The position numbers were made by a program, and so were the translations under genes. Below are positions 1 to 64,000 of a stretch of 64,000 bases of DNA, in pieces; the stretch's first letter is position 1, and each line of letters opens with the position of its first letter. Below the pieces are notes generated by a model that was not told the origin of the DNA, did not search any database, and saw only the letters and a program-made list of their open reading frames with translations. The DNA lies in contig NZ_RAWE01000023.1 of NCBI RefSeq assembly GCF_003611695.1, positions 1 to 64,000 of the forward strand, given 5' to 3'. Source of the DNA: Corallococcus carmarthensis (lineage in GTDB: Bacteria; Myxococcota; Myxococcia; Myxococcales; Myxococcaceae).

Positions 1-1
1 G

Positions 2-2548
2 TCCCCCGTCAGCCCTCCCGCGGTCACCGAGAAGCCGGCCGCGACCGCCCCCCAGGCCGCGCCGGTGGAGCCGAAGGTCGAAGCACAGAAGCCCGCCGTC
101 GTTGCGGATGGCTTCGACGCGAAGAAGCCCGTGACGGGCCCGGACCTCACCGGCGTGGGCGCGGCGGTGAAGGCCGCCGCCACGGCCGTGAAGCCCGCGG
201 GTCCCCCCGAGCTGCGCGTGGGGCTGGCCGCGACGGGCGCGGCCCCAGCGGAGCGCCAGACGGTATCCGGCGAGGACAAGGCGAAGCAGGCGGTGGACCT
301 GAAGACGGTGGGCGAGCGGCGCACGGAGACGGTGGATGCGCAGAAGGCCCTGCGGGAGAAGACCACGCAGGAGGCCGACAAGCTCTTCTCCATGGCGGAC
401 GGCAAGGAGAAGGTGCCCGAAGGCGCCAGCGTCAAGCGCCTGTCCGAATCCGAGGTGGAGCTCACGCGCGTCAACGGCCAGAAGGAAGTCGTGGAGCGCT
501 CCGTCGCGTCGAAGAAGGACGGCGCGGTGGTGATGGACACGGCCTCCTACGAGGACGGCACCAACAAGCGCGACCGGCTGGAGCTGAAGGACGACGGCAG
601 CTCGCTGGTGGAGCGCGCGGAGTGGAAGGGCGACAAGAACGAGACCGCGGACCTCAAGTCCTTCGGTGACATCTCCACGGCGAAGGACAAGGGCCTCACG
701 TACACGCGCAACGCGGTCCACATGGAGCCGAACAAGGACGGCGACCGGTTGATCACCGACGCGTACTCGCAGGCGGACGGCGGCGCGCAGACGAGCCGCA
801 CGGCCTACTACCAGCAGAAGGGTGGAGGCTCCATCGACAACAAGCTCAAGGGCCCGTTCGACTTCGACAAGCCCGTGGACCGCGCGGACACGTACACCTA
901 TGCGATTCCGCCTCGGGGTGAGGACGGCTCACAGGGCGACGTGCAGTACAACCGCACGCAGGACTTCTCCCAGGAGAACGTGAAGGCGACGTCCTACGTG
1001 GACCGCACGCTGGACGGCCACACGCAGCTCGCGGGCGAAGGGCCGCACACGATGGAGGGCCTGCACAAGGTCCGCGACGCGTACGGCAAGGACGGCGGCG
1101 AGAACTGGGACGCGGACAAGACGGGCGACGGCCGCCCGCCGAAGCGCTGGACGGTGGACCTGCAGAAGGGCGCGGACCGGCTGGACTCGCAGACCTTCAT
1201 CGAGGGCTTCCCGGACGCGACCATCAAGACGGAGCGGACGCGCGAGGGCAGCACCGTGAAGGAGAAGTACGAGGGCAAGACCTTCGAGAAGGCGGACTCC
1301 TCCAAGCGCGTGCCCGTCAACGGCGAGTCCTCCACCACGTACGGCCAGGACGGCTCCATCGAGAGGATGGACTCCAAGAGCCGCGAGCCGGACGGCGCCG
1401 ACCTGGAGCAGCACTACAACAGCAGCCGCAAGGCCACCGACCAGGGCCTGGAGCTCCAGGAGTCGCTGGAGACGAAGCGCACGAAGGACAACAAGACGGA
1501 GAGCGCGCTCAAGGAGGACACGTCGCTGCTCTCCAATGAGGGCGCGCAGCTGGTGAGCTCGCGCACGACGGTGACGGACGCGGACGGCCGCAAGGGCCTC
1601 CACGAAGTCGGCAAGGACGGCGAGCGGATGCAGCTGTCCGGCAAGGACGGCGCCGACATGCGCGACGTCACCAACGCGGAGGCCTTCAAGGACGATGAGT
1701 TCGGCAAGGTGCTGCTGGAGCAGGCGGCCATCTCCACCGCGAGCACGGTGAACCAGTACGCCAACAGCGGCGGCGCGCAGGCGCTGAAGATCCCCCAGGG
1801 CCTGAGCCAGGACGCGGGCCGGCTGCCGGCGAAGGCGACGGAGGTGTTGGGCAGGGACACCCTCTCCAAGGGCCTGAACGCGGCGCAGGGTGGCGCGAGC
1901 GCGCTGGGCGGCGTGGCGGGCGTGGTGGCGGGCGGCATGTCGCTGGCGCGGGGCATCCGCGAGAACAACATGCCGGACATCGTGAAGGGCGTGACGGACA
2001 CGGCCAACGGCGCGGTGAACATGTACACGGGCGGCAAGGCGTTCACGGAGGCCATCAAGGGCTTCAAGAACGCGGGCGCGCTCACCACCACCTCCAACAC
2101 GGCCAACGCGGCCAAGAGCATGCCCTGGGCGAAGACGCTGGCGGACCCGAAGGTGGGCGCCGCCATCACCAGCACGGTGCTGGACTCGGTGAAGGGCATG
2201 GGCGGCATCGGCAAGGTGGCCGGCGTGACGGCGAGCGCCGGGGCCAAGGCGCTCTCCGCGCTCAAGGCGGCGGGCGGCGCGGCCAACGTGCTGGGCGCGG
2301 TGGGCGGCGCGGCGGGCGGCGTGATGGACATCGTCAACGGCGCGAAGGTGAACGACGGCGCGCAGATCGCCAAGGGCGCCATCGGCATCGCGGGCAGCCT
2401 GGGCGGCGCGGTGGCGGTGGGCGCGATTGGCGGCCCCCTGGGCATGGCGGTGGGCGCGGGCATCGGCCTGCTGACCTTCGGCTTCGGGAAGCTGATGGAC
2501 CTCATCAGCGACAAGCCGCACAAGATCTCCGAGCTGCAGATCGACTGA
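2..2548 (+). CDS. large Ala/Gly-rich protein of unknown function, 5' end outside window
   Basis: The reading frame is open from base 2 without a stop, so the gene very likely starts upstream of the window; a GTG at 65 is the first in-frame start codon seen but has no convincing ribosome site. The N-terminal part is rich in Pro and Ala, the middle is highly charged with many Lys/Glu/Asp/Gly stretches and no Cys, and the last 220 or so residues are Gly/Ala-rich with long hydrophobic stretches such as GGVAGVVAGG and AVGAIGGPLGMAVGAGIG. Such a charged body with a glycine-zipper-like tail resembles secreted or membrane-inserting proteins, but no domain is recognised. The gene ends at a strong hairpin shared with the convergent RNA ligase gene. 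Certain as a coding region, unknown in function. Confidence 0.85.
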   Translation, partial: SPVSPPAVTEKPAATAPQAAPVEPKVEAQKPAVVADGFDAKKPVTGPDLTGVGAAVKAAATAVKPAGPPELRVGLAATGAAPAERQTVSGEDKAKQAVDLKTVGERRTETVDAQKALREKTTQEADKLFSMADGKEKVPEGASVKRLSESEVELTRVNGQKEVVERSVASKKDGAVVMDTASYEDGTNKRDRLELKDDGSSLVERAEWKGDKNETADLKSFGDISTAKDKGLTYTRNAVHMEPNKDGDRLITDAYSQADGGAQTSRTAYYQQKGGGSIDNKLKGPFDFDKPVDRADTYTYAIPPRGEDGSQGDVQYNRTQDFSQENVKATSYVDRTLDGHTQLAGEGPHTMEGLHKVRDAYGKDGGENWDADKTGDGRPPKRWTVDLQKGADRLDSQTFIEGFPDATIKTERTREGSTVKEKYEGKTFEKADSSKRVPVNGESSTTYGQDGSIERMDSKSREPDGADLEQHYNSSRKATDQGLELQESLETKRTKDNKTESALKEDTSLLSNEGAQLVSSRTTVTDADGRKGLHEVGKDGERMQLSGKDGADMRDVTNAEAFKDDEFGKVLLEQAAISTASTVNQYANSGGAQALKIPQGLSQDAGRLPAKATEVLGRDTLSKGLNAAQGGASALGGVAGVVAGGMSLARGIRENNMPDIVKGVTDTANGAVNMYTGGKAFTEAIKGFKNAGALTTTSNTANAAKSMPWAKTLADPKVGAAITSTVLDSVKGMGGIGKVAGVTASAGAKALSALKAAGGAANVLGAVGGAAGGVMDIVNGAKVNDGAQIAKGAIGIAGSLGGAVAVGAIGGPLGMAVGAGIGLLTFGFGKLMDLISDKPHKISELQID

Positions 2549-2565
2549 AGACGCGGCTCGGATGG

Positions 2566-2595
2566 AGGCGGCGGTGGACGGAGCCACCGCCGCCT
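2566..2595. terminator. bidirectional terminator hairpin
   Basis: A perfect 12-bp inverted repeat (arms 2566-2577 and 2584-2595, 6-nt loop) lies between two converging genes. The stem is almost pure G/C and is followed by only a short TTCT, as usual for GC-rich genomes. Confidence 0.75.
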
Positions 2596-2603
2596 TCTGA
2601 CTT

Positions 2604-3380
2604 TCAACGCTTCACGCGCAGGGTGCGCTCGTAGTCCTCGTAGCGCACCTTCGCGATGGTGCGCCGGTCGCGGGTGCGGACCACGATGCCCTCCGGGTGC
2701 TCCCCTGCCCCGGCATCCAGCGCGCACCGGGTCGCGGGCGCGTGCGTGCGCAGCCAGGCGAACGCACCCTCCAGGTCCTTCGGGAGCGCCGCGCCGTCCT
2801 GTTCGAGGATGCGCGGCGTGGTCTCCAGCCCGTGTTCGCGGGTGAAGGCCAGGAGGGCGTCCTCGGTCACGAAGGGCTGGCCTCCGGACTCGCGCCAGCC
2901 GGAGAGCTGTTCCGCGGACCAGGTGAGGGGCGTCTCGTAGTCGGTGAGGCGCACCACGTCGAAGACGCGGTAGCCCACGCGCTTCTCACCCGTGTACTGC
3001 TTGCTGTGCGCGGTGACGTTGCCTCCGTACACCTCGCCGAAGACGGCGGTGATGCCGCCCGCGTCCAGCCGCTTCTCGCGCAGCGCGTCCGCCACCGGCC
3101 GCAGGTGCTCCACGATGCCCAGGGCCGGGTTCCCGATGAGGTCGCCGCTCGCGTAGAGGAACTCCTCGCGGCTGCCGAGCAGGTACGTGCCATCCGGCAG
3201 GAACACCATGCGCGCGTTGGTGCCGTCCACCTTCTCCGTGCCGACCACGGGCCCGTCGAACGCGATGGCGGGTTCGCCCAGCCGGCCCTTGTCGCCCAGC
3301 GAGTGGTACGTCGGGATGGACGGGTACTTCGTCAGCGAGTTGAGCGTGCGCAGGTTGGCGGTGCGGATGGAGAACGACAT
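2604..3380 (-). CDS. RNA ligase family protein (nucleotidyltransferase)
   Basis: A 258-residue protein with the order of motifs seen in ATP-dependent RNA ligases of the T4 Rnl2 / DRB0094 type: motif I EKVDGTN with the expected nucleotidylated Lys at residue 50, a motif III-like FGEVYGGN, motif IV EGIVVR and motif V IAKVRYEDYERT near the C-terminus. Such enzymes adenylylate themselves and seal RNA nicks. The open frame extends upstream to 3566, but the ATG at 3380 begins the conserved part and everything before it looks non-coding. There is no additional C-terminal domain, so this is a minimal ligase core. No toxin, kinase-phosphatase or RtcB partner lies next to it. The family call is firm; the substrate (RNA repair, tRNA or other) is unknown. 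Confidence 0.85.
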   Translation of the reverse strand: MSFSIRTANLRTLNSLTKYPSIPTYHSLGDKGRLGEPAIAFDGPVVGTEKVDGTNARMVFLPDGTYLLGSREEFLYASGDLIGNPALGIVEHLRPVADALREKRLDAGGITAVFGEVYGGNVTAHSKQYTGEKRVGYRVFDVVRLTDYETPLTWSAEQLSGWRESGGQPFVTEDALLAFTREHGLETTPRILEQDGAALPKDLEGAFAWLRTHAPATRCALDAGAGEHPEGIVVRTRDRRTIAKVRYEDYERTLRVKR

Positions 3381-3482
3381 GGCGCGGCCTCGGGGTGGGA
3401 GGGGCGAAGGTAGCAGAGGCCCCTGGGAGGCTCGCGGGACGCGACCGCTCGACGGAGCCTGACACGGGGTAGGTTCGGGCCC

Positions 3483-3761
3483 ATGGGAATGTACGGAGAG
3501 GTCCTGGGCATTGGCCCGTTCCGCCGCGAACTGGTGCCCTTCCTCCAGCAGCCGGAAGCGTGGCATCAGGGCACCCGCGAGCGGGCTGTCATCGTCGTCC
3601 CGGTGTTCTCCGCGCCGGAGGGCAGCTCCCGCAGCCGCGAGATGGCCGGGTTCCTGGGGGACGATGATGGGTTGCCAGAACGCATCACCGTCCTGAAGGA
3701 CGCGGGGTTCCAGTTCTACTTCCGGATGGAACCCTCGCGCCTGACGCTCACTTCACCGTGA
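3483..3761 (+). CDS. small protein of unknown function
   Basis: A 92-residue frame beginning MGMYGEVLGIGPF and ending LKDAGFQFYF plus a short tail. Both ends match my memory of a small bacterial family of unknown function that starts MG-YG-V-GIGPF and ends LRDAGF-FYF, but family members are usually longer in the middle, so this may be a shortened copy. It is divergent from the RNA ligase gene and its last 14 bases overlap the end of the convergent mannanase gene. No clear Shine-Dalgarno sequence precedes the ATG. Moderately sure that it is translated. Confidence 0.6.
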   Translation: MGMYGEVLGIGPFRRELVPFLQQPEAWHQGTRERAVIVVPVFSAPEGSSRSREMAGFLGDDDGLPERITVLKDAGFQFYFRMEPSRLTLTSP

Positions 3762-4878
3762 CGACGCGCGTGTCTGTGTTCTGCACGCTCTTCCAGTCCG
3801 TCACGGTGAGGCTCGCGCGGTAGGTGCCCTTCGCCGTGTAGCGGTGCGTCTGGAGCGCGGTGGGCCGCCCCCTCCCCGTCACCTTCGCGGCGCCGTCCCC
3901 GAAGTCCAGGCTCCACGCATCGTTGCCCGTGCCCGTCGTGGACTGGAAGCCCGTGCTGCCGGAGAGGTCGAACGTCACCGTCAGCGGCGCCGTGCCCGTC
4001 GTGGTCGAAGGCTGGAGCCAGGCCGCCGCCGTCGCGTGCGTGTAGCCATTGGCGCCCAGCGCCTGGAAGCCGTCCACGCTGGAAGCCGAGGAGTCCAGCC
4101 ACCACGGGCAGGTGCCGGTGGTGTGGAAGTACGACGCGACCTTGATTTCAGGATGGCGCTTGAACGTGTCCAGCGCGTCGCGGAACCACTGGCCCTTGCG
4201 CCCGGCCACGCTCGCGTCCTCCACCGAGCCCCACTCCGGCAACATCACCGGCTTGCCCTTCGCGTTGGCCCACGTGAGCACTGGCGCCACCGCCTCCTCC
4301 AGCGAGCGCCACGTGTCGCCCGCCGTGGGGTTGCAGCCGTTCCAGTTGTAGGCATCCGCGCCCACCCAGTCCACGTAGGTGCTGCCGGGCCAGAACGCGT
4401 CCGCCGCGCCCGACTGGAAGCTGTAGGGCACCAGCGTCATCGAGTAGCTCACGTTCGTCACGCCCTGCTGGCGGAACACCGTCACCAGGCGCCGGAACGC
4501 CGCCGCGAACTCCGCGGGCGTGCCGTGGGCCGTGCCCGCCATGTCCGGCTCATGGTTGAAGATGAGGAACAGCGGCTTGCCCGTGCCCTTGAGCGCCAGC
4601 GCGTGCGCCTGGAGCTGCGCGTCCTGGGCGCCGCTGGCGATGCTCGCCCATGACACGCCGCTGCCGTCCTGACGCTTCGCCGTGATGGACAGCAGCGGGA
4701 TGCGGCCGCGCTCCAGGTCCGCCAGCAGGAACTTGTTCGGCTGCGCTTCGTCCCACACCGCGTAGATGCGGTGGACGTCCATCTTCCGCTCCGCCAACAG
4801 CTCCAGCGCGTCCAGTGCCGCCGCGTGGTCCTCCGTGCCGCGCTTGCCCGCGAACGCACCGAAGAGGACGCCCGACAC
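3748..4878 (-). CDS. GH26-like endo-mannanase with C-terminal PKD domain, 5' end probably disrupted
   Basis: The protein opens with VLFGAF, typical of the first strand of GH26 barrels, has the acid/base signature FNHEPD (Glu110 from the GTG at 4878) and a nucleophile signature LPEWG (Glu215), and ends in a PKD-type beta-sandwich (about residues 290-376, DFGDG motif). It would hydrolyse beta-mannan or a related glycan outside the cell. Oddly, no signal peptide is present: the GTG at 4878 lies inside a stretch that still reads as protein upstream (SRLAEAESAVTFEP), and that frame then loses coding character while another frame gains it (see 4915-5132). The gene is therefore probably truncated or frameshifted at its 5' end, so the annotated start is only the first usable codon. 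Confidence 0.75.
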   Translation of the reverse strand: MSGVLFGAFAGKRGTEDHAAALDALELLAERKMDVHRIYAVWDEAQPNKFLLADLERGRIPLLSITAKRQDGSGVSWASIASGAQDAQLQAHALALKGTGKPLFLIFNHEPDMAGTAHGTPAEFAAAFRRLVTVFRQQGVTNVSYSMTLVPYSFQSGAADAFWPGSTYVDWVGADAYNWNGCNPTAGDTWRSLEEAVAPVLTWANAKGKPVMLPEWGSVEDASVAGRKGQWFRDALDTFKRHPEIKVASYFHTTGTCPWWLDSSASSVDGFQALGANGYTHATAAAWLQPSTTTGTAPLTVTFDLSGSTGFQSTTGTGNDAWSLDFGDGAAKVTGRGRPTALQTHRYTAKGTYRASLTVTDWKSVQNTDTRVVTVK

Positions 4879-4914
4879 GGGCTCGAACGTGACCGCCGAT
4901 TCTGCCTCCGCCAG

Positions 4915-5132
4915 CCGGGACTCCCGTGGACGGACTCCAGGTCCAGCCGTCGTATCCTGTCGTCGCCCAAGGCGACGTCGAACGGGATGACGGGCAGGCC
5001 CGCCTCGCGCGGCTCCGCTGGCATCGGCAGCCGGTCGTGCCAGTGCTCGAACGCGGAAACCGGGGACAGTCCTGGAGCCTCCGGAAGCAGGCGACCCCGT
5101 GACGTGCCGGTTGACGCGCGACCCCGGCGCCC
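4915..5132 (-). pseudogene. coding-like fragment upstream of the mannanase, other frame
   Basis: Between the mannanase frame and the thioredoxin-fusion gene, the minus strand has an open frame from a TAA at about 5133 down to about 4915 whose codons show the strong G/C third-position bias of real genes and whose translation looks natural (for example SAFEHWHDRLPMPAEP, then LPVIPFDVALGDD). It has no ATG or GTG at a sensible upstream position (an internal ATG at 5024) and is in a different frame from the mannanase. It may be the frameshifted N-terminal part of that gene or the relic of a separate one. Its family is not recognised. Confidence 0.4.
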
Positions 5133-5167
5133 CTCTTATCTCCCCTCCCCTTGAGCAGGAGTTCCCG

Positions 5168-7468
5168 TTGGCAGGCGTCCCGGTTGAATTGACCCCGGAG
5201 GATTACGAGTCGGTCACGCAGCGGCCCGGCATGTGTGTCGTGGATTTCTGGGCCCCGTGGTGCGAACCCTGCCACGCCTTCGCCCCCATCTTCACGGAGG
5301 CAGCCTCCCGGTTCCCGGACATCACCTTCGCCCGGCTCGACGCGGAGGCCCACGAGGCGGTGGCCGAGCCGCTGGGCATCGACGCCTATCCCACGCTCGT
5401 CGCGCTCAAGGACGGCCTGGAGGTCCACCGCGTCGCCGAGGCGCTGTCCGCCGAAGCGCTGGACCGGCTGCTCGGCGCGCTGCGGACCGTGGACGTCGCC
5501 GAGGAGAAGCGCCGCATCGCGAACCGAGAGCGGACCGAGGCGGGCCAGCCTCCCTCCGGCGTTCCCGAGGACGCCACCTGGGACGACGGCGACAAGGAGT
5601 GGTCCTTCGGACCGAAGGACGCCAAGGGCCGGCCGCACGGCACGTGGCGGTACTGGCGCGCGGACGGCACCCTCTGCAACGAATGCATCATGAAGCAGGG
5701 CGCGCCGCACGGCCCCTTCAAGCGCTTCCACGAGGACGGCGCGGTGTCCCAGGAGGGCGCCTTCGAACAGGGCCAGCTCCACGGCCCGCGAACCTGGACG
5801 GCCTCCGACCACTTCACCACCGAGCGCATGCACGAAGGCGGCGTGAACGAGCGCGTGCGCAAGACGGTGATGCACTACGAGCACGGCACCGTGCGGCAGG
5901 TGCTGCACTACGACGGCAAGGGCCAGCGCGTGGTGCCCTCCACCGGCGAGCCCTACCCCACCCGCCCCGCCCACCTGCCCGAGGACGCGGAGCTGCGCGA
6001 GGACCTGAACCAGTGGGCCAAGGTGACGCTCAACGCGGACGCCGAGCGCCACGGGCTCACCCGCTTCTGGGACCCGCAGGGCCAGCTCCTCTGGGAGGCC
6101 GAGTACGAGAACGGGCATCGCCACGGGCGCTACGGGTCGCGCGCGGAGAACACGTACGCGGACTTCCGCGTCCACTTCGAGGAGGGCCGGGCGGAGGGTG
6201 ACCTCGCGTGTGGCGAGTGGTCCCTGCTGGACGCGCAGCGGGCAGTGGTGCTCAAGCGCGACCTGGGCCGGGCGATGGATGAGCGGACGCTGGCGCGCTC
6301 GCCGGTGTTCTCCAACCTGCCCCGGAGCGCGGAGGGCTGGCGCGAGCTGGCGAAGGAGGCTCGCGCGGACCGGCGCTACCGCGAGGCCCTGCTGGCCACG
6401 GCGCGCGCGTGCGCCACGTCGCTGGATGTCCAGCCGTTGAAGGCGGGCCTGGAGGAGCTGACGCTGCCGCGCACGAAGGACTCGGCGAGCGAGGTCGCGA
6501 ACGACGTGGTGGGAGAAGCGGGCCAGGCGTGGGCCCCGATGGCGGACGCGCTCATGCGCGGCGGAGAGGCCGCCACACTGCTGCGGGCCTACGCCGTGCT
6601 GCTGGACCAGACGGAGCGGCCGCGCGCGGCGCTGGACTTCCTGCACGCGGCGATGCTGCTCGCGCCGGAGCGCAAGGCGTACCTGTTCACGCGCGGCCTC
6701 ATCCTGCTGAACCTGGGGGTGGCGGATCAGGTGCACAAGGACGCGGAAGGGCTCGCGGCGGTGGAGCCGGACACGGCCAGGTTCCTGGCCACGTACGCGC
6801 GGGCGTTGTTCCCCCGGTTCGACTTCTGGGCGGGCCAGGAGGCTCCGCGCTGCGCCTACGACGGTCTGCCGGAGAAGCCCGAGCAGTCCCTGGAGGCAAT
6901 CCAGCAACTGGTGCGCAAGTACGCCACGCGGCTCCAGGCGATGCGCGGCGCGCTGCTCCGGCGGTTCAAGCCCGGGGCCTCGGTGTCCTGGCTTCCTCTG
7001 GACCTGTCAGGCCTGCTGGGCGATGGGCCGGTGGAGCTGAAGCAGGACGACATGGAGTTGGAGGACGAGCAGGTGGAGATCGACGAGACGCTCGACCTGG
7101 AGATGGGGTTGGCGGACCTGACGCTGATGCTGCGCGGGGACTGGAGCGCGCTGTCCTGGCTGTTGTGGTCATGCGGCGAGACGACGTTCCGGATGCCCAC
7201 GCGCATCGCGCCGCCGGCGGATTACGGGCAGGCGGCGGGCCAGGCTTCACAGCGGCTGTGGCAGAGCCGGGACCGCAAGTTCCGGGGGAATGCCAGCACG
7301 ACGAAGCCCGGCCAGGGCTTCCTGTTCGAGGGCGTGGCGCTGGGCGACCTGCATCCGAACCTGGTGTCCATCGCGGAGCGGCAGTACGCGGAGACGCAAG
7401 CGATGTTCTATTGGCTCAATGACCCGGACCACGTCTCTCCGTGGCAGAGCAATCTGAGGGGGAGCTAG
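5168..7468 (+). CDS. thioredoxin domain - MORN/YwqK-like repeat - helical (TPR-like) fusion protein
   Basis: A 766-residue cytoplasmic-looking protein. Residues 1-110 form a thioredoxin fold with the active site WCEPC (Cys32, Cys35) and a cis-Pro YPT motif. Residues of about 145-330 contain repeated GTWRYWRADG, APHGPFKRFHEDG and GQLHGP units, the pattern of MORN/YwqK-type repeats. The remainder is alpha-helical with TPR-like Ala/Leu spacing (RAALDFLHAAMLLAPERKA). The TTG at 5168 is chosen because AGCAGGAG precedes it by 6 bases and the thioredoxin fold begins right after; longer in-frame starts would add Pro-rich sequence from the leader. The FHA gene starts 2 bases after the stop, so the two form one operon. 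The role is unknown; redox activity on a bound partner is an inference. Confidence 0.85.
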   Translation: MAGVPVELTPEDYESVTQRPGMCVVDFWAPWCEPCHAFAPIFTEAASRFPDITFARLDAEAHEAVAEPLGIDAYPTLVALKDGLEVHRVAEALSAEALDRLLGALRTVDVAEEKRRIANRERTEAGQPPSGVPEDATWDDGDKEWSFGPKDAKGRPHGTWRYWRADGTLCNECIMKQGAPHGPFKRFHEDGAVSQEGAFEQGQLHGPRTWTASDHFTTERMHEGGVNERVRKTVMHYEHGTVRQVLHYDGKGQRVVPSTGEPYPTRPAHLPEDAELREDLNQWAKVTLNADAERHGLTRFWDPQGQLLWEAEYENGHRHGRYGSRAENTYADFRVHFEEGRAEGDLACGEWSLLDAQRAVVLKRDLGRAMDERTLARSPVFSNLPRSAEGWRELAKEARADRRYREALLATARACATSLDVQPLKAGLEELTLPRTKDSASEVANDVVGEAGQAWAPMADALMRGGEAATLLRAYAVLLDQTERPRAALDFLHAAMLLAPERKAYLFTRGLILLNLGVADQVHKDAEGLAAVEPDTARFLATYARALFPRFDFWAGQEAPRCAYDGLPEKPEQSLEAIQQLVRKYATRLQAMRGALLRRFKPGASVSWLPLDLSGLLGDGPVELKQDDMELEDEQVEIDETLDLEMGLADLTLMLRGDWSALSWLLWSCGETTFRMPTRIAPPADYGQAAGQASQRLWQSRDRKFRGNASTTKPGQGFLFEGVALGDLHPNLVSIAERQYAETQAMFYWLNDPDHVSPWQSNLRGS

Positions 7469-7470
7469 TC

Positions 7471-8925
7471 ATGAATCGGATTCGTGAAACCATCGAGGTC
7501 GCGGAGCCCCTGTGGCGGGCGCTGGAGCAGATGAGCCACGACCTGGGTGTGGACCGGAATGCCCTGGTGGCCCAGGCGCTGTTCCTGCTCGCGAAGCAGA
7601 ACGGGTACGTGGCGCCGACCCCCGTGGCGCTCGGCACGGCGGTCCCGGCAGAGCCCGTGCGAGCACCGGCCATGGAGGTTCGGGCCCCAGTCGCGCGCCC
7701 CCCGGAGCCCGCGGTGCGCCCGGTGGAGGTTCCTGTCGCCGCCGCACCGGGGAAGGCGCCTGAGCCCGCGCTGACCGCGGCCGAACCCGCGAAGGCCACG
7801 ACGCCGGCGGAAGATGCCGCCTACGCGCGGTCCCGCATGCAAGAGGTCCTCGCGTCCGTGGATGCGGTCGTGCAGCCCCGCGATGTGCCGGTCGCGTCCG
7901 ATGACGACGAGGAGCCGGACGAAGAGGAAGCGTCAGGCGCCGACGATGGCTCGGACGAGGACGAAGCTTCCGGCGACGAAGCGGCCGATGCGTCTTCGGA
8001 CGAAGACGAAGCAGCGGATGACGCGGACGAAGCGTCCGATGACGAGGAGTCCGACGAAGCAGCCGACGAGGCCTCGGACGACGAGGAGTCCGACGAAGCC
8101 GCAGCCTCCGATGACGAGGAGTCCGATGAAGCAGCCGATGAGGCATCGGACGACGAGCAAGCAGCCGAAGCCGCCTCCGCGGACGAGGAGGACTCGAAGG
8201 CCGCCGAGGAGGAAGACGACGGCTCCGCGGCCGACATCGAAGCGGCCATCGGGTCCGAAGAACTCCCAGGCGCCGACGACGTCGACGACTCGGGACCCGA
8301 GGAGGCCAAGACGGGCGAGGAGGCCATTGGCTCCGACGAAGCAGACGAGCAGTCCGACACCTCCGATGAGCCCGATGCGCGAGCCGCCGCGTCCGACGCA
8401 CAGGACGAGGACGATGCGCGGGCCTCCGACTCCGGCGAAGCCGACGCCCAGGACTCGGGCTCCGACGAAGCCGAGGAGCCGGACCTGCCTTTCGTGGCAG
8501 CGCCGCCCATGAAGGCCCCTCCCCCGCGGAAGCAGGGCCGGGTGCTCCGCCCGTCCGCTCCCGAGGACGAAGCGCCCCCGGACTCCAACAAGGGCCGGAA
8601 GCCGGCCCCGGCGGCCAGGGCCCCCGCGCGCAAGGACCTCTTCGTGCGCCTGAGCCCGGACGGTCCCGCCACGCGGGTGGACGTGGAGCGCTTCACGCTG
8701 GGGCGTGGCCCGCAGTGCAGCCTCGTCGTGAAGTCCGGCAGGGTCTCCCGCGAGCACGCCATCGTCGTGCGCGAGGGCAACGACTACTTCATCGAGGACC
8801 TGGGCTCATCCAACGGGACCTGGATCAACCACCAGCGCATCAAGCGCCAGAAGATCGCGGACGGGGACACCTTCAACCTGGGGACCGAAGCCGTGTACTT
8901 CTCCATGGCGCCGAGCGACGACTGA
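7471..8925 (+). CDS. FHA-domain protein with long acidic linker
   Basis: A 484-residue protein in three parts. Residues 5-45 form a short helical module (VDRNALVAQALFLLA) that resembles a ribbon-helix-helix-like or dimerisation segment. Residues of about 130-365 are a low-complexity linker made of Asp, Glu, Ser and Ala with near-repeats of SDDEESDEAADEA. Residues 390-475 are an FHA domain with the canonical residues LGRGPQC, SREHA and SSNGTW, which binds phosphothreonine peptides. The ATG at 7471 is preceded by GAGGGGGAG. Coupling to the thioredoxin-MORN-TPR gene suggests a joint role, probably in Ser/Thr-kinase signalling, which is widespread in myxobacteria. FHA identification is certain; the partner is not known. 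Confidence 0.9.
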   Translation: MNRIRETIEVAEPLWRALEQMSHDLGVDRNALVAQALFLLAKQNGYVAPTPVALGTAVPAEPVRAPAMEVRAPVARPPEPAVRPVEVPVAAAPGKAPEPALTAAEPAKATTPAEDAAYARSRMQEVLASVDAVVQPRDVPVASDDDEEPDEEEASGADDGSDEDEASGDEAADASSDEDEAADDADEASDDEESDEAADEASDDEESDEAAASDDEESDEAADEASDDEQAAEAASADEEDSKAAEEEDDGSAADIEAAIGSEELPGADDVDDSGPEEAKTGEEAIGSDEADEQSDTSDEPDARAAASDAQDEDDARASDSGEADAQDSGSDEAEEPDLPFVAAPPMKAPPPRKQGRVLRPSAPEDEAPPDSNKGRKPAPAARAPARKDLFVRLSPDGPATRVDVERFTLGRGPQCSLVVKSGRVSREHAIVVREGNDYFIEDLGSSNGTWINHQRIKRQKIADGDTFNLGTEAVYFSMAPSDD

Positions 8926-8930
8926 CGCGC

Positions 8931-10280
8931 TCAGGCCTTCCGCGGTGGATCGCGGATGCCCAGGGCGGAGATGACTCCGCCCATCACGAGCAGGACGGCG
9001 GTGACGAGCATCGCCCGGTGGAAGCCCGCGACGTCCAGTCGCGGGCCCACGATGAGCCCCGTGAACGCGATGGCGATGAGCCCCGCGACCCGGGAGATGG
9101 CGTTGTTGATGGCCGAGCCGATGCCCGCCTGCTCCTTGTGGATGGACCCGAGCACCGCCGCCGTCAACGGCGCCACCGTCGTCGTCAGCCCCAACCCGAA
9201 CACCAGCACGCCCGGCAGCATCTGCGTCCAGAAGTCCAGCGGCGTCCCGACGCGCAGCATGAGCAGGAATCCCACGCCCGCGACACACGGCCCCACCGCC
9301 ATGAACCGGCGCGACCCGAACCGGCCCGCGAGCCCTCCGAACGTGGACGACAGCAACAGCATGATGAGCGTCGTCGGCATCAGCGCCAGACCCGCGGCCG
9401 TCGCGCGGAACCCTCCCACCTCCTGGAGGAACAGCGTGATGACGAACATGCCCAGCGACAGGGCCCCATAGATGGACGTCGTGGCCAGGTTGCCCACCCA
9501 GAAGTTCCGCTCCCGGAACAACCCCAGGGGCATCATCGGGTGCGGTGAGCGCTTCTCCTGCACCAGGAACGCGATGAACGCCGGCACGCCCACGCCCAGC
9601 GACACCAGCACCGTGGGATGCGTCCAGCCCACCTTCTCCTGCTCAATCAGCGCGTAGACCGGACCGCCCAATCCCAGACACGCCAGCACCGCCCCCAGAA
9701 TGTCGATGCGCGCGCCTTCCGGGCGGACGGGCTCCTCCATGCGCGCGAGCAGCGCCAGCGTCAACGCGATGGGCAGCACGTTGATGCCGAAGATCCACCG
9801 CCAGCCCACCGTGTCCACCAGCAGTCCGCCGACCAGTGGCCCCGCGATGAACGCGCTGCCCGTCCAGCCGGTCCACGCGCCAATGGCCTTCGCCTGCTCG
9901 GGGCCGGAGAAGAAGGACAGGATGAGCGCCAGCGAGCCCGGCACCAGCAGCGCGCCCGTGGCCCCCTGGAGCCCTCGGGCGACGATGAGCACCGCGCCCG
10001 TCGGAGCCAGCGCGCACAGGAGCGACGTGGCCCCGAAGCCCAGCAACCCCAGCCGCAGGATGCGCTTGCGTCCGAACGCGTCCGACAGCGAGCCCGCGAC
10101 CAGCATCAACGAACCCAGCGTGATGAGGTAGGCATCCACCACCCACTGCTGGAGGGTGAGGCCTCCACCCAGGTCCCGCACCATCGCCGGCAGCGCGACA
10201 TTGATGATCGCCGCGTCCAGGAACGTGACGAGCGAGGCGAGCACGGCGATTCCCAGGACCAGCCGCTGTGGAGAGGTCAA
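8931..10280 (-). CDS. MFS transporter, DHA2 (EmrB/QacA-type) drug exporter family
   Basis: A 449-residue polytopic membrane protein. Typical DHA2 features are visible: a first helix ending LDAAIINVALP (the D-x-x-x-x-NVALP motif), the loop 2-3 motif GSLSDAFGRKR, and a fifth-helix motif C region GAWTGWTGSAFIAGPLVGG. These proton antiporters export drugs or metabolites across the inner membrane. The predicted start is TTG at 10280, with GGCGGA 6 bases upstream; no ATG fits. It converges on the FHA gene with only 5 bases between the stops. No regulator is adjacent, so the substrate cannot be guessed. Confidence 0.88.
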   Translation of the reverse strand: MTSPQRLVLGIAVLASLVTFLDAAIINVALPAMVRDLGGGLTLQQWVVDAYLITLGSLMLVAGSLSDAFGRKRILRLGLLGFGATSLLCALAPTGAVLIVARGLQGATGALLVPGSLALILSFFSGPEQAKAIGAWTGWTGSAFIAGPLVGGLLVDTVGWRWIFGINVLPIALTLALLARMEEPVRPEGARIDILGAVLACLGLGGPVYALIEQEKVGWTHPTVLVSLGVGVPAFIAFLVQEKRSPHPMMPLGLFRERNFWVGNLATTSIYGALSLGMFVITLFLQEVGGFRATAAGLALMPTTLIMLLLSSTFGGLAGRFGSRRFMAVGPCVAGVGFLLMLRVGTPLDFWTQMLPGVLVFGLGLTTTVAPLTAAVLGSIHKEQAGIGSAINNAISRVAGLIAIAFTGLIVGPRLDVAGFHRAMLVTAVLLVMGGVISALGIRDPPRKA

Positions 10281-10337
10281 GGCATCCGCCGGGTCCCCCC
10301 AAGGTGTGCCCCCGCGCGCCCGGGGAGGGCAGGACGC

Positions 10338-10625
10338 TCAAGGCCTTGTAGCGAGCCTCCTGCCGCGCTGTCTGCCCCGGGCGCCACGGACTTCAAGCTC
10401 ATCAACACTGCCGCCCCTGGCATCCAACGTAAGGACCTGCTCGGCCGCGTCCAGGGGTCTGGCCACGGACAGGGACCGCCGCCCCATCCTCGCGGGTGCC
10501 CCCACGCACGCCTCCGCTTCCACGGTGGCGGAGGACTCCTCCCACCCCGTGTCCCCGCAAGCCGGCAGGAACAGCCAGGCCAGGGCCGACAGGACCCGGC
10601 GGGTGGAACGGCGGTGGCGGAACAT
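10338..10625 (-). CDS. small putative lipoprotein
   Basis: A 95-residue frame starting MFRHRRSTRRVLSALAWLF and reaching LPAC, a good lipoprotein signal peptide with Cys at residue 23. The mature part is short, contains a few more Cys/Ala-rich stretches, and its last 25 residues are Arg/Gly-rich, which may mean it runs out of frame. It sits in a 535-base region between the MFS gene and the thiolase; nothing else is seen there apart from the thiolase promoter. Plausible but weakly supported. Confidence 0.4.
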   Translation of the reverse strand: MFRHRRSTRRVLSALAWLFLPACGDTGWEESSATVEAEACVGAPARMGRRSLSVARPLDAAEQVLTLDARGGSVDELEVRGARGRQRGRRLATRP

Positions 10626-10762
10626 GTCGGACCATCCCGGCGGCAGGGGCGCGATGCGCGGCTGCTGCCTGGAACCCGGACTCCTTCCAGAAGTTGCGCA
10701 CACCCACCGCACGGCCTGGAAACCCACGACAGGCCCCCCGCGCGCTCCCACCCCAGGTCGCC

Positions 10763-10809
10763 TTGACTTCTAAATTACGGAGGTAATATTACGGTCAAAA
10801 TCAAAGGAG
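10763..10809 (+). promoter_or_regulatory. thiolase promoter with palindromic operator and RBS
   Basis: An unusually AT-rich patch. TTGACT (10763-10768) is a good -35 element, with TAATAT/ATATTA 15-17 bases downstream. The patch holds the perfect palindrome GTAATATTAC (10783-10792) and two direct ATTACGG copies (10774-10780 and 10788-10794), as expected for a repressor site over the -10 region. AAAGGAG (10803-10809) is the ribosome site 6 bases before the ATG. Confidence 0.6.
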
Positions 10810-10815
10810 CCGCAC

Positions 10816-12051
10816 ATGACCGCCAGCTACATCATCGACGCCGTCCGGACCCCGCGTGGGCGCGGGAAGATGGGCAAGGGAGCCCTGACGGGGCTGCACC
10901 CGCAGGAGCTGCTCGCGCAGACGCTCAACGCGCTCCAGCGGCGCGGCGGCTGGGATGCTCGCGAGGTGGGTGACGTCATCGCGGGGTGCGTGTCGCAGGT
11001 GAACGAGCAGGGCGCGAACATCGCGCGCAACGCGGTGCTGGCGGCGGGGTGGCCGCAGGACGTGTCCGCGGTATCGCTCAACCGCTTCTGCGGCTCCGGG
11101 CTCCAGGCGGTGAACTTCGGCGCGATGGGCGTGGCCTCCGGCGCCATGGACTTCGTGGTGACGGGCGGCGTGGAGAGCATGTCGCACCTGTCGCTGGGCG
11201 CGGACGGCGGCGGCCAGGACGGCGGCAACGTGCGGCTGCGCGAGCGCGTCTACCAGGTGCCCCAGGGCATCAGCGCGGACCTCATCGCGACGCTGGAGGG
11301 CATCACCCGCGAGGACGTGGACGCGTGGGCCCTGCGCTCGCAGCGCCAGGCGGCCCGTGCCATCGAGGAGAACCGCTTCGCGAAGTCGCTCTTCGCGGTG
11401 AAGGACCCGGCCACCGGCGCCGTGCTGCTGGAGCGTGACGAGTACCCGCGCCCGGACACCACCGCGCAGGGACTGGCCGCGCTCAAGGCCGCGTTCGTCT
11501 CCATGGGTGAAACCGCCGTGGACCCCAACGGCGAGACGCTGGACGGCATCGCGCTGGCCGCCTACCCGCAGGCGAAGCGCATCCAGCACGTGCACACCGC
11601 GGGCAACTCCAGCGGCATCGTGGACGGGGCCGCCGTGGTGGCGCTGGCGTCGGAGCGCTACGTGCAGGAGAAGGGGCTCAAGCCCCGCGCCCGCATCCGC
11701 GCCATGGCGACGCTGGGCACCGAGCCGCTCCTCATGCTCACCGCCCCCGCGCCCGTGAGCGAGAAGGCCCTGCGCATGGCCGGCATGAAGGCCCGCGACA
11801 TCGACCTGTGGGAGATCAACGAGGCCTTCGCCGCCGTGGTCCTCCAGACGACGCGCGCGCTGGGCATCGACCCGGAGCGGGTGAACGTCAACGGAGGATC
11901 CATCGCGCTGGGCCACCCGCTGGGCGCCACCGGCGCGATGCTCCTGGGCACCGCCCTGGACGAACTGGAGCGCACCGGCAAGCAGACGGCGCTCATCACC
12001 ATGTGCATCGGCGGCGGCCAGGGCATCGCCACCATCATCGAGCGCGTGTAG
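10816..12051 (+). CDS. acetyl-CoA C-acyltransferase (thiolase)
   Basis: A 411-residue thiolase with all catalytic elements: nucleophilic Cys92 in NRFCGSG, the NEAF motif, His367 in GHPLGATGA and Cys397 in CIGGGQG. It catalyses thiolytic cleavage of 3-ketoacyl-CoA or the reverse condensation in fatty-acid metabolism. The ATG at 10816 has AAAGGAG 6 bases upstream. The gene stands alone, without a hydratase or dehydrogenase next to it, and has its own AT-rich promoter with a palindrome, so it is probably induced by a repressor. The TetR gene that converges on it is a candidate regulator, although that protein's obvious operator lies at its own divergent promoter. Confidence 0.95.
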
Positions 12052-12055
12052 CGCT

Positions 12056-12139
12056 TCAGCGCTCGCGCCAGGCGCGCACCATCGCGTTGAGGCGCTCGCG
12101 GACATCCGCGATGCGCCCAACGGCGCCCTTGCGTCTCAA
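12056..12139 (-). CDS. possible 27-residue microprotein or gene tail downstream of tetR
   Basis: On the minus strand a frame begins at TTG 12139, overlapping the TetR stop as TTGA, and runs 27 residues to a TGA at 12056. The translation ([20 protein letters not shown] then RAWRER) is amphipathic and its codons are strongly G/C-ended, unlike random intergenic DNA. It may be a translationally coupled microprotein or the tail of a deleted gene. Low certainty. Confidence 0.35.
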
Positions 12140-12738
12140 GGGCCCACGAAGGACACCAGCGCGTCGCGGATGGCGTCGAACGGAGCGATGTCGCGGCGGG
12201 CGCGGCAGAGGATCAACGCGCCCTCCACCGAGGCCAGGATGAGGGCCGCCGCGCTGGCCGCCTTCGCCTTGGGCAGGCCCGCCGTGACGAGCCGCACTTC
12301 CAGCTCACGCTCCCACGCGATGAACACCGCCGCCGCGCGGGCGCCCAGCTCCGGATGCGCGAGCCGCTCGTTCGCCACCGCCGCGATGGCGCAGCCGGCC
12401 TGACACTCCGTCTTCACCAGCACCTTGCGCCACGCCTCGAAGAAGCGCTGCACCACCTGCGCCGGGGTCGCGCCCTCCCCTTCGCGCAGCGCCATGAGCA
12501 CGCGCTCGCCCACCAGCGCGATGGCCTCCGCCGTGAGCGCGTCCTTCCCGTCCGGGAAGTGGTGGTAGATGGAGCCGCGGGGCGCGCCGCTGCGCTCGAT
12601 GACCTCCGAGAACGACGTGCCCGCCAGGCCCCGCTCGCTGAGGAGCGCGGCGGCCGCGTACACCATCCGCTCCCGCGGAGTCCTTTCGGACGCGGCCGGA
12701 GCCGCGTCCTCCTTCTTCTTCGTTCGCCGGACCATCAC
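12136..12738 (-). CDS. TetR/AcrR family transcriptional regulator
   Basis: A 200-residue regulator with an N-terminal TetR helix-turn-helix ([20 protein letters not shown], then [18 protein letters not shown] at about residues 25-70) and an all-helical ligand-binding domain containing two Cys in [11 protein letters not shown], the LmrA/YxaF-like subgroup pattern. Start is GTG 12738 or the ATG three bases later. It is divergent from the tautomerase gene; two CTATGAC-NACC-GTC elements fill the intervening 82 bases and are its likely operators, giving autoregulation plus control of the tautomerase. Ligand unknown. Confidence 0.92.
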
Positions 12739-12748
12739 ACCCCATTGA

Positions 12749-12801
12749 CTATGACGACCGTCTTAATTAGTTCTGGGGCGCGACTATGACAACCGTCATA
12801 G
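12749..12801. promoter_or_regulatory. two TetR-type operators between tetR and tautomerase gene
   Basis: Site 1 (12749-12762) reads CTATGACGACCGTC and continues into an AT-rich TTAATTAG. Site 2 (12784-12801) is CTATGACAACCGTCATAG, a perfect 7-bp inverted repeat around a 4-base centre. The two sites share CTATGACNACCGTC and lie 35 bases apart. Site 1 overlaps a TTGACT element. Confidence 0.75.
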
Positions 12802-12820
12802 AGAACGAGGAACCCCGCCC

Positions 12821-13255
12821 ATGCCGATGATCGACATCACCGCTTCCGAAGGACTCTTCTCCCCTGCGAACGAGGCCGCGCTGCTGAAGCGGACGACGGA
12901 CTGCCTCCTCCAGTGGGAGAAGGTGTCGGGCATCCCCTACGCGGTCGCGAACACCGGTGCGTTCCTGAACCTGCTGCCGCAGAGGCGAACCACGGCCGGC
13001 GGCAAGGGTGCGGGTGTGGTCCGCATCCAGGTGCTCACGCCCGCGAAGTCGCTGAGCCAGGAGCAGCGCTCGGGCATCGCCGCGGGCATCACCGACATCG
13101 TGGGCGAGCTGGCCACGGACGCGGACATCCGCGAGCGGACCTGGGTGCTGTTCCACGAAGCCGTGGACGGCGGCTGGGGCATCGCGGGGAAGGCGTTCAC
13201 CAACGCGGACCTCGTGGACGCGGTCCGCGCGAGCGCCATCGCCTCCCGTCGCTGA
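12821..13255 (+). CDS. tautomerase superfamily protein, two-domain
   Basis: A 144-residue protein that starts MPMIDI, leaving the catalytic Pro-1 after Met removal. It is about twice the length of a 4-oxalocrotonate tautomerase and consists of two beta-alpha-beta halves (about 1-65 and 66-144, the second starting VVRIQVLTPAKSLSQEQR), as in MIF, MSAD and cis-CaaD type enzymes. It would tautomerise or dehalogenate small unsaturated acids. The ATG follows a clean operator palindrome and lies divergent from the TetR gene, so expression is probably induced by the TetR ligand. Substrate unknown. Confidence 0.85.
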   Translation: MPMIDITASEGLFSPANEAALLKRTTDCLLQWEKVSGIPYAVANTGAFLNLLPQRRTTAGGKGAGVVRIQVLTPAKSLSQEQRSGIAAGITDIVGELATDADIRERTWVLFHEAVDGGWGIAGKAFTNADLVDAVRASAIASRR

Positions 13256-13269
13256 AGGCCCGGAAGGTC

Positions 13270-13294
13270 CACCGCTGAAGGCGCCTCGGCGGTG
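13270..13294. terminator. weak hairpin between converging genes
   Basis: CACCGC (13270-13275) and GCGGTG (13289-13294) form a 6-bp stem with a 13-base loop between the tautomerase and RCC1 stops. Only suggestive. Confidence 0.3.
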
Positions 13295-13314
13295 TCCTCC
13301 CGGGGCCGTGACGC

Positions 13315-15576
13315 TCAGGGGGTGGGCGTGACCTGGTAGGGCACCACGCGGTAGCCGGCATTGCCGGTGCCCAGCTGCCCTTCGCCGTTATCGCCCCAGC
13401 CCCAGACCGCGCCGGTGGAACGGCGCGCGAACGAGTGGTAGCCGCCCGCGGCGACGGCCGTCGCGCCGATGATGTTCGGGACCTGCGCGGGAGCAAGCTG
13501 ATCATCGGTGAAGCCGTCACCCAGCTGGCCGTTGCCGTTGTATCCCCACGCCCACACCGTGCCATCCGACTGGAGCGCCAGCGTGTGCGAGCCTCCCGCG
13601 GCGATCGCCGTGCCGCCCGTGAGGCCCAGGGCCTGCACCGGCGTGCGCCCGATGTAGCCACTGCCGTCTCCCAGCTGGCCCCGGTAGTTGTCGCCCCAGG
13701 CCCACACCGTGCCGTCCGACTTGAGCGCCACCCCGTGGGAGTCACCGGCGGCCACGGACACGACGCCCCCGAGTCCGGGCACCAGGCCCGGCGTGGGCCG
13801 CGGCGGCCCGTACGTGTCCGACCCGTCGCCCAGCTGTCCCGAGCCGTTGCTGCCCCACGCCCACAGGGTGCCGTCCGTCTTGAGCGCCACCGCGAACAAG
13901 TTCCCTGCCGCCACCGACTGCACGCCCGCGAGGCCGGGAACAGCCTGGGGCGTCGCGCGGCTCGTGGTGGTGCTGTCCCCCAGCGTCCCCGAGCTGTTGC
14001 TTCCCCATGCCCACACGGTGCCGTCCGTCTTGACCGCCAGCACGAAGCCCTCGCCCGCGGCCAGCGCGGTGACGTCCGTCAACCCCGGCACCTGCGCGGG
14101 CGAAGCGCGGGACACCGTCGTGCCGTCGCCCAGCTGTCCGCTCGCGTTGCCACCCCAGGCCCACACCGTGCCGTCCGTCTTCAACGCCAGCGCATACGAG
14201 TCCCGCGCGAGGACGGCCGCCACGGACGCGAGCCCCGGCACCTGCGCCGGAGCCCAGTGGTCCTGCGTCGTGCCGTCGCCCAGCTGGCCCTGCTCGTTCC
14301 GGCCCCAGGCCCACACCGTCCCGTCCAGCTTCAGGCCCACGGAGAAGTATTCGCCGCCCGCCACGGCCTTCGCGCCGGTGAAGAGCGAGGCCGTCCGGCT
14401 CAGGTACTGCCGCGGGAAGCCGTCCCCCAGCTGCCCCGTGAGGTTGCCGCCCCACGCCCACAGCGAGCCATTGCTCTTCACCGCGAGGGCATGCTCCTGG
14501 CCGCTGGACAGCGACACGGCGCCGGAGAGCGCCAGCACCGGCGCCGGCGTCATGTGCGTCGCGGTGGTGCCATCGCCCAGCTGGCCATTGCTGTTGCCGC
14601 CCCAGCTCCAGACCGTGCCATCCGCCGTGGCCACCAGGTTCGCGCCATCGCCCGTCCCCAGCGCGACGGCGTGGGTGAAGCCGGGCAACTGCACGGCGGT
14701 CAGGCGGTTGGTGGTGGTGCCATCCCCCAGCTCCCCACCGAAGTTCAGTCCCCACGCCCAGACCGTGCCGTCCGACTTGAGCGCGAACGAGGTGACACTG
14801 CGCGCCGTCAGCGCCACCACGCCGGTGAGGCCCGACGCCTGCACCGGCGTCAACCGCTCGTAGTAGTTCGTGCCGTCGCCCAGCTGGCCCCCGCTGTTGC
14901 CGCCCCAACCCCAGACGGTGCCGTCCGTCTTGAAGGCCAGCGAGTGGCTGAAACCCGCGGACAGTCCCGCCACGCCCGTCAGGCCCACAACCTGCACCGG
15001 CTTGAGCTTGCGCACGCGGGTGCCATCCCCCAGCTTCCCGGAATCGTTGTCACCCCAGGCCCACACCGTTCCGTCTGTCTTCAACGCCAGCGAATACCGG
15101 TAGCCCGCGGCCACCGCCGTCACGCCCGTGAGCCCCGTCACCTTCACCGGCTTGAGCCGGGTGGTGGTGGTGTTGTCACCCAGCTGTCCCAGGTCGTTGA
15201 GCCCCCAGGCCCACACCGTGCCGTCCGCCTTCACGGCGACCGAGTGCTCATTGCCCGCGGCGATGTCCACCACCGCGCCGGTGAGCCCCGTCACCTTCAC
15301 CGGCACCAGGCGGTCCGTGGTGGTGTTGTTGCCCAGCTGGCCATACTTGTTGCGCCCCCAGGCCCACACCGTGCCGTCCGCCTGGAGCCCCAGCGAGTGG
15401 AGCCGCCCGGCCCGCACCACCGTCCACGTGGGCGCCGTCGCCGCGGCCCGTACCACGCCCGGGTCCGAGGCCTCCTCCGAGGGAGCCACCGGCCCGGCGC
15501 AGCCCGAAAGCCAACCCAGACACAACACCAGTCCCAGGATGAAACGGTTCCGACCGCCGCCGCGCACCACCGACAT
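13315..15576 (-). CDS. RCC1-repeat outer-surface lipoprotein
   Basis: A 753-residue lipoprotein: signal peptide with lipobox LSGC (Cys26), a short spacer, then tandem RCC1/BNR-like repeats of about 50 residues marked by DGTVWAWG-N-x-GQLGDGT. I count 14 copies of the WAWG element, which fits two seven-bladed beta-propellers. The start codon at 15576 is preceded by AGGGGGGA. Such propellers bind proteins or glycans at the cell surface; no catalytic domain is present. It lies downstream of, and in the same direction as, the LamG-type gene, separated by a hairpin at 15598-15645. Identity of the repeat is certain; function is not. Confidence 0.92.
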   Translation of the reverse strand: MSVVRGGGRNRFILGLVLCLGWLSGCAGPVAPSEEASDPGVVRAAATAPTWTVVRAGRLHSLGLQADGTVWAWGRNKYGQLGNNTTTDRLVPVKVTGLTGAVVDIAAGNEHSVAVKADGTVWAWGLNDLGQLGDNTTTTRLKPVKVTGLTGVTAVAAGYRYSLALKTDGTVWAWGDNDSGKLGDGTRVRKLKPVQVVGLTGVAGLSAGFSHSLAFKTDGTVWGWGGNSGGQLGDGTNYYERLTPVQASGLTGVVALTARSVTSFALKSDGTVWAWGLNFGGELGDGTTTNRLTAVQLPGFTHAVALGTGDGANLVATADGTVWSWGGNSNGQLGDGTTATHMTPAPVLALSGAVSLSSGQEHALAVKSNGSLWAWGGNLTGQLGDGFPRQYLSRTASLFTGAKAVAGGEYFSVGLKLDGTVWAWGRNEQGQLGDGTTQDHWAPAQVPGLASVAAVLARDSYALALKTDGTVWAWGGNASGQLGDGTTVSRASPAQVPGLTDVTALAAGEGFVLAVKTDGTVWAWGSNSSGTLGDSTTTSRATPQAVPGLAGVQSVAAGNLFAVALKTDGTLWAWGSNGSGQLGDGSDTYGPPRPTPGLVPGLGGVVSVAAGDSHGVALKSDGTVWAWGDNYRGQLGDGSGYIGRTPVQALGLTGGTAIAAGGSHTLALQSDGTVWAWGYNGNGQLGDGFTDDQLAPAQVPNIIGATAVAAGGYHSFARRSTGAVWGWGDNGEGQLGTGNAGYRVVPYQVTPTP

Positions 15577-15597
15577 GTCATTCCCCCCTGCAAGGAA

Positions 15598-15645
15598 TTG
15601 GACTCAGACAGGCTCGCCATAACAGGAAAGCCTGTCCGAATCCAA
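15598..15645 (-). terminator. 16-bp RNA hairpin between the two exported-protein genes
   Basis: Arms 15598-15613 and 15630-15645 pair over 16 positions with a 16-base loop. Fourteen pairs are Watson-Crick; the other two are G-U wobbles only in RNA made from the minus strand and mismatches in plus-strand RNA. This marks it as a minus-strand transcript element, most likely the terminator of the LamG-type gene or a leader structure of the RCC1 gene. Confidence 0.65.
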
Positions 15646-15664
15646 ACCAGGGGCGCCCAATGCC

Positions 15665-18250
15665 TTACGGCAGGTACTTCCACGCCGCCGTCACCGCCGG
15701 CTGGAAGCAGTGCACGTGGGCCTTGGTGGCGGCGGGAATCTCCTGCACGACGCCGGCCCCATAACCCTTCGTGCGGCACCACTGGCTCACCTCCAGGCGC
15801 GAACCCGGGGCGGTGTAGTCCCCCAGGTTGGACACCGGCCCCAGCACGGACTTCTCCACGTCCGTCTGGAGCCCGGAGTTGAAGCAGCCCACCCACGGCC
15901 GGGACGTCACCTCGAACACCTGCCCCGTCGTCCAGCCCTGCTTGTTGCAGAAGCGGTGCGCCGCGGCGGCGCAGTGGGTGCTCGTCACGCCCCGCTCGTC
16001 GGTGCAGCCCGCGTGGATGCGCGCCAGCTCCTCGAACGTCACGGCCACGCTTTCGTGCTGGATGGGCGCGCAGGCCACCGTCAGGTCCGTGGACGTGGAC
16101 GACACCGGCACGCCCGCCAGCGAGATGGGCGGACGGTTGCTGACGAGCTGCTGGATGGTGTCCCAGGTGTTGGTGGTGTTCGCCAGCGCGTCGCCCGCGC
16201 CCCGCTGCGCGCACGCCCGGTGCATCGCGGACAGGCACGCGCCCGAGTTCAGCGCCTGGGTGCCATTGCACGCGGGCGCCTGGGCGCTCATCACGAACTG
16301 GCCCGCGGAGGGCGAGTGCTGGATGGCCTCCTCGCGGCAGTTGGCGCCGTGCGCCGTCAGGCAGATGCTCCGGTTGGAGCGCGCGTGCGTGAAGATGCGC
16401 ACCTCGTCGATGGCGCCCCGGAAAGAGCCCTCGCCGTTCACCGGGCAGCGCTGCGTGTCCAGGTTCGCGCCCGCGCCGATGTAGAGCGTCCCCGTGCCCA
16501 GCCGGGCCGTCCCCGGCGCCACGGGCAGCGTGCGGTTCGTGGGCACGCCGTTGAGGTATTCATTGAAGACGCCGGTGGTGCCGTCCCACGTATAGGCCAC
16601 GTGGCTCCACTGCCCCACGGGCAGCACCGGGCTGCCTCCCAGCCGCACGCGCTGGCCGTTGATGACCAGGGAGAACTGCAGCTGGTTGCTGGCCTCATGG
16701 ATGATGTCCAGCCCACCCGCCTTCTGCAGGACGTAGCGATAGGGATTGCCGGTGGTGCAGCCCTGCTGGATGTCCGCGTCCGGCCGCACGGCGAACTCCA
16801 CCGACAGGCCGCGCACGAACGCGCCCACGCCGGGCACCGTGCCAGCGGGGTCCACCAGGTTGACCGCGAGCGCGCCGCCGCCGGGCACCACCAGCGCCTT
16901 GCCCTTGCCGTGCGGCTGCCACAGCGAGTCCGGCGTGGAGCGCGTCACGGCGTTGCCCGGGGAGATGGAGGCGCTCCCCACCAGCGTGCCGGTGAAGAAG
17001 TGGCCGGACAGGTCCGGCGTGCGCGTCAGGTCGTACGCGCCCGCGCGCGTGACGAGCTCGTTCATGGGCAGGAAGAGCAGGTGGAAGGGGTCCATCAACT
17101 CGCCCAGGTCCACTTCGTTGTAGTCACCCGTGTTGCTGCCGAAGAGGGCCAGCACGTCGTGCGTCTTGGTGACGGGCAGGTAGTGCGCGGCGTTGCTCTG
17201 GCCGGGCGGGAAGCTCTGCGACGGCAGGCGCTCCTGCTCGAAGTTCCACATGGGCCCTGAATAGAAGAGGTGCGCGATGTCCATGCGGTCCGTGTTGAGC
17301 GCTCCGTCGATGTGGTACGCGGTCCAGTTCGTGTCCGCGCCCACCAGGCTCACCGCCTCGCGCCTCGCGCCGTCCGTGTACGTGACGGCGATGTAGACGA
17401 GGTTGCGGCCCTCGTGGTCCACCCACGCGTACGCGCCGCGCACCAGCGCGCCGGATGCCGTATCGCCGAAGTCCTCGCCCGTCGCCGCCTTCAGCCGCTT
17501 CCACGCGAGCGGGTAGCGCTTCACGCCCGCGTCCGGGTCGTTGAACATCATCGACAGTGGACGCGGGTTGCTCCAGCCCGTGGCCGCGCACGGCGTGGGG
17601 TTGTACGCGTACATGATGCGGTCGATGTCGCCGTTGTTCGCGGGCGCGCCCTGGTAGATGAGCAGCCGGCCGTCGGACGTCATCGTCGGCTCGATGCCGC
17701 GAATCGTGGCGCCGGTGACGGTGAACAGCGTCTCCAGCGGGCCCGTGGTGAAGGACGCAATCTCCGCCGCGGTCGTGAACGGCTGGGACACCCGCAGGTC
17801 CGTCGTGCGCCGCCGGAAGATGTTGTCTCCCTTGAACATCTGCGAGTCGAAGAGGTACGGCTGGTACACCGCGACGCCGCTCGACAGCGCGTAGGGCTGT
17901 GCGGGGTTCGTGAAACAGAACGCCAGCGCGTTCTCCCCGTTGTGCACGTCCACCGTCTTCCCCGCGGAGAAGGCCGCCGCGAACGACGGCTTGCCGGACG
18001 CGTCGTACGTCACCGCCTCCGGACGGAACACCCGGGCAATCCACGTCGTGGTGGTCGTCGCCTGGTCCTCGCGGATGTTGCCCACGAAGATGCGCCCGTC
18101 CACCGTCGACGAGTGCCCGTTCGCCCCGAAGGGCGTCGGGATGCGCGTGTTCACCAGCGACGGCCGGCCCTCCGCGAGCGCCGCCCCGGGCATTCCCACG
18201 AGCGCCACTCCCAGCATGGCCCTTAGTGTCCAGCTAAGTTTGTTTTGCAT
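15665..18250 (-). CDS. secreted LamG/concanavalin-like domain protein
   Basis: An 861-residue exported protein with a signal peptide ending AALA near residue 26. The N-terminal 400 residues are beta-rich with repeated Asp/Gly loops and may form a propeller (GRLLIYQGAP, GRNLVYIAVTYTDG). A LamG/concanavalin-A-like domain follows (about 460-620; GQWSHVAYTWDGTTGVFNEYLNG). The C-terminal 240 residues are rich in paired Cys and resemble other secreted myxobacterial Cys modules. No catalytic motif was seen, so binding of extracellular polysaccharide is the best guess. The start ATG lies inside an inverted repeat (18248-18277) and lacks a Shine-Dalgarno sequence. Confidence 0.85.
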   Translation of the reverse strand: MQNKLSWTLRAMLGVALVGMPGAALAEGRPSLVNTRIPTPFGANGHSSTVDGRIFVGNIREDQATTTTTWIARVFRPEAVTYDASGKPSFAAAFSAGKTVDVHNGENALAFCFTNPAQPYALSSGVAVYQPYLFDSQMFKGDNIFRRRTTDLRVSQPFTTAAEIASFTTGPLETLFTVTGATIRGIEPTMTSDGRLLIYQGAPANNGDIDRIMYAYNPTPCAATGWSNPRPLSMMFNDPDAGVKRYPLAWKRLKAATGEDFGDTASGALVRGAYAWVDHEGRNLVYIAVTYTDGARREAVSLVGADTNWTAYHIDGALNTDRMDIAHLFYSGPMWNFEQERLPSQSFPPGQSNAAHYLPVTKTHDVLALFGSNTGDYNEVDLGELMDPFHLLFLPMNELVTRAGAYDLTRTPDLSGHFFTGTLVGSASISPGNAVTRSTPDSLWQPHGKGKALVVPGGGALAVNLVDPAGTVPGVGAFVRGLSVEFAVRPDADIQQGCTTGNPYRYVLQKAGGLDIIHEASNQLQFSLVINGQRVRLGGSPVLPVGQWSHVAYTWDGTTGVFNEYLNGVPTNRTLPVAPGTARLGTGTLYIGAGANLDTQRCPVNGEGSFRGAIDEVRIFTHARSNRSICLTAHGANCREEAIQHSPSAGQFVMSAQAPACNGTQALNSGACLSAMHRACAQRGAGDALANTTNTWDTIQQLVSNRPPISLAGVPVSSTSTDLTVACAPIQHESVAVTFEELARIHAGCTDERGVTSTHCAAAAHRFCNKQGWTTGQVFEVTSRPWVGCFNSGLQTDVEKSVLGPVSNLGDYTAPGSRLEVSQWCRTKGYGAGVVQEIPAATKAHVHCFQPAVTAAWKYLP

Positions 18251-18277
18251 GGAAATAAGGATAAGCCAATTTCCATG
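18248..18277. promoter_or_regulatory. inverted repeat spanning a start codon
   Basis: CATGGAAAT (18248-18256) and ATTTCCATG (18269-18277) form a perfect 9-bp inverted repeat with a 12-base AT-rich centre. The minus-strand start codon at 18250 is part of one arm. It could be an RNA hairpin hiding the start or a repressor site. Confidence 0.5.
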
Positions 18278-18305
18278 CCCGACTCAAAACCGGCCCGGGA
18301 GGTCC

Positions 18306-19058
18306 TCAGCCGGGAGGCAGGGTGTCGGCCAGGAAGTGCTGGACCTCCTCGAGGACGGCCGCGTCCACGCCGTGCGCGAGCGCCGGGAACAGCTTCAGGC
18401 GGACGTGGGCGCCGCGCGCTTCGAGCTCTTTCGCGGCCTCCTCGGAGAACCTCGAGGCGATGACGGGGTCCCGCGTGCCGTGCACCAGCAGCACGGGCAC
18501 GGAGGTCGACCCCGGGACCGCGGGCGCGTCCTCCGCGAGCCTCCCGGACAGGGACACCACGGCCAGCGGTGAAGGCTGACGGTGGAGCGCGAGCCATTGG
18601 GCCAGGATGGCGCCCTGGGAGAACCCCAGCAGCACCACCCGCTCCGGCCCCAGGCCCCGCTGGGCGAGCGCGCCATCCAGCCAGGCGGACACCTCCGTGC
18701 CCGCCTGCCGCACGCGCGCGGGGCGGTTCTGTTCGGTGATGCCCTGGAGACTGAACCACTGCCGTCCCTGGGTCGCGCCGTCGAAGGGGTGCAGGCCCTC
18801 CAGCACGGCGAACTCCGCGTCCGGCACGGCCGGAGCCAGCGCCCGGGCAATGGGCAGGAACGAGTCCGCGCTCGCCCCCACGCCGTGCAGCAGCACCACC
18901 AGCAGCTTCGTCTGGCCGGAGGCGGGCGGGAGCGTGAGCACGCGCGCGGCAGGCTTGGGGGCATCCGTCATGGCGGGAGTCTCCGGAGGGGAAGCAGGCG
19001 TGCGGCTACAGCCCGCGCAGAGGGCGACCCCCAACGCCGCGACGGCGGTGGCGCGCAT
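18306..19058 (-). CDS. alpha/beta-hydrolase lipoprotein, phospholipase/carboxylesterase family
   Basis: A 250-residue lipoprotein (lipobox CAGC, Cys17) with the compact fold of the YpfH/phospholipase-carboxylesterase group: oxyanion region LLHGVGA, nucleophile Ser147 in GFSQG, Asp197 in HGTRDPVI and His229 in LAHGVD. It would hydrolyse small esters in the periplasm or at the outer membrane. The true start is ATG 19058, which overlaps the tautomerase stop as TGATG, so the two genes are translationally coupled and form a two-gene operon opposite a LysR regulator. The open frame continues much further upstream but without coding character. Confidence 0.9.
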   Translation of the reverse strand: MRATAVAALGVALCAGCSRTPASPPETPAMTDAPKPAARVLTLPPASGQTKLLVVLLHGVGASADSFLPIARALAPAVPDAEFAVLEGLHPFDGATQGRQWFSLQGITEQNRPARVRQAGTEVSAWLDGALAQRGLGPERVVLLGFSQGAILAQWLALHRQPSPLAVVSLSGRLAEDAPAVPGSTSVPVLLVHGTRDPVIASRFSEEAAKELEARGAHVRLKLFPALAHGVDAAVLEEVQHFLADTLPPG

Positions 19059-19249
19059 CAGCGGGGCGCCTGGGTCTTGGGCTCGCCACCGGCGCCCCAG
19101 TTCTCTGGCGGCAGCTCGCGCAGCAGGACGCGGATGCTGGCGCGGGGGACACCAAGCACGCGCTCGGCCGCGTCCGTCAGTTCGCGGATGAGCACCGCCT
19201 TGAGCGCTGGAGGCCGGCCGTCGATGAGGGTGACGTCGATGATGGGCAA
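19058..19249 (-). CDS. 4-oxalocrotonate tautomerase family protein
   Basis: A 63-residue protein starting at TTG 19249, which gives MPIIDVTLIDGRP with the essential Pro-1; length and N-terminus match the 4-OT family exactly, including the Arg pair in PRASIRVLLRELPPENW. It would interconvert unsaturated keto/enol acids in aromatic-compound breakdown. The stop overlaps the start of the downstream esterase lipoprotein gene. The 71-base gap to the divergent LysR gene holds a LysR-type T-N-A palindrome. Confidence 0.88.
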   Translation of the reverse strand: MPIIDVTLIDGRPPALKAVLIRELTDAAERVLGVPRASIRVLLRELPPENWGAGGEPKTQAPR

Positions 19250-19292
19250 GACCGGACCTCCAGCAAGGCGGGCTCTGGAAGCCCTGTAGCGG

Positions 19293-19312
19293 TTGTTGCA
19301 TGGTTGCGACAA
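19293..19312. promoter_or_regulatory. LysR-type operator
   Basis: TTGTTGC (19293-19299) and GCGACAA (19306-19312) make an inverted repeat, 6 of 7 positions matched, in the divergent region between lysR and the tautomerase operon. This is the usual location and shape of a LysR activation site. Confidence 0.6.
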
Positions 19313-19320
19313 GGACACCC

Positions 19321-20244
19321 ATGGCAATTGACCGTTCCACGAAAGCAACAATGGACCTGAACCTCCTCCACCTCTTCGTGGCCGTCGCGGAGACGGGCAG
19401 CTTCACGCAAGCCGCCCAGCGCGTGGGGCTGCCCAAGTCGTCCGTCAGCCGGGGCCTGGTGCGGCTGGAGGACTCGCTGGGGACGCAACTGCTCCACCGC
19501 ACCACCCGGCGCGTGTCGCTGAGCACGGCCGGGCTCGCGCTGTACGAGCGCACGGCGTCGCTGCTCGCGTCGCTGAGCACCGCGGTGGGGACACTGCCGG
19601 AGCGCACGGAGGAGCCGTCCGGGGAGCTGCGCCTCACCGCGCCGCACGACCTGGGGGTCACCCTGCTGCCGGAGGTCATCGCCCGCTTCGTCGCGCGCTA
19701 CCCCCAGGTCCGCATCGATTGCCGGCTGACGAACCGGAGCGTGGACATGGTGGCGGAGGGGTTCGACATCGCGCTGCGCGCCTCCGGGGGGAGGCTCGCG
19801 GATTCGTCGCTGCGGATGCGGCGGCTGGGGACCCTCGACGTGCAGCTCTTCGCCTCGCCGTCCTACCTGGCCCGCCGGGGCGTGCCGCGCACGACGGAGG
19901 ACCTGGCCCCCCATGACTTCGTCGCGTACCGGGGCCTCAAGCACCTGGCGGAGTTGGGCCTGACGGAGAAGCGGGCGCACGTGCTCGCCGACGACATGCT
20001 GTTCCTGCGCGAGGCCGCGAAGGCGGGCGCCGGCATCGCGCTGCTCCCCTCCTTCCTCGCCCTGGCGGACGTGACGTCCGGACAGCTGGTCCGGGTGCTG
20101 CCGCGCTACACGATGTCCACCACCTCCCTGACCATGCTCCACCCCCGGGCCCAGCATGTGCCCCGGAAGGTGTCCGCCTTCCGCGACTTCCTCATCGACT
20201 TCCTCCAGGCGCGCCCGCTCTCCCCGAACCCCGGCACGGGCTGA
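19321..20244 (+). CDS. LysR family transcriptional regulator
   Basis: A 307-residue regulator: N-terminal winged helix (LLHLFVAVAETGSFTQAAQR, VGLPKSSVSRGLVRLEDSLG, TRRVSLSTAG) and a C-terminal periplasmic-binding-protein-like effector domain (GELRLTAPHDLGVTLLPEVI). The ATG at 19321 is preferred because AAGGA precedes it by 5 bases; the ATG at 19351, where family homology begins, is an alternative without a good ribosome site. It is divergent from the tautomerase-esterase operon and probably controls it. The sequence belongs to the aromatic-compound/acid-responsive type common in proteobacteria. Confidence 0.93.
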   Translation: MAIDRSTKATMDLNLLHLFVAVAETGSFTQAAQRVGLPKSSVSRGLVRLEDSLGTQLLHRTTRRVSLSTAGLALYERTASLLASLSTAVGTLPERTEEPSGELRLTAPHDLGVTLLPEVIARFVARYPQVRIDCRLTNRSVDMVAEGFDIALRASGGRLADSSLRMRRLGTLDVQLFASPSYLARRGVPRTTEDLAPHDFVAYRGLKHLAELGLTEKRAHVLADDMLFLREAAKAGAGIALLPSFLALADVTSGQLVRVLPRYTMSTTSLTMLHPRAQHVPRKVSAFRDFLIDFLQARPLSPNPGTG

Positions 20245-20392
20245 ACCCGGCGCGCGCCGCCGGCATCGCAGAGGGGCCTTGCGCCCTGACACACCCAGAA
20301 TCCAGTCCTTGCGCTTTACCAGTTTTTCCGACAAGTCAGCTTGAACACTTCCCGATCCCTCCCTGGGGCCGGGCAGACCTTCGAGGATGACG

Positions 20393-21724
20393 ATGGCATC
20401 GGGAACCGGGAAGACGGTGGACGCGCGGGGGCTGTGGGCGCTGGCGGCGGTGCTGGGGCTGACGGCGTGTGGCGGGGCGCCGGCGTCCCAGGCGGACGCG
20501 GCGCTGACGACGCCGGTGGTGGCGGAGCGGGAGCAGTCCGCCACGGCGGCGCCGCTGGGCCAGACGGTGTGGCTGAAGGCGTGCGCGACGCAGAAGTACG
20601 TGTCGGCGGACAAGAACCTGGGCGCCACCGCGCCGCTGGTGGCCAACCGCGACAGCACGGCCGGGTGGGAGCAGTTCCAGGTGGGCGACGCGGGCAATGA
20701 CTTCATCTCACTGCGCGTGGTGGAGACGGGCCTGTACGTGTCCGCGGATCCGAACGCGAGCGGACAGGTGACGGGCTTCCGCACGGCGGTGGGCGACTGG
20801 GAGCGCTTCACCTGGGTGCCCTTCCCCGACGGCACCGTGGGCCTCAAGGCGAAGAGCACGAACCAGTACGTGTCCGCGGACACGAACCTGGGCGCCAGCG
20901 CGCCGCTGTACGCCAACCGCGCCACGGCCGGCTGCTGGGAGTCCTTCTCCTTCGGCATCGTGGGCGGGGGGACGGACCGCTGGGTGCAGGTGTGGAGCGA
21001 CGAGTTCGACGGCACCAGCGTCAACACGGCCAACTGGGCGCCCAACACGTCCGTGCACGTGAACAGCGAGCAGCAGCAGTACACGACGTCCGGAGACAAC
21101 ATCTCCGTGAGCAACGGCACGCTGAAGCTCACCGCGCGCCTGCAGTGGAACAATGGCTACCCGTTCACCTCCGGCCGGCTGGAGAGCGCGGGCAAGAAGG
21201 AGTTCAGCCACGGCCGCATCGAGGCGCGCATCAAGATGCCGGTGGGCGCGGGCCTGTGGCCGGCGTTCTGGCTCCTGGGCAATGACATCAACTCCGTGGG
21301 CTGGCCCGCGTGCGGCGAGCTCGACATCATGGAGAACGTTGGCTACGGCGACTGGACGTCCGGCGCGCTGCACGGCCCGGGCTACTCCGGCAACACGCCC
21401 ATCAACGGCCGCTTCTATCCGTCGTCCAGCGTGAGCAACTGGCACGTGTACCGCACGGAGTACTCGTCGGCGGACATCAAGTGGTACATCGACGGGGCGC
21501 TGGTGAAGACCACCACCCGCGCGGAGGTGCTGCGCTACGGCGCGTGGGCGTACGACAAGCCCATGTACATCATCCTCAACCTCGCGGTGGGCGGCGGCTA
21601 TCCCTTCGGCGTGAACGGCGCCTCGACGCCGTACTACGGCGTGCCGCAGTCCACGGTGGACCTGGTGCGCAACGCGCCGCAGACGATGGAAGTGGACTGG
21701 GTGCGCGCCTACCAGTGGCGGTAG
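20393..21724 (+). CDS. GH16 endo-beta-glucanase lipoprotein with N-terminal beta-trefoil-like module
   Basis: A 443-residue lipoprotein (lipobox LTAC). After the spacer, about residues 55-185 contain repeated KYVSADKNLG / LYVSADPNASG / QYVSADTNLG units, the pattern of fascin-like beta-trefoil carbohydrate-binding modules. The C-terminal half is a GH16 laminarinase-type domain with the catalytic ExDxxE sequence GELDIMENVG (Glu309, Asp311, Glu314). It would cut beta-1,3-glucans of fungal walls, fitting a predator. ATG 20393 has GAGG 6 bases upstream; an ATG six bases earlier abuts that site. The catalytic domain is nearly the same as that of the GH16 gene at 22506. Confidence 0.92.
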   Translation: MASGTGKTVDARGLWALAAVLGLTACGGAPASQADAALTTPVVAEREQSATAAPLGQTVWLKACATQKYVSADKNLGATAPLVANRDSTAGWEQFQVGDAGNDFISLRVVETGLYVSADPNASGQVTGFRTAVGDWERFTWVPFPDGTVGLKAKSTNQYVSADTNLGASAPLYANRATAGCWESFSFGIVGGGTDRWVQVWSDEFDGTSVNTANWAPNTSVHVNSEQQQYTTSGDNISVSNGTLKLTARLQWNNGYPFTSGRLESAGKKEFSHGRIEARIKMPVGAGLWPAFWLLGNDINSVGWPACGELDIMENVGYGDWTSGALHGPGYSGNTPINGRFYPSSSVSNWHVYRTEYSSADIKWYIDGALVKTTTRAEVLRYGAWAYDKPMYIILNLAVGGGYPFGVNGASTPYYGVPQSTVDLVRNAPQTMEVDWVRAYQWR

Positions 21725-21734
21725 GCTTCAGGGC

Positions 21735-22481
21735 ATGACGCTTCCGCCCCTCCTCCTGCTGGCTGACAGCGCTCCGCTGTTCTGGCGCGTGGAGGGGCGC
21801 CCCTTCCTGGACTACGTGCGCGTGCTCACCGGCGCGGAGCTGCGCGTGCCGCCCGTGAAGGCCGCGTACCTGGGCGCGTCCAACGGCGACGTGCCGGAGT
21901 TCTACGACATCTTCGTCGCGGCCATGGAGGGCATCGGCCTGACGCGGTGCCGGAGCATTCCGGCCGCGCCCTCCCGCGAGGACCTGGCGTGGCTGAAGGA
22001 CGCCGACGTCATCCTCCTGGCGGGCGGAGATCCGCGCGTGGGCTGGGACGCGTTCCAGGCGCATGGCGTGGATGGCATCTTGCGCGAGCGGCACCAGGCC
22101 GGCGCCGTGCTGATGGGCGTGTCCGCCGGGGCCATGCACCTGGGCCTGGGCGCGTGGAGCGAGGACCTGCCCGGCGAGGGTGAGCCCTTCCCGACGCTGG
22201 GCCTGGTGCCCTACCTCATCGGCGTGCACGAGCCGGCCGAGTGGACGGGCCTCAAGCTCGCCGTCCGGCGCATGGGGCTGCCCACGCGCGGGCTGGGCAT
22301 TCCGCAGGGCGGCGGAGTGCTGCTGCACGCGGACGGAAGCGTGGAGCCCGTGCGGCAGACGGTGGTGGACGTGACGGTGGACGTGGAGGGGCGGCTGCAC
22401 GAATCGCTGCTGCTGCCTCCGGCCACGCCGTACCGGGGCGAGCCCCCCGAAGCGCCGGTGGACCGGCGGACGCTCCAGTAG
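21735..22481 (+). CDS. S51-like peptidase (dipeptidase E / cyanophycinase family)
   Basis: A 248-residue protein with the glutamine-amidotransferase-like fold of family S51: LLAGGDP at residues 94-100, the nucleophile Ser130 in GVSAGAM and a downstream His in VHEPAEW. These enzymes cleave dipeptides with N-terminal Asp or cyanophycin-like beta-linked peptides. No signal peptide. It starts 10 bases after the first GH16 gene and is followed by the second, so all three may be co-transcribed, although the peptidase has no obvious link to glucan digestion. Confidence 0.8.
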   Translation: MTLPPLLLLADSAPLFWRVEGRPFLDYVRVLTGAELRVPPVKAAYLGASNGDVPEFYDIFVAAMEGIGLTRCRSIPAAPSREDLAWLKDADVILLAGGDPRVGWDAFQAHGVDGILRERHQAGAVLMGVSAGAMHLGLGAWSEDLPGEGEPFPTLGLVPYLIGVHEPAEWTGLKLAVRRMGLPTRGLGIPQGGGVLLHADGSVEPVRQTVVDVTVDVEGRLHESLLLPPATPYRGEPPEAPVDRRTLQ

Positions 22482-22505
22482 ATGACCCCTCTTCGAGGAA
22501 CGGCG

Positions 22506-23348
22506 ATGGCGACGAGAACGGCGGTGTGGGCGCTGGTGGCGGGGCTGACGGCGTGCGCGGGAGCACCGAAGCGCGCGGAAGGCGTGGCCCGCCAGGAGGA
22601 CGGCTGGGTCCAGGTGTGGAGCGACGAGTTCAACGGCGCGGAGGTGGACCCGGGCAACTGGATCCTCAAGACCGACGTGCACGTGAACAACGAACAGCAG
22701 CAGTACACGACGTCGCCGGACAACGTGTCGGTGAGCGGCGGCACTCTGAAGCTCACGGCGCGGATGCAGACGGCCAACGGCTATCCGTTCACGTCGGGCC
22801 GGGTGGAGAGCGCGGGCAAGCGGGAGTTCAAGCACGGCCGCGTCGAGGCGCGCATCAAGCTGCCGGTGGGCGTGGGGCTCTGGCCGGCGTTCTGGATGCT
22901 GGGCAGCGACATCCACACGACGGGGTGGCCGGCGTGCGGGGAGCTCGACATCATGGAGAACGTTGGCTACGGCGACTGGGTGTCCGTCGCGTTGCATGGG
23001 CCGGGCTACAGCGGCAACACGCCCATCAACGGCCGCTTCCATCCGCGCACGCCGGTGAGCGAGTGGCATGAGTACGGCGTGGAGACGTCGCCGGAGGCCA
23101 TCCACTGGTACATCGACGGCGAGCGCGTGAAGACGTCGACGCGCGAAGAGGTGGAGCGCCACGGCGCGTGGGCCTACGACAAGCCCCTGTTCATCATCTT
23201 CAACTTCGCGGTGGGCGGCGGCTATCCGGAGGGCGTGAACAAGGCGAAGGAGCCGTACTTCGGAGTGCCGCAGGCCACCGCGGACCTGCTGCGCCAGGGA
23301 CCGCGGACGATGGAAGTGGACTGGGTGCGCATCTCCGAAAGGCGCTGA
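22506..23348 (+). CDS. GH16 endo-beta-glucanase lipoprotein
   Basis: A 280-residue lipoprotein (LTAC lipobox) consisting of a GH16 catalytic domain only, with GELDIMENVG giving Glu146, Asp148 and Glu151. It is a shortened paralogue of the gene at 20393, lacking the beta-trefoil module. The ATG at 22506 has GAGGAA 5 bases upstream; an earlier ATG at 22482 directly follows the previous stop but has no ribosome site. Probably hydrolyses beta-1,3-glucans at the cell surface. Confidence 0.92.
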   Translation: MATRTAVWALVAGLTACAGAPKRAEGVARQEDGWVQVWSDEFNGAEVDPGNWILKTDVHVNNEQQQYTTSPDNVSVSGGTLKLTARMQTANGYPFTSGRVESAGKREFKHGRVEARIKLPVGVGLWPAFWMLGSDIHTTGWPACGELDIMENVGYGDWVSVALHGPGYSGNTPINGRFHPRTPVSEWHEYGVETSPEAIHWYIDGERVKTSTREEVERHGAWAYDKPLFIIFNFAVGGGYPEGVNKAKEPYFGVPQATADLLRQGPRTMEVDWVRISERR

Positions 23349-23398
23349 CGCCTCCCTCCAACGGGGGATGGTTCGCACCGCGCCGGGGTTCCTAGGGT

Positions 23399-23417
23399 GT
23401 TCCTCATCCGGAGGAAC
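23399..23417 (+). promoter_or_regulatory. hairpin enclosing a ribosome-binding site
   Basis: GTTCCTC and GAGGAAC form a perfect 7-bp stem with a 5-base loop. The 3' arm is the Shine-Dalgarno sequence of the gene starting at 23423, so the folded RNA would block initiation. Confidence 0.55.
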
Positions 23418-23422
23418 AGTCC

Positions 23423-24463
23423 ATGGCGGTCACGGTGGTGGTGGTGTCGGGGCCTATCGGCGCGGGGAAGACGACCCTCGCGCAGGGGCTCGCGCGGCGG
23501 TTCGGCGCGCTGCATCTCCACTCGAGGGACTTCCTGCGGAAGCATGGCGGTGAAGACTCCCGGCGGTCGCGTCAGGAGCTGACCGTCACGCTGGACCGGA
23601 CGACGGGTGGGCGCTGGCTGGCGGAGGGAGTGCTCACGGCGCTTCACGGACAGGTGATGGCCAGAAACGCCAGCTGGTTCGTCGTGGATGCCGCGAGCAG
23701 CGCGGTGCAGTTGGACGGACTGCGAGCAAGCCCGGGGCTCCGTGTCGTGCACGTCCACCTGGAGACGCCCGAGCCAGAGCAGGCCCTGCGCGACGCGGAG
23801 CCCGGTACCTTCGAGGAGTCCTGGGCGCATCCTGCTGAACGTGCGGTCCATGCACTGGCCTCGCGGGCGGACCTCGTGGTGGACACGGCGCGGACGCCGC
23901 CCGACGCGGTGCTCGTGCGGGTGGCCAGCCGGCTTGGACTCTACGGACGGCCTGGCGAATGGCTCGTGGACCTCATCGTCGCGGGACCTCACGGCGAGGT
24001 GGACACACGCCCCCTCACGGCGCATCTCGCGCCCCACTACGACGTGCTGATCCAACTGCGCGGAACAGGCCCGGCTCCCTCGCGCGAGGAACTGGAGGAC
24101 GCCTTCGCCCGGGGCCACCGCGTGCTCGTCGAGAGCGCCGGGACCACCGCGAGCGGCTGCCTCCAGGCGGCGGCCATCGCGCCGGGCCGGGTGCGGCGGA
24201 CCGTCATGGTGTGCCGTTCGGAAGGCAGCACGTTCGACTGGGTGCGGCTGCGCGAAGCCGCCTCCCTCAACGCCCCCACGGACCTGGCGCTCGTGCTCGC
24301 GGGGGACCTGGCCGCGACCAACTGGGCCGCACGGCGCTTCGACCAGCTCACCGACGCGGCCCGCCATCACCTGGAGGAGCTTGAACGCGTCGCGGGTGCG
24401 TCCGTGTCGTTCCTCGCCCCCTCGCCCCAGGCCCGCCACCTCGTCGAGCGGCGGCCGTGGTGA
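23423..24463 (+). CDS. P-loop kinase-like domain fused to degenerate adenylosuccinate-synthetase-like domain
   Basis: A 346-residue protein. Residues 1-165 are a nucleoside-kinase-like P-loop domain with Walker A GPIGAGKTT (Lys16) and a Walker B-like stretch. From about residue 172, the sequence DLIVAGPHGEVDTRPLTAHL aligns by eye with the start of adenylosuccinate synthetase (G-Q-x-G-D/S-E-G-K-G followed by LA and a D-V-x-x-R segment), and RGTGPAPS takes the place of the G-x-N-A-G-H motif. The catalytic GDEGKGK residues are gone, so the second domain is probably inactive or has a new ligand. The ribosome site lies in a hairpin. Kinase domain is secure; the PurA relation is an inference from pattern only. 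Confidence 0.7.
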   Translation: MAVTVVVVSGPIGAGKTTLAQGLARRFGALHLHSRDFLRKHGGEDSRRSRQELTVTLDRTTGGRWLAEGVLTALHGQVMARNASWFVVDAASSAVQLDGLRASPGLRVVHVHLETPEPEQALRDAEPGTFEESWAHPAERAVHALASRADLVVDTARTPPDAVLVRVASRLGLYGRPGEWLVDLIVAGPHGEVDTRPLTAHLAPHYDVLIQLRGTGPAPSREELEDAFARGHRVLVESAGTTASGCLQAAAIAPGRVRRTVMVCRSEGSTFDWVRLREAASLNAPTDLALVLAGDLAATNWAARRFDQLTDAARHHLEELERVAGASVSFLAPSPQARHLVERRPW

Positions 24464-24544
24464 GCCTGGCGGTGACGAATCCCTGAAACCCTTTCTGTTT
24501 CTCCGGGTTGGAGTGTCCGTACAGCACCCGTTCCCGGAGCCCGC

Positions 24545-25972
24545 GTGCCCCTGCCTCCCACATCCCCGAGCCGATGGCTGCTGCCCGGGCTGCTGCTGCT
24601 CGGGTTCTCGACCCCTGCCGTGGCCATGCCCACCGGCCCTGGCGCCTTCTGCGCCGAGTACCCCACCGCGCCCGCGTGCCAGGGCACCCAGCCCGCCTGC
24701 ACCTACTGCCACGTGGCCCCGCCCCAGCGGAACGGCTTCGGCGCCGCGCTGGAGCCGCACCTCGCCCCCGGCAAGCCGCGCCCCCTCTCCGACGCGGACT
24801 TCGCCGCCGCCCTCCCCGCCGCGCTGCGCGCCATCGCCACCGCGGACACCGACGGCGACGGTGCCCCCAACCAGTTCGAGGTCGAGCAGGGCTCGCTCCC
24901 CGGCGACGCCACCAGCGTCCCGCCCAGCGGCGTCTGCGGCGGCGGAGAGAACCCCCAGTTCAAGGTCTGCCAGTACGACCCGCGCTTCGTGTACCGCCGC
25001 ATGCTGAGCGACTTCTGCGGCACGTCCCCCACCTACGCCCAGGTGGCCACCTTCCTGGAGCTGGGCAGCGAGGACAAGCAGCGCGCCTTCATCGACCAGG
25101 AGCTGGACCGCTGCCTCCAGTCCGACTTCTGGCGCGGCAAGCACGGCCAGCTCTGGAAGGTGGCCCACCCGAAGATCCGGCCCGTCGGCTCCGTCAAGTC
25201 CGGCGAGGACGGGGGCATCATTCCCCTGGCGGACTACTACGACGACTACGCCCTCTTCGCCTGGTCCCAGACGGACGACCACGACGCGCGCGACGTCCTC
25301 ACCGCCAGCTTCTTCGTGAAGCGCTCGGGGACGAGCCCCACCACGTACACCGCCGCCAACACCCTCTCCTCCCAGTTCGTGGAGGCCTCGCGCCGCGCCG
25401 GCAACATGACGAGCGCGTGGACGCTCACCTCGTTCGTCATGTTCACCGCGCTGCCGCGCAACGCCGCCTCGCAGATGTACCGCGCGTATCTGGGCCTGGA
25501 CATCGCGAAGCAGGAGGGCCTGCACAGCGTTCCCAACGAGCCGCGCGACTACGACGCCAAGGGCGTCCAGGCGCCCCAGTGCGCCGCGTGCCACGCGACG
25601 TTGGATCCGCTGTCGTATCCGTACCGCAACTACAACGGCCTGGGCGGGCTGCCCAACCGCTACATCCCCAACCGCCTGGAGCTGCTGTTCCCCAACGAAG
25701 TGGCCACGCTGAAGAACACGCCCGAACAGGGCGTCATCCTGGGCCAGCCCGTGAACAACCTCATGGAGTGGGCCCGGGTCGCCGCCAACAGCGACGCCTT
25801 CGCCATCTCCACCGTCACCGACTACTGGAAGCTGCTCGTCGGCCACGCGCCATCGCCAGAAGAGAACGAAGAGTTCGTCCGCACCTGGCAGGCCTTCCGC
25901 ACGACGCACGCGTACCGCGTGCAGAAGATGCTTCACGACCTCATCCGCACGGAGGCCTACGGTGCGCCCTGA
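24545..25972 (+). CDS. exported di-haem c-type cytochrome-like protein
   Basis: A 475-residue protein with a signal peptide ending AVA near residue 27 and two haem c motifs, CTYCH (about residue 56) and CAACH (about residue 350). A calcium-type DTDGDGAPNQFE loop follows the first haem. The C-terminal half resembles the DUF1588/DUF1592-like proteins that sit beside DUF1501 genes in Planctomycetes and myxobacteria. GTG 24545 is used, with CGGAG upstream. Its last 11 bases overlap the next lipoprotein gene, and the DUF1501 gene follows, giving a three-gene operon. Role in periplasmic redox chemistry or metabolite oxidation is likely but unproven. Confidence 0.8.
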   Translation: MPLPPTSPSRWLLPGLLLLGFSTPAVAMPTGPGAFCAEYPTAPACQGTQPACTYCHVAPPQRNGFGAALEPHLAPGKPRPLSDADFAAALPAALRAIATADTDGDGAPNQFEVEQGSLPGDATSVPPSGVCGGGENPQFKVCQYDPRFVYRRMLSDFCGTSPTYAQVATFLELGSEDKQRAFIDQELDRCLQSDFWRGKHGQLWKVAHPKIRPVGSVKSGEDGGIIPLADYYDDYALFAWSQTDDHDARDVLTASFFVKRSGTSPTTYTAANTLSSQFVEASRRAGNMTSAWTLTSFVMFTALPRNAASQMYRAYLGLDIAKQEGLHSVPNEPRDYDAKGVQAPQCAACHATLDPLSYPYRNYNGLGGLPNRYIPNRLELLFPNEVATLKNTPEQGVILGQPVNNLMEWARVAANSDAFAISTVTDYWKLLVGHAPSPEENEEFVRTWQAFRTTHAYRVQKMLHDLIRTEAYGAP

Positions 25973-26621
25973 ACGCCTGCTGTTGACCTGTCTGCTCCTC
26001 ACGGGCTGCTCCGACAAGCTCCCCACCGCCGTGGACCTGGGGCCGGACGCCAATCCCGGCGTGACGCCTGGCTGGGATGGCGGCGTCGCGAAGTCCCAGA
26101 AGGGAAACCTGCGCTTCAAGGGCCCCGAGCGCCTGTCGCTCGACCTGGCCCAGGCGCTGGAATTGCCCGCGGCCTCCGTGTGCAACGAGCTGGGCCAGTA
26201 CCCCTGCCAGAACGTGCACGGCGTGGCGCTGGGCGGCGTGGACCCCTACCAGCACAGCGTCTACGAGACCGCCACCGTCACGGGCGCCACCACGCCCATC
26301 GCCGTGGAGCGCACCGTGCTCTCCGCCTGCAACGCGCGCATCACGCTGGACGTGAACACGCCTGCCTCCGCGGTGGTGTTCAAGGGCGTGACCCTCACCG
26401 CGGACGGCAAGCTCGCGGACGCCGCGAGCCCCGCCGTGGCCACGGCGGTGACGTCGCTGGTGCGCCGCGCGTGGTTGCGCGACCCGACCCAGGACGAGCG
26501 CGACACGCTGGTGCGGCTGTCCGCCGACGTGCAGGCCACCGGCGCGTCCACTCCAGGCGTCGCGTGGATGCAGGCCGCGTGTCTCTCCGTCTTCTCTTCC
26601 GCTGAAGCCGTCTTCTACTGA
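25962..26621 (+). CDS. lipoprotein of the cytochrome-DUF1501 operon
   Basis: A 219-residue lipoprotein (LTGC, Cys16) with a DGGVAKSQKG spacer and a helical C-terminal part that contains the only other Cys residues. It overlaps the cytochrome gene by 11 bases (GTG start) and is followed 12 bases later by the DUF1501 gene. No known domain recognised; gene order implies that it helps assemble or anchor the neighbouring redox proteins. Confidence 0.8.
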   Translation: MRPERLLLTCLLLTGCSDKLPTAVDLGPDANPGVTPGWDGGVAKSQKGNLRFKGPERLSLDLAQALELPAASVCNELGQYPCQNVHGVALGGVDPYQHSVYETATVTGATTPIAVERTVLSACNARITLDVNTPASAVVFKGVTLTADGKLADAASPAVATAVTSLVRRAWLRDPTQDERDTLVRLSADVQATGASTPGVAWMQAACLSVFSSAEAVFY

Positions 26622-26633
26622 GGAACCCCATCC

Positions 26634-28172
26634 ATGACCCTCAAGACCAATGGACGGCTGTCGCGCCGGGAGATGCTTCGGGCGCTGTCGCTCTGCGCCG
26701 CGGGCACCACCCTGGCCCCCTTCCTCTCCGGCTGCCGTGATGCCCTCCAGACGCCCGAGTCCCTGGAGAAGCTGGGCCGCAAGCGCGACGCGCTCGACGG
26801 CAAGCCGAAGTTCCTCATCGTCATCGGGGCGGCGGGAGGCGCGTCCATCGTGGACAGCTTCCTCGCGGTGCGCCAGTCCGAGTCCGCCAACGCCGCGGGC
26901 CTCAACACCTTCCCGGACGCGCAGGTGCAGGCCGTGGCGGGCAGCCCCTTCCGCGCGGTGAAGTACAGCAACTCGCGGCTGGGCAGCATCAACATCCCGG
27001 TCAACACCGACCAGCTGGCGTTCGTGAAGAAGCACGCGAACGAGATGCTGGTGGCGACGTCCGTGGGCACGTCCGTGAACCACGGCATCGCGCAGAAGCG
27101 CTCGCTCACGGGCAACGCCGCCTGGAAGGGCCGCACGCTCCAGGAGGCCGTGGCGCTCCAGTGGGGAAGCGGCATGCCGCTTCCCAACGTCAACATGGGC
27201 AACGGCGGTTACGCCGAGCGCGGCACCGACGACAGCCTGCCCCTGTCCTGCTTCGGGGAGCCCGTGGTCAACCCGTCCCTGTGGCCCCTGGGCCTGGACG
27301 GCTCGCGCGGCATCGCCGGTGCGCCGTCGAAGGACGTCATCGCGCTGGCGCGGAGCACGCGGGACGCGCTGGACCAGAAGTCCATCTTCGGCCGCACCTT
27401 CCAGGACAGCGGCGCGCTGAAGCGCTGGAGCGAACAGCGCGGCGTGCAGCAGCCGAAGCTGGAGTCCCTGGACCTGATCACCAAGCTCAACATCCTGCCG
27501 GACCTGCCGTCGATTCCGCTGACGAAGTACGGGCTGGAGAGCTCACCGGACGGGGCGCGGCTGCGCGAGGCGTTCCCCGCCTTCTTCACCGACCCCGTGC
27601 AGGGCCAGGCGGCGCTCGCGTTCCTGCTGCTCAAGTACCGGGTGTCGGCGTCGGTGACGCTGGGGCCTGACTTCAACGTCGCGGTGGGCGGGCCCAACGG
27701 CATCGCCAACCCGCCGCTCGCGTTCGACATCAGCCACAACGACCACCGGGGCGGCCAGGCCTTCATGTGGGCGCGCATCCTGAACACGGTGGACTCGCTG
27801 ATCACGCTGCTCAAGGCGGAGCCGTTCGACGCGGCCACCGGCGAGTCCATGTGGGACCGCACGCTCATCTACGTGGCCACGGAGTTCGGCCGCACGCGCC
27901 CGCGTGCCTCCGGCGCCACGGAGTTCGGTTCGGGCCACGACCTCAACAACGGCTTCCTGATGCTGTCCCCCATGGTGAAGGGGAACACGGTGCTGGGAGG
28001 CGTGGACCCGAACACCACCCTCACCTACGGCTTCGACGCGCGCACCGGAGCACCCCAGCCCGGCAAGGTGACGTCCAACGAGCCGGACATCTTCTCCGGC
28101 GTCCTCACCGCCATGGGCGCGGACCTGAGCGGCAGCGGCCTACCGGACGCGAGCGCCTTCAAGCGGGCCTGA
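26634..28172 (+). CDS. DUF1501 family protein, Tat-exported
   Basis: A 512-residue protein of the alkaline-phosphatase-like DUF1501 family. The N-terminus carries a twin-arginine signal (SRREMLRALS) with a Cys in SGC, so it may be a Tat-dependent lipoprotein. DUF1501 hallmarks include the FDISHNDHRGGQ region and YVATEFGRTRPRASGATEFGSGHDLNNG. GAGGAAC precedes the ATG. It ends the cytochrome operon. DUF1501 proteins usually pair with DUF1800 or cytochrome-like DUF1549/1553/1588 partners; the substrate is unknown. Confidence 0.88.
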   Translation: MTLKTNGRLSRREMLRALSLCAAGTTLAPFLSGCRDALQTPESLEKLGRKRDALDGKPKFLIVIGAAGGASIVDSFLAVRQSESANAAGLNTFPDAQVQAVAGSPFRAVKYSNSRLGSINIPVNTDQLAFVKKHANEMLVATSVGTSVNHGIAQKRSLTGNAAWKGRTLQEAVALQWGSGMPLPNVNMGNGGYAERGTDDSLPLSCFGEPVVNPSLWPLGLDGSRGIAGAPSKDVIALARSTRDALDQKSIFGRTFQDSGALKRWSEQRGVQQPKLESLDLITKLNILPDLPSIPLTKYGLESSPDGARLREAFPAFFTDPVQGQAALAFLLLKYRVSASVTLGPDFNVAVGGPNGIANPPLAFDISHNDHRGGQAFMWARILNTVDSLITLLKAEPFDAATGESMWDRTLIYVATEFGRTRPRASGATEFGSGHDLNNGFLMLSPMVKGNTVLGGVDPNTTLTYGFDARTGAPQPGKVTSNEPDIFSGVLTAMGADLSGSGLPDASAFKRA

Positions 28173-28198
28173 ACCTTCAGCCGCCCTCGGTGGTTGTC

Positions 28199-28230
28199 CA
28201 TGGCCAACCTACCTTGATAGGTTGGCCATG
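28199..28230 (+). promoter_or_regulatory. 13-bp perfect hairpin ending 2 bases before a start codon
   Basis: Arms 28199-28211 (CATGGCCAACCTA) and 28218-28230 are exact inverted repeats around a 6-base loop. There is no U tract, so it is not a classical terminator. It covers the whole ribosome-binding region of the gene at 28233 and may be an RNA switch or a DNA operator. Confidence 0.6.
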
Positions 28231-28232
28231 CG

Positions 28233-29153
28233 ATGCGAACCCGTCCCCCCTTCCGGACCGCCCTGCTCTGCCTGTTCATGGCCTCCGCTGCCGTAGCCAG
28301 TGACCGCGAACCGGTCATCCGGCCCCTGCTGCTCTCAGAGCATCCGAGTGACGCCACCCACCGCGTCTATGTGCGGGGGCAGGTGGTCACGACGCTGCGG
28401 TTCGAGAAGGCCGTGGATGCCAGCAAGACGAAGCTGCTCGGGTGGGAGGGGCGCCTCGAACCCTTGGCGGTGGTCCGCAACAAGGTCGTCCTGGAGCCCA
28501 TCCATGACCTCGCCGACGACGAAGGCATTCCCCTGATCGTAACGCTGGTGGATGGAACGGAGGTGGCGTTCCTCCTGCGTCACCCGGGTTGGAGGCAATC
28601 GGACGGTGCGGATCAGCAGGTCGACGTGTTCAAGGATCCAGAGAGCTACGCGAGCATGCACGCGGCGCTGCGCAAAGCGCTCAAGGAGAAATCCGCGCTG
28701 ACCGAGGAGAACGAGCGCTACCGCAAGGAAGAGACCTCGGAGGACCATGCGCTCGCGGCGCTGCTGGCGTCAGGGGCCATCGCGCAGACACCGTTCAAGC
28801 TCGCGGACCGCTTTTCCGGCAAGGATGATGACAGCGAAGTGGATGCCCAGGTGTTCCAGGGCAAGGGAAAGGTCGCGGTCGTCTTCAAGGTCAAGAACAC
28901 CCACTCTCAAAAACCCTGGAGCCTGAAGTCGGCGCGTCTGGTGACCAAGAACGGCGGTCATGCGCGAGCAGTCGCGATTCGCGTCACGACGCGCGAAATC
29001 ACGGTCGGAAGCTCCGGCGTGGTGGCCGCTGTCGTGGACCGCAGTGCCTTCATGGAAGAAGGCGTGTTGACCAGCCTCTTCCTTGAGATCTACCGCCAGG
29101 ACGGCTTGAGGCAGGCATTCGTCCAGCTAGATCCAGCGCTCCTGGCGCGATAA
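28233..29153 (+). CDS. DUF2381 family protein (Myxococcus paralogous family)
   Basis: A 306-residue exported protein (signal peptide ending AVAS) with the typical DUF2381/TIGR02268 layout: beta-rich first domain (VYVRGQVVTTLRFEKAVD), a central helical segment (EENERYRKEE) and a C-terminal beta domain (KVAVVFKVKNTHSQKPW). The family is expanded in myxobacteria and usually sits beside a Ser/Thr kinase or a small lipoprotein gene, here the one at 29165. Base composition is visibly less G/C-ended than the neighbours. No Shine-Dalgarno sequence; a hairpin occupies its place. Function unknown. Confidence 0.85.
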   Translation: MRTRPPFRTALLCLFMASAAVASDREPVIRPLLLSEHPSDATHRVYVRGQVVTTLRFEKAVDASKTKLLGWEGRLEPLAVVRNKVVLEPIHDLADDEGIPLIVTLVDGTEVAFLLRHPGWRQSDGADQQVDVFKDPESYASMHAALRKALKEKSALTEENERYRKEETSEDHALAALLASGAIAQTPFKLADRFSGKDDDSEVDAQVFQGKGKVAVVFKVKNTHSQKPWSLKSARLVTKNGGHARAVAIRVTTREITVGSSGVVAAVVDRSAFMEEGVLTSLFLEIYRQDGLRQAFVQLDPALLAR

Positions 29154-29164
29154 GAGCGCGAGCC

Positions 29165-29665
29165 ATGGCATCCCGCACGTTCACGCTCCTGGGCTGCGCG
29201 ATCCTGCTCATGACGGCACCCGGCTGCCCGGGCACGGCGACGGGCAAGGTGGCCCTGCGCTCCGACGGCACGCCTGGACCGGAGGATTGTCCCGAAGAAG
29301 CACGCAAGGCGATGAAGTACCTGCGGCTGTTCGTGGGGGACTCCGCCTGGGTTCAGCTCGACGCGAACCAGTCCCGTGCCTATCCCATCACCCTGTACGC
29401 AGGCCCCATCGAAAGCGTCCTCGAAGACAACCTGGGTCCGCTTGACGCACCAGCCCGGCTCTACGGCCGAGTCTGGACGGACGGGCCACAGGCGGTGATC
29501 CGCTACCACGCCGCCCAACCCCTGGATGGTGGAGATCCAGTTCCCATTTGCGCCGTCGCGAGGCTCGGGCTCGGACAACTCCGGAAGCTGCCGGAGTCCA
29601 AGCCTGGAACAGCGGTGCTCGGTTCGCCTCGAGCAGGCGTCTACATCGTGAACGAGTTCCGATAG
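29165..29665 (+). CDS. lipoprotein partner of the DUF2381 gene
   Basis: A 166-residue protein with a lipoprotein signal (APGC) and a compact beta-rich domain (VQLDANQSRAYPITLYAGPI). It follows the DUF2381 gene by 11 bases and such a short lipoprotein is the usual neighbour of that family. Contains three more Cys residues in the mature part. Function unknown. Confidence 0.8.
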   Translation: MASRTFTLLGCAILLMTAPGCPGTATGKVALRSDGTPGPEDCPEEARKAMKYLRLFVGDSAWVQLDANQSRAYPITLYAGPIESVLEDNLGPLDAPARLYGRVWTDGPQAVIRYHAAQPLDGGDPVPICAVARLGLGQLRKLPESKPGTAVLGSPRAGVYIVNEFR

Positions 29666-29808
29666 GGCCTCAGTACGCGCAGTCGGTTGATGCCGAAGGT
29701 CTCGCGGGAACTCATGGCTCCATTTCCCAGAAGCCAAAGCGTTCGGGCTAACCTCGATCCGCACCGCAAGAGGTTCCACCTACCGCGCCCCGCTCCTGGA
29801 GGATTCAC

Positions 29809-30183
29809 ATGGCCCCCCGCCTGCTGCTCCCGACACTGCTGACGATGACCTCGCTCCTGCTCACCCTCCCGACTCCCGCCTCGGCAGCGGCTGATACAGA
29901 GGCGAGGAAGAAACTCGTCGCGTGCATCAACAAGGACATCACGGCGGCGAACGCGGAATGGAAGCTCTCAGCCGGGGATCTGAAGAAGTTCACGGACATC
30001 ATCGACAGGGAGTTGATGAAAGAACCTCTCGCCAAGAAGACGCCGGAGGAACAGACGAAAGCCGTCACCAACATCAGAAACGCTTCGCATCAAGAAATGC
30101 CGCACCTGGAAGCCTCGACGATTGATAAGATGATCACGACGCTCAGGGTGAAGAGTGCGCATTGCAGCACGCTGGCGAAGTGA
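29809..30183 (+). CDS. small secreted helical protein
   Basis: A 124-residue protein with a Sec signal peptide (cleavage after ASAA) and an all-helical, Lys-rich mature part with two Cys (VACIN and SAHCS) that could form a disulfide. CTGGAGGA stands 6 bases before the ATG. Composition is again less GC-rich than in most of the window. No family recognised; it may belong to the same acquired cluster as the two genes before it. Confidence 0.75.
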   Translation: MAPRLLLPTLLTMTSLLLTLPTPASAAADTEARKKLVACINKDITAANAEWKLSAGDLKKFTDIIDRELMKEPLAKKTPEEQTKAVTNIRNASHQEMPHLEASTIDKMITTLRVKSAHCSTLAK

Positions 30184-30229
30184 CCCCACGGCTCACAGCT
30201 GAGTGAAACCCTGGAGCGACAGCCCGGGC

Positions 30230-31057
30230 TCAACCAGGACGCCCAGGCTTGCCTGAGCCTGGGAGTCGAGCCCACAACACCGTGGCGTTGGGCCGGGCGG
30301 GCTCCGGGGTGATGCCCAGCTTCTTGAAGTCCTGCGAGTAGCGAGACCCCTTCAGCACCACCGCCCGGCGCGCCACGCGCCGGGCCTCCTCCACCGTCTC
30401 GCGCGTCAGCGGCGAGTAGTCCGCGTGGCGGCGCAGCGTTTCGAACGCGGCGGAGGACTTGCGCTCGCGCTCGAACATCGGGTCGAAGAGCACCACGTCG
30501 AACGCACCGTCCGGCAGCGTGCGCAGGTACTCGGCCGCGTCCGCGTGCACCACGTCCACCGCGCAGGAGCCCGCGTGGCGCTCCAGTCCCGCGAGCCCGT
30601 GCCGCACCAGCAGGTAGAGCGCCGGGCTCTTCTCCAACGCGGTGACACCGCCCCCGGGCCCCACCAGCCGCGCCGCCACCTGCGCGTCCGCGCCCAACCC
30701 CAGGGTGCAGTCCAGCACGCGCTCCCCTTCGCGCAGGCCCGCGACGCGCAGCAGCTGGTCCTCCGGCACACCCGCGTCCAGCTGCTTCACGCGCAGGTGC
30801 GCGAGGCCCGGTGAGAAGCGCAGCGCCCCTTCCGCGTCCACCAGCGACACCGCCGAGGATTCGAAGACGACCAGCGCGTCCGCCGTGTCGGTGAGCAGCT
30901 TCTTCAGGGGCAGCTTGTGGTGGCGCTCCACATACGGCACGCCCACCTCCTCCGCCGCGCTCCGCGCACGCTGTGCGAGCTGTGCGTCCACCCGGTCCGA
31001 CGTGGTCACCACCAACGGCTTTCGGGACGAAGGCAGGGTTCCGGACGGAAGGGACAT
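30230..31057 (-). CDS. class I SAM-dependent methyltransferase, RsmJ-like
   Basis: A 275-residue protein with the RsmJ layout: substrate-side motif HHKLPLKKLL, AdoMet-binding ERVLDCTLGLGADAQVAARL, and the DPMFERERKSSAA motif, equivalent to the DPMYPxRxKSA signature of the 16S rRNA m2G1516 methyltransferase. Start is ATG 31057; there is no clear ribosome site, and other in-frame starts are possible. The gene stands alone, divergent from an FG-GAP protein gene. RsmJ identity is likely; other rRNA/tRNA targets cannot be excluded, so no symbol is given. Confidence 0.75.
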   Translation of the reverse strand: MSLPSGTLPSSRKPLVVTTSDRVDAQLAQRARSAAEEVGVPYVERHHKLPLKKLLTDTADALVVFESSAVSLVDAEGALRFSPGLAHLRVKQLDAGVPEDQLLRVAGLREGERVLDCTLGLGADAQVAARLVGPGGGVTALEKSPALYLLVRHGLAGLERHAGSCAVDVVHADAAEYLRTLPDGAFDVVLFDPMFERERKSSAAFETLRRHADYSPLTRETVEEARRVARRAVVLKGSRYSQDFKKLGITPEPARPNATVLWARLPGSGKPGRPG

Positions 31058-31254
31058 GGGGACGGTGCAGCCTACCCCGCGCGCAAGCCGTCCCTCCGGG
31101 GGCATTCTCCTGTCCACCGCCCGCCACCCACCCTCCCCCGGGACGTATGGCCCGGCGCGTCGTCGCTTCTTACTTCTTCCCCACTACGCGTGGATGTCAC
31201 GGAAACCGCGTTACCACGGCCTTGCCGGTTCAGGGCCTGGAGAGGGGGAAGGAC

Positions 31255-32757
31255 ATGCGAAACCCACGAATGGCCCATGCGGGCGTGATGGTGTTCAGCG
31301 TCGCGGCACTGATGGCCATGGCCCTGCCGCGCATGGCGGGCACGTCGCCCCGGCCGCTGCTGGACGCGCCCCGCGCATCTCCCACGGGGATGGGACCGCG
31401 CGCCGTGGCGCTGGGGGACTTCGATGAGGACGGGCGGCTGGACGTCATCACGGCCAACCACACCGCGGGCACCGTGTCCGTGCTGCGGGGCCTGGGGGAT
31501 GGGACGTTCGCGCCCGGCGTGGAGCGGTCCACCGAAAGCCTGCCCGGCGCCGTCGCGGTGGGGGACTTCGACGGGGACGGCCACCTGGACGCGGTCACCA
31601 GCCACTTCGGCGGCACCGTGTCCGTGCTCCTGGGACGCGGCGATGGGACGTTCGGCGCGCGGACCGACCATTCCGTGGGCGCGGAGCCCTCGTCCATCGA
31701 CGTGGGCGACTTCAACGGCGATGGCCGCCTGGACGTGGTGACGGCCAACGCGCTCGATGATTCCTTGTCGGTGCTGCTGAACCGGGGCTCCGGACAGTTC
31801 ACGCACCAGAAGGACGTGCCCACCGGCACCAACCCTTTCGCGGTGACGGTGGGCGACGTCAACCACGACGGGAAGGCGGACCTCGTCACCGCGAACTTCG
31901 TGGACGCGGTGTCGGTGCTGCTCGGCAATGGCGACGGGACGTTCCGGCCGCGCACGGACTTCGCGACGGGCAACGCGCCCTACTCGGTCGTGGTGGTGGA
32001 CGTGGACGGCGACGGGAAGCAGGACCTGGTCACCGCGAACTTCCGCGACCGGAGTGTGTCCGTGCTGCACGGCGATGGCACCGGCGCGTTCCTTTCTCGC
32101 GCGGACTTCCCCGTGCGGGGCGGGCCGTACTTCGTCGCGCCGGGCGACTTCAACGGCGACGGGACGCTGGACCTGGTCACCGCCAACTTCGCCGAAAACA
32201 CCGTGTCGCTCCTGCCCGGTCAGGGCCACGGCGCCTTCGGCGCGGACACGCTCCTGCCCACCGGAGAGGGACCCGCGGCGGTCGCGGTGGGCCTGCTCGA
32301 CGCGGACCTGAAGCCGGACGTCGTCACGGTCAACGCCCGCGGCCACGACGTATCCGTGCTGCGGGCCGCGGCTTCCTCGGACGTGGGCGTGGCCCTCACC
32401 GCCGTCCCGAGGCGGGGCATGTCCACGCCGCGCATCGACTACACGCTCACCGTCACCCAGCACGGGCCGGATCCGCTGGCCCGCGCCGTCATCACCGTGG
32501 CCCTGCCCCCGGGGCTCCTGGCCTCCACCCGGGACTGCCAGATGGCCTCCGGCGCGCTCCAGTGCGAGGTGGGCCCGCTGGCCGTGGGCGACACCGCCCT
32601 GCTGCGCTTCAGCGCGCCGCTGCCGCGCTCCAGCCTGGGCCTGTCCTACCGCATCACCGCCACGCGGACGCTCAGCATCCCGGCGGACCTCCAGTCCGCC
32701 AACGACGTCGCCAGCCAGGACTACATGTCCCTGGGTGGGCTCGCGGCGACGTGGTGA
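31255..32757 (+). CDS. secreted FG-GAP/VCBS beta-propeller protein with DUF11-like C-terminal domain
   Basis: A 500-residue exported protein. After the signal peptide come seven FG-GAP/VCBS repeats of about 48 residues, six with an intact calcium loop (for example GDFNGDGRLDVVTAN) and the seventh degenerate (GLLDADLKPDVV); seven blades are what an integrin-like propeller needs. The last 110 residues form a DUF11-type beta-sandwich (LTVTQHGPDPLARAVITVALPP) often found in surface proteins. GGGGGAAGGA precedes the ATG. Probably a surface adhesion or binding protein. Confidence 0.88.
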   Translation: MRNPRMAHAGVMVFSVAALMAMALPRMAGTSPRPLLDAPRASPTGMGPRAVALGDFDEDGRLDVITANHTAGTVSVLRGLGDGTFAPGVERSTESLPGAVAVGDFDGDGHLDAVTSHFGGTVSVLLGRGDGTFGARTDHSVGAEPSSIDVGDFNGDGRLDVVTANALDDSLSVLLNRGSGQFTHQKDVPTGTNPFAVTVGDVNHDGKADLVTANFVDAVSVLLGNGDGTFRPRTDFATGNAPYSVVVVDVDGDGKQDLVTANFRDRSVSVLHGDGTGAFLSRADFPVRGGPYFVAPGDFNGDGTLDLVTANFAENTVSLLPGQGHGAFGADTLLPTGEGPAAVAVGLLDADLKPDVVTVNARGHDVSVLRAAASSDVGVALTAVPRRGMSTPRIDYTLTVTQHGPDPLARAVITVALPPGLLASTRDCQMASGALQCEVGPLAVGDTALLRFSAPLPRSSLGLSYRITATRTLSIPADLQSANDVASQDYMSLGGLAATW

Positions 32758-32763
32758 TGGCGC

Positions 32764-32777
32764 GGCGCCAGAGCGCC
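32764..32777. terminator. short hairpin between converging genes
   Basis: GGCGC (32764-32768) and GCGCC (32773-32777) with a 4-base loop lie just after the FG-GAP stop and before the stop of the opposite gene. Small but well placed. Confidence 0.35.
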
Positions 32778-33113
32778 TTAGCGGGAGCGCTTCAGCTTGG
32801 ACCACATGAGCCCGACGAAGGTGTCGGGGGCGGGCTCCGCGGTCATCAACTCCCGGTCCTCGTGACCGCGCACGGGTGGCGGCAGGGGCTTGGGGGCCAC
32901 GGGGAACGGCAGGGGCTCGCTGGTGTTCATCCCCTGCGATTGGCGCTCCATCACCTCCGCGAAGGAGCGCCGGGGCGTGTTCCGGTCCGTCACCGGCGCG
33001 GCGCCCTCCACGCTCTGGAGGGCGCGGATGCGAAGGATGACGCTGGCGCCCTCGGCGCGCGAGATGCCCGTCACCCGTCCGATTGGACCCTTCGGCCCAC
33101 GTTCCCGGCTCAT
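32778..33113 (-). CDS. small Pro-rich protein of unknown function
   Basis: A 111-residue frame with a basic N-terminus (MSRERGPKGPIGRVTGI), a central Pro-rich stretch (PLPFPVAPKPLPPPV) and a helical end (DTFVGLMWSKLKRSR). No signal peptide or known domain. GGGAG stands upstream of the ATG. Codon bias supports it. Function unknown. Confidence 0.6.
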   Translation of the reverse strand: MSRERGPKGPIGRVTGISRAEGASVILRIRALQSVEGAAPVTDRNTPRRSFAEVMERQSQGMNTSEPLPFPVAPKPLPPPVRGHEDRELMTAEPAPDTFVGLMWSKLKRSR

Positions 33114-33303
33114 CGGCTCCCTCCCGGTCCCTCGGGAACGTAGCGCCTCGGCCTTCCGCCGGCCACTGCCCGGCCCCCCGGGAAGCCGCGGGGAGGCCCG
33201 CCCGGCTGGCAGGTGTTCAATGCACGCTGTAACCGTCCCCCGGAGTCACGCGTAAGAGGAGAAGGCGCCCTTTTTCCGAAGGCGCCCGGAGGCTTCGCGT
33301 CCC

Positions 33304-34485
33304 ATGTCGTCCGCCCGTGCAGTGCCTTCTCCCACCTGGCTGTCGGTGGCACGCCGGCTGTGGCCCGCCACGCTGGTGCTGGCCGCCGCGCTGACCGCGT
33401 GCACCGAGGCGCGTGGCGCCCCGCCCGGCGACAAGCCCGCGGCCACCGCTTCCGCCCCGGCACAGGACGGCCGCAAGTACACGAAGCCGTCCGACACGGA
33501 GCTGAAGCGCACCCTGTCCCCCATGGCCTACCAGGTGACGCAGCACGAGGGCACCGAGCCGCCCTTCCGCAACGCGTACTGGAACAACCACGAGGAAGGG
33601 CTCTACGTCGACGTGGTCAGCGGCGAGCCCCTCTTCTCCTCGCGCGACAAGTTCGAGTCCGGCACCGGCTGGCCCAGCTTCACCCGCCCCCTGGACAAGA
33701 CGCACGTGGTGGAGAAGCGCGACGGCAGCCTGGGCATGGAGCGCGTGGAGGTGCGCTCGAAGGACGGAGACTCGCACCTGGGCCACGTCTTCGAGGACGG
33801 GCCGGAGCCCACGGGCCTGCGCTACTGCATCAACTCCGCGTCGCTGCGCTTCATCCCCGTGAACGAGCTGGCCGCGAAGGGCTATGGCGCGTGGCTGCCG
33901 TCGTTCGGCCGCGCGGCTCCCGGTGAGCCCCAGGGCGCGATGACTCCCGCCGCGGGCGCTGTCGTGCTCGCGAAGGCCGCGGCCCCCACGGAGGCCGCAC
34001 GCGAGACGGCGTACCTGGCCGGTGGGTGCTTCTGGGGGATGGAGGACATCCTCCGGAAGATCCCGGGCGTCATCGAGACGGAGGTTGGCTACACGGGCGG
34101 CAGCGTGAAGGGCGCCACCTACGAGGACGTGCACACCGGGGAGACGGGGCACGCGGAGGCCGTGCGCGTGGTCTTCAACCCGAAGCTGCTGACGTATGAG
34201 TCGCTGCTGGAGAAGTGGTTCTTCCGCATGCACGACCCGACGACGCTCAACCGCCAGGGCAACGACGTGGGCACGCAGTACCGCTCCGCCATCTTCTACC
34301 TGTCGGACGCGCAGAAGCAGACGGCGGAGGCGGTGAAGGCTCGCGTGAACAAGTCCGGCAAGTGGTCCCGGCCCGTCGTCACGCAAGTGACCGCCGCCGG
34401 GGAGTGGGTGCCCGCCGAGGGCTACCACCAGGACTACCTGGTGAAGAACCCCGGCGGCTACACCTGCCACTACCTGCGCGACTGA
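33304..34485 (+). CDS. msrBA: exported bifunctional methionine sulfoxide reductase MsrB-MsrA
   Basis: A 393-residue lipoprotein (LTAC, Cys33) that joins an MsrB domain (about 57-190; [11 protein letters not shown], catalytic Cys175 in [11 protein letters not shown]) to an MsrA domain (about 235-393; GGCFWG with Cys242, GYTGG, GYHQDY). It reduces both R- and S-methionine sulfoxide in envelope proteins. The two CxxC zinc sites of many MsrB enzymes are absent (NHEEGLY and SGEPLFSS), so this is the zinc-free form. The MsrB-MsrA order without a thioredoxin-like head differs from the Neisseria PilB order. A reductant for the envelope is not encoded nearby. Confidence 0.93.
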
Positions 34486-34498
34486 AGCGCCCGCGCGC

Positions 34499-35758
34499 TC
34501 AAGCGCGGTCGTGCGCCTCGAAGGTCATGCCCGCCTTGCGCAGGCGCTCCACCAGCACCATGCCCATGGCGGACGCGGGGGTGAGGACGCCGCCCCGCTT
34601 GGGGATGTTGTCGAAGGCGAGGCACAGCGCGGCCTCCGAGAGCATGCGCGCCGTCGCCGCGTAGCCCGGGTCGCCCTGCGACGCGACCTTGCCCTCCACC
34701 TTCACGCGCTGGCCGCTCTTGGGTGACTGGCCTTCGCCCAGCAGCCGCACCTCGAAGAGGCCCCGCTCGCGCACGGTGGCGGACGGACCCTGGCCCGGCG
34801 CGGGCAGCACGTGCTTCTCCAGCAGCTCCCGCACGGGGTCCACGTTCGACAGGGCCATGAAGCCGCCCAGCCCCGCGGTGGTCGCCGCCGCCAGCGCGAA
34901 CCCCTTGGGCCCGGGGCCGAAGTCGGAGACCTCCGAGTAGAAGAAGTCGCGGCCCCACGGGTAGCCCAGCAGCGCGTTGGAGCGCCGCACGACGCGCGTG
35001 TTGACGGAGCCCATCACGAAGGGCGCGGTCCACGTGCCCGTGTCCGGGCTCTTCTTCACCGTGGCCAGGTCGCGCTCCTCCTTGGTGCCACGGGAGGGCT
35101 CGGGGTCCAGCGCGTGGGCGCTGGTCAGCACCTTCTTGAGCGCGGGGTCCGCCTTCACCGCCGCCAGCGTGTCCATCATGCTGGCGATGGTGCCGCCGCT
35201 GAAGCCGCCGCGCATGCGCGTCAGGTGGAAGCGCACCTGGTCACAGTGGCCGCCGTGCTTCTCCCGCATGTAGTCCTGGAGCATCAGCGTGCCCAGGTCG
35301 GAGGGGATGGAGTCGAAGCCGCAGGTATGCACGATGCGGGCACCCGTCTCGCGCGCCCGCGTTTCGTGGGCGTCGATGGTCTTGCGCATCCACTGCACCT
35401 CGCCCGTCAGGTCGCAGTAGTCCGTGCCGGCGCGGACGCACGCGGCGACCAGCTCGTTGCCGTAGCGGGCGTAGGGCCCCACGGTGGAGATGATGACGCG
35501 CGTGCGCGCCACCAGCGCGTCCAGCGAGGCCGCGTCCTTCGCGTCCGCGATCACCACCGGCAGGTCCGCGAACTCCGGCCGCACCTTCACCAGCTCCGAG
35601 CGGACCTGATCCAGCTTCGCCTCGTCGCGCCCGGCGATGGCCCACTTCGCGCGGTGGGTGTCCTGCGTGCGCGCCAGATACTCCGCCACCAGGCGGCCGG
35701 TGAATCCCGTGGCGCCCCACAGGATGATGTCGAATGCGGGCTTCTTGTCGTGGGCCAT
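34499..35758 (-). CDS. saccharopine dehydrogenase-like / trans-acting enoyl reductase family protein
   Basis: A 419-residue NAD(P)-binding protein with the Rossmann motif GATGFTG (residues 15-21), then LDQVRSELVKV and the STVGPYARYGNELVAACV segment that typifies the saccharopine-dehydrogenase-like proteins related to mycobacterial trans-acting enoyl reductase. These act on lipids or unknown substrates rather than on saccharopine. AGGAGA precedes the ATG at 35758. The lipoprotein gene upstream ends 8 bases before it, so both are probably co-transcribed. Confidence 0.85.
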   Translation of the reverse strand: MAHDKKPAFDIILWGATGFTGRLVAEYLARTQDTHRAKWAIAGRDEAKLDQVRSELVKVRPEFADLPVVIADAKDAASLDALVARTRVIISTVGPYARYGNELVAACVRAGTDYCDLTGEVQWMRKTIDAHETRARETGARIVHTCGFDSIPSDLGTLMLQDYMREKHGGHCDQVRFHLTRMRGGFSGGTIASMMDTLAAVKADPALKKVLTSAHALDPEPSRGTKEERDLATVKKSPDTGTWTAPFVMGSVNTRVVRRSNALLGYPWGRDFFYSEVSDFGPGPKGFALAAATTAGLGGFMALSNVDPVRELLEKHVLPAPGQGPSATVRERGLFEVRLLGEGQSPKSGQRVKVEGKVASQGDPGYAATARMLSEAALCLAFDNIPKRGGVLTPASAMGMVLVERLRKAGMTFEAHDRA

Positions 35759-35766
35759 GGGGTCTC

Positions 35767-36369
35767 CTAGTAGCGGAAGTCCGCCGCCACCGTGGACAGC
35801 CGCATGCCATAGGTGGAGCGCCCGGGCCACGTCATCGTGACGCGGGTGCGCAGCTGCGACAGCGGCACGGGCGGGGACAGGGTGTAGGTGTCGTTGAAGA
35901 GATACCAGCCCTGCGTCATGTCCGGCAGGTTGTGGGTCACCGTGGACCAGGCGATGACGGTGTTGCCGCGCAGGAGCATGCTGCCGCCCTGGCCGCAGAT
36001 GAGCGGCGCGGTGCAGCTGGCGTTGCGCATGAAGTACTTCACGTTGACGCTCGTCACCAGCACGTCACCCGTGGCGATGGCCGGATAGCTGAAGTCGACG
36101 GAGCTGCTGGAGCCGTTGCCCTCGATGTACGTCGCGTCGAAGTCCGGCTGCACGGTGTCCTTCACGTCGTTGACCAGGTTCACGTCGTCTGGAACGCCGC
36201 GCACGCCAGCGCGCGCCACCGCCGCGTTCGGGCGCACCGCGTTCACGTCCGTGAGGCTCGCGCTCGACGTGGCGAAGGCCTCCGCTTCCTCGGGGGGAAG
36301 TCCCCCACAGCCCACCATCAGCACGCCGGCAACAACACAGGCGGGATACCGCGAACGCTTCCAGTTCAT
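35767..36369 (-). CDS. lipoprotein of unknown function
   Basis: A 200-residue lipoprotein (MVGC, Cys21 area) whose mature part is a beta-rich sandwich (SVDFSYPAIATGDVLVTSVN, WPGRSTYGMRLSTVAADF) with two Cys (SCTAPLICG) that probably pair. It is the first gene of a pair with the saccharopine-dehydrogenase-like gene. No family recognised; fold type resembles small adhesion or carbohydrate-binding modules. Confidence 0.8.
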   Translation of the reverse strand: MNWKRSRYPACVVAGVLMVGCGGLPPEEAEAFATSSASLTDVNAVRPNAAVARAGVRGVPDDVNLVNDVKDTVQPDFDATYIEGNGSSSSVDFSYPAIATGDVLVTSVNVKYFMRNASCTAPLICGQGGSMLLRGNTVIAWSTVTHNLPDMTQGWYLFNDTYTLSPPVPLSQLRTRVTMTWPGRSTYGMRLSTVAADFRY

Positions 36370-36489
36370 GGCGGCCTCGGAGTCAGCTTGGGATCAAGAC
36401 GATGAGCGCGTAGCCGGACCCTCCATGTGCGCGCAAGCGCGATTCCACCGCGCGTGAACGGCCTGTGCAGGGCGCCACACCCCGGGACG

Positions 36490-36865
36490 TCAAGCGCGCA
36501 GGCGCAGCCGGATGGGCCCGCGCGCCGTGGACGGATCCACCACCCGGCCCCCCTGGACGATGTCCAGCACGCCGCGCGCGACGAGCCTGCGCGCCGCCTC
36601 GCGCACGGGCTCCATCAACGCGCGCCAGTCCTCGTCACCGGAGGCCCGGGCGACCTCCGAAGGACACACGGTGGCGCCGCCTGCCCGCTGGGAGAGCAGC
36701 TCCAGGATGCGCGCCTCCCACGGGGAATCCCGCGCGCCGGTCCGCTTCCCCCGGCACGGCGTCCGAGCAGTAACGCACCTGTTCCCAGTCGCGCGCCCAC
36801 TTCCGGCGCCAGGTGATGGCCCGGCCGCAGACGGCGCAGGGCTTGGGAGGAGGAGGGGAGGTCAT
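36490..36865 (-). pseudogene. DUF2256-DUF3253 protein gene broken by one extra base
   Basis: From ATG 36865 the frame encodes a DUF2256 zinc-finger-like head ([21 protein letters not shown]) and then shifts. Skipping one base at about 36757 restores [17 protein letters not shown] followed by a full DUF3253 winged-helix domain ([20 protein letters not shown], then RGVLDIVQGGRVVDPST and GPIRLRLRA) that ends at TGA 36490. The corrected protein would be about 124 residues, a known fusion in proteobacteria. Either a recent frameshift, a sequencing error or, less likely, programmed frameshifting. Confidence 0.8.
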
Positions 36866-36899
36866 GCACTCCCATCGATGCGTCTCTCGGTACCGGGTT

Positions 36900-37994
36900 T
36901 CAACCCCGGCCGGCGTCAGCGCGGTAGCCCAGCTCCGCCTCCACCTGCGCCGCCCGTTGCGCGTACGTGTGCTCGGCCAGCACGCGCCGGAGCGCGGCCT
37001 GTCCCATGCGCCGGGCGTCCTCTGGCGTGAGGCGCTTCACGTGCTCGACGACCTCTTCACTGGAGTGGGCCACCAGCACCTCGCGGCCGGGCTCCAGGAA
37101 CTGCTCCACGCCCTCGAAGGCGTCGGTGATGAGGCAGGCGCCCGCGCCCGCGGCCTCGAACACGCGAGTGGCCGGCGAGAAGCCGAAGCGCGCCGAGCTG
37201 TCGCGGTGGAGGTTGAGCACCGCGCGCACCGAGCTGTTCAGCGCGTTGTGGTCCTGCGTGTAGACGTGTCCCAGGCGCACGACGTTGGCCGGCACGACGC
37301 GGTCCTCCCAGCCACCGCCCCCCAGGAGCATGCGCGAGCGGGGCAGCGCCTCCGCGGTCTTGAGGAAGAAGGCATCCATGCGCGCCTCGCGGTCCGGCAG
37401 CCGGTTGCCCAGGAATGCCAGGTCCCCGGCGAAGCGCGGCTCCGGAGCCACCGGGTGGTGCGTGTCCGGATCCACCGCGTTGAAGATGGGCACGCACCGC
37501 CTCGCGCCCAGCTCGCGGTACGCGTTCACCACCGGCGCGCCGCCGCCGTTCGTGAAGATGTGGTCGTAGCGCGGGATGAGCGGACGGAAGAGGTCGTTGG
37601 CGTCCTTCGCCACGCGCTCCAGCGTGGCGGGCGCGTCCACGTCCCAGAAGACCACCTGGGTGCCGGAGCGGCGCAGCTCCAGCACTCGCGCCTCCAGGTA
37701 CGCGTCGAAGGTGCCCACGCCGCTGGCCTTCACCACCACGTCCGCGCCAAAGGCGTCGTCCAGGCACGCATCCAGCGAGCCGCGGTCGTTCGCGGAGACG
37801 ACGACGCGGACCCAGTCCGGGTCCTGGAGGTCGCGGTGCTCCTGCCGGCCGTGGGCGTCCGGTTCATAGAAGGTGACGTGGTGTCCACGCGCATGCAGGG
37901 CGCGGATGAGACCCCGGTAGTAGGTGGCCGCGCCGTTCCACCAGGCGGACACCAGGCTCGAACCAAAGAAGGCGATGCGCAGGCCGTGGCTCAT
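36900..37994 (-). CDS. CgeB-like glycosyltransferase (second of a coupled pair)
   Basis: A 364-residue GT-B protein: N-terminal [20 protein letters not shown], linker [20 protein letters not shown], and a C-terminal donor-binding part ([20 protein letters not shown] followed by [12 protein letters not shown]), the hallmark of CgeB/DUF3880-type glycosyltransferases. The ATG at 37994 overlaps the upstream glycosyltransferase stop (ATGA), so the two are translated together. They lie downstream of an NDP-sugar epimerase gene and probably decorate a surface glycan. Confidence 0.85.
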
Positions 37995-39130
37995 GCGTGG
38001 ACTCTTTCGGAGGACAACGGATGGAGGACGTCGGCGGGCAGCCCCAGCGTCTGACAGATGCCCAGCAGCTCCTCCACGCGGTGCGCGCAGGTGTGCCGCG
38101 ACAGTATCGTGCGCAGCCCGGCCTCCGCGAAGGTGTGCCGCAGCTCCGCGTCCGCGACGAGCGCGGACAGGTGGCGCCGCATCTCCGCCCCATCGCGGGC
38201 GACGAGGAAGTCCCGGCCCGGCGTGAAGAGTCCGTCCGTGTCCTCCCAGGGCGCGGACACCAGCGGGATGCCGCACGCCAGCGCCTCGAAGGGGCGGTGG
38301 GTGGGGATGCCAGGCAGCAGGGTGGCGTAGGGCCGCCGGGGGATGTGCACGGTGACACGGGCCTGGGAGTAGGCCAGCGGCACGCGGTGACTCGGTAGCC
38401 AGCCGGCGTACTCGATGCCGGCATCGAAGAGGGCACGCAGGGCCGGGGCCGGGTAGCGCACGCCATGCACCCGTGCCGTCAGCCCCAGCGTGTGCACGGG
38501 CTCCAGCAGGAAGTCGTGCAGCGCCTTGGTGCGCGCGTCGTCGCCCCCGTTGCCAATCCAGACCAGGTCCCGCACCTCGCGGTTGCGCGGGTGCGGGTGG
38601 AACACGCGCACGTCGGCGGCTTCGTGCCAGGTCCAAGCGCGCTTCGCCCAGCCCCGCTTCCGGTAGAGGTCCCGGAGCACGGTGCCGAAGGCGAGCACTC
38701 CGTCGTACTGGGACAGGTCGTAGCGGGCCTGCTCGTCGGGAGCGCTCGCGGCCCGGTGGTGGGTGTCGTGGAAGAGCAGGCGGAAGCGGCCCCCGTCGCG
38801 GCGGTGCTCACCCAGGCGGCGCACCAGCTCCGGCGAGGTCCAGTCGTGCACCAGCACCAGGTCCGCGCCATCGAGCACGGCCTCCAGGTCCAGCGCGTCG
38901 GGCGCGTAACGCTCCGGACGCAAGCGCGGGTAGAACGCGCGGAGCTCGTTGAGCACGGCCAGGCCGTGGGGTTCCTCCAGGAGGTTCTGGAAGCTCCCGG
39001 CGTCCGCGGGTTCGAGCACGCGCACGGTGTGGCCGCGCTCGGACAACTCCGTCATCACGCCGCGCAGGAAGTGGGCGTTGCCGTGGTTCCAGTCCGACAG
39101 CAGGGAGTGGCAGAAGAGGATGACACGCAT
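37991..39130 (-). CDS. CgeB-like glycosyltransferase (first of a coupled pair)
   Basis: A 379-residue GT-B protein of the same family as its downstream partner: MRVILFCHSLLSDWNHGNAH at the N-terminus, DLVWIGNGGDD opening the second domain, and IPTHRPFEALACGIPLVSAPW in the nucleotide-sugar site. Overlaps the next gene by 4 bases. The epimerase gene ends 71 bases upstream. No signal peptide or membrane span, so it acts in the cytoplasm on a lipid-linked or small acceptor. Confidence 0.85.
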   Translation of the reverse strand: MRVILFCHSLLSDWNHGNAHFLRGVMTELSERGHTVRVLEPADAGSFQNLLEEPHGLAVLNELRAFYPRLRPERYAPDALDLEAVLDGADLVLVHDWTSPELVRRLGEHRRDGGRFRLLFHDTHHRAASAPDEQARYDLSQYDGVLAFGTVLRDLYRKRGWAKRAWTWHEAADVRVFHPHPRNREVRDLVWIGNGGDDARTKALHDFLLEPVHTLGLTARVHGVRYPAPALRALFDAGIEYAGWLPSHRVPLAYSQARVTVHIPRRPYATLLPGIPTHRPFEALACGIPLVSAPWEDTDGLFTPGRDFLVARDGAEMRRHLSALVADAELRHTFAEAGLRTILSRHTCAHRVEELLGICQTLGLPADVLHPLSSERVHA

Positions 39131-39201
39131 GGGTGGACAGACTCCTCGGTGGGTTTGTCAGGACAGGTGACGTTCGGCCGGACGTGAGGGTGAGCGAGGC
39201 A

Positions 39202-40281
39202 TCAGGGCGGGCCGTCGGCGGACTCAAGCGACTCCCCCCGTCCCACGGCCTGCCGCGCTCCTTGCTGTGCCTCCAGCCAGCTTCCCAACCGCGCCACGCC
39301 CTCCACCACGCCCACCCGGGGCATCCACCCGGTGGCTCGCGTGAAGGCGCGCGTGTCGGAGACGTAGTAGCGCGGGTCGCCCGTGCGCCAGTCCTCGAAG
39401 GCGACGCGAGGCCCGTGGCCCGTGCGGCGTTGGATGAGCGCCAGCAGCTCCAGCAGGCTCACGGTCTGGCCCGGCCCTCCGCCGATGTTGAAGGCCCGGC
39501 CCTGGATGCGCGGCATGGCCTGCTGGGCCAGCCAGAAGGCGCGCACCAGGTCCTCCACGTAGAGGAGGTCGCGCACCTGCATGCCGTCGCCGTAGAACGT
39601 GAGCGGCTCGCCGTCCAACGCCCGCTGGAGGAGGTGCGCCACCCAGGCCTGGTCCTCCGTGCCGGACTGCCGGGGCCCGTAGATGCTGCTCATCCGGAAC
39701 ACCACCGCCGGCAGGCCGAAGGTCCGCGCGTAGTCCAGCACGTACTGATCCGCCGCCCCCTTGGAACACCCGTAGGGGCTCTCGAAGTCGAGCGGGCACG
39801 CCTCACTGATGCCGTGCGCGAGCGTGCGGTCGTCCATCGGCGCGTAGCGCTGGTCCCGGACCGCGAGCTCCAGCCCCTTCAGCCCGCCATACACCTTGCT
39901 CGTGGAGGTGAAGACGAGCGGCGGGGGCGTCTCCAGCTCCCGCAGCGCCTCCAGGACGTGGAGCGTGCCGCGCGCGTTGACGTCGAAGTCGTGGAACGGG
40001 GACTGGCGGCTTTGCGTCGCCACCACCTGCGCGGCGAAGTGGAACACCTCGCTCGCGTCGCGCACGGCCCGGCGCACCGCGAGCAGGTCGCGCGTGTCCG
40101 CCACCTCGATGCGCAGGCGCTCGCCGTGGCGCTCGCGCAGCCAGCGCAGGTTCCGCTCCACCCCGGGGCGCGACACGTTGTCGAGCACCCGCACCGTCCG
40201 CCCCTCTTGCAGATAATGGTCCGCCACGTTGGAGCCGATGAAGCCCGCGCCCCCGAGGATGAGGATGTGTTTGCGGCCCAT
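39202..40281 (-). CDS. NAD-dependent epimerase/dehydratase (extended SDR)
   Basis: A 359-residue extended SDR: nucleotide-binding GGAGFIGS near residue 10, a HFAAQ segment, a Tyr-x3-Lys active site in ESPYGCSKG, and GPRQSGTEDQAW plus RDLLYVEDL typical of CDP-paratose 2-epimerase and related NDP-sugar epimerases. The ATG at 40281 starts the fold exactly. It heads the operon with two CgeB-like glycosyltransferases and presumably makes their sugar donor. The exact sugar cannot be read from sequence. Confidence 0.88.
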   Translation of the reverse strand: MGRKHILILGGAGFIGSNVADHYLQEGRTVRVLDNVSRPGVERNLRWLRERHGERLRIEVADTRDLLAVRRAVRDASEVFHFAAQVVATQSRQSPFHDFDVNARGTLHVLEALRELETPPPLVFTSTSKVYGGLKGLELAVRDQRYAPMDDRTLAHGISEACPLDFESPYGCSKGAADQYVLDYARTFGLPAVVFRMSSIYGPRQSGTEDQAWVAHLLQRALDGEPLTFYGDGMQVRDLLYVEDLVRAFWLAQQAMPRIQGRAFNIGGGPGQTVSLLELLALIQRRTGHGPRVAFEDWRTGDPRYYVSDTRAFTRATGWMPRVGVVEGVARLGSWLEAQQGARQAVGRGESLESADGPP

Positions 40282-40457
40282 GCGCACCCCCTGGCCGCGC
40301 CCACGCGCGCCCATTGGCCCGTCCGGTGAAACGGTAAACACCCCACCGTCCGGGGCACCCCTCCCGGATGGCTTGCCTGGATGCGTGCCCGCGCCAGCCC
40401 CCGGGGTGTGAGGCGCCCGACGGCCAGCCCTTCCCGCGGGGCTCCTTGCCCTGGAAC

Positions 40458-40499
40458 TACGAAAGGCTTCGTTGACACCTACGAAATCATTCGTATAAC
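40458..40499 (+). promoter_or_regulatory. blaI promoter with two BlaI-type operator boxes
   Basis: TTGACA (40472-40477) and TATAAC (40494-40499) are separated by 16 bases. Box 1 is TACGAA-AGGC-TTCGTT (40458-40473) and box 2 is TACGAA-ATCA-TTCGTA (40480-40495, a perfect 6-bp inverted repeat). Box centres are 22 bases apart, about two helix turns, and together they cover both promoter elements, the usual layout for autorepression by a BlaI dimer pair. Confidence 0.8.
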
Positions 40500-40532
40500 T
40501 ATGCGTAGGAAGCGGTGAGGAGAGAGGAAGCC

Positions 40533-40919
40533 ATGAGCCGAGGAAAGCTGCCGCGACCCACGGATGCCGAGCTGGCCATCCTGCGGGTGCTGTGGGACCG
40601 GGGGGCGCGCACGGTGCGCGAGGTCCATGAAACGCTCCAGGACGGGGGGGGTTACACCACCGTCCTGAAGACGATGCAGATCATGACGGAGAAGGGGCTG
40701 GTGACGCGCGACGAGTCCCAGCGCGCGCACGTCTACAGCGCCCGGCTCCCCCGGGAGAGCACCCAGCAGCAGCTGGTCACCGACCTGGTGGACCGCGTGT
40801 TCGGCGGCTCCCCGGCGCGGCTCGCCCTGCAGGCCCTGTCCACGAAGAAGACATCCCCCGAGGAGTTGGCGGAGCTGCGCCAGCTGCTGGATTCGCTCGA
40901 GAAGGAGTCGGAGTCATGA
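40533..40919 (+). CDS. BlaI/MecI/CopY family transcriptional repressor
   Basis: A 128-residue winged-helix repressor: PTDAELAILRVLWDRGARTV at the start of the fold, recognition-helix region YTTVLKTMQIMTEKGLV, and a helical dimerisation tail (SPEELAELRQLLDSLEKE). GAGAGGAAG precedes the ATG. The next gene overlaps by ATGA and encodes the BlaR1-type sensor protease. Binding to the two boxes in its own promoter is expected, with release when the sensor triggers cleavage. Confidence 0.93.
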   Translation: MSRGKLPRPTDAELAILRVLWDRGARTVREVHETLQDGGGYTTVLKTMQIMTEKGLVTRDESQRAHVYSARLPRESTQQQLVTDLVDRVFGGSPARLALQALSTKKTSPEELAELRQLLDSLEKESES

Positions 40920-42757
40920 ACGGTCTCATCCTGGAAGCGGTGGGTTGGGCGCTCGTGCATCTGCTGTGGCAGGGCGCGCTCGTGGCGGTGGCCCTGGCGC
41001 TGGCGCTGCGGTGGGTGGGCCGGCGTTCGGCGAACCTGCGCTACGCGCTGGCGTGCGGCGCGCTGGGCATCATGCTGGCGCTGCCGGTGGCCACCGCGTG
41101 GCGGCATGCCTCGCGCGCGGTGGAGGCCCGCCCGGTGCGCACGGCGTCCGTCCAGCGGACCGTGACACCTCCCCAGCACCCGGTGTCCCTCCCGCGCGTG
41201 GAGCCGACCCCGTCGCGTCACATGACGGGAACCGCGTCGCTGCCCCGCATGGACGTGCTGCTCCAGCAGGTGGGCGAACACCTGCCCTGGCTGGTGCTGG
41301 CGTGGGGCCTGGGCGTGGCGGCGTCGTCGCTGCGCCTGCTCAAGGGTTGGGTGGGGTTGCGCCGCCAGGTGGACGAGGCGGTGCACGCGTCCTGGGAATG
41401 GCAGCAGCGGCTGGAGGTGCTGGCGCGGCGGCTGAACCTCACGCGTCCGGTGCGCCTGCTGGTGTCGTCGAAGCTGGATGTGCCGTCCACGCTGGGCTGG
41501 CTGAAGCCCGTGGTGCTGGTCCCCACCGCCACCCTCACCGGACTGGCCGTGCGCGAACTGGAGCTGGTGCTGGCCCACGAGCTGGCCCACATCCGCCGTC
41601 ACGACTTCGCGGTGAACGTGGTGCAGACGCTGGTGGAGACGCTCCTCTTCTACCACCCGGCCGTGTGGTGGATGTCCCAGGTCATCCGCGTGGAGCGGGA
41701 GAACTGCTGTGACGACCTCGCGGTGCGGCAGGGCCCTGGCGCCCTCCCCTATGCCCGCGCGCTCACCGCCCTGGAGGCGCTGCGGTTGCAGGGCATGGAC
41801 GCCAGCGGTCCCGCGCTGTCCGCGCTGGGCGGTTCGCTGAAGGACCGCGTGCGGCGGCTGGTGGTGGCGCCCACGTCGCGGTGCTCCTCGCACTGGGCAG
41901 CGGGGATCTCCATCGCCATGCTGATCAGCAGCCTCGCCCTGGCGGTGCCGCTGACGGCGCTCGCCGTGCAGCCCGTGAAGGCGCCGGCGGCTCCCGCTTC
42001 GATGCCGGCGTCCGTCGCCGCCCCCGCGTCCACGTCGCTCGCGGCCGCCGTGGCGACGCCGCCCGCCGTCGCCAAGGACATGCCGCCCGCGGCCGTCGCG
42101 GCGGCCCCTGCGCCCACGCCGGTGCCCGCGCCGGTTGTCGCGCCGGCTCCGAACCCCGCGCCCTCAGACAAGGCAAAAGCGCGCGCGGCGAGGAAGGCGG
42201 CCGAGGATGCCGATGAGAAGACCCGCGTGGGCGTGGATCCGCTGAGCGTGGATCAGCTCGTCGCGCTGAAGATCGCGGGCGTCACGCCGGAGGTCGTCGA
42301 TCGCATCAGCGCCATGGGCTACGAGCCCACGGTGGACACGCTGGTGGGCTTCCAGCACGCCGGCATCACGCCGGAGTACGTGAAGTCCCTGGCGGACCGC
42401 TTCGGCCGGTCCATCCCCGCCGAGCAGCTGGTGGCCATGAAGCACCTGGGCGTCACGCCCGAGTGGCTGGGGCAGATGGCCGCGCTGGGCTTCGCGAAGG
42501 AAGACTCCGAGGACCTGCTGGCCGCGAAGGCGCTGGGCATCGACGCCGCGTGGCTCAATGACCTGAAGACTTCGGGCTTCGGGAACCTGGACCTGGATGA
42601 GGCCGTGCAGCTGCGCGCGCTGGGCGTCGACTCCAGCTACCTGCGCGAGCTGGAGTCCGCGGGCGTGAAGCCCGCCACCGTGGATGAGCTGGTGCGCCTG
42701 CGCACCGGCGGCGTGGACGCGGACTTCATCCGCCGCATGCAGAAGCCCCGGAAGTAA
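40916..42757 (+). CDS. BlaR1-type M56 metallopeptidase with C-terminal helical repeats
   Basis: A 613-residue membrane protein. Hydrophobic segments lie near residues 5-25, 40-62, 120-142 and 318-345. The zinc protease motif is HELAH (His221, Glu222, His225), followed by FYHPAVWWMS, both M56 hallmarks. After the last membrane segment comes an Ala/Pro-rich linker and then about six repeats of 28-30 residues with the core QLVALKxxGVTPE..., in place of a penicillin-binding sensor domain. It should cut the co-encoded BlaI repressor in response to a signal sensed outside. The same repeat occurs in the secreted protein next door. Confidence 0.9.
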   Translation: MNGLILEAVGWALVHLLWQGALVAVALALALRWVGRRSANLRYALACGALGIMLALPVATAWRHASRAVEARPVRTASVQRTVTPPQHPVSLPRVEPTPSRHMTGTASLPRMDVLLQQVGEHLPWLVLAWGLGVAASSLRLLKGWVGLRRQVDEAVHASWEWQQRLEVLARRLNLTRPVRLLVSSKLDVPSTLGWLKPVVLVPTATLTGLAVRELELVLAHELAHIRRHDFAVNVVQTLVETLLFYHPAVWWMSQVIRVERENCCDDLAVRQGPGALPYARALTALEALRLQGMDASGPALSALGGSLKDRVRRLVVAPTSRCSSHWAAGISIAMLISSLALAVPLTALAVQPVKAPAAPASMPASVAAPASTSLAAAVATPPAVAKDMPPAAVAAAPAPTPVPAPVVAPAPNPAPSDKAKARAARKAAEDADEKTRVGVDPLSVDQLVALKIAGVTPEVVDRISAMGYEPTVDTLVGFQHAGITPEYVKSLADRFGRSIPAEQLVAMKHLGVTPEWLGQMAALGFAKEDSEDLLAAKALGIDAAWLNDLKTSGFGNLDLDEAVQLRALGVDSSYLRELESAGVKPATVDELVRLRTGGVDADFIRRMQKPRK

Positions 42758-42786
42758 TCCCCCTCTCCTCTCCCATGCGGTCCGCC

Positions 42787-42808
42787 GCGCGCTCCCACCC
42801 GAGCGCGC
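42787..42808. terminator. 8-bp GC hairpin between the sensor gene and its repeat partner
   Basis: GCGCGCTC (42787-42794) and GAGCGCGC (42801-42808) are exact inverted repeats with a 6-base loop, with no U tract. It may end most blaIR transcripts or stabilise the message ahead of the next gene. Confidence 0.5.
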
Positions 42809-42845
42809 GAGTGGGCCGCGCCTTGCCGAAAAAGGAGTCGCCGTC

Positions 42846-43721
42846 ATGACGTCGCGCCTGTCTCCATGGCCCACCCTGGTCGTGATGTTCCTCGCCCTCC
42901 CCGTCCTCGCCGCCGATGCGCAGCGCACCGGCACCTGGGGCGCGTTCGTGAAGGAGCAGCAGTTGCAGTTGTCGTTGCAGCCGAAGGACCGTCCCGATTC
43001 GCACCATGGCTTCTCCGTGCCGGTCGCGGACTTCCAGGGGCTGTCCACCGCGGACGGAAGCAGCGCCCCCTTCAAGCTGGTGCGTGAGGCGGGGACGTTC
43101 GACTTCGAGGGCCGCTTCAACGACGGGCAGGGCGTGGGCACCTGGCGCTTCAGCCCGGACGCCAGCTACGCGAAGAAGCTGGCGGAGCTGGGCATTCCCA
43201 AGCCGGACGCGGACGAGCAGTTCCTCCTGGCCAGCGTCAACGTGGGCCCGCAACGCGTAAAGGCGCTCGCGGCCGTGGGCCAGAAGGTGACCACCGTGGA
43301 GGAGCTGGTCCAGGTGGGCACCTTCAATGTCACCCCGGAATACGTCCGCGCGATGGCGGCCGAGGGCTACCCCAAGCTGACGTTGCAGCAGCTGGTGGAC
43401 TGCCGCATCCACAACGTCACGCCGGAGCGCATCCAGGGTCTGGCCGCGCTGGGGTTCAAGGGCCTGCCCCTCGACTCGCTCCTGTCCATGAGCATCCACG
43501 GCGTGACGCCAGACTTCATCCGCGAGATGCGCGGCCTGGGCTTCCCGGAGCTGAGCGCGGACGACCTGGTGTCCATGCGCATCCACGGCGTCACGTCCGC
43601 CTTCGTGAAGGAGATGCGGAGCCTGGGCTACACGAACGCCACCGCGGAAGACTTCGTGTCCCTGCGCATTCATGGCATCGACTCCGTCTTCGTCCGCTCG
43701 ATGTCGAAGCAGCGCAAGTAG
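42846..43721 (+). CDS. secreted protein with the BlaR1-tail repeat
   Basis: A 291-residue exported protein (signal peptide ending VLAAD). The first 100 residues form a small beta domain; residues of about 125-291 are five or six helical repeats of the type DDLVSMRIHGVTSAFVKEMR, closely like those at the end of the BlaR1-type protein, and both proteins finish in a similar basic tail (MQKPRK and MSKQRK). AAAGGAG stands upstream of the ATG. Likely co-regulated with blaI-blaR1 and possibly its signal partner; this is an inference from shared repeats and position. Confidence 0.85.
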   Translation: MTSRLSPWPTLVVMFLALPVLAADAQRTGTWGAFVKEQQLQLSLQPKDRPDSHHGFSVPVADFQGLSTADGSSAPFKLVREAGTFDFEGRFNDGQGVGTWRFSPDASYAKKLAELGIPKPDADEQFLLASVNVGPQRVKALAAVGQKVTTVEELVQVGTFNVTPEYVRAMAAEGYPKLTLQQLVDCRIHNVTPERIQGLAALGFKGLPLDSLLSMSIHGVTPDFIREMRGLGFPELSADDLVSMRIHGVTSAFVKEMRSLGYTNATAEDFVSLRIHGIDSVFVRSMSKQRK

Positions 43722-43804
43722 CCAGCGCGAGGTAGTGGATTTCCCTCAGGGAAACGCCTGTCAAGCCGGCTTGTCATCTCAACACAGCCATGCCGGAATC
43801 CGTT

Positions 43805-43830
43805 GGTGCAAGGCATTGCCGCCTTGCACC
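43805..43830 (+). promoter_or_regulatory. 10-bp hairpin in the leader of a lipoprotein gene
   Basis: GGTGCAAGGC and GCCTTGCACC form a perfect 10-bp inverted repeat with a 6-base loop, 4 bases before the GGAG of the next gene. It may be a terminator for the gene before or a leader element. Confidence 0.5.
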
Positions 43831-43846
43831 GACTGGAGCGTTGCGC

Positions 43847-44200
43847 ATGCGAAGCATGGTTCGAGCGTGGTTCCTGATGAGCCTCACCCTGGGCATTGTC
43901 ACCGCCTGTGGCCCTTCCACCGGGGCCGACGAGGCCGTGCTCCCCAGCGGCGAGGCCCAGGTGGAGCAGGAGATCGGCACGGATCCCAACTGTCCCTCCT
44001 CGCAGATGCAGTCGATGGTCACCTGGCAGGCCGCGTGCGGTACGCCCTGTTCGAACACCGCGGGGAACGGGGATCCGGGCACCACCAACAGCGGCTATGG
44101 ATTGCCCGGCACCAAGTACAAGCGCTGCTGCCCCCCGGGCGGCACCTGTACGGCCTGGAAGCTCATCGGGCCGGTCTGCCAGTTCTGCGAGCTCCAATAA
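43847..44200 (+). CDS. small Cys-rich lipoprotein
   Basis: A 117-residue lipoprotein: signal peptide MRSMVRAWFLMSLTLGIVTAC, then an acidic spacer and a Cys-rich module (CPSS, CGTPCSN, CCPPGGTC, CQFCELQ) with nine Cys, as in secreted disulfide-rich myxobacterial proteins. GGAG lies 9 bases before the ATG; an earlier in-frame ATG at 43790 falls before the leader hairpin. Function unknown. Confidence 0.8.
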   Translation: MRSMVRAWFLMSLTLGIVTACGPSTGADEAVLPSGEAQVEQEIGTDPNCPSSQMQSMVTWQAACGTPCSNTAGNGDPGTTNSGYGLPGTKYKRCCPPGGTCTAWKLIGPVCQFCELQ

Positions 44201-44211
44201 CTCCCAGCCAG

Positions 44212-44247
44212 GACCCCGCCCGACCGGATGCACGGTCAGGCGGGGCC
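44212..44247 (+). terminator. terminator of the Cys-rich lipoprotein gene
   Basis: CCCCGCC and GGCGGGG (44214-44220 and 44239-44245) with an inner GACCG/CGGTC stem and a short loop, 12 bases after the stop codon, followed by CCTTGG. Confidence 0.65.
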
Positions 44248-44300
44248 TTGGCGTAGGAAGCCCCAGGGCCTAACCCTGAACCCTGGGTTCACTCTTTAGC

Positions 44301-44432
44301 CGCACGAAGCTCGTCAACGTGACGCTGTTCCACACCGTGGAGGACCTCCAGGGCATGGTCGGTGCCGGCATGGAGCAGGGTCTCAACCAGAGCTACGCGG
44401 CGCTGGACAAGCTCCTCGCGAAGCCCAACTGA
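44301..44432 (+). pseudogene. C-terminal remnant of an SRPBCC (AHSA1-type) protein gene
   Basis: An in-frame stretch with no start codon translates to RTKLVNVTLFHTVEDLQGMV then GAGMEQGLNQSYAALDKLLA and stops at TGA 44432. This is the last strand and long C-terminal helix of SRPBCC/AHSA1 domains (typical ending GMEEGxxESxxRLxxLL). The rest of the gene is gone; an in-frame TGA lies at 44277. A decayed gene left between two live ones. Confidence 0.65.
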
Positions 44433-44443
44433 CCTCACGCAAG

Positions 44444-44474
44444 ACGGGAGCCCCGGTGTGTCAGGGGCTCCCGT
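44444..44474. terminator. strong bidirectional terminator
   Basis: ACGGGAGCCCC and GGGGCTCCCGT are exact 11-bp inverted repeats with a 9-base loop, just after the SRPBCC remnant and 10 bases beyond the stop of the convergent esterase gene. Confidence 0.75.
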
Positions 44475-44483
44475 GGTGCCGCA

Positions 44484-46157
44484 TCAGGGGCGTTGCTGCG
44501 CGAGCAGCCAGTCGAAGACCTTCGGGTCCTCGTACACGCTGTTCCAGATGGCGTGGCCTCCCGAGTCGTAGACCGTGAAGAGCACTGGACGCGCCGGGCC
44601 CGCCCCGGTGGCGTCGGTCGCCGTCTGGCCGGAGCTCCACTCCCACTTCCCGGTCGCCGGACGGAAGAAGGCCGTCTGGGTCTTGTCCAGGTCGACGTAC
44701 GTGGACATCACCCCGCCCGTCGCGCCCATCGCCACCCCGAACTGGTCCACCCAGCTGACGGTCGCGTCAATGGAATACGTGCCGTCGTTGGTGGCATGTG
44801 CCGCCCAGATGGGGAGGTTCGCGGCGATCATCCCGTGCGCGACGCCGTAGCTCTCGGACAGGAGCCAGGACGTCGGGCAGACGGCGACGATGCCCGCGAG
44901 CTTGGATGGATAGACGGACGCATAGGAGAACGAACCGCCTCCGCCCAGGCTCAGCCCCGTCATGTAGACCCGGCGCCGGTCCACCTTGTACGTCGCCAGG
45001 ATGTGGTCGACGAACGGGTTGAGTTTGTACTGCGCTTCATACGGGCTCCAGGTGCTGCCGGTGTCCGCCTGCGGTGAGACGAGGATGAAGGGATAGTCCT
45101 TCCCCTTCGTGTCGATGTAGTTCTGCGGGCCCAGCTCGCGGACCTTCTTGAGCTCCGAGCTGCCGCCATTGCCCCGCTGATCCATGCCGTGCAGGAAGAA
45201 GACGACGGGCCAGTTCGAGCCGGCGGTGTAGCCAGACGGCAGGTAGACGACGTAGCCATAGCCGCCCGGCGTGGAGGCGGACTTGTAGACCTCCGTCGTG
45301 GTGCCCCGTCCCGTCTGCGCCGGGTTCACCGTCACCTTCGTCCGCGCGAAGGCGCTGGCGCCGTCGTCGTCCGTCACGGTGAGCTGGAATTCATACGTCC
45401 CCTGCACCAGCCCCGAAGCCGTGGCCGTGAGCGCGCCAGCGTTCGCGAGCGTCGCCGTATTGGGCCCGGACACCTGCGTCCACTGCCGGGAGGCCACCGT
45501 TCCGTCCGGGTCGCTCGCCGCACCGGTCAGCGTCGCCGTGGACACGGGCAGGGCCACGGTCTGGTCCGCGCCCGCGGAGACGACGGGGGGCTGGTTCGCG
45601 CCAGGGTCCACCGGGCTGCCGTAGATGACCAGCTCGTTGAGGCCCGCGTACAGCGTGCGCGTGACGTGGAGGTAGCGCGTGGGCTGGTTCACGGGGATGA
45701 GCAGCCAGCGCTCCCACAGCGACGAGCTGAACGTCCCCACGGACGCCCACGCACCGGGCGAGCCGATGTCGAAGTGCACGTCGCCCGTGTCGTACGTGTC
45801 GAAGAAGCCCACCTCCGTCACCTGGTACGCCTGCCCCAGGTCGATGACGAAGCCCATGGGGTACGCGCTGGCGTTGTAGACGGCGTTGCCCCACGTCGTG
45901 GTGGGCTTCGCCCCGGTCCCCGCGCGAGGGTCCCCGATGGCCGCCTGTTCGTCATACAGCGACGCGTAGGCGCCAATCGCCGGGCGTACAGCGTCCACCT
46001 GCACCATGGACGCGGTGATGGGGACCTTCACGCTGGCGGCCAGCGGCAGCGTCTGGGTGGACGCCGCCGACAGGCCGTCCTCCCCCGGGTCCGCGCAGCC
46101 ACTCAGCGCCAGGGCCAACACCACCGGCCCAAGCGTGTTCCAGGGACCTTGTTTCAT
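44484..46157 (-). CDS. esterase lipoprotein with discoidin-like and PKD-like modules
   Basis: A 557-residue lipoprotein (LSGC, Cys21). Residues of about 60-190 look like a discoidin/galactose-binding sandwich (GFVIDLGQAYQVTEVGFFDT, TRYLHVTRTLYAGLNELVIY). Residues 200-285 are a PKD/K319-type sandwich (VSAGADQTVALPVSTATLTG). The C-terminal 260 residues are an alpha/beta-hydrolase of the PHB-depolymerase/feruloyl-esterase type with nucleophile Ser403 in GLSLGGGGS and a likely His in DSGGHAIW. It probably deacylates plant or fungal polysaccharides at the cell surface. GGAGGAG, inside a small palindrome, precedes the ATG. Confidence 0.88.
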   Translation of the reverse strand: MKQGPWNTLGPVVLALALSGCADPGEDGLSAASTQTLPLAASVKVPITASMVQVDAVRPAIGAYASLYDEQAAIGDPRAGTGAKPTTTWGNAVYNASAYPMGFVIDLGQAYQVTEVGFFDTYDTGDVHFDIGSPGAWASVGTFSSSLWERWLLIPVNQPTRYLHVTRTLYAGLNELVIYGSPVDPGANQPPVVSAGADQTVALPVSTATLTGAASDPDGTVASRQWTQVSGPNTATLANAGALTATASGLVQGTYEFQLTVTDDDGASAFARTKVTVNPAQTGRGTTTEVYKSASTPGGYGYVVYLPSGYTAGSNWPVVFFLHGMDQRGNGGSSELKKVRELGPQNYIDTKGKDYPFILVSPQADTGSTWSPYEAQYKLNPFVDHILATYKVDRRRVYMTGLSLGGGGSFSYASVYPSKLAGIVAVCPTSWLLSESYGVAHGMIAANLPIWAAHATNDGTYSIDATVSWVDQFGVAMGATGGVMSTYVDLDKTQTAFFRPATGKWEWSSGQTATDATGAGPARPVLFTVYDSGGHAIWNSVYEDPKVFDWLLAQQRP

Positions 46158-46164
46158 CGGGATG

Positions 46165-46178
46165 ACTCCTCCAGGAGT
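46165..46178 (-). promoter_or_regulatory. palindrome containing the esterase ribosome-binding site
   Basis: ACTCCT-CC-AGGAGT is a perfect 6-bp palindrome. On the minus strand its 3' arm is the GGAGGAG Shine-Dalgarno sequence of the esterase gene, which could be masked by a 5-bp hairpin with a 4-base loop. Confidence 0.45.
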
Positions 46179-46182
46179 GACA

Positions 46183-46252
46183 CCTCTCTTCCGGAACCCG
46201 AGAGGCATCAAACAAGATTAAGCAGAATAAATAACATTAGCTGAAAAATGTG
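46183..46252. promoter_or_regulatory. AT-rich divergent promoter region
   Basis: The only markedly AT-rich stretch nearby (about 46206-46252) lies between the divergent esterase and PA14-GH16 genes. It is bordered by a CCTCTC/GAGAGG inverted repeat (46183-46188, 46200-46205). It probably holds both promoters; elements cannot be assigned with confidence. Confidence 0.5.
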
Positions 46253-46312
46253 TTGTCGCGGCCGGAGCGCCGGCGTCACGTGGCGGGCTCCCCATGTTTG
46301 TTGGAGGCAGCC

Positions 46313-48007
46313 ATGCTTCAGCGTTTCGGACGGTGTCTCGTCATCCCCTTCGTCTTCCTGTCGGCGTGTGAGGTTCCCGAGCCCGCGCCCGACACGCCCG
46401 TTCGTGTCGCTCGCGGCGCGGTCGCCGGTGAGCTGGCCGTGACCCTCATCGACGACAGCGGCTTCAACTACGCCTGGCAGGTGAACGACGGCGACGACGC
46501 CTCGGGCGCTTGGGGCGCGGGCGATAACGCCTCTGTCGGCTACGACCTGGGGACGTTGAAACAGGTGCGGGAGGTGTGGAGTTACGGCGACCAGGCCTAC
46601 CGTTTCCACGTCCAGCTCTTCGACGCGAACTGGTCCCAGACGGGCTGGTACGACTGCGACCTCGACGGCGGCGTCATCCAGTGGCAGGGCTGCGACATTC
46701 CGGACACGAACGCGCGCTTCGTCTACGTGCGCTACCGCACGAACACGAGCGGTTCGTGGGTGCAGGAGGTGAACCTCCTGGGCGGCGCCCCCGGCACCGG
46801 CGAGCTGCCCATCCCTGCCGGCGCCTTCCGGGGCACGTACTTCAGCGACCGGAACCTGACGACCCGGGCCTTCCAGCGCCAGGACGCCGCCATCCAGTTC
46901 GCCTGGGGGACGGGGAGCCCCGGCACGGGCGTGGGCGTGGATGACTTCAGCGTCCGCTGGGAAGGCGACTGGAACTTCGCCACCGCGGGCACGTACCGCT
47001 TCTCCACGACGTCCGACGACGGCAGCCGCATCTTCGTCGACGGGGCGCTCGTCGTGGACCACTGGAGCGACCACGGCGCGACGGCGCGGACCGGTGACGT
47101 CATGCTCACGGCCGGCACGCACCGCGTGAAGGTGGAGTACTACGAGGCCGCCGGTGACGCGTCCGCCCAGGTGGGCTGGACGTTGCAGTCCGGGAGCACG
47201 CCCGGCGTGGGGGGCGTTCCCACGCCGCCTTCCGGCTGGGTGCTGGACCTCCAGGATGACTTCAACTCGCTGGACTGGAACAAGTGGAAGCAATGGCAGA
47301 CGAACGTGCCGCTCATCCACACGGTCATGGTGATGAACACGCAGAGCCAGTGCGTGACGGCCAACGGCTACCTGGAGATGCGCGCCCGGAAGCGCAATGA
47401 CGGCTCCGGCATCTGGGACGGCTGCTACCTGGACCAGGGCACGTGGTGGGACGCGGCGGGCTCCCGGCCCGCGCATCCCGGGTACGCGGACTACCAGGTG
47501 TCGTTCAAGGCGGACCTGCCGCCGGGCGTGGGCACGGGCATGTACTTCCTCATGTGGCCCATCGCGGAGAGCTGGGGCGGGACGCCATGGCCGCCGGAGC
47601 TGGACATCGTCGAGCTGCCCAACAACGACGGCACGAACGTCATGACCACCTGGCACTGGGATCCGGACAACAAGCAGTCCGAGATCCGGCCCACCGTGGA
47701 CCGCAGGAATGGCAAGCAGTGGGTCTACACCGCGCGCCGCGTGGGCAATGACATCCGCATGTGGATTGGCGACCCGGCGACCAACGCCATCCGGGAGATT
47801 CCGCTGCCGGCCGCGTTCTCCAACAACCCGGACCCCAAGCGGATGCTGGTGGGCATGGCGAACTTCGTCGCCTCCACCTGGGCCATCAACGGCTCGGCCT
47901 CCGCGTTCTGGTACGGCGACGCGAACGCCACGGGCGCCACCGCTTGGACCGCGTCCATCGACTACGTGAAGGTCTGGAAGCCGGGCCCGGGCATGAGCGG
48001 GCAGTAG
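46313..48007 (+). CDS. GH16 glycoside hydrolase lipoprotein with PA14 domain
   Basis: A 564-residue lipoprotein (LSAC). Residues of about 38-155 are a beta-sandwich module; residues 165-300 are a PA14 domain (YRFSTTSDDGSRIFVDGALV, then VDHWSDHG), a glycan-binding fold; residues 310-564 are a GH16-type jelly roll with catalytic ELDIVE (Glu429, Asp431, Glu434). It differs strongly from the two GH16 proteins at 20.4-23.3 kb and likely cuts another beta-glucan or galactan. Divergent from the PKD-esterase gene, with which it may share induction. TTGGAGG precedes the ATG. Confidence 0.9.
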   Translation: MLQRFGRCLVIPFVFLSACEVPEPAPDTPVRVARGAVAGELAVTLIDDSGFNYAWQVNDGDDASGAWGAGDNASVGYDLGTLKQVREVWSYGDQAYRFHVQLFDANWSQTGWYDCDLDGGVIQWQGCDIPDTNARFVYVRYRTNTSGSWVQEVNLLGGAPGTGELPIPAGAFRGTYFSDRNLTTRAFQRQDAAIQFAWGTGSPGTGVGVDDFSVRWEGDWNFATAGTYRFSTTSDDGSRIFVDGALVVDHWSDHGATARTGDVMLTAGTHRVKVEYYEAAGDASAQVGWTLQSGSTPGVGGVPTPPSGWVLDLQDDFNSLDWNKWKQWQTNVPLIHTVMVMNTQSQCVTANGYLEMRARKRNDGSGIWDGCYLDQGTWWDAAGSRPAHPGYADYQVSFKADLPPGVGTGMYFLMWPIAESWGGTPWPPELDIVELPNNDGTNVMTTWHWDPDNKQSEIRPTVDRRNGKQWVYTARRVGNDIRMWIGDPATNAIREIPLPAAFSNNPDPKRMLVGMANFVASTWAINGSASAFWYGDANATGATAWTASIDYVKVWKPGPGMSGQ

Positions 48008-48147
48008 GCTTTCCGTCCCGGGGCGGAATGGCGTGCGCTGCCCATCCCGCCCCCTTCACTCCGTCGTACCTTCCACCTGCTTTTCGGTGTATCCCAGGCT
48101 CCCCCCTCAACGGGCTTACCCCCTGCCCGGCCCCTCAGGAGCAAGCC

Positions 48148-48537
48148 ATGCACCACAGCCGACTCAGCACGTTCGTCATCGACTGCAAGGTCGGAGACCT
48201 CGACGCCGCCGCGCGGTTCTGGAGCGCGGCGCTGGGACGAAAACTGGCCCCCGTGGACGAGGACTCCCCCACCTACCGCGAGCTGGTGGCGAAGCCCGAG
48301 GAGCCCATGCTCCTCATCCAGCAGGTAGAGCACGACAGCCGCATCCACCTGGACATCGAGGCGGACGACCTGGACGCGGAGCTGGAGCGGCTGGAGGCGC
48401 TGGGCGCGAAGCGCATCGCCTACGTGAAGCGCTGGTGGGTGGTGGAGGCCCCCACCGGGCAGCGCTTCTGCATCGTCCGCCCGCAGCGCGGTCCCCTGGA
48501 GGGCCGCGCCAACGTGTGGGACGGCGAGGGCCGCTGA
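48148..48537 (+). CDS. VOC family (glyoxalase-like) protein
   Basis: A 129-residue protein with the beta-alpha-beta-beta-beta repeats of the vicinal-oxygen-chelate fold: VIDCKVGDLDAAARFWSAAL, HLDIEADDLDAELERLEALG and a final APTGQRFCIVRPQ strand. One His (RIHLDI) and Glu residues occupy metal-site-like positions, but the substrate is unknown; many such proteins are dioxygenases or resistance proteins. AGGAG stands 8 bases before the ATG. Stands alone, converging on the next gene. Confidence 0.85.
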   Translation: MHHSRLSTFVIDCKVGDLDAAARFWSAALGRKLAPVDEDSPTYRELVAKPEEPMLLIQQVEHDSRIHLDIEADDLDAELERLEALGAKRIAYVKRWWVVEAPTGQRFCIVRPQRGPLEGRANVWDGEGR

Positions 48538-48544
48538 AGGCGCC

Positions 48545-49165
48545 CTACCCCGGGCCCAGCGCGGCCTGGAGCAGGTCCAACAGCCCCGGCCACTCCTCCG
48601 CGGACAGCCACAGCCCCTCCGGCGCGTGCACCGCGGTCATCCGCAGGGAGGAGGACTCGAAGAGGCGGGCCGCCAGCGCGCCTTCCTTCGGCAACCTCCC
48701 CTCCACCCGGAGCACCTGTCCGTCCCAGGCCAGCCCCGGCGGCAGCAGCTTGCGCGCCAGGGCCTGGAGCGCGGCCCTCCCCGCGCCCGTGCGCAGCGCG
48801 CCCATCAGCAGCGACGACGCGCCGGGGGACTCCTCCAGCTCCACCCGGCCCGGCGTGGCCAGCCACAGCGTGTAGCGCCCCTGGGCCAGCTCCACGCGCT
48901 GGGGGGTCGTCTCCACCCGCAGCTTCCAGCCCCGCACGTCCAGCCGCAGGTCGTACACGGCGGCGGCGCTGTCCCAGGAGCGCAGCGTGAAGCCCTTCAC
49001 GCGGCCCAGCACGCCACGCGACAGCGCCTCCACCCGCGCGTGCGACAGGCGCACCCGCCGTCCGGCCACGTCCACCGCGACCTGGTTGGACAGCCCCTCC
49101 GGCAGGGCCCTGGCCCACGCGAGCACGCCGTCCAGCATTCCCGTCCACGACTGCCCCGCCATCAC
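48545..49165 (-). CDS. conserved-looking hypothetical protein
   Basis: A 206-residue protein without signal peptide or membrane span; it reads as beta-rich with repeated Val/Leu/Arg strands (GRRVRLSHARVEALSRGVLG, LRLDVRGWKLRVETTPQRVE), reminiscent of LmeA/DUF2993-type lipid-binding proteins, but that is only a hint. GAGGAG precedes the GTG at 49165 by 6 bases; an ATG follows at once. Divergent from the acyltransferase operon. Confidence 0.7.
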   Translation of the reverse strand: MMAGQSWTGMLDGVLAWARALPEGLSNQVAVDVAGRRVRLSHARVEALSRGVLGRVKGFTLRSWDSAAAVYDLRLDVRGWKLRVETTPQRVELAQGRYTLWLATPGRVELEESPGASSLLMGALRTGAGRAALQALARKLLPPGLAWDGQVLRVEGRLPKEGALAARLFESSSLRMTAVHAPEGLWLSAEEWPGLLDLLQAALGPG

Positions 49166-49276
49166 GCGTCACTCCTCGGGGCCATGACCCGCCTCCGGCA
49201 GGGGCGCCCGTCGGGTGCACAATGGGGGACGCGGGCCCCCCGTGCAAAGCCTCCGCGCGGTGCTACGGTGCGCCCC

Positions 49277-50095
49277 GTGCCACAGAGCGAGTCCCTGTCA
49301 GAGCGGGTGGAGCGGTTGCAGCTGCCCTTCAACGAATACGGTGTCGACCCCTACGGCATCTCCAAGAAGCACCTGAAGCTGGCGCTGGAGTTCTTCGCCT
49401 TCCTCTACCGGAACTACTTCCGGGTGCGCTGCACCGGCGTGCAACACATCCCCAAGCAGGGCCGGGGCATGCTGGTGGGCAACCACTCCGGCGGCGTCGC
49501 GGTGGACGGGATGATGGTGCTCACCTCCACGCTGCTGGAGATGGATCCACCCCGGCTCGCGCAGGGCATGGTGGAGCGCTTCATCCACAAGTTCCCCGTG
49601 GCCTCGCTGTGGGCCAGCCGCACCGGCCAGTTCACCGGCCTGCCCGAGCACGCCGTGCGCCTGCTGGAGGACGACCGGCTGTTGATGATTTTTCCGGAAG
49701 GCGCCCGCGGCACCGCGAAGCTCTACCCGGATCGCTACTCGCTGGTGGACTTCGGCACGGGGTTCATCCGGCTGGCGCTCCAGACGCGCTCGCCCATCAT
49801 CCCCTTCGCCTTCCTGGGCGGCGGCGCGGCCATCCCCACCATCACCAACGCCTACGCGCTGGGGAAGCTGTTGGGCATGCCGTACATCCCGCTGACGCCG
49901 TACCTGCTGCCGCTGCCGCTGCCAGTGGGGCTGGAAATCCACTACGGCGAGCCGCTCGTCTTCGAGGGCACGGGCGACGAGGAGGACCACGTCATCCAGG
50001 GCTATGTGGACCAGGTGAAGGCCCGCATCCAGCAGCTCATCGAAGACAACCGCGCCGAGCGCAACCTGCGCCGGACCCGGAGGCTGTTGCCATGA
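49277..50095 (+). CDS. lysophospholipid acyltransferase (PlsC-like) family protein
   Basis: A 272-residue acyltransferase with block I NHSGGVAVDG (an N-H-x5-D variant of the HX4D motif) and block III FPEGARG. Such enzymes move acyl groups to glycerol-3-phosphate derivatives or other acceptors at the membrane. Start GTG 49277 (another in-frame GTG lies 9 bases upstream). The next gene overlaps by ATGA and a transporter overlaps that one, giving a tight three-gene operon. Confidence 0.85.
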   Translation: MPQSESLSERVERLQLPFNEYGVDPYGISKKHLKLALEFFAFLYRNYFRVRCTGVQHIPKQGRGMLVGNHSGGVAVDGMMVLTSTLLEMDPPRLAQGMVERFIHKFPVASLWASRTGQFTGLPEHAVRLLEDDRLLMIFPEGARGTAKLYPDRYSLVDFGTGFIRLALQTRSPIIPFAFLGGGAAIPTITNAYALGKLLGMPYIPLTPYLLPLPLPVGLEIHYGEPLVFEGTGDEEDHVIQGYVDQVKARIQQLIEDNRAERNLRRTRRLLP

Positions 50096-51033
50096 GGGTG
50101 TTGATTCCAGGCATCTCCGGCGGCATCGCGCGCAGGCTGGCGCTGCGGCTGCGCGACAACGGCCATGAGGTCGCGGGCATCGACATCCGGCCGTGGCGGG
50201 ACGCGCCCAAGGACATCCAGGTGCACCCGGTGGACGTGCGCAAGCGCGCCGCCGAGGACGTCTTCCGCCGCTGGAAGCCGGAGGCGGTGGTGCACATGGC
50301 CACGGTGACGGCGTTCACCGTGCCCGGCGGCGAGCGCGGCCGCATCAACCTGGACGGAACCAAGGCGCTGTTCGACCACTGCGCGACGCACGGCGTGAAG
50401 CAGGTGCTCTTCGTGGGCCGGCACACGTTCTATGGCGCGGCGCCGGACTCGCCGCTGTACCACTCGGAGGACGAGCCCCCGCGCGCGCTGGAGGCCATCC
50501 CGGAGCTGGCGGACCTGGTGGCCGCGGACCTGTACGCGGCCACGGCGCTGTGGCGCATGCCGGAGGTCACCACCGCGGTGCTGCGGCTCGTCTACACGCT
50601 GGGCACGCCGGGCACGGGCACGCTCGCGAACCTCCTGCGCGGCAAGCGCGTGCCCATGGTGCTGGGTTACGACCCGCTCTTCCACGTGCTCCAGGAGGAG
50701 GACGTGGTGACGGCGCTGCAGCTGGCGCTGGAGAAGAAGGTGCGCGGCATCTTCAACGTCGCGGGGCCCGCGCCGGTGCCGCTGTCGGTCATCATCCGGG
50801 GCACGGGCCGCACGCCGGTGCCGCTGCCGTCACCGCTCTTCTCGGTGTTGATGGGGCGGGCGGGCTTCCCCCGCTTGTCGGTGGGCGCAACGGATCACCT
50901 GCGCTACCCCATCGTGGTGGACAACAAGCGCTTCCTGGAGGCCACGGGCTTCCAGTACACCTTCGACGAGGGCCGCATCCTGCGCGCCTACGCGGACGCG
51001 CTGCCGGTGGACCGGGCGGGTCATGGTGGCTGA
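50092..51033 (+). CDS. NAD-dependent epimerase/dehydratase-like SDR
   Basis: A 313-residue SDR: Gly-rich start VLIPGISGGIARRLALRL, acidic residue at the end of strand 2 (GIDIRPW) and VVHMATVTAF. The usual Tyr-x3-Lys is not obvious (the region reads ADLYAATALW), so it may be an atypical or non-catalytic member. Overlaps the acyltransferase gene by 4 bases and the MFS gene by 11. Operon position suggests lipid or envelope precursor metabolism. Confidence 0.85.
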   Translation: MRVLIPGISGGIARRLALRLRDNGHEVAGIDIRPWRDAPKDIQVHPVDVRKRAAEDVFRRWKPEAVVHMATVTAFTVPGGERGRINLDGTKALFDHCATHGVKQVLFVGRHTFYGAAPDSPLYHSEDEPPRALEAIPELADLVAADLYAATALWRMPEVTTAVLRLVYTLGTPGTGTLANLLRGKRVPMVLGYDPLFHVLQEEDVVTALQLALEKKVRGIFNVAGPAPVPLSVIIRGTGRTPVPLPSPLFSVLMGRAGFPRLSVGATDHLRYPIVVDNKRFLEATGFQYTFDEGRILRAYADALPVDRAGHGG

Positions 51034-52252
51034 CAGCGTCGGCGCGGCATCCGTGCCCACGCCGGGCCTGTTGCGCCGGGTGGAAGCGGTGGTGTTCCTC
51101 ACCGTGTTCCTGGACCTGGTGGGCTTCGGCATCGTCATCCCGATGCTGCCCTTCTACGTGCAGTCCATGGGCGGCTCGGCGCGCACGGTGGGCATCCTGC
51201 TGGGGTGTTTCAGTTTCACGCAGCTGCTCGCCACGCCGCTGCTCGGGCGGTACTCGGACCGGCACGGGCGGCGCGCGGTCATCCTGCTGAGCCTGCTGGC
51301 GAACGCGGTGGCGATGGCGCTGTTCGCGCTGGCCAGCCACCAGCGGATGCTGCCGTTGTTGTTCGCGTCCCGCATCCTGGCGGGGGCGACGTCCGGGAAC
51401 ATCGCCGCGTGTCAGGCGGCGCTCGCGGACGTGACGACGAAGGAGACGCGCGCGAAGGCCATGGGCCGCATTGGCGCGGGCATTGGCCTGGGCATGGTGC
51501 TGGGGCCCACGCTGGGCGGCCTGTTCTCCGGCCTGGGCCCGTGGGTGCCGCCGCTGCTCGCGGGAGGCCTGGCGCTGGTGGGCTTCGTGGGCGCGCTCCT
51601 GGCGATGCCGGAGACACACCCGGTGGAGAAGCGCGTGGCGGCGAAATCCCAGACGCGGTGGTCCGCGTTGCAGGACTCGCCCCGGCGCAAGGCGTTGGGA
51701 ATGGTGCTGGGGTTGTTCTTCGCGGTGTTCCTGGCCATGACCACGCTCCAGGTGGCGTTCGCGCTGCTGGTGCAGGCGCGGCTGGGCTGGGGCTCCAAGG
51801 AAGTGGGCTACACGTTCGCGGTGGTGGGCGGGCTGGGGATGGTCATCCAGGGCGGGCTGATTGGCCCGCTGTCGCGCGCGGCGGGTGAGTTCCGGTTGCT
51901 CATCTGCGGAGCCCTCCTCCTGGCCTGCGGCATGGCGGGGCTCGCGGTGTCGTGGCAGGCCCTTCCGATGATGGTCTCCGTGGTGCTGGTGGGCGTGGGG
52001 ACGGGCTTCCTCCAGCCGCTGATTTCGAGCCAGGCCTCGCAGGTCGCCTCGCCTTCGCAGCAGGGCGCCGTGCTGGGTCTGGCGCAGTCGTGCGGCGGAC
52101 TGGCCCGCACGGTCGGTCCGGTGGCGAGCGGCTGGATGTATGCGTCGTGGAGCACCCAGGCCCCCTTCCTGACGGGCATGGTTTCAGCGCTCGCGGCGGC
52201 GGGTTTGAGCGTGCTTCTCCATCGGGAAACAGCGGACGACGCGGAGCGGTAA
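51023..52252 (+). CDS. MFS transporter, DHA1/TetA-like
   Basis: A 409-residue 12-helix transporter with the DHA1 pattern: first helix LDLVGFGIVIPMLPFYVQSM, motif A LLGRYSDRHGRRAV between helices 2 and 3, and motif C GAGIGLGMVLGPTLGGLFSG in helix 5. It starts at ATG 51023 inside the end of the SDR gene. The resemblance to TetA-type exporters is general; no drug can be named. Last gene of the operon and followed by two hairpins. Confidence 0.9.
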   Translation: MVADSVGAASVPTPGLLRRVEAVVFLTVFLDLVGFGIVIPMLPFYVQSMGGSARTVGILLGCFSFTQLLATPLLGRYSDRHGRRAVILLSLLANAVAMALFALASHQRMLPLLFASRILAGATSGNIAACQAALADVTTKETRAKAMGRIGAGIGLGMVLGPTLGGLFSGLGPWVPPLLAGGLALVGFVGALLAMPETHPVEKRVAAKSQTRWSALQDSPRRKALGMVLGLFFAVFLAMTTLQVAFALLVQARLGWGSKEVGYTFAVVGGLGMVIQGGLIGPLSRAAGEFRLLICGALLLACGMAGLAVSWQALPMMVSVVLVGVGTGFLQPLISSQASQVASPSQQGAVLGLAQSCGGLARTVGPVASGWMYASWSTQAPFLTGMVSALAAAGLSVLLHRETADDAER

Positions 52253-52259
52253 AGCCTTT

Positions 52260-52311
52260 CGGACCCACCCGGGTCCGTGTCTCCCCGCAACCCCATACCC
52301 CTTTTGGGGGT
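52260..52311 (+). terminator. tandem terminators after the MFS operon
   Basis: First hairpin: CGGACCC-ACCC-GGGTCCG (52260-52277). Second: ACCCC (52297-52301) and GGGGT (52307-52311) with a T-rich loop, followed by CTTGTCTTC. They isolate the transporter operon from the nuclease-ATPase cluster. Confidence 0.7.
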
Positions 52312-52389
52312 CTTGTCTTCACCCGACCCGTGGGAGCAGTCTTTTGCTCACGAGGGGGCGGTGAAGCCATCACTCCCGGGGGGTAGGGC

Positions 52390-53607
52390 TTGCCATTGGC
52401 GGGTGAAGTCGCGCTGCTGGATGCGTTGGACCGTCAGGCCCGGCGCCGGGCGGAAGGCATCGCGACCCTGAGCGTGCTGGAGGGACCCGAGGCCCTGGGG
52501 GGGACGCTCTGGAGCCAGTGGGCCGCGAGGCACGGGCAGGCGGTGGTGGAGGTCTCCGGTGAGGACCCGAGGGCGGCGGCGCTGGACTGGGCCCGGGCGC
52601 TGGCAACGGCGCGGGACCTGGGGGAGGACGCGGAGGCGCTGGCGACGTTCAGCCTGACGGCGGCGAATCCCAGACACACGCCGGCGTTCCGCGGAAAGAC
52701 AGCGCATGAGCGGCGCGTGTTGCTGGACGCGCTGCCGCCGCCCTCGATGTTGCCGGAAGCCACGTGGGCGCTGTGCCGGGAGCTGGTGATTGGCAGGGAG
52801 GCGGTGGGGCCGGGCGCCCTGCCCCCCGCGGTGCACACGGCGTTCGCGAAGAACCTGGGCGCGGGGCTGCGCGCGCTGCACGCGCTGGTGCCGCCCGGAA
52901 AGGCGCCGGTGGTGCGGGTGCCCGCGGGGGTGGCGCCGGCGTTCCGGGGGCTCCAGGTGGCGGGCGTGTTGAGCAGCGCGGTGCCGGCGCTCGCGGTGGC
53001 GTGCGGGGTGTCCAGCGAGGCGTTGGCGGCGTTCCTGGCGGGTGGGGAGACGCGGCTGAAAGCGCTGGTGCGCGAGGGCGTGCTGGCGGTGCCCGTGGAG
53101 CCCTCCGAGACCGCGAGCGCGGTGGCGACGCTCCGGAAGCTGGAGCGCACGGGCGCGACGGAGGCGCAGCGGGTGAGCGCCGCCGAGGTGGCGCTGGCGG
53201 TGCTGACGGGCGCGGGCGAGGCGGGCGCGGACCGGGCGCGAAGCAAGGCGGAGGCATACCTGCGCGACCGGCTGGAGGAGCACCCGGGCACGGCGGGCCT
53301 CTTCGCGCTCAACGTCCGGCTGCACCCCGAGGACAAGCGCTCCTGGGAGGTGGACCTGCTGTGCCGCTCGCTGCGCATCGCGGTGGAGATCGACGGCTAC
53401 CACCACTTCCAGGATCCGGAGCGGTTCCGCCGCGACCGGCGCAAGGACCTGGACCTGCAGCGCGAGGGCTACTGGGTGTACCGGCTGCTCGCGACGGACG
53501 TGCTGTCCCAGTTGGAGCACATCCTCCACACCCTCGACACGTTGATTGAAGCCCGCGGGCGCGAGCCTGACGGGCGGGAGCCACGACATGGACACCGACA
53601 CTCCTGA
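52390..53607 (+). CDS. DUF559-type (PD-(D/E)XK) nuclease, first gene of candidate defence operon
   Basis: A 405-residue protein. The N-terminal 285 residues are helical and Ala-rich with no recognised domain. Residues of about 295-395 are a DUF559/Vsr-like nuclease: KAEAYLRDRLEE, then WEVDLLCRSLRIAVEIDGYHH with Asp322, Glu333 and Asp335 in the places of the D...ExD catalytic set, and a closing EGYWVYRLLATDVL strand-helix. The start is TTG 52390 (a second TTG at 52396); GGGGGG stands upstream. The following gene starts 20 bases before this stop. The nuclease call is good; the N-terminal part may bind a partner or target. Confidence 0.85.
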   Translation: MPLAGEVALLDALDRQARRRAEGIATLSVLEGPEALGGTLWSQWAARHGQAVVEVSGEDPRAAALDWARALATARDLGEDAEALATFSLTAANPRHTPAFRGKTAHERRVLLDALPPPSMLPEATWALCRELVIGREAVGPGALPPAVHTAFAKNLGAGLRALHALVPPGKAPVVRVPAGVAPAFRGLQVAGVLSSAVPALAVACGVSSEALAAFLAGGETRLKALVREGVLAVPVEPSETASAVATLRKLERTGATEAQRVSAAEVALAVLTGAGEAGADRARSKAEAYLRDRLEEHPGTAGLFALNVRLHPEDKRSWEVDLLCRSLRIAVEIDGYHHFQDPERFRRDRRKDLDLQREGYWVYRLLATDVLSQLEHILHTLDTLIEARGREPDGREPRHGHRHS

Positions 53608-54610
53608 CACCCGACTCCAGGGCCTGGCCCTGGCATGGCTGGCGACGCGCTCGGAGAAGAAGGCCGGCACGCGCAATGAGCTGGCGAAGACGCTGCACGC
53701 CTTCGTGGAGCACCGCTGGAGCCGGGGTGAATGGACCGGACGGTTCGACGCGCTGCTGACGGGACTGCTGGACGGCAAGCTCGTGGAGGCCCGGGGCCGT
53801 TCGGGGCTGGCGCTGACGGGGCCGGGCCGTCAACAGGCGCTGAAGTTCCTGCGGGTGGACTCGCCCAAGGGGCTCACGTGGAAGCGCGTGAAGCAGCAGC
53901 ACCTGCTGGCGAAGGGCCTGGGCCTGCCGGGCACCAAGCCCGCGCTGGGGCGGTTATCGGACGCGGACGGCGTGCGGGCGCTGGTGCTCAAGCGGGCGCA
54001 CAAGGTGGACGGGCCGGAGACGCCGACGCTGGCGCAGGTGCGCGACCGGCTGTTGTGGCGGCAGCTGGGCGTGGAGACGGACGAGGCGTTCTCGCTGCGC
54101 GCGGTACAGGCGCACCTGCTGGGCAAATTGCTGAAGCAGGAGGTCAGCGATCCGAAGCGCGGCGTGGAGCAGCTGGCCGCCCGCGCGGTGGGAGCGTCGC
54201 GGGTGGACGCGGAGGTGGTGCGGATGGCGGCGCTGCGGGAATGGGTGCTGGCGGGGGCGGACAAGGCGCCCCCACCCGGACAGAAGCCCCCGGAGGCTCC
54301 CCTGAAGTCAGAACCCAAGGTGCCATCCGCGGACACGGCGTCTTTCGCCCAGCGGGTGCTGGACGCGGCCGGGGCCGTGCCCCCCACGGGCCGCTTCGGT
54401 GACAACAAGGTCTTCATCTCCCACGTGTGGAAGGCGTTGCAGCCGGAGTGGTCTGACCGCCCGGCGTTCAACGAGGCGCTGCTCGCGGCCAACCGCGCGC
54501 ATTACCTGTCACTGGGCCGGGCGGACCTGCTGGCGGCCATGAACTCCCGCGACATCACCGAATCCGAAGTGCGCACCGTCGGCGCCAGCTTCCATTTCGT
54601 CGTCCTCTAA
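53588..54610 (+). CDS. unknown protein with C-terminal winged-helix-like domain, second gene of candidate defence operon
   Basis: A 340-residue cytoplasmic protein. N-terminal 200 residues are helical (GTRNELAKTLHAFVEHRWSR) with several short winged-helix-like segments; a Pro-rich linker (about 230-255) leads to a C-terminal module with KVFISHVWKAL, LSLGRADLLAAMN and SEVRTVGASFHFVVL. I recall similar endings in uncharacterised proteins next to AAA ATPase genes, but cannot name a family. ATG 53588 has CGGGAG 7 bases upstream; the gene overlaps the nuclease gene by 20 bases and ends 27 bases before the ATPase gene. Perhaps an adaptor or DNA-binding specificity subunit. Confidence 0.8.
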   Translation: MDTDTPDTRLQGLALAWLATRSEKKAGTRNELAKTLHAFVEHRWSRGEWTGRFDALLTGLLDGKLVEARGRSGLALTGPGRQQALKFLRVDSPKGLTWKRVKQQHLLAKGLGLPGTKPALGRLSDADGVRALVLKRAHKVDGPETPTLAQVRDRLLWRQLGVETDEAFSLRAVQAHLLGKLLKQEVSDPKRGVEQLAARAVGASRVDAEVVRMAALREWVLAGADKAPPPGQKPPEAPLKSEPKVPSADTASFAQRVLDAAGAVPPTGRFGDNKVFISHVWKALQPEWSDRPAFNEALLAANRAHYLSLGRADLLAAMNSRDITESEVRTVGASFHFVVL

Positions 54611-54637
54611 GCGGAACCCCTTCTCAGGAGCCTCCCC

Positions 54638-57600
54638 ATGTCCAAAGACGCCCGGCTGCAAGCGTTCCTGTCCGATGGCCCCGAGATCTTCAACAGCGTC
54701 CAGCAGGGCCAGACGCTGTGGAAGCGGGATCCGTTCGACGTGCCGTCCATCAATGCACCCGCGCGCGCGGCGTTCGAGCGGCTCGTGAAGCGCGCCACCG
54801 CGCAGACGCCTCCGGAGGACGGAAGGATCCTTCTGCTGAAAGGGGACTCCGGCAGCGGCAAGACGCATCTGGTGCGGGCCTTCCGCAACAGCGTGCACGA
54901 GAGCGGCAAGGGCTACGTCGGCTATCTGCCCATGACCGTTGATGTGACGCACTACGACCGATACATCCTGTCGGAAGTCATCGACTCGCTGGAGAAGCCG
55001 TACGACCACGGCCACGTCGACGACACGGGGCTGATGCTGCTGTCCGAGGCCGTGCTCAAGCGCTGCAAGAACATCTTCGCGGCCCACATCCCGGACGAAG
55101 ACGTGCTGGACGACGAGTCGCTGCACGGCAACATCCGCGCCGTCGCGGACGACCTGCACGCGGATCCCGAGTTCCGGAACATCGACGTCAACCTGCTGCG
55201 CGCCCTGCTCTGCCTCCAGCGCCGCGAGGCCCGCTTCCACCACCGCATCGTCCAATGGCTGCGCTGCGAGGAGATGTCGCCCGAGGACCGGGCCATCATC
55301 GGGAACCTGGTCCCGCGAAGCACCGAGGAGTCCCCCAGCCGGATGCTCATCCAGCTGGGCCAGCTCATGGGCATCTTCGGCAAGGCGCTGGTCCTCTGCG
55401 TCGACCAGGTGGAGGACATGCTCGACTTCGAGCAGAAGCCCCAGATGGAGCCTTCCTTCCGCCGCGCGATGAGCACGCTGGTCGCGCTGGCGGCCCAGGT
55501 GCCCTCGGCCATCGTGGTGGTCTGCTGCCTCTCCGACTTCTGGACGGCGACGCGCACGAGGATCAACCGCGCGATGATCGACCGCATCGAGCGAAATCCC
55601 GAGCCCGTGGACCTGGAGCTCAACGTCACCGCGCAGACGGCGCGGGACATCGCGGCCCGCCGGCTGAAGTCCCTGTACGAACAGAAGGGGATCGCATTCA
55701 ACCCGGCCCAGCCCACCTACCCCATTCCGGCCCAGGGCTTCGAGCTGCTGAGCGGCCAGCGGACGCGCGACATCCTGAACGCCTGCCACCGCTACCGGGA
55801 ACAGGCCATCCAGGACGGCAAGCTGCCGGCGGCGTTCCCCCTGCCGGACAAGCAGCAGCTCCCCGCCAAGGGAGTCACCGTCTCTCCCCAGACACCCCCA
55901 GCGCCGGACCTGGATCAGGCCTGGACGGACTTCAAGGCCAACTTCAAGGCAAGGGTGCCGGAAGGGGACTCGGACATCACCGCGTTGCTCGCCTGGAGCA
56001 TCAAGGCGAGCGCGGAGGAGCTGGGCGACGCGGCCCGGTTCAAGGTGAAAGCCCACGATGAGGGGGACTCGCTCGACGTCACGGTCCAGCCCGGCGACGC
56101 ACAACTTCATGTCGCGCTCTGCAACAACACACCCAAGGGAGGCTCCCTGGGCAAACAGATGACCCAAGCCCTCAGGAACGCGGCCAAGAAGCTGCCGGTC
56201 CTGGTGCGCACCACGGACTTTCCCGGCACCCTGGGCACCCTGGTGGAGGAACAGACCACCCTGCTGCGGCGCAGGGGTGGACGGCGCGCGGTGGTGGGGC
56301 CCAGCGACCTGCGGGAGCTGCTCGCGTTGCAGGCCTTCCGCAAGCAGCAGGTGGAGTCCACGTTCCTCGGATGGAGCCGCGTGGCCCGTCCGGTGACGAG
56401 GCTCCAGGGCATCACGGACCTGCTGGCCCTGGAGAAGTCCGCCCCCGTCGCCATCACGCCTCCTGCGCCCATGGGGAGCAAGCCCGGCGCCGTGAAGGAG
56501 TCCGTCGTGTCCGACGGCGAGTCCGAATGGGAGGTGACGCCGGCCAGCCAGATCCTCCCGGTCAAGCCGGATAGATCAACCGCCTCCGCCAGCAAGTCGA
56601 AGGAGGACAGCCCCAAGGGCCAGATGCGCGTGGGCGTCTCAGAGGGCGTCTTCGCCAACACCGTGCATGTCCAGGCGAATGAGCTGACCCAGCACAGTGC
56701 CTTCCTCGGCGGTCCCGGCAGCGGCAAGACGACGCTCGCGCTGAACCTGGTCGAGCAGCTGTTGCTCCAAGGCATCCCCGCCATCCTCGTGGACCGCAAG
56801 GGCGACCTCGCCGCGTACGCGCGCGAGGAGTCGTGGGGGGAGGAACTGTCCAACCCGATGATGCTCGAGCGCCGCAAGCTGCTGCGTGAGCATGTGGATG
56901 TGGCGCTCTACACGCCGGGCCGTTCGGACGGACGCCCGCTGTCGATTCCAGTGGTGCCCCGAGGACTCGACAAGCTCCCGCCCGAGGAGCGTGACCAGAT
57001 CCTCCAGCAGGCGGCGGACGCCCTCTCCACCATGCTGGAGTACAAGAGCAGCCAGAGGGACAGGGCCGCGAAGGCCCTGCTGGCCCTGGCGCTGCGGCTG
57101 CTGGTGCAGCGTCCGTCCGGCAAGGAGATCACCCTGGACCTCATCCAGCGCTTCGTCGCCGCGCAGGACATGACGCTCGTCCAGGAGGCGCATGGGCTGG
57201 ATGACAAGGTCTTCACCAAGCTGGCGCAGGACCTGGCGACGCTGCGGCTCAACGCGCAGTCCCTGCTCTCCAACACCGGGGAGAAGCTCGACATGAACGA
57301 GCTGCTGGGACTGGGCGCCGCGAAGGTGCCGGGCAAGACGCGGCTCACCATCATCAGCACCAAGTTCCTGGGCGGACTGCACAGCTCGCTGTTCTGGGTG
57401 TCACAGCTCCTGGTGGAGGCCAACCGCTGGGCCAGCCAGCACCCGTCGCCGAAGCTCCAGGCGGTGCTCCTCTTCGACGAGGCGGACATCTACCTGCCCG
57501 CGGTGGGCATCCCCGCCACGAAGCAGCCCATGGAGAACCTGCTCCGGCGCGCGCGCTCGGCCGGCGTCGGGGTGATGCTCGCGACGCAGAGCCCAGGCGA

Positions 57601-57883
57601 CCTCGACTACAAGTGCCGCGACAACGTGCGCGCCTGGTTCGCGGGCCGCGTGAAGGAGGAGACGGCGCTCCGGAAGCTCAAGCCGATGTTCGCGGAGGCC
57701 CGTGTGGACGCATCGGTCCGCCTCCCTGCCCAGAAGACGGGCCAGTTCCACGTCCTGCGCGAAGGCCAGGTGGAACAGCTCAAGGCGGACCGGAACATCA
57801 TCAAGACGGAGCAGTTGTCGGAGGAGGAGATCCTCCAGCTGGCACACCGCTCCGGTGAGCAGGGCATCCGCAACGCGGGGTGA
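54638..57883 (+). CDS. double-ATPase with HerA-type C-terminal module, third gene of candidate defence operon
   Basis: A 1081-residue cytoplasmic protein. Residues 1-400 are an AAA/STAND-like P-loop module: Walker A GDSGSGKTH (69-77) and Walker B LVLCVDQVED (Asp256), followed by a lid-like helical region. Residues of about 420-600 include a small domain with VRTTDFPGTLGTLVEEQTTL. Residues 640-1081 are a HerA/FtsK-type (DUF87-like) translocase: FLGGPGSGKTTLALNLVEQL with Walker A Lys697, ILVDRKGDL, Walker B AVLLFDEAD (Asp947, Glu948) and a sensor-like MLATQSPGDLDYK. HerA ATPases act as hexamers that move DNA for a nuclease. AGGAG precedes the ATG. The co-encoded DUF559 protein is the likely nuclease partner. 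Confidence 0.9.
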   Translation: MSKDARLQAFLSDGPEIFNSVQQGQTLWKRDPFDVPSINAPARAAFERLVKRATAQTPPEDGRILLLKGDSGSGKTHLVRAFRNSVHESGKGYVGYLPMTVDVTHYDRYILSEVIDSLEKPYDHGHVDDTGLMLLSEAVLKRCKNIFAAHIPDEDVLDDESLHGNIRAVADDLHADPEFRNIDVNLLRALLCLQRREARFHHRIVQWLRCEEMSPEDRAIIGNLVPRSTEESPSRMLIQLGQLMGIFGKALVLCVDQVEDMLDFEQKPQMEPSFRRAMSTLVALAAQVPSAIVVVCCLSDFWTATRTRINRAMIDRIERNPEPVDLELNVTAQTARDIAARRLKSLYEQKGIAFNPAQPTYPIPAQGFELLSGQRTRDILNACHRYREQAIQDGKLPAAFPLPDKQQLPAKGVTVSPQTPPAPDLDQAWTDFKANFKARVPEGDSDITALLAWSIKASAEELGDAARFKVKAHDEGDSLDVTVQPGDAQLHVALCNNTPKGGSLGKQMTQALRNAAKKLPVLVRTTDFPGTLGTLVEEQTTLLRRRGGRRAVVGPSDLRELLALQAFRKQQVESTFLGWSRVARPVTRLQGITDLLALEKSAPVAITPPAPMGSKPGAVKESVVSDGESEWEVTPASQILPVKPDRSTASASKSKEDSPKGQMRVGVSEGVFANTVHVQANELTQHSAFLGGPGSGKTTLALNLVEQLLLQGIPAILVDRKGDLAAYAREESWGEELSNPMMLERRKLLREHVDVALYTPGRSDGRPLSIPVVPRGLDKLPPEERDQILQQAADALSTMLEYKSSQRDRAAKALLALALRLLVQRPSGKEITLDLIQRFVAAQDMTLVQEAHGLDDKVFTKLAQDLATLRLNAQSLLSNTGEKLDMNELLGLGAAKVPGKTRLTIISTKFLGGLHSSLFWVSQLLVEANRWASQHPSPKLQAVLLFDEADIYLPAVGIPATKQPMENLLRRARSAGVGVMLATQSPGDLDYKCRDNVRAWFAGRVKEETALRKLKPMFAEARVDASVRLPAQKTGQFHVLREGQVEQLKADRNIIKTEQLSEEEILQLAHRSGEQGIRNAG

Positions 57884-58174
57884 GCCCGGTCTGGGGTCCA
57901 GGATGGGAGCCATGCAGGCCCGGGTGGACTCACGGCCGTGGACATGGCTCCTGAAGCAACCTCGACTTCGAGGCTGCGCGGATGACCACTGGCGGACCGA
58001 ACGTGCTCCGCCCGGCACTCCCCGCGAGTGCTGAGGTCAATTCCAGTCACCGGGCACGGTCCCGGGTCGGCTGGACGGTGAAAGGGCAGGAGTTCATACC
58101 TCCCCCTTGAGGATTCTTCGACCGTCCAACCTCGGGACAGCCATCTGTCCCCACCCGACAAGCCCGGGGACTCA
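57884..58174. other. 291-base intergenic stretch with no recognised feature
   Basis: Separates the ATPase gene from the giant protein gene. Short frames exist on both strands but none has coding-like bias. It presumably contains the promoter of the next gene; no clear elements were found. Confidence 0.5.
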
Positions 58175-61100
58175 ATGTCTTCTCTCCAGAGGATGTTCAC
58201 CTATGCAGGTGACGCACAGAGCGCGCCTCAGAAGAACATCCTCATCGAGTTCAGGCTCCCCGTCTTCGAGTACCAGAACATCGAAACCCCGGAGGGGAAC
58301 GGGATCGTCCGAAACGTCATCGACATCGGCGTGCTCACCGTTCCCCTGGCGCTCCATTCAAAGGAATATCACCTCACCCTGGATGATGGGTTCATCACCG
58401 GGAGCGGCGAAGGCCCCTTCGACCGCTTCACGCGGTACGTCTGGCAGACGAGAGAGCGACACAACCTCGAGGAGCTGAGCGTCGGCGTGGCGGTGCGGTA
58501 CCTGTCCAATGACGGCAAGAAGCTCGGCGAGGACTCACTCGAGTTCATCTACCACCCGAAACTCGAAGCCGATGAGCGGTGGGAGGGCCCCGGGTTCCCC
58601 CAGATCTCCTTCGAGAAGGTCTTCATCGCGGTCAACAAGGCCGCCTTCGCCAGGATGGAACGCCGGATGCCCCCCGGCGTCGACCTGGGGCACATCAGCC
58701 TGATGGACGTGATCTCCATCCTGACGGACCTGACAGGCGCGGAGCCTGCCTTCGATGACAAGGTTTCGGACGAAACGAAGCGGCGTCTGTTCGGCGCCTC
58801 AGGGGATGCCGCGGACCGGGCCCTGGAATTCATCAAGCAGAACTTCCAGTCCCTCTATGACTTCCCCTTGAAGCTCGCCGAGCTCAAGACGCTGGTCATC
58901 GCGGGCACGCTCACCAGCGTCAGCTCCGACGGCTCCGATGCGACCCGCCTGGACTTCCTGCTGTACGACCTGTCCGTGGAGTTCTCCGAGGCGGACACCT
59001 CCCGCACGAAGGTCCTCCATGCCCCGTTCGGAGAGGACCTGCGCATCCAGCAGAACGCGGCGCCCTTCTCTTTCCAGGAGGCCCGGCAGGTCCTCTTCGA
59101 CAATGCCGTTGGCCCCGTCCAGGTCACGGTGAAGGGCTTCGATGGTTCGCTGCTGTGGTCCAAAGAGTTCGCGGCCGACGACCCGGAGCTCACGAGGCTC
59201 GACATCAAGGTCCCCCGGCAGCGGCCGAGCCGGTTGACCCCGAAGGACCTGGAGCCCGTCCCCGACAAGAAGAAGCGGCTGCGGGGCCAGGTGATCGAGC
59301 TCACCCGGAAGTGTCCCCTCAAGGACCTGACGGTGCTGGTCCAGGCCAAGGGCGCTGACGATGCCGCCTGGCGAATCGTGGGTGCCGCGACGACCGACGC
59401 CTCTGGCAACTTCTCCATGCCGTATCCCTTCGGCATCTTCACGCAGGCCCAGGCCCTGGTGTCGGCCAGACCCGACGAGCCGGCAACCCTCGCGGTCACG
59501 GACGTCAGGGACGGAAACCAGACGCTGGCGGATGACTTCCTGTACCTGCTGGTCAAGGAGCTCCAATGCCCTCACGCGGGCACGAAGGAGGCGTGCGACT
59601 GCCAGGCGAAGAAGCAGGCCGCACGGCTTCCAGACCAGGCGGACCTGATTGAATCCGACGAGTACTCCCAGGACATCGGAGGGGCTTGCATCAACCTGTC
59701 CACGCCCAACCGGACCCTGAGTGAGTACAGCTATCAGGCCATCGTGCGGACCTCCGATCCGGACGTGGCGAACTACACCCTGAAGCGAGTCGAAGTCCCC
59801 CAGCCCGCCGCCCCCCATGTCTTCTCCGACATCACTCACGGCGTATCCGCGCTGGAAGTCGCGCTCAACAGCCCGGCGCTCCGGGCGCTCTTCGCCCAGC
59901 CAGTCTTGGATGACGTGTGGGCCCAGCTCAAGGCACTGGGAGGGGTGCGCGCGGATGCATCCCCCATCGACCTGACGGCCACGCTGGGGAACGCCGATAC
60001 CCTCCTCCGCCTGATCAACATCGTTCCGCCCCAGGACGTGGCGATGGCCGCCGTGCTGAGAGTCCTCGTGGAGGGTGCCCGGGAAGTGGAGGAGTTGCTG
60101 AGGGACGCGCTGCGGCCTCGCACCGAAACACGTTATGAGCTTGAAGGCGGCGCCCGGAAACGGCTCCGCAAGCCCATTGACCTGGACAATCCCGTCGCCT
60201 GGCAAGATGACCCCGAGGGCAGCCGGAATCCCTCCCTGTATCAGGCCGTCTCCATCGCGACCGGGCATCTGCTGCATTACAAGTCCGTCTTCAAGGCGGA
60301 CGGCTACTCCCTGGGGGATCTGCTCTATTCGCTGCCGCTGGCCCCCGGACAGAAGAAGGAGATCGTCGTCTTCGACGCCTCCCACACGCTATCAGGCGCC
60401 GAGTCCCAGGCGCTGACCCAGGGCGAAAGACTCGCCTCCGACCTCGTGAACGAGAGGGTCATCGCCAGCCAGCTGGCCGGAAGCATCCGGGAGGCCGTAC
60501 GCGCCAGCAGCTCCGCCAATACGAGTGGCATCAGCGCGGGTTTTGGCACGGGCGGTTCCGGCGCGGGGGGCGCCGGCGCGTTCAGCGGCTCGGGCAGCGC
60601 GGTCCTGGGCGTCGCGGGGGGCGTCGCCAACGCCAACGCCAACGCCGCGCAGGACAGCACCCGGGATGTGTCCCAGTTCTTCAATGAAAAGCTGCGCCAG
60701 TCCATCATGCAGAACGCGGAGAGCTACCGGCAGCTCACCGCGTCGGTGATCACCACGGTGCAGGAAGGACAGCGGTACGCGGTCACCAGCGAGGTCGTGG
60801 CCAATCACAACCATTGCCACGCCCTGACCATGATGTACTTCGAAGTCCTCCGCCACTTCGCGATCTTCCAGGAGCTGTCCGCCGTCGAGGAGTGCGTGTT
60901 CGTTCCGCTCCTGATGACCCACTTCACGACCCAGAACATCTTCAAATGGCGGGACGTCCTGGCGTCCCATCTGTTGCCCATGCCGTCGGAAACCTACCTG
61001 CAGCCCTACAGCGCCTTGTCAGGCCCCGTGCGGATGCATCCCCTGCTGAAGGCCTTCGACGCCAACGAACGCATCAAGACGGACTACGCCAACGTGGATT

Positions 61101-63907
61101 TTCCGCGAGGCGCCTACGACGATGAGCCCATCCGGTTCATCAAGGGGGACATGCGGCTCAGGGTGGAGCTGCCGCGTCCCAGGACGCGCTTTGATCGCAT
61201 CATGTCGCTGCCTGTCACCACCCAGACCATCACGACCCGGGAAATCGATCCGCTGGCAACGACAGCCGCCGCGCTCGACTTCCCGCGCAAGATGGCCGAG
61301 TACGCCGCCAAGGCCGCCGCGACGGCGGGACTCCTGCCCCTGTTCGAGCGTCCTCCCGTCCCGCCGGGCATCCAATACAGCACCACCCAGCACGAGATGC
61401 TGGTCCGCGAGGCGATCTTCGACAGCTTCATGAAGCTGGACGCCAACTACCAGAGCGTTCCTCCAGCACAGTGCATCCGGATCACCCATTTCAGTCCGCC
61501 CGCGAAGATCTCCGCCGGACCGCTTGGAACCATCACCCCGACAGCGGCCTCGGTCCTGGACTTCTTCGCGGAGAACGAGGCGGACAAGCAGCAGTGGTCC
61601 CTCTACGCGGCCCTGCTGGGCTATTCGGACGTCTTGAGCCTGCTCAACGCGTACTTCAAGGGCAACCTCATCTCGGAATGGGATGCGATCTTCAACAATG
61701 ACATCGCCCCGCTCCTCTTCGAGAAGCTCGTCGCGAACATCGGGGTTTCGGACATCGCTACCGACTTCTCCAGCAGGTCGAAGTACAAGGGTGGCGAGCG
61801 GCTGATGATGCTGAGCCTGAGCGGCACCACATCCCGCAAGAGGAGCCAACTGCCTCAGCACCTGCGCATGGCCGTGAACAACGCCACCCTCAAGGCGCTC
61901 CAGCCCCATGTCACGCTCACCATCGAAGGCCTGACGCTCACGTACTCGACGGCGCACTACGACGGGATGCTGTTCAGCGGCTCCATCAACGACGACCTGC
62001 TGGATGACACCCTCCTCTTCATCCCGGAGAACGCGGACGAAAAGAGGAACCCGCGCAAGGATGATGCCTATCTCGTCCACAAGCTGATCGAGCACCTGAA
62101 CAGCAACCTGGAGCATTACAACAAGGCGCTCTGGTACAGCCTGGATCCCGACCGGCGCTACATGCTGCTGGACGGCTTCCACATGCAGATCTTCGATGGG
62201 GCCGGCAATCCCGCGGGCTTCCGGAGCCTGGCATCGGTGGTCAAGAACGAGCTCATCACCATCACCGGCAACTCCCTGGTCTTCCCGGTGGCCGCTGGCT
62301 ACAAGGTCAGCCAATCCTATATCACGGAGGAAAGGCTGAACCCGGAGGCTCCCCCGGAACGGGCCACGCTGTTCGACCACTACAAGCCTCTGACGCCCGT
62401 CCAGCCCTACCGCATCAGCGTTCCTTCCAAGGGCGTGTTCGCCGAAGCGATCCAGGGCGCATGCAACGCCTGCGAGAAGATCGAAACGGAGCGCCTGCAG
62501 GACTGGACCCGGCTTCCGAACACGGATGAGCCCACGCCCATCCTTCCGGTCACCCCGCCCACCCCTTCGGTCACGGACTGGAAGGCGGTGTTCAAGGACT
62601 TCGCCACGCCCCTCGTCAGCATCCAGAACGCGCCAGCGGCTCCCCAGCCGGGCGCGGGCCTGGCCGGATTGTCCGAGCTGCTCGGAAAGAGTGGCGTGTT
62701 CAAGGACATCACCGGACTGGAGGGCACGCAGCAGAACGTCATGAAGACGTATCTGTCGAACCAGGAGAACGCCAAGGCCTTCGCCGAAATGGCCAAGGAC
62801 ATGGCCATCCAGGCTCACAATACGCACAACGCAGGCAAGATCATGGATGCGCTCAAGGGCGCAAAGGACTCCGGCGCGCTGAGCGAGGATGACTACAACA
62901 AGCTCGTGAAGGAGCACCTGCAACAGCAGATCGATGGCGGAGCGACCCAGAAGAACGAGCTCGCCAAGGAGAACCAAGCCATCCCGTCCCCGTTGACCCA
63001 GGCCGCGGTCGACGCCGCGGGCAAGGGCAAGGACGTCAGGGCCCAGGCCACGGCCCCCTCGGGCAGCTCGGAGTCCGTGGACATCAAGGCGCCGCAGATC
63101 ACGACCATCGCGAACGTGGCCGAAGCCGAGTACTGGCGCGACCTCATCACGTTCCTTCCCGGTCCGGAGCTCACGGCGGGAATCGAGGCGCGCAACCTCG
63201 CGGTCCAGAAGCTCACCGACGGCTACGGCGACGTCAATCTGGACTGGTTCCAGGTGGACATCACGAAGCTCCCGAATCGCCCGGGGACCACGACACCGTT
63301 CGATGACGCGGGACTCTTCGAATACTTGCGAAAGAACTTCGCGGACTTCCTGCAGCCGTATCCCCGCACCGGCAAGCCGCGTTCGCTGGAGACCTATGAA
63401 GCCGTGGACGCCGCTTCGTGGGCAAGCGCGACGCCGCTTGGCTCGGTGTTGTTGTTCACCATCGACGCCAACCCGCTACCTGCCCTGGCAGGCTTTGTCG
63501 TGCCCCTGGCAGCGGCCCCTGTCCCCGAATTGGGCCTCGTGCTGTGCTCGGAATACGTGAGTGAGCCAGGCCAGGATCACCACTGGAACTTCACGACGTT
63601 GAAGGGCCCCAACCCGATTCGCTACCACCCGGTCTCCGGGACCCGCCAGTTCGGCCTGGGCCGGAAGAAGGACCACTGGACCTTCTACGTTCGCGCGGCC
63701 GACCGCACGTCCACCCTCTTTGACTATGGAGGCAGCCCGCTCGTGTTCAGCGGCGCCGACGAATATTGGGATTACCTTCAGACGCAGCTCATCGGCTTCG
63801 TCGAAAGCAACGGCGGTGCCGCGAAGCGGGGCCTGGTATCGAGCAAGCGCTACGACTGGCGGGGAGTCAACAACCGGTTTTTCGGTGGAGGTCCGATCAC
63901 CGCCTGA
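58175..63907 (+). CDS. giant protein of unknown function (1910 residues)
   Basis: No signal peptide. Residues 1-370 are a beta-rich region; about 370-455 form a carboxypeptidase-regulatory/Ig-like domain (LRGQVIELTRKCPLKDLTVL, ATTDASGNFSMPY); a Cys cluster follows (QCPHAGTKEACDC). Around 700-745 is YSLGDLLYSLPLAPGQKKEI, then a Gly/Ala/Ser-rich loop (780-830) inside a helical region, and at about 875 a conserved-looking NHNHCHALTMMYFEVLRHF. A CxxC (CNACEK) precedes a helical part, and the last 300 residues form a beta-rich domain ending in YDWRGVNNRFFGGG. Third-position G/C bias is weaker than in most neighbours, suggesting acquisition. Family not recognised; large secreted or structural effector proteins are one possibility. 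Confidence 0.85.
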   Translation: MSSLQRMFTYAGDAQSAPQKNILIEFRLPVFEYQNIETPEGNGIVRNVIDIGVLTVPLALHSKEYHLTLDDGFITGSGEGPFDRFTRYVWQTRERHNLEELSVGVAVRYLSNDGKKLGEDSLEFIYHPKLEADERWEGPGFPQISFEKVFIAVNKAAFARMERRMPPGVDLGHISLMDVISILTDLTGAEPAFDDKVSDETKRRLFGASGDAADRALEFIKQNFQSLYDFPLKLAELKTLVIAGTLTSVSSDGSDATRLDFLLYDLSVEFSEADTSRTKVLHAPFGEDLRIQQNAAPFSFQEARQVLFDNAVGPVQVTVKGFDGSLLWSKEFAADDPELTRLDIKVPRQRPSRLTPKDLEPVPDKKKRLRGQVIELTRKCPLKDLTVLVQAKGADDAAWRIVGAATTDASGNFSMPYPFGIFTQAQALVSARPDEPATLAVTDVRDGNQTLADDFLYLLVKELQCPHAGTKEACDCQAKKQAARLPDQADLIESDEYSQDIGGACINLSTPNRTLSEYSYQAIVRTSDPDVANYTLKRVEVPQPAAPHVFSDITHGVSALEVALNSPALRALFAQPVLDDVWAQLKALGGVRADASPIDLTATLGNADTLLRLINIVPPQDVAMAAVLRVLVEGAREVEELLRDALRPRTETRYELEGGARKRLRKPIDLDNPVAWQDDPEGSRNPSLYQAVSIATGHLLHYKSVFKADGYSLGDLLYSLPLAPGQKKEIVVFDASHTLSGAESQALTQGERLASDLVNERVIASQLAGSIREAVRASSSANTSGISAGFGTGGSGAGGAGAFSGSGSAVLGVAGGVANANANAAQDSTRDVSQFFNEKLRQSIMQNAESYRQLTASVITTVQEGQRYAVTSEVVANHNHCHALTMMYFEVLRHFAIFQELSAVEECVFVPLLMTHFTTQNIFKWRDVLASHLLPMPSETYLQPYSALSGPVRMHPLLKAFDANERIKTDYANVDFPRGAYDDEPIRFIKGDMRLRVELPRPRTRFDRIMSLPVTTQTITTREIDPLATTAAALDFPRKMAEYAAKAAATAGLLPLFERPPVPPGIQYSTTQHEMLVREAIFDSFMKLDANYQSVPPAQCIRITHFSPPAKISAGPLGTITPTAASVLDFFAENEADKQQWSLYAALLGYSDVLSLLNAYFKGNLISEWDAIFNNDIAPLLFEKLVANIGVSDIATDFSSRSKYKGGERLMMLSLSGTTSRKRSQLPQHLRMAVNNATLKALQPHVTLTIEGLTLTYSTAHYDGMLFSGSINDDLLDDTLLFIPENADEKRNPRKDDAYLVHKLIEHLNSNLEHYNKALWYSLDPDRRYMLLDGFHMQIFDGAGNPAGFRSLASVVKNELITITGNSLVFPVAAGYKVSQSYITEERLNPEAPPERATLFDHYKPLTPVQPYRISVPSKGVFAEAIQGACNACEKIETERLQDWTRLPNTDEPTPILPVTPPTPSVTDWKAVFKDFATPLVSIQNAPAAPQPGAGLAGLSELLGKSGVFKDITGLEGTQQNVMKTYLSNQENAKAFAEMAKDMAIQAHNTHNAGKIMDALKGAKDSGALSEDDYNKLVKEHLQQQIDGGATQKNELAKENQAIPSPLTQAAVDAAGKGKDVRAQATAPSGSSESVDIKAPQITTIANVAEAEYWRDLITFLPGPELTAGIEARNLAVQKLTDGYGDVNLDWFQVDITKLPNRPGTTTPFDDAGLFEYLRKNFADFLQPYPRTGKPRSLETYEAVDAASWASATPLGSVLLFTIDANPLPALAGFVVPLAAAPVPELGLVLCSEYVSEPGQDHHWNFTTLKGPNPIRYHPVSGTRQFGLGRKKDHWTFYVRAADRTSTLFDYGGSPLVFSGADEYWDYLQTQLIGFVESNGGAAKRGLVSSKRYDWRGVNNRFFGGGPITA

Positions 63908-64000
63908 TGCCCGCGGGAGGCAGCAGGTAGGCGTCGTCTACGGGCGAACAGGGAGGCGCCTCCCATCCATCTTCCGGGTCGGCCCCCGGGCGGGGAGTCG
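63897..64000 (-). CDS. possible C-terminal end of a convergent gene cut by the window edge
   Basis: On the minus strand a frame is open from the window edge to TGA at 63897 and translates to a natural-looking tail (PGADPEDGWEAPPCSPVDDA then YLLPPAGIRR). It would overlap the giant protein gene by 11 bases. Too short to identify. Confidence 0.35.
   Translation of the reverse strand, partial: TPRPGADPEDGWEAPPCSPVDDAYLLPPAGIRR

What the first reader, a model, noticed from the sequence alone, without database searches (positions are those of the whole stretch)
52390..57883. Candidate undescribed three-gene defence system: DUF559 nuclease, unknown adaptor, double-ATPase HerA protein
Seen: three same-strand genes packed with a 20-base overlap and a 27-base gap, bounded upstream by tandem terminators; gene 1 ends in a PD-(D/E)XK-type DUF559 domain (Asp322, Glu333, Asp335), gene 3 has two P-loops, the second in a HerA/FtsK-type module. 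Known: HerA-family ATPases pair with NurA, SIR2 or DUF4297 effectors in DNA repair and anti-phage systems. Inference: here DUF559 is the effector nuclease, gene 2 a specificity or adaptor subunit, and the trio a defence or plasmid-exclusion system that I do not recognise among named ones.
Basis: partly seen in the sequence, partly recalled or inferred. Interest (0 to 1): 0.82.

Follow-up and report, generated by a model that had tools for sequence, protein, structure and literature searches.

The report
Three-gene nuclease–ATPase DNA conflict system
Three neighbouring genes, kept together in distantly related bacteria, encode a DNA-cutting protein, a DNA-binding-type protein and a DNA-pumping motor, and their sharply different exchangeable versions in related species suggest an uncharacterised defence or rival-recognition machine.

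Summary
The core observation holds: three same-strand genes with a 20-base overlap and a 27-base gap, a gene-1 nuclease domain and two gene-3 P-loops. The 'tandem terminators' are not above chance. The window is Corallococcus-like (inferred). Gene 2 is in 61 of 63 genomes of seven genera of the family. The full trio also occurs in Planctomycetota; in Actinomycetota and a Methylobacterium plasmid, genes 1 and 3 flank a short unmatched gene. Gene 1 models as a P-loop-dead AAA+ domain (Orc/Cdc6/TnsC-like) plus a Vsr/DUF559 nuclease. Gene 2 has an N-terminal winged helix. Gene 3 is an active AAA+, an unidentified middle region and HerA. New here: in Corallococcus the nuclease domain, gene 2 and gene 3 form deeply diverged alleles at one chromosomal site. 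The main split has 559 fixed differences in 4,806 nt and 0 in the 2,962 nt upstream, with a sharp edge inside gene 1. That fits a conflict system better than housekeeping. In some relatives the gene 2–gene 3 pair lacks gene 1 and sits beside YcaO–TfuA or caspase genes. It works like the published 'HerA/FtsK capture' systems; membership is only partly tested. No defence island surrounds the window copy and no phenotype is known.

The parts
52390..53607 (+). Gene 1, 405 aa: residues ~1-238 predicted degenerate AAA+ domain (Orc/Cdc6/TnsC/MuB-like, P-loop lysine lost); residues ~281-391 PD-(D/E)XK nuclease of DUF559/Vsr type (D322, E333, D335)
53588..54610 (+). Gene 2, 340 aa (start ATG 53588): N-terminal winged-helix domain, helical middle, conserved C-terminal ~95 aa domain that also occurs in proteins of viral contigs
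   Evidence: no Pfam, NCBIfam, PADLOC or PHROG family for the window protein at E up to 1
54638..57883 (+). Gene 3, 1081 aa: AAA+ ATPase (about 1-420, K75, DQVE 256-259), middle region of unknown fold (424-612), length-variable linker (613-665), HerA/FtsK ATPase (666-1074, K697, DE 947-948)
   Evidence: domain limits are mine
53075..57880 (+). Divergent allele cassette: gene-1 nuclease domain, gene 2 and gene 3; left edge inside gene 1 at about 53075-53100 (codon ~230); right edge lies between the end of gene 3 and the PAS-kinase-like gene
51023..52252 (+). MFS transporter, conserved upstream flank in the own genus; used as divergence control
58175..63907 (+). 1910-aa ORF without a clear family, an insertion of this genome between gene 3 and a PAS-kinase-like gene that follows gene 3 in relatives; not part of the system

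Best explanation
A DNA-targeting conflict (defence) system working like the HerA/FtsK capture systems. Gene 2 binds DNA through its winged helix and supplies target choice. The active AAA+ of gene 3 and the ATP-dead AAA+ of gene 1 assemble on that DNA in an Orc/TnsC-like mixed complex. The HerA half of gene 3 pumps the DNA and presents it to the Vsr-type nuclease of gene 1, which cuts it. Shown: gene order and conservation across phyla, intact nuclease and two intact ATPase sites, loss of the gene-1 P-loop lysine, predicted folds of genes 1 and 2, and sharply divergent alleles at a fixed site in Corallococcus. Inferred: complex formation, DNA binding, pumping and cutting, that the target is invading DNA, and how own DNA is spared (none of the three genes is a DNA-modifying enzyme by family search).
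For: Gene order 1-2-3, all full-length, in 32 of 35 fetched loci of the family and in 27 of 51 loci of a second search; of the other 24, many are cut by contig ends or reading-frame breaks and others lack gene 1 (the two sets share genomes). In Methylobacterium, Tsukamurella and Nonomuraea, gene 1 and gene 3 relatives flank a short gene in the same order. Nuclease residues are invariant and the fold matches DUF559, I-Bth0305I and Vsr (Z 13.3, 12.2, 10.8). Gene 1 residues 1-238 match Cdc6 (Z 11.1), TnsC (10.7), ORC (10.3), MuB (10.0) and RdrA of RADAR (9.7); 51 of 52 gene-1 rows lack GK. All 24 gene-3 rows match PADLOC mad8 and two HerA models. Allele cassette: 559 fixed differences against 0 for that split in the flank. 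In some relatives the pair sits beside YcaO-TfuA or caspase/bDLD3 genes. A VapBC pair and a DEAD helicase flank the Tsukamurella copy.
Against: No defence island around the window copy or obvious in the planctomycete flanks read by eye. Gene 2 is nearly fixed in one clade (61 of 63 genomes), unlike most mobile defence genes (recalled). In the Myxococcus group the excess divergence is weaker: mean dS 0.78/0.73/0.62 for genes 1/2/3 against 0.46-0.68 for four neighbours. Eleven loci with more than 5.9 kb upstream have gene 2 and gene 3 without gene 1, and three gene 3 proteins end before HerA, so neither nuclease nor pump is indispensable everywhere. The middle region of gene 3 matched no nuclease, and gene 3's AAA part was not matched to an Orc structure. 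The gene-1 model has 405 residues, where the aligner warns of weak single-domain matches, and other AAA+ proteins (HslU, ClpX) score 8.6-9.3. No phenotype is known.
Confidence: 0.55

Rival explanations
1. A conflict system directed at siblings or at the own infected cell rather than at free invader DNA: the gene 2-gene 3 pair is a sensor-switch that fires variable effectors (nuclease here; peptide-modifying or caspase/death-domain proteins elsewhere).
For: Gene 1 absent with YcaO-TfuA upstream in Polyangium and Minicystis (families searched for L115; L093 and L111 read by eye); caspase or EAD5-like/caspase/bDLD3 neighbours in L113 and L116 (both EAD5 matches are below the cut-off); shared alleles between species; near-fixation in genera that include Corallococcus, Myxococcus and Archangium relatives. 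Conflict systems enriched in multicellular prokaryotes are described in PMC7159879 (passages).
Against: Adjacency is not proof of joint function; the nuclease is kept in most complete loci; relatives also occur in Tsukamurella and Methylobacterium, which are not fruiting bacteria (recalled).
Confidence: 0.2
2. Housekeeping DNA-end processing or genome maintenance, by analogy with HerA-NurA: the ATPase feeds chromosomal ends to the nuclease.
For: HerA with a nuclease is a repair theme (recalled); near-fixation in one clade; purifying selection, dN/dS 0.21-0.45 in nine comparisons (three genes, three relatives).
Against: Gene 2 not found in 19 of 26 genera of the family; deep alleles at one site with a sharp edge; gene 1 absent in 11 loci.
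Confidence: 0.15
3. Remnant or tool of a mobile element (plasmid partition, conjugation or domesticated transposon) with no immune role.
For: TnsC/MuB-like fold of gene 1; gene-2 C-terminal domain in viral-contig proteins; copies on Methylobacterium and Xanthobacter plasmids.
Against: No relative of gene 3 in the phage records and none of its AAA half in viral contigs; none of the three conserved genes is a transposase or relaxase; fixed chromosomal position in the own and two other genera.
Confidence: 0.08

Closest known systems
HerA/FtsK capture systems with an Orc/CDC6 AAA+ ATPase (PMC10853773, Nucleic Acids Res. 2024; section 22 read, passages)
   Same: Parts list: Orc/CDC6-type AAA+, active nuclease, HerA/FtsK translocase, winged-helix gene, combined in one or more polypeptides.
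   Different: Here the active nuclease is fused to a second, P-loop-dead AAA+ domain and is of DUF559/Vsr type; AAA+ and HerA are fused; no inactive nuclease domain could be shown in gene 3. Word searches of the main text found neither DUF559, Vsr, Planctomyc-, deltaproteobact- nor myxo-; its supplements could not be read.
MADS (PADLOC mad models)
   Same: All 24 gene-3 proteins match the mad8 model, best E 5e-28; the window match covers positions 27-295 of 314.
   Different: Only the HerA half matches in the rows shown; mad3 matches in the rows shown are P-loop only; the window's genes 1 and 2 match no mad model. Further contents of MADS are recalled; its paper was not among the listings.
DndFGH (DptFGH) restriction module
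   Same: HerA/FtsK ATPase, nuclease and winged-helix subunit in a three-gene module (passages).
   Different: DndH of ~1700 aa carries nuclease and HerA together; only weak DndH matches here (best E 2.7e-4).
HerA-SIR2, HerA-DUF4297 and HerA-NurA pairs (recalled)
   Same: HerA motor with an effector nuclease or enzyme.
   Different: Pairs without AAA+ or winged-helix subunits (recalled); for the window gene 3 the PADLOC HerA matches are weaker than mad8.
Vsr / I-Bth0305I / DUF559 nucleases
   Same: Predicted fold of gene 1 residues 281-391 (Z 10.8-13.3); profile matches to 3hrl and 3r3p.
   Different: Here the domain is fused to a pseudo-AAA+ domain and encoded with an ATPase.

Membership tests
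HerA/FtsK capture system (PMC10853773) | HerA/FtsK translocase | tested here: met
   HerA_C and DUF87 in 24 of 24 gene-3 rows; PADLOC HerA models in 24 of 24
HerA/FtsK capture system (PMC10853773) | Orc/CDC6-family AAA+ ATPase | tested here: inconclusive
   Gene 1 residues 1-238 model like Cdc6 (1fnn Z 11.1, rmsd 3.8, 158 aligned), tied with TnsC 10.7 and ORC 10.3, but this copy lacks the P-loop lysine. Gene 3 residues 1-420 match AAA_16/AAA_22; not modelled, and no Orc chain was listed by profile
HerA/FtsK capture system (PMC10853773) | Inactive nuclease domain inserted after the AAA+ core | tested here: inconclusive
   Gene 3 residues 424-612 matched no nuclease by profile and not gene 1's nuclease; not modelled
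HerA/FtsK capture system (PMC10853773) | Active nuclease in the operon | tested here: met
   DUF559/Vsr domain with invariant D322, E333, D335; activity itself and whether it is one of the paper's two families were not tested
HerA/FtsK capture system (PMC10853773) | Winged-helix domain in the operon | tested here: met
   Gene 2 N-terminus (rows span residues 1-135): Z 10.3 to a Hel308 segment (76 aligned, rmsd 2.0), about 9-10 to MarR/PadR/DtxR-type proteins and MukF; weak DtxR profile match, E 0.0096. That gene 2 has several such domains is not shown
HerA/FtsK capture system (PMC10853773) | Restricts invading DNA | not testable with these tools
   Needs phage and plasmid assays
MADS | mad8 ATPase | tested here: met
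   24 of 24 rows, best E 5e-28
MADS | Other mad proteins encoded with it | tested here: not met
   No mad model matched the window's genes 1 and 2 or the two gene-1 and three gene-2 relatives scanned. One unidentified ORF of 38 upstream window ORFs matched mad2 at 5.9e-13; it is not one of the three conserved genes
DndFGH | ~1700-aa DndH carrying nuclease and HerA in one chain | tested here: not met
   Nuclease is on gene 1, HerA on gene 3; DndH matches cover HerA positions only
DUF559 family (PF04480) | Score above Pfam's cut-off | tested here: met
   29.1 bits against 20.6

The most novel reading that the evidence does not exclude
An unnamed multi-phylum self/non-self DNA system in which the nuclease rides on an ATP-dead Orc/Cdc6-like subunit that pairs with an active Orc-like AAA+-HerA fusion, and in which nuclease, DNA-binding subunit and motor are exchanged between Corallococcus species as one of at least two old, co-adapted alleles, as expected if the two alleles recognise different targets or each other.
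Probability: 0.35. Interest if true: 0.78.

Novelty: new variant of a known kind. Interest (0 to 1): 0.62.

Why it matters
It is a compact unit, found complete in at least two phyla and in a related form in Actinomycetota and Alphaproteobacteria, whose genes 1 and 2 have no significant match in the 2023 defence library. A probably ATP-dead Orc-like subunit carries the nuclease. Corallococcus offers a clean natural experiment: different alleles of the same machine in otherwise similar neighbourhoods, so domain swaps could show which part chooses the target. It also points to an unnamed domain shared with viral-contig proteins, and to YcaO-TfuA peptide-modification genes next to the same gene pair.

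Tried and rejected
Mobile-island reading: rejected for the window. Flanking genes (acyltransferase, epimerase, MFS upstream; a PAS-kinase-like, a pabC-like and other genes downstream, the downstream names read by eye) are conserved in relatives.

'Broken' gene 1 in L034-L036, flagged, was an artefact of matches in a second frame; the frames are open.

Fold of gene 3's middle region: no profile match to solved chains above noise (best E 0.023, to designed proteins) and none to gene 1's nuclease. Gene 1's AAA-like part against gene 3's AAA part by profile gave probability 4.5% only, and gene 2's N-terminal and C-terminal domains did not match each other. Foldseek had no match at E <= 0.001 for gene 2 or gene 1; the fold claims rest on VIA-align 2, which barely tested gene 2 residues 136-340. 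PHROG labels on the HerA half of gene 3 include 'terminase large subunit' (E 1.8e-16); I read this as a shared pumping-ATPase fold.

Phage origin: no gene-3 relative in phage records at E 1e-5 or, for its AAA half, in viral contigs. Plasmids: 4 records, of which Nonomuraea (11.85 Mb) and Tsukamurella (ribosomal genes) look like chromosomes labelled as plasmids. Searches with the Tsukamurella and Methylobacterium gene 3 found only those two and Nonomuraea.

Literature: searches listed no paper that I could recognise as being on a DUF559-HerA trio. The library is open-access only, and supplements were not readable.

Selection made before counts: A1 held the window plus 20 of the 32 loci with gene 1; A2 and A3 the window plus 23 of 35 loci each; A4 the window plus all 48 gene-2 rows passing the length filter; A5 the window plus 31 of 32 gene-1 rows (L071 dropped, ORF call 1813 aa); A6 the window plus 23 of 39 gene-3 rows; A7 dropped L072 and A8 dropped L072 and L107 from A6. 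A9 held 38 of 42 called ORFs outside 52380-64000 (four short ones left out). L110 and L117, with partial matches only, are not counted among the gene-1-less loci. Allele groups A and B were named after seeing gene 3; therefore tested all 35 four-four splits. L037 (group C) was left out of those splits and is a mosaic. The PAS-kinase row of L032 is partial, and its L032-L037 value (identity 0.32) is an outlier kept in the mean.
Full report
What is there. Three genes lie on the + strand at 52390-53607, 53588-54610 and 54638-57883. The window belongs to a 10.8-Mb assembly. The claimed upstream tandem terminators are not above chance.

The proteins. Gene 1 has DUF559 at its end (E 9.3e-7). In 32 rows D322, E333, D335 and most of the following RRDRRKD stretch are invariant, and H339 nearly so. 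Its AlphaFold2 model (mean pLDDT 88) matches DUF559, I-Bth0305I and Vsr nucleases at residues 281-391 (Z 13.3, rmsd 2.0, 94 aligned; Z 12.2; Z 10.8). Residues 1-238 match Cdc6 (Z 11.1, rmsd 3.8, 158 aligned), TnsC (10.7), ORC (10.3), MuB (10.0) and RdrA of RADAR (9.7); HslU and ClpX follow at 8.6-9.3. The P-loop is degenerate: 51 of 52 gene-1 rows (46 distinct segments) have no GK; only L099 has GLGKKT. Gene 2 (mean pLDDT 92) has an N-terminal winged helix: Z about 9-10 to MarR, PadR, DtxR-like and MukF structures, 10.3 to a Hel308 segment; only residues 1-135 were well tested. Its window sequence matches no family in four libraries. Gene 3 has AAA_16/AAA_22 and HerA_C/DUF87 in 24 of 24 rows, with both Walker A lysines invariant. 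The HerA half matches PADLOC mad8 in 24 of 24.

Conservation. In the same family gene 2 was found in 61 of 96 genomes and 7 of 26 genera, including 16 of 16 genomes of the own genus. The phylum search found it in 65 of 195 genomes. Of 35 fetched loci, 32 have genes 1-2-3 full-length and 3 (L054-L056) have genes 2-3 without gene 1; those three genomes carry a full trio elsewhere. A collection-wide search with gene 2 gave 51 loci: 27 have all three genes full-length. Of the rest, many are cut by contig ends or reading-frame breaks, others lack gene 1, and L110 and L117 match in part. The two sets overlap in genomes. Full trios include Planctomycetota (Singulisphaera L094, Tautonia L090). A distant group in Tsukamurella, Nonomuraea and Methylobacterium has a nuclease gene (E 3e-23 to 5e-16), a short gene and an AAA-HerA gene (E 1e-71 to 1e-73) in the same order. 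The short gene does not match gene 2 significantly (best E 0.14) and the gene-1 AAA part is not convincingly matched. Their gene 3 proteins are 38-47% identical to each other over the aligned parts. Sequence distances of the three genes agree across 14 loci (Mantel r 0.93-0.94, p 0.0005); shared ancestry alone would also give that.

An allele cassette. I compared 9 loci of the own genus (window, L032-L037, L156, L157), one genome per species by the collection's description. Five flanking genes have mean dS 0.13-0.20 and the PAS-kinase-like gene 0.26; genes 1, 2 and 3 have 0.29, 0.45 and 0.59. Pairs fall into group A (window, L032, L033, L156), group B (L034, L035, L036, L157) and L037. Along the alignment, A-B divergence equals within-group divergence up to about 53,075 and then jumps from 0.11 to 0.31. 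The A/B split has 0 fixed differences in 2,962 nt upstream and 559 in 4,806 nt of cassette. Among all 35 four-four splits, the best flank split has 15 and a different grouping; the second-best cassette split has 4. By domain, A-B identity is 0.85 for the gene-1 AAA-like part (within groups 0.88 and 0.84), 0.65 for the nuclease (0.93 and 0.90), 0.57 for gene-3 AAA (0.91 and 0.93), 0.53 for the middle (0.77 and 0.92) and 0.78 for HerA (0.90 and 0.95). So the nuclease domain travels with genes 2 and 3 while the gene-1 N-terminus does not. L037 is a mosaic: its nuclease is nearer A, its gene-2 end and gene-3 AAA and HerA nearer B. Old alleles at one site, grouped otherwise than the flanks, are what conflict and recognition loci show and are unexpected for housekeeping (general knowledge). 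Against this, eight Myxococcus-group loci show a weaker excess: dS 0.78, 0.73, 0.62 for genes 1-3 against 0.46, 0.46, 0.55 and 0.68 for four neighbours.

Other contexts. Eleven loci with more than 5.9 kb upstream carry genes 2-3 without gene 1 (L054-L056, L093, L095, L098, L105, L111, L113, L115, L116). In Polyangium L115 the upstream genes are YcaO and TfuA, the latter two bases from gene 2, and downstream is a WD40 protein whose start carries a P-loop (read by eye). L111 and L093 look alike (by eye). L113 has a RING-type and a caspase gene upstream, and L116 a caspase-bDLD3 protein downstream; both have a sub-threshold EAD5 match downstream. Three gene-3 proteins (L098, L105, L111) end before HerA. 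So the gene 2-AAA pair is the more constant core. In L160 the trio sits with VapBC and a DEAD helicase between rplN and rpsQ. The window's own surroundings are not a defence island.

Mechanism and filing. The parts list resembles the 'HerA/FtsK capture' theme of PMC10853773: Orc/CDC6 AAA+, inactive nuclease, active nuclease, HerA/FtsK, winged helix (section 22 read). PMC12839542 extends that theme to BREX-related operons (passages). By analogy, gene 2 and the AAA+ domains find the target, HerA pumps DNA, and the nuclease cuts. I file it as working like that kind and as a probable variant, not as a proven member, because the Orc identity of gene 3's AAA and the inactive nuclease insert are inconclusive. 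Distinctive points are the nuclease on a pseudo-AAA+ subunit, the AAA+-HerA fusion and the allele cassette. My searches listed no paper on it (passages seen), within an open-access library and without supplements.

Score. A specialist would find the unit credible and the allele pattern interesting. The theme is published and no phenotype exists, hence 0.62.

Noticed in passing
window 53588-54610 (gene 2 residues ~245-340) and L127-L154: The gene-2 C-terminal ~100-aa domain (RADLV..M...SE...FHF) recurs, one to three copies, in proteins of 28 viral contigs, for example after SNF2 helicase and ADP-ribosyltransferase domains (L139) or with LPD38 (L143). In the ten such proteins scanned no Pfam match was listed over it.
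   Followed up: partly
window 58175-63907: 1910-aa ORF of lower G+C with no convincing family in four libraries, inserted between gene 3 and the PAS-kinase-like gene; absent from the 8 other loci of the genus compared.
   Followed up: partly
L115:4928-15028, L111, L093: YcaO-TfuA (thioamidation-type) genes directly upstream of gene 2-gene 3 in Polyangium and Minicystis, with an NTPase-like gene downstream (L111 and L093 by eye).
   Followed up: partly
L098, L105, L111: Gene 3 relatives that end after the middle region and lack the HerA half.
   Followed up: partly
L160:1522-10560: Trio with VapBC and a DEAD helicase inserted between ribosomal protein genes rplN and rpsQ; the record is labelled a plasmid but carries ribosomal genes.
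   Followed up: no
L080: Record labelled Comamonas sp. KCTC 72670 carries a myxobacterial-type trio and a flanking epimerase like the window's; probably mislabelled.
   Followed up: no
L159:5269-8478: Xanthobacter conjugative plasmid pXAUT01 carries gene 2 and the first half of gene 3 next to an insertion-sequence gene.
   Followed up: no
window 65-52252: One ORF each matches PADLOC mad2 (5.9e-13), MTase_II (3.3e-7) and TRIP13 (7e-4); which ORFs was not resolved.
   Followed up: no
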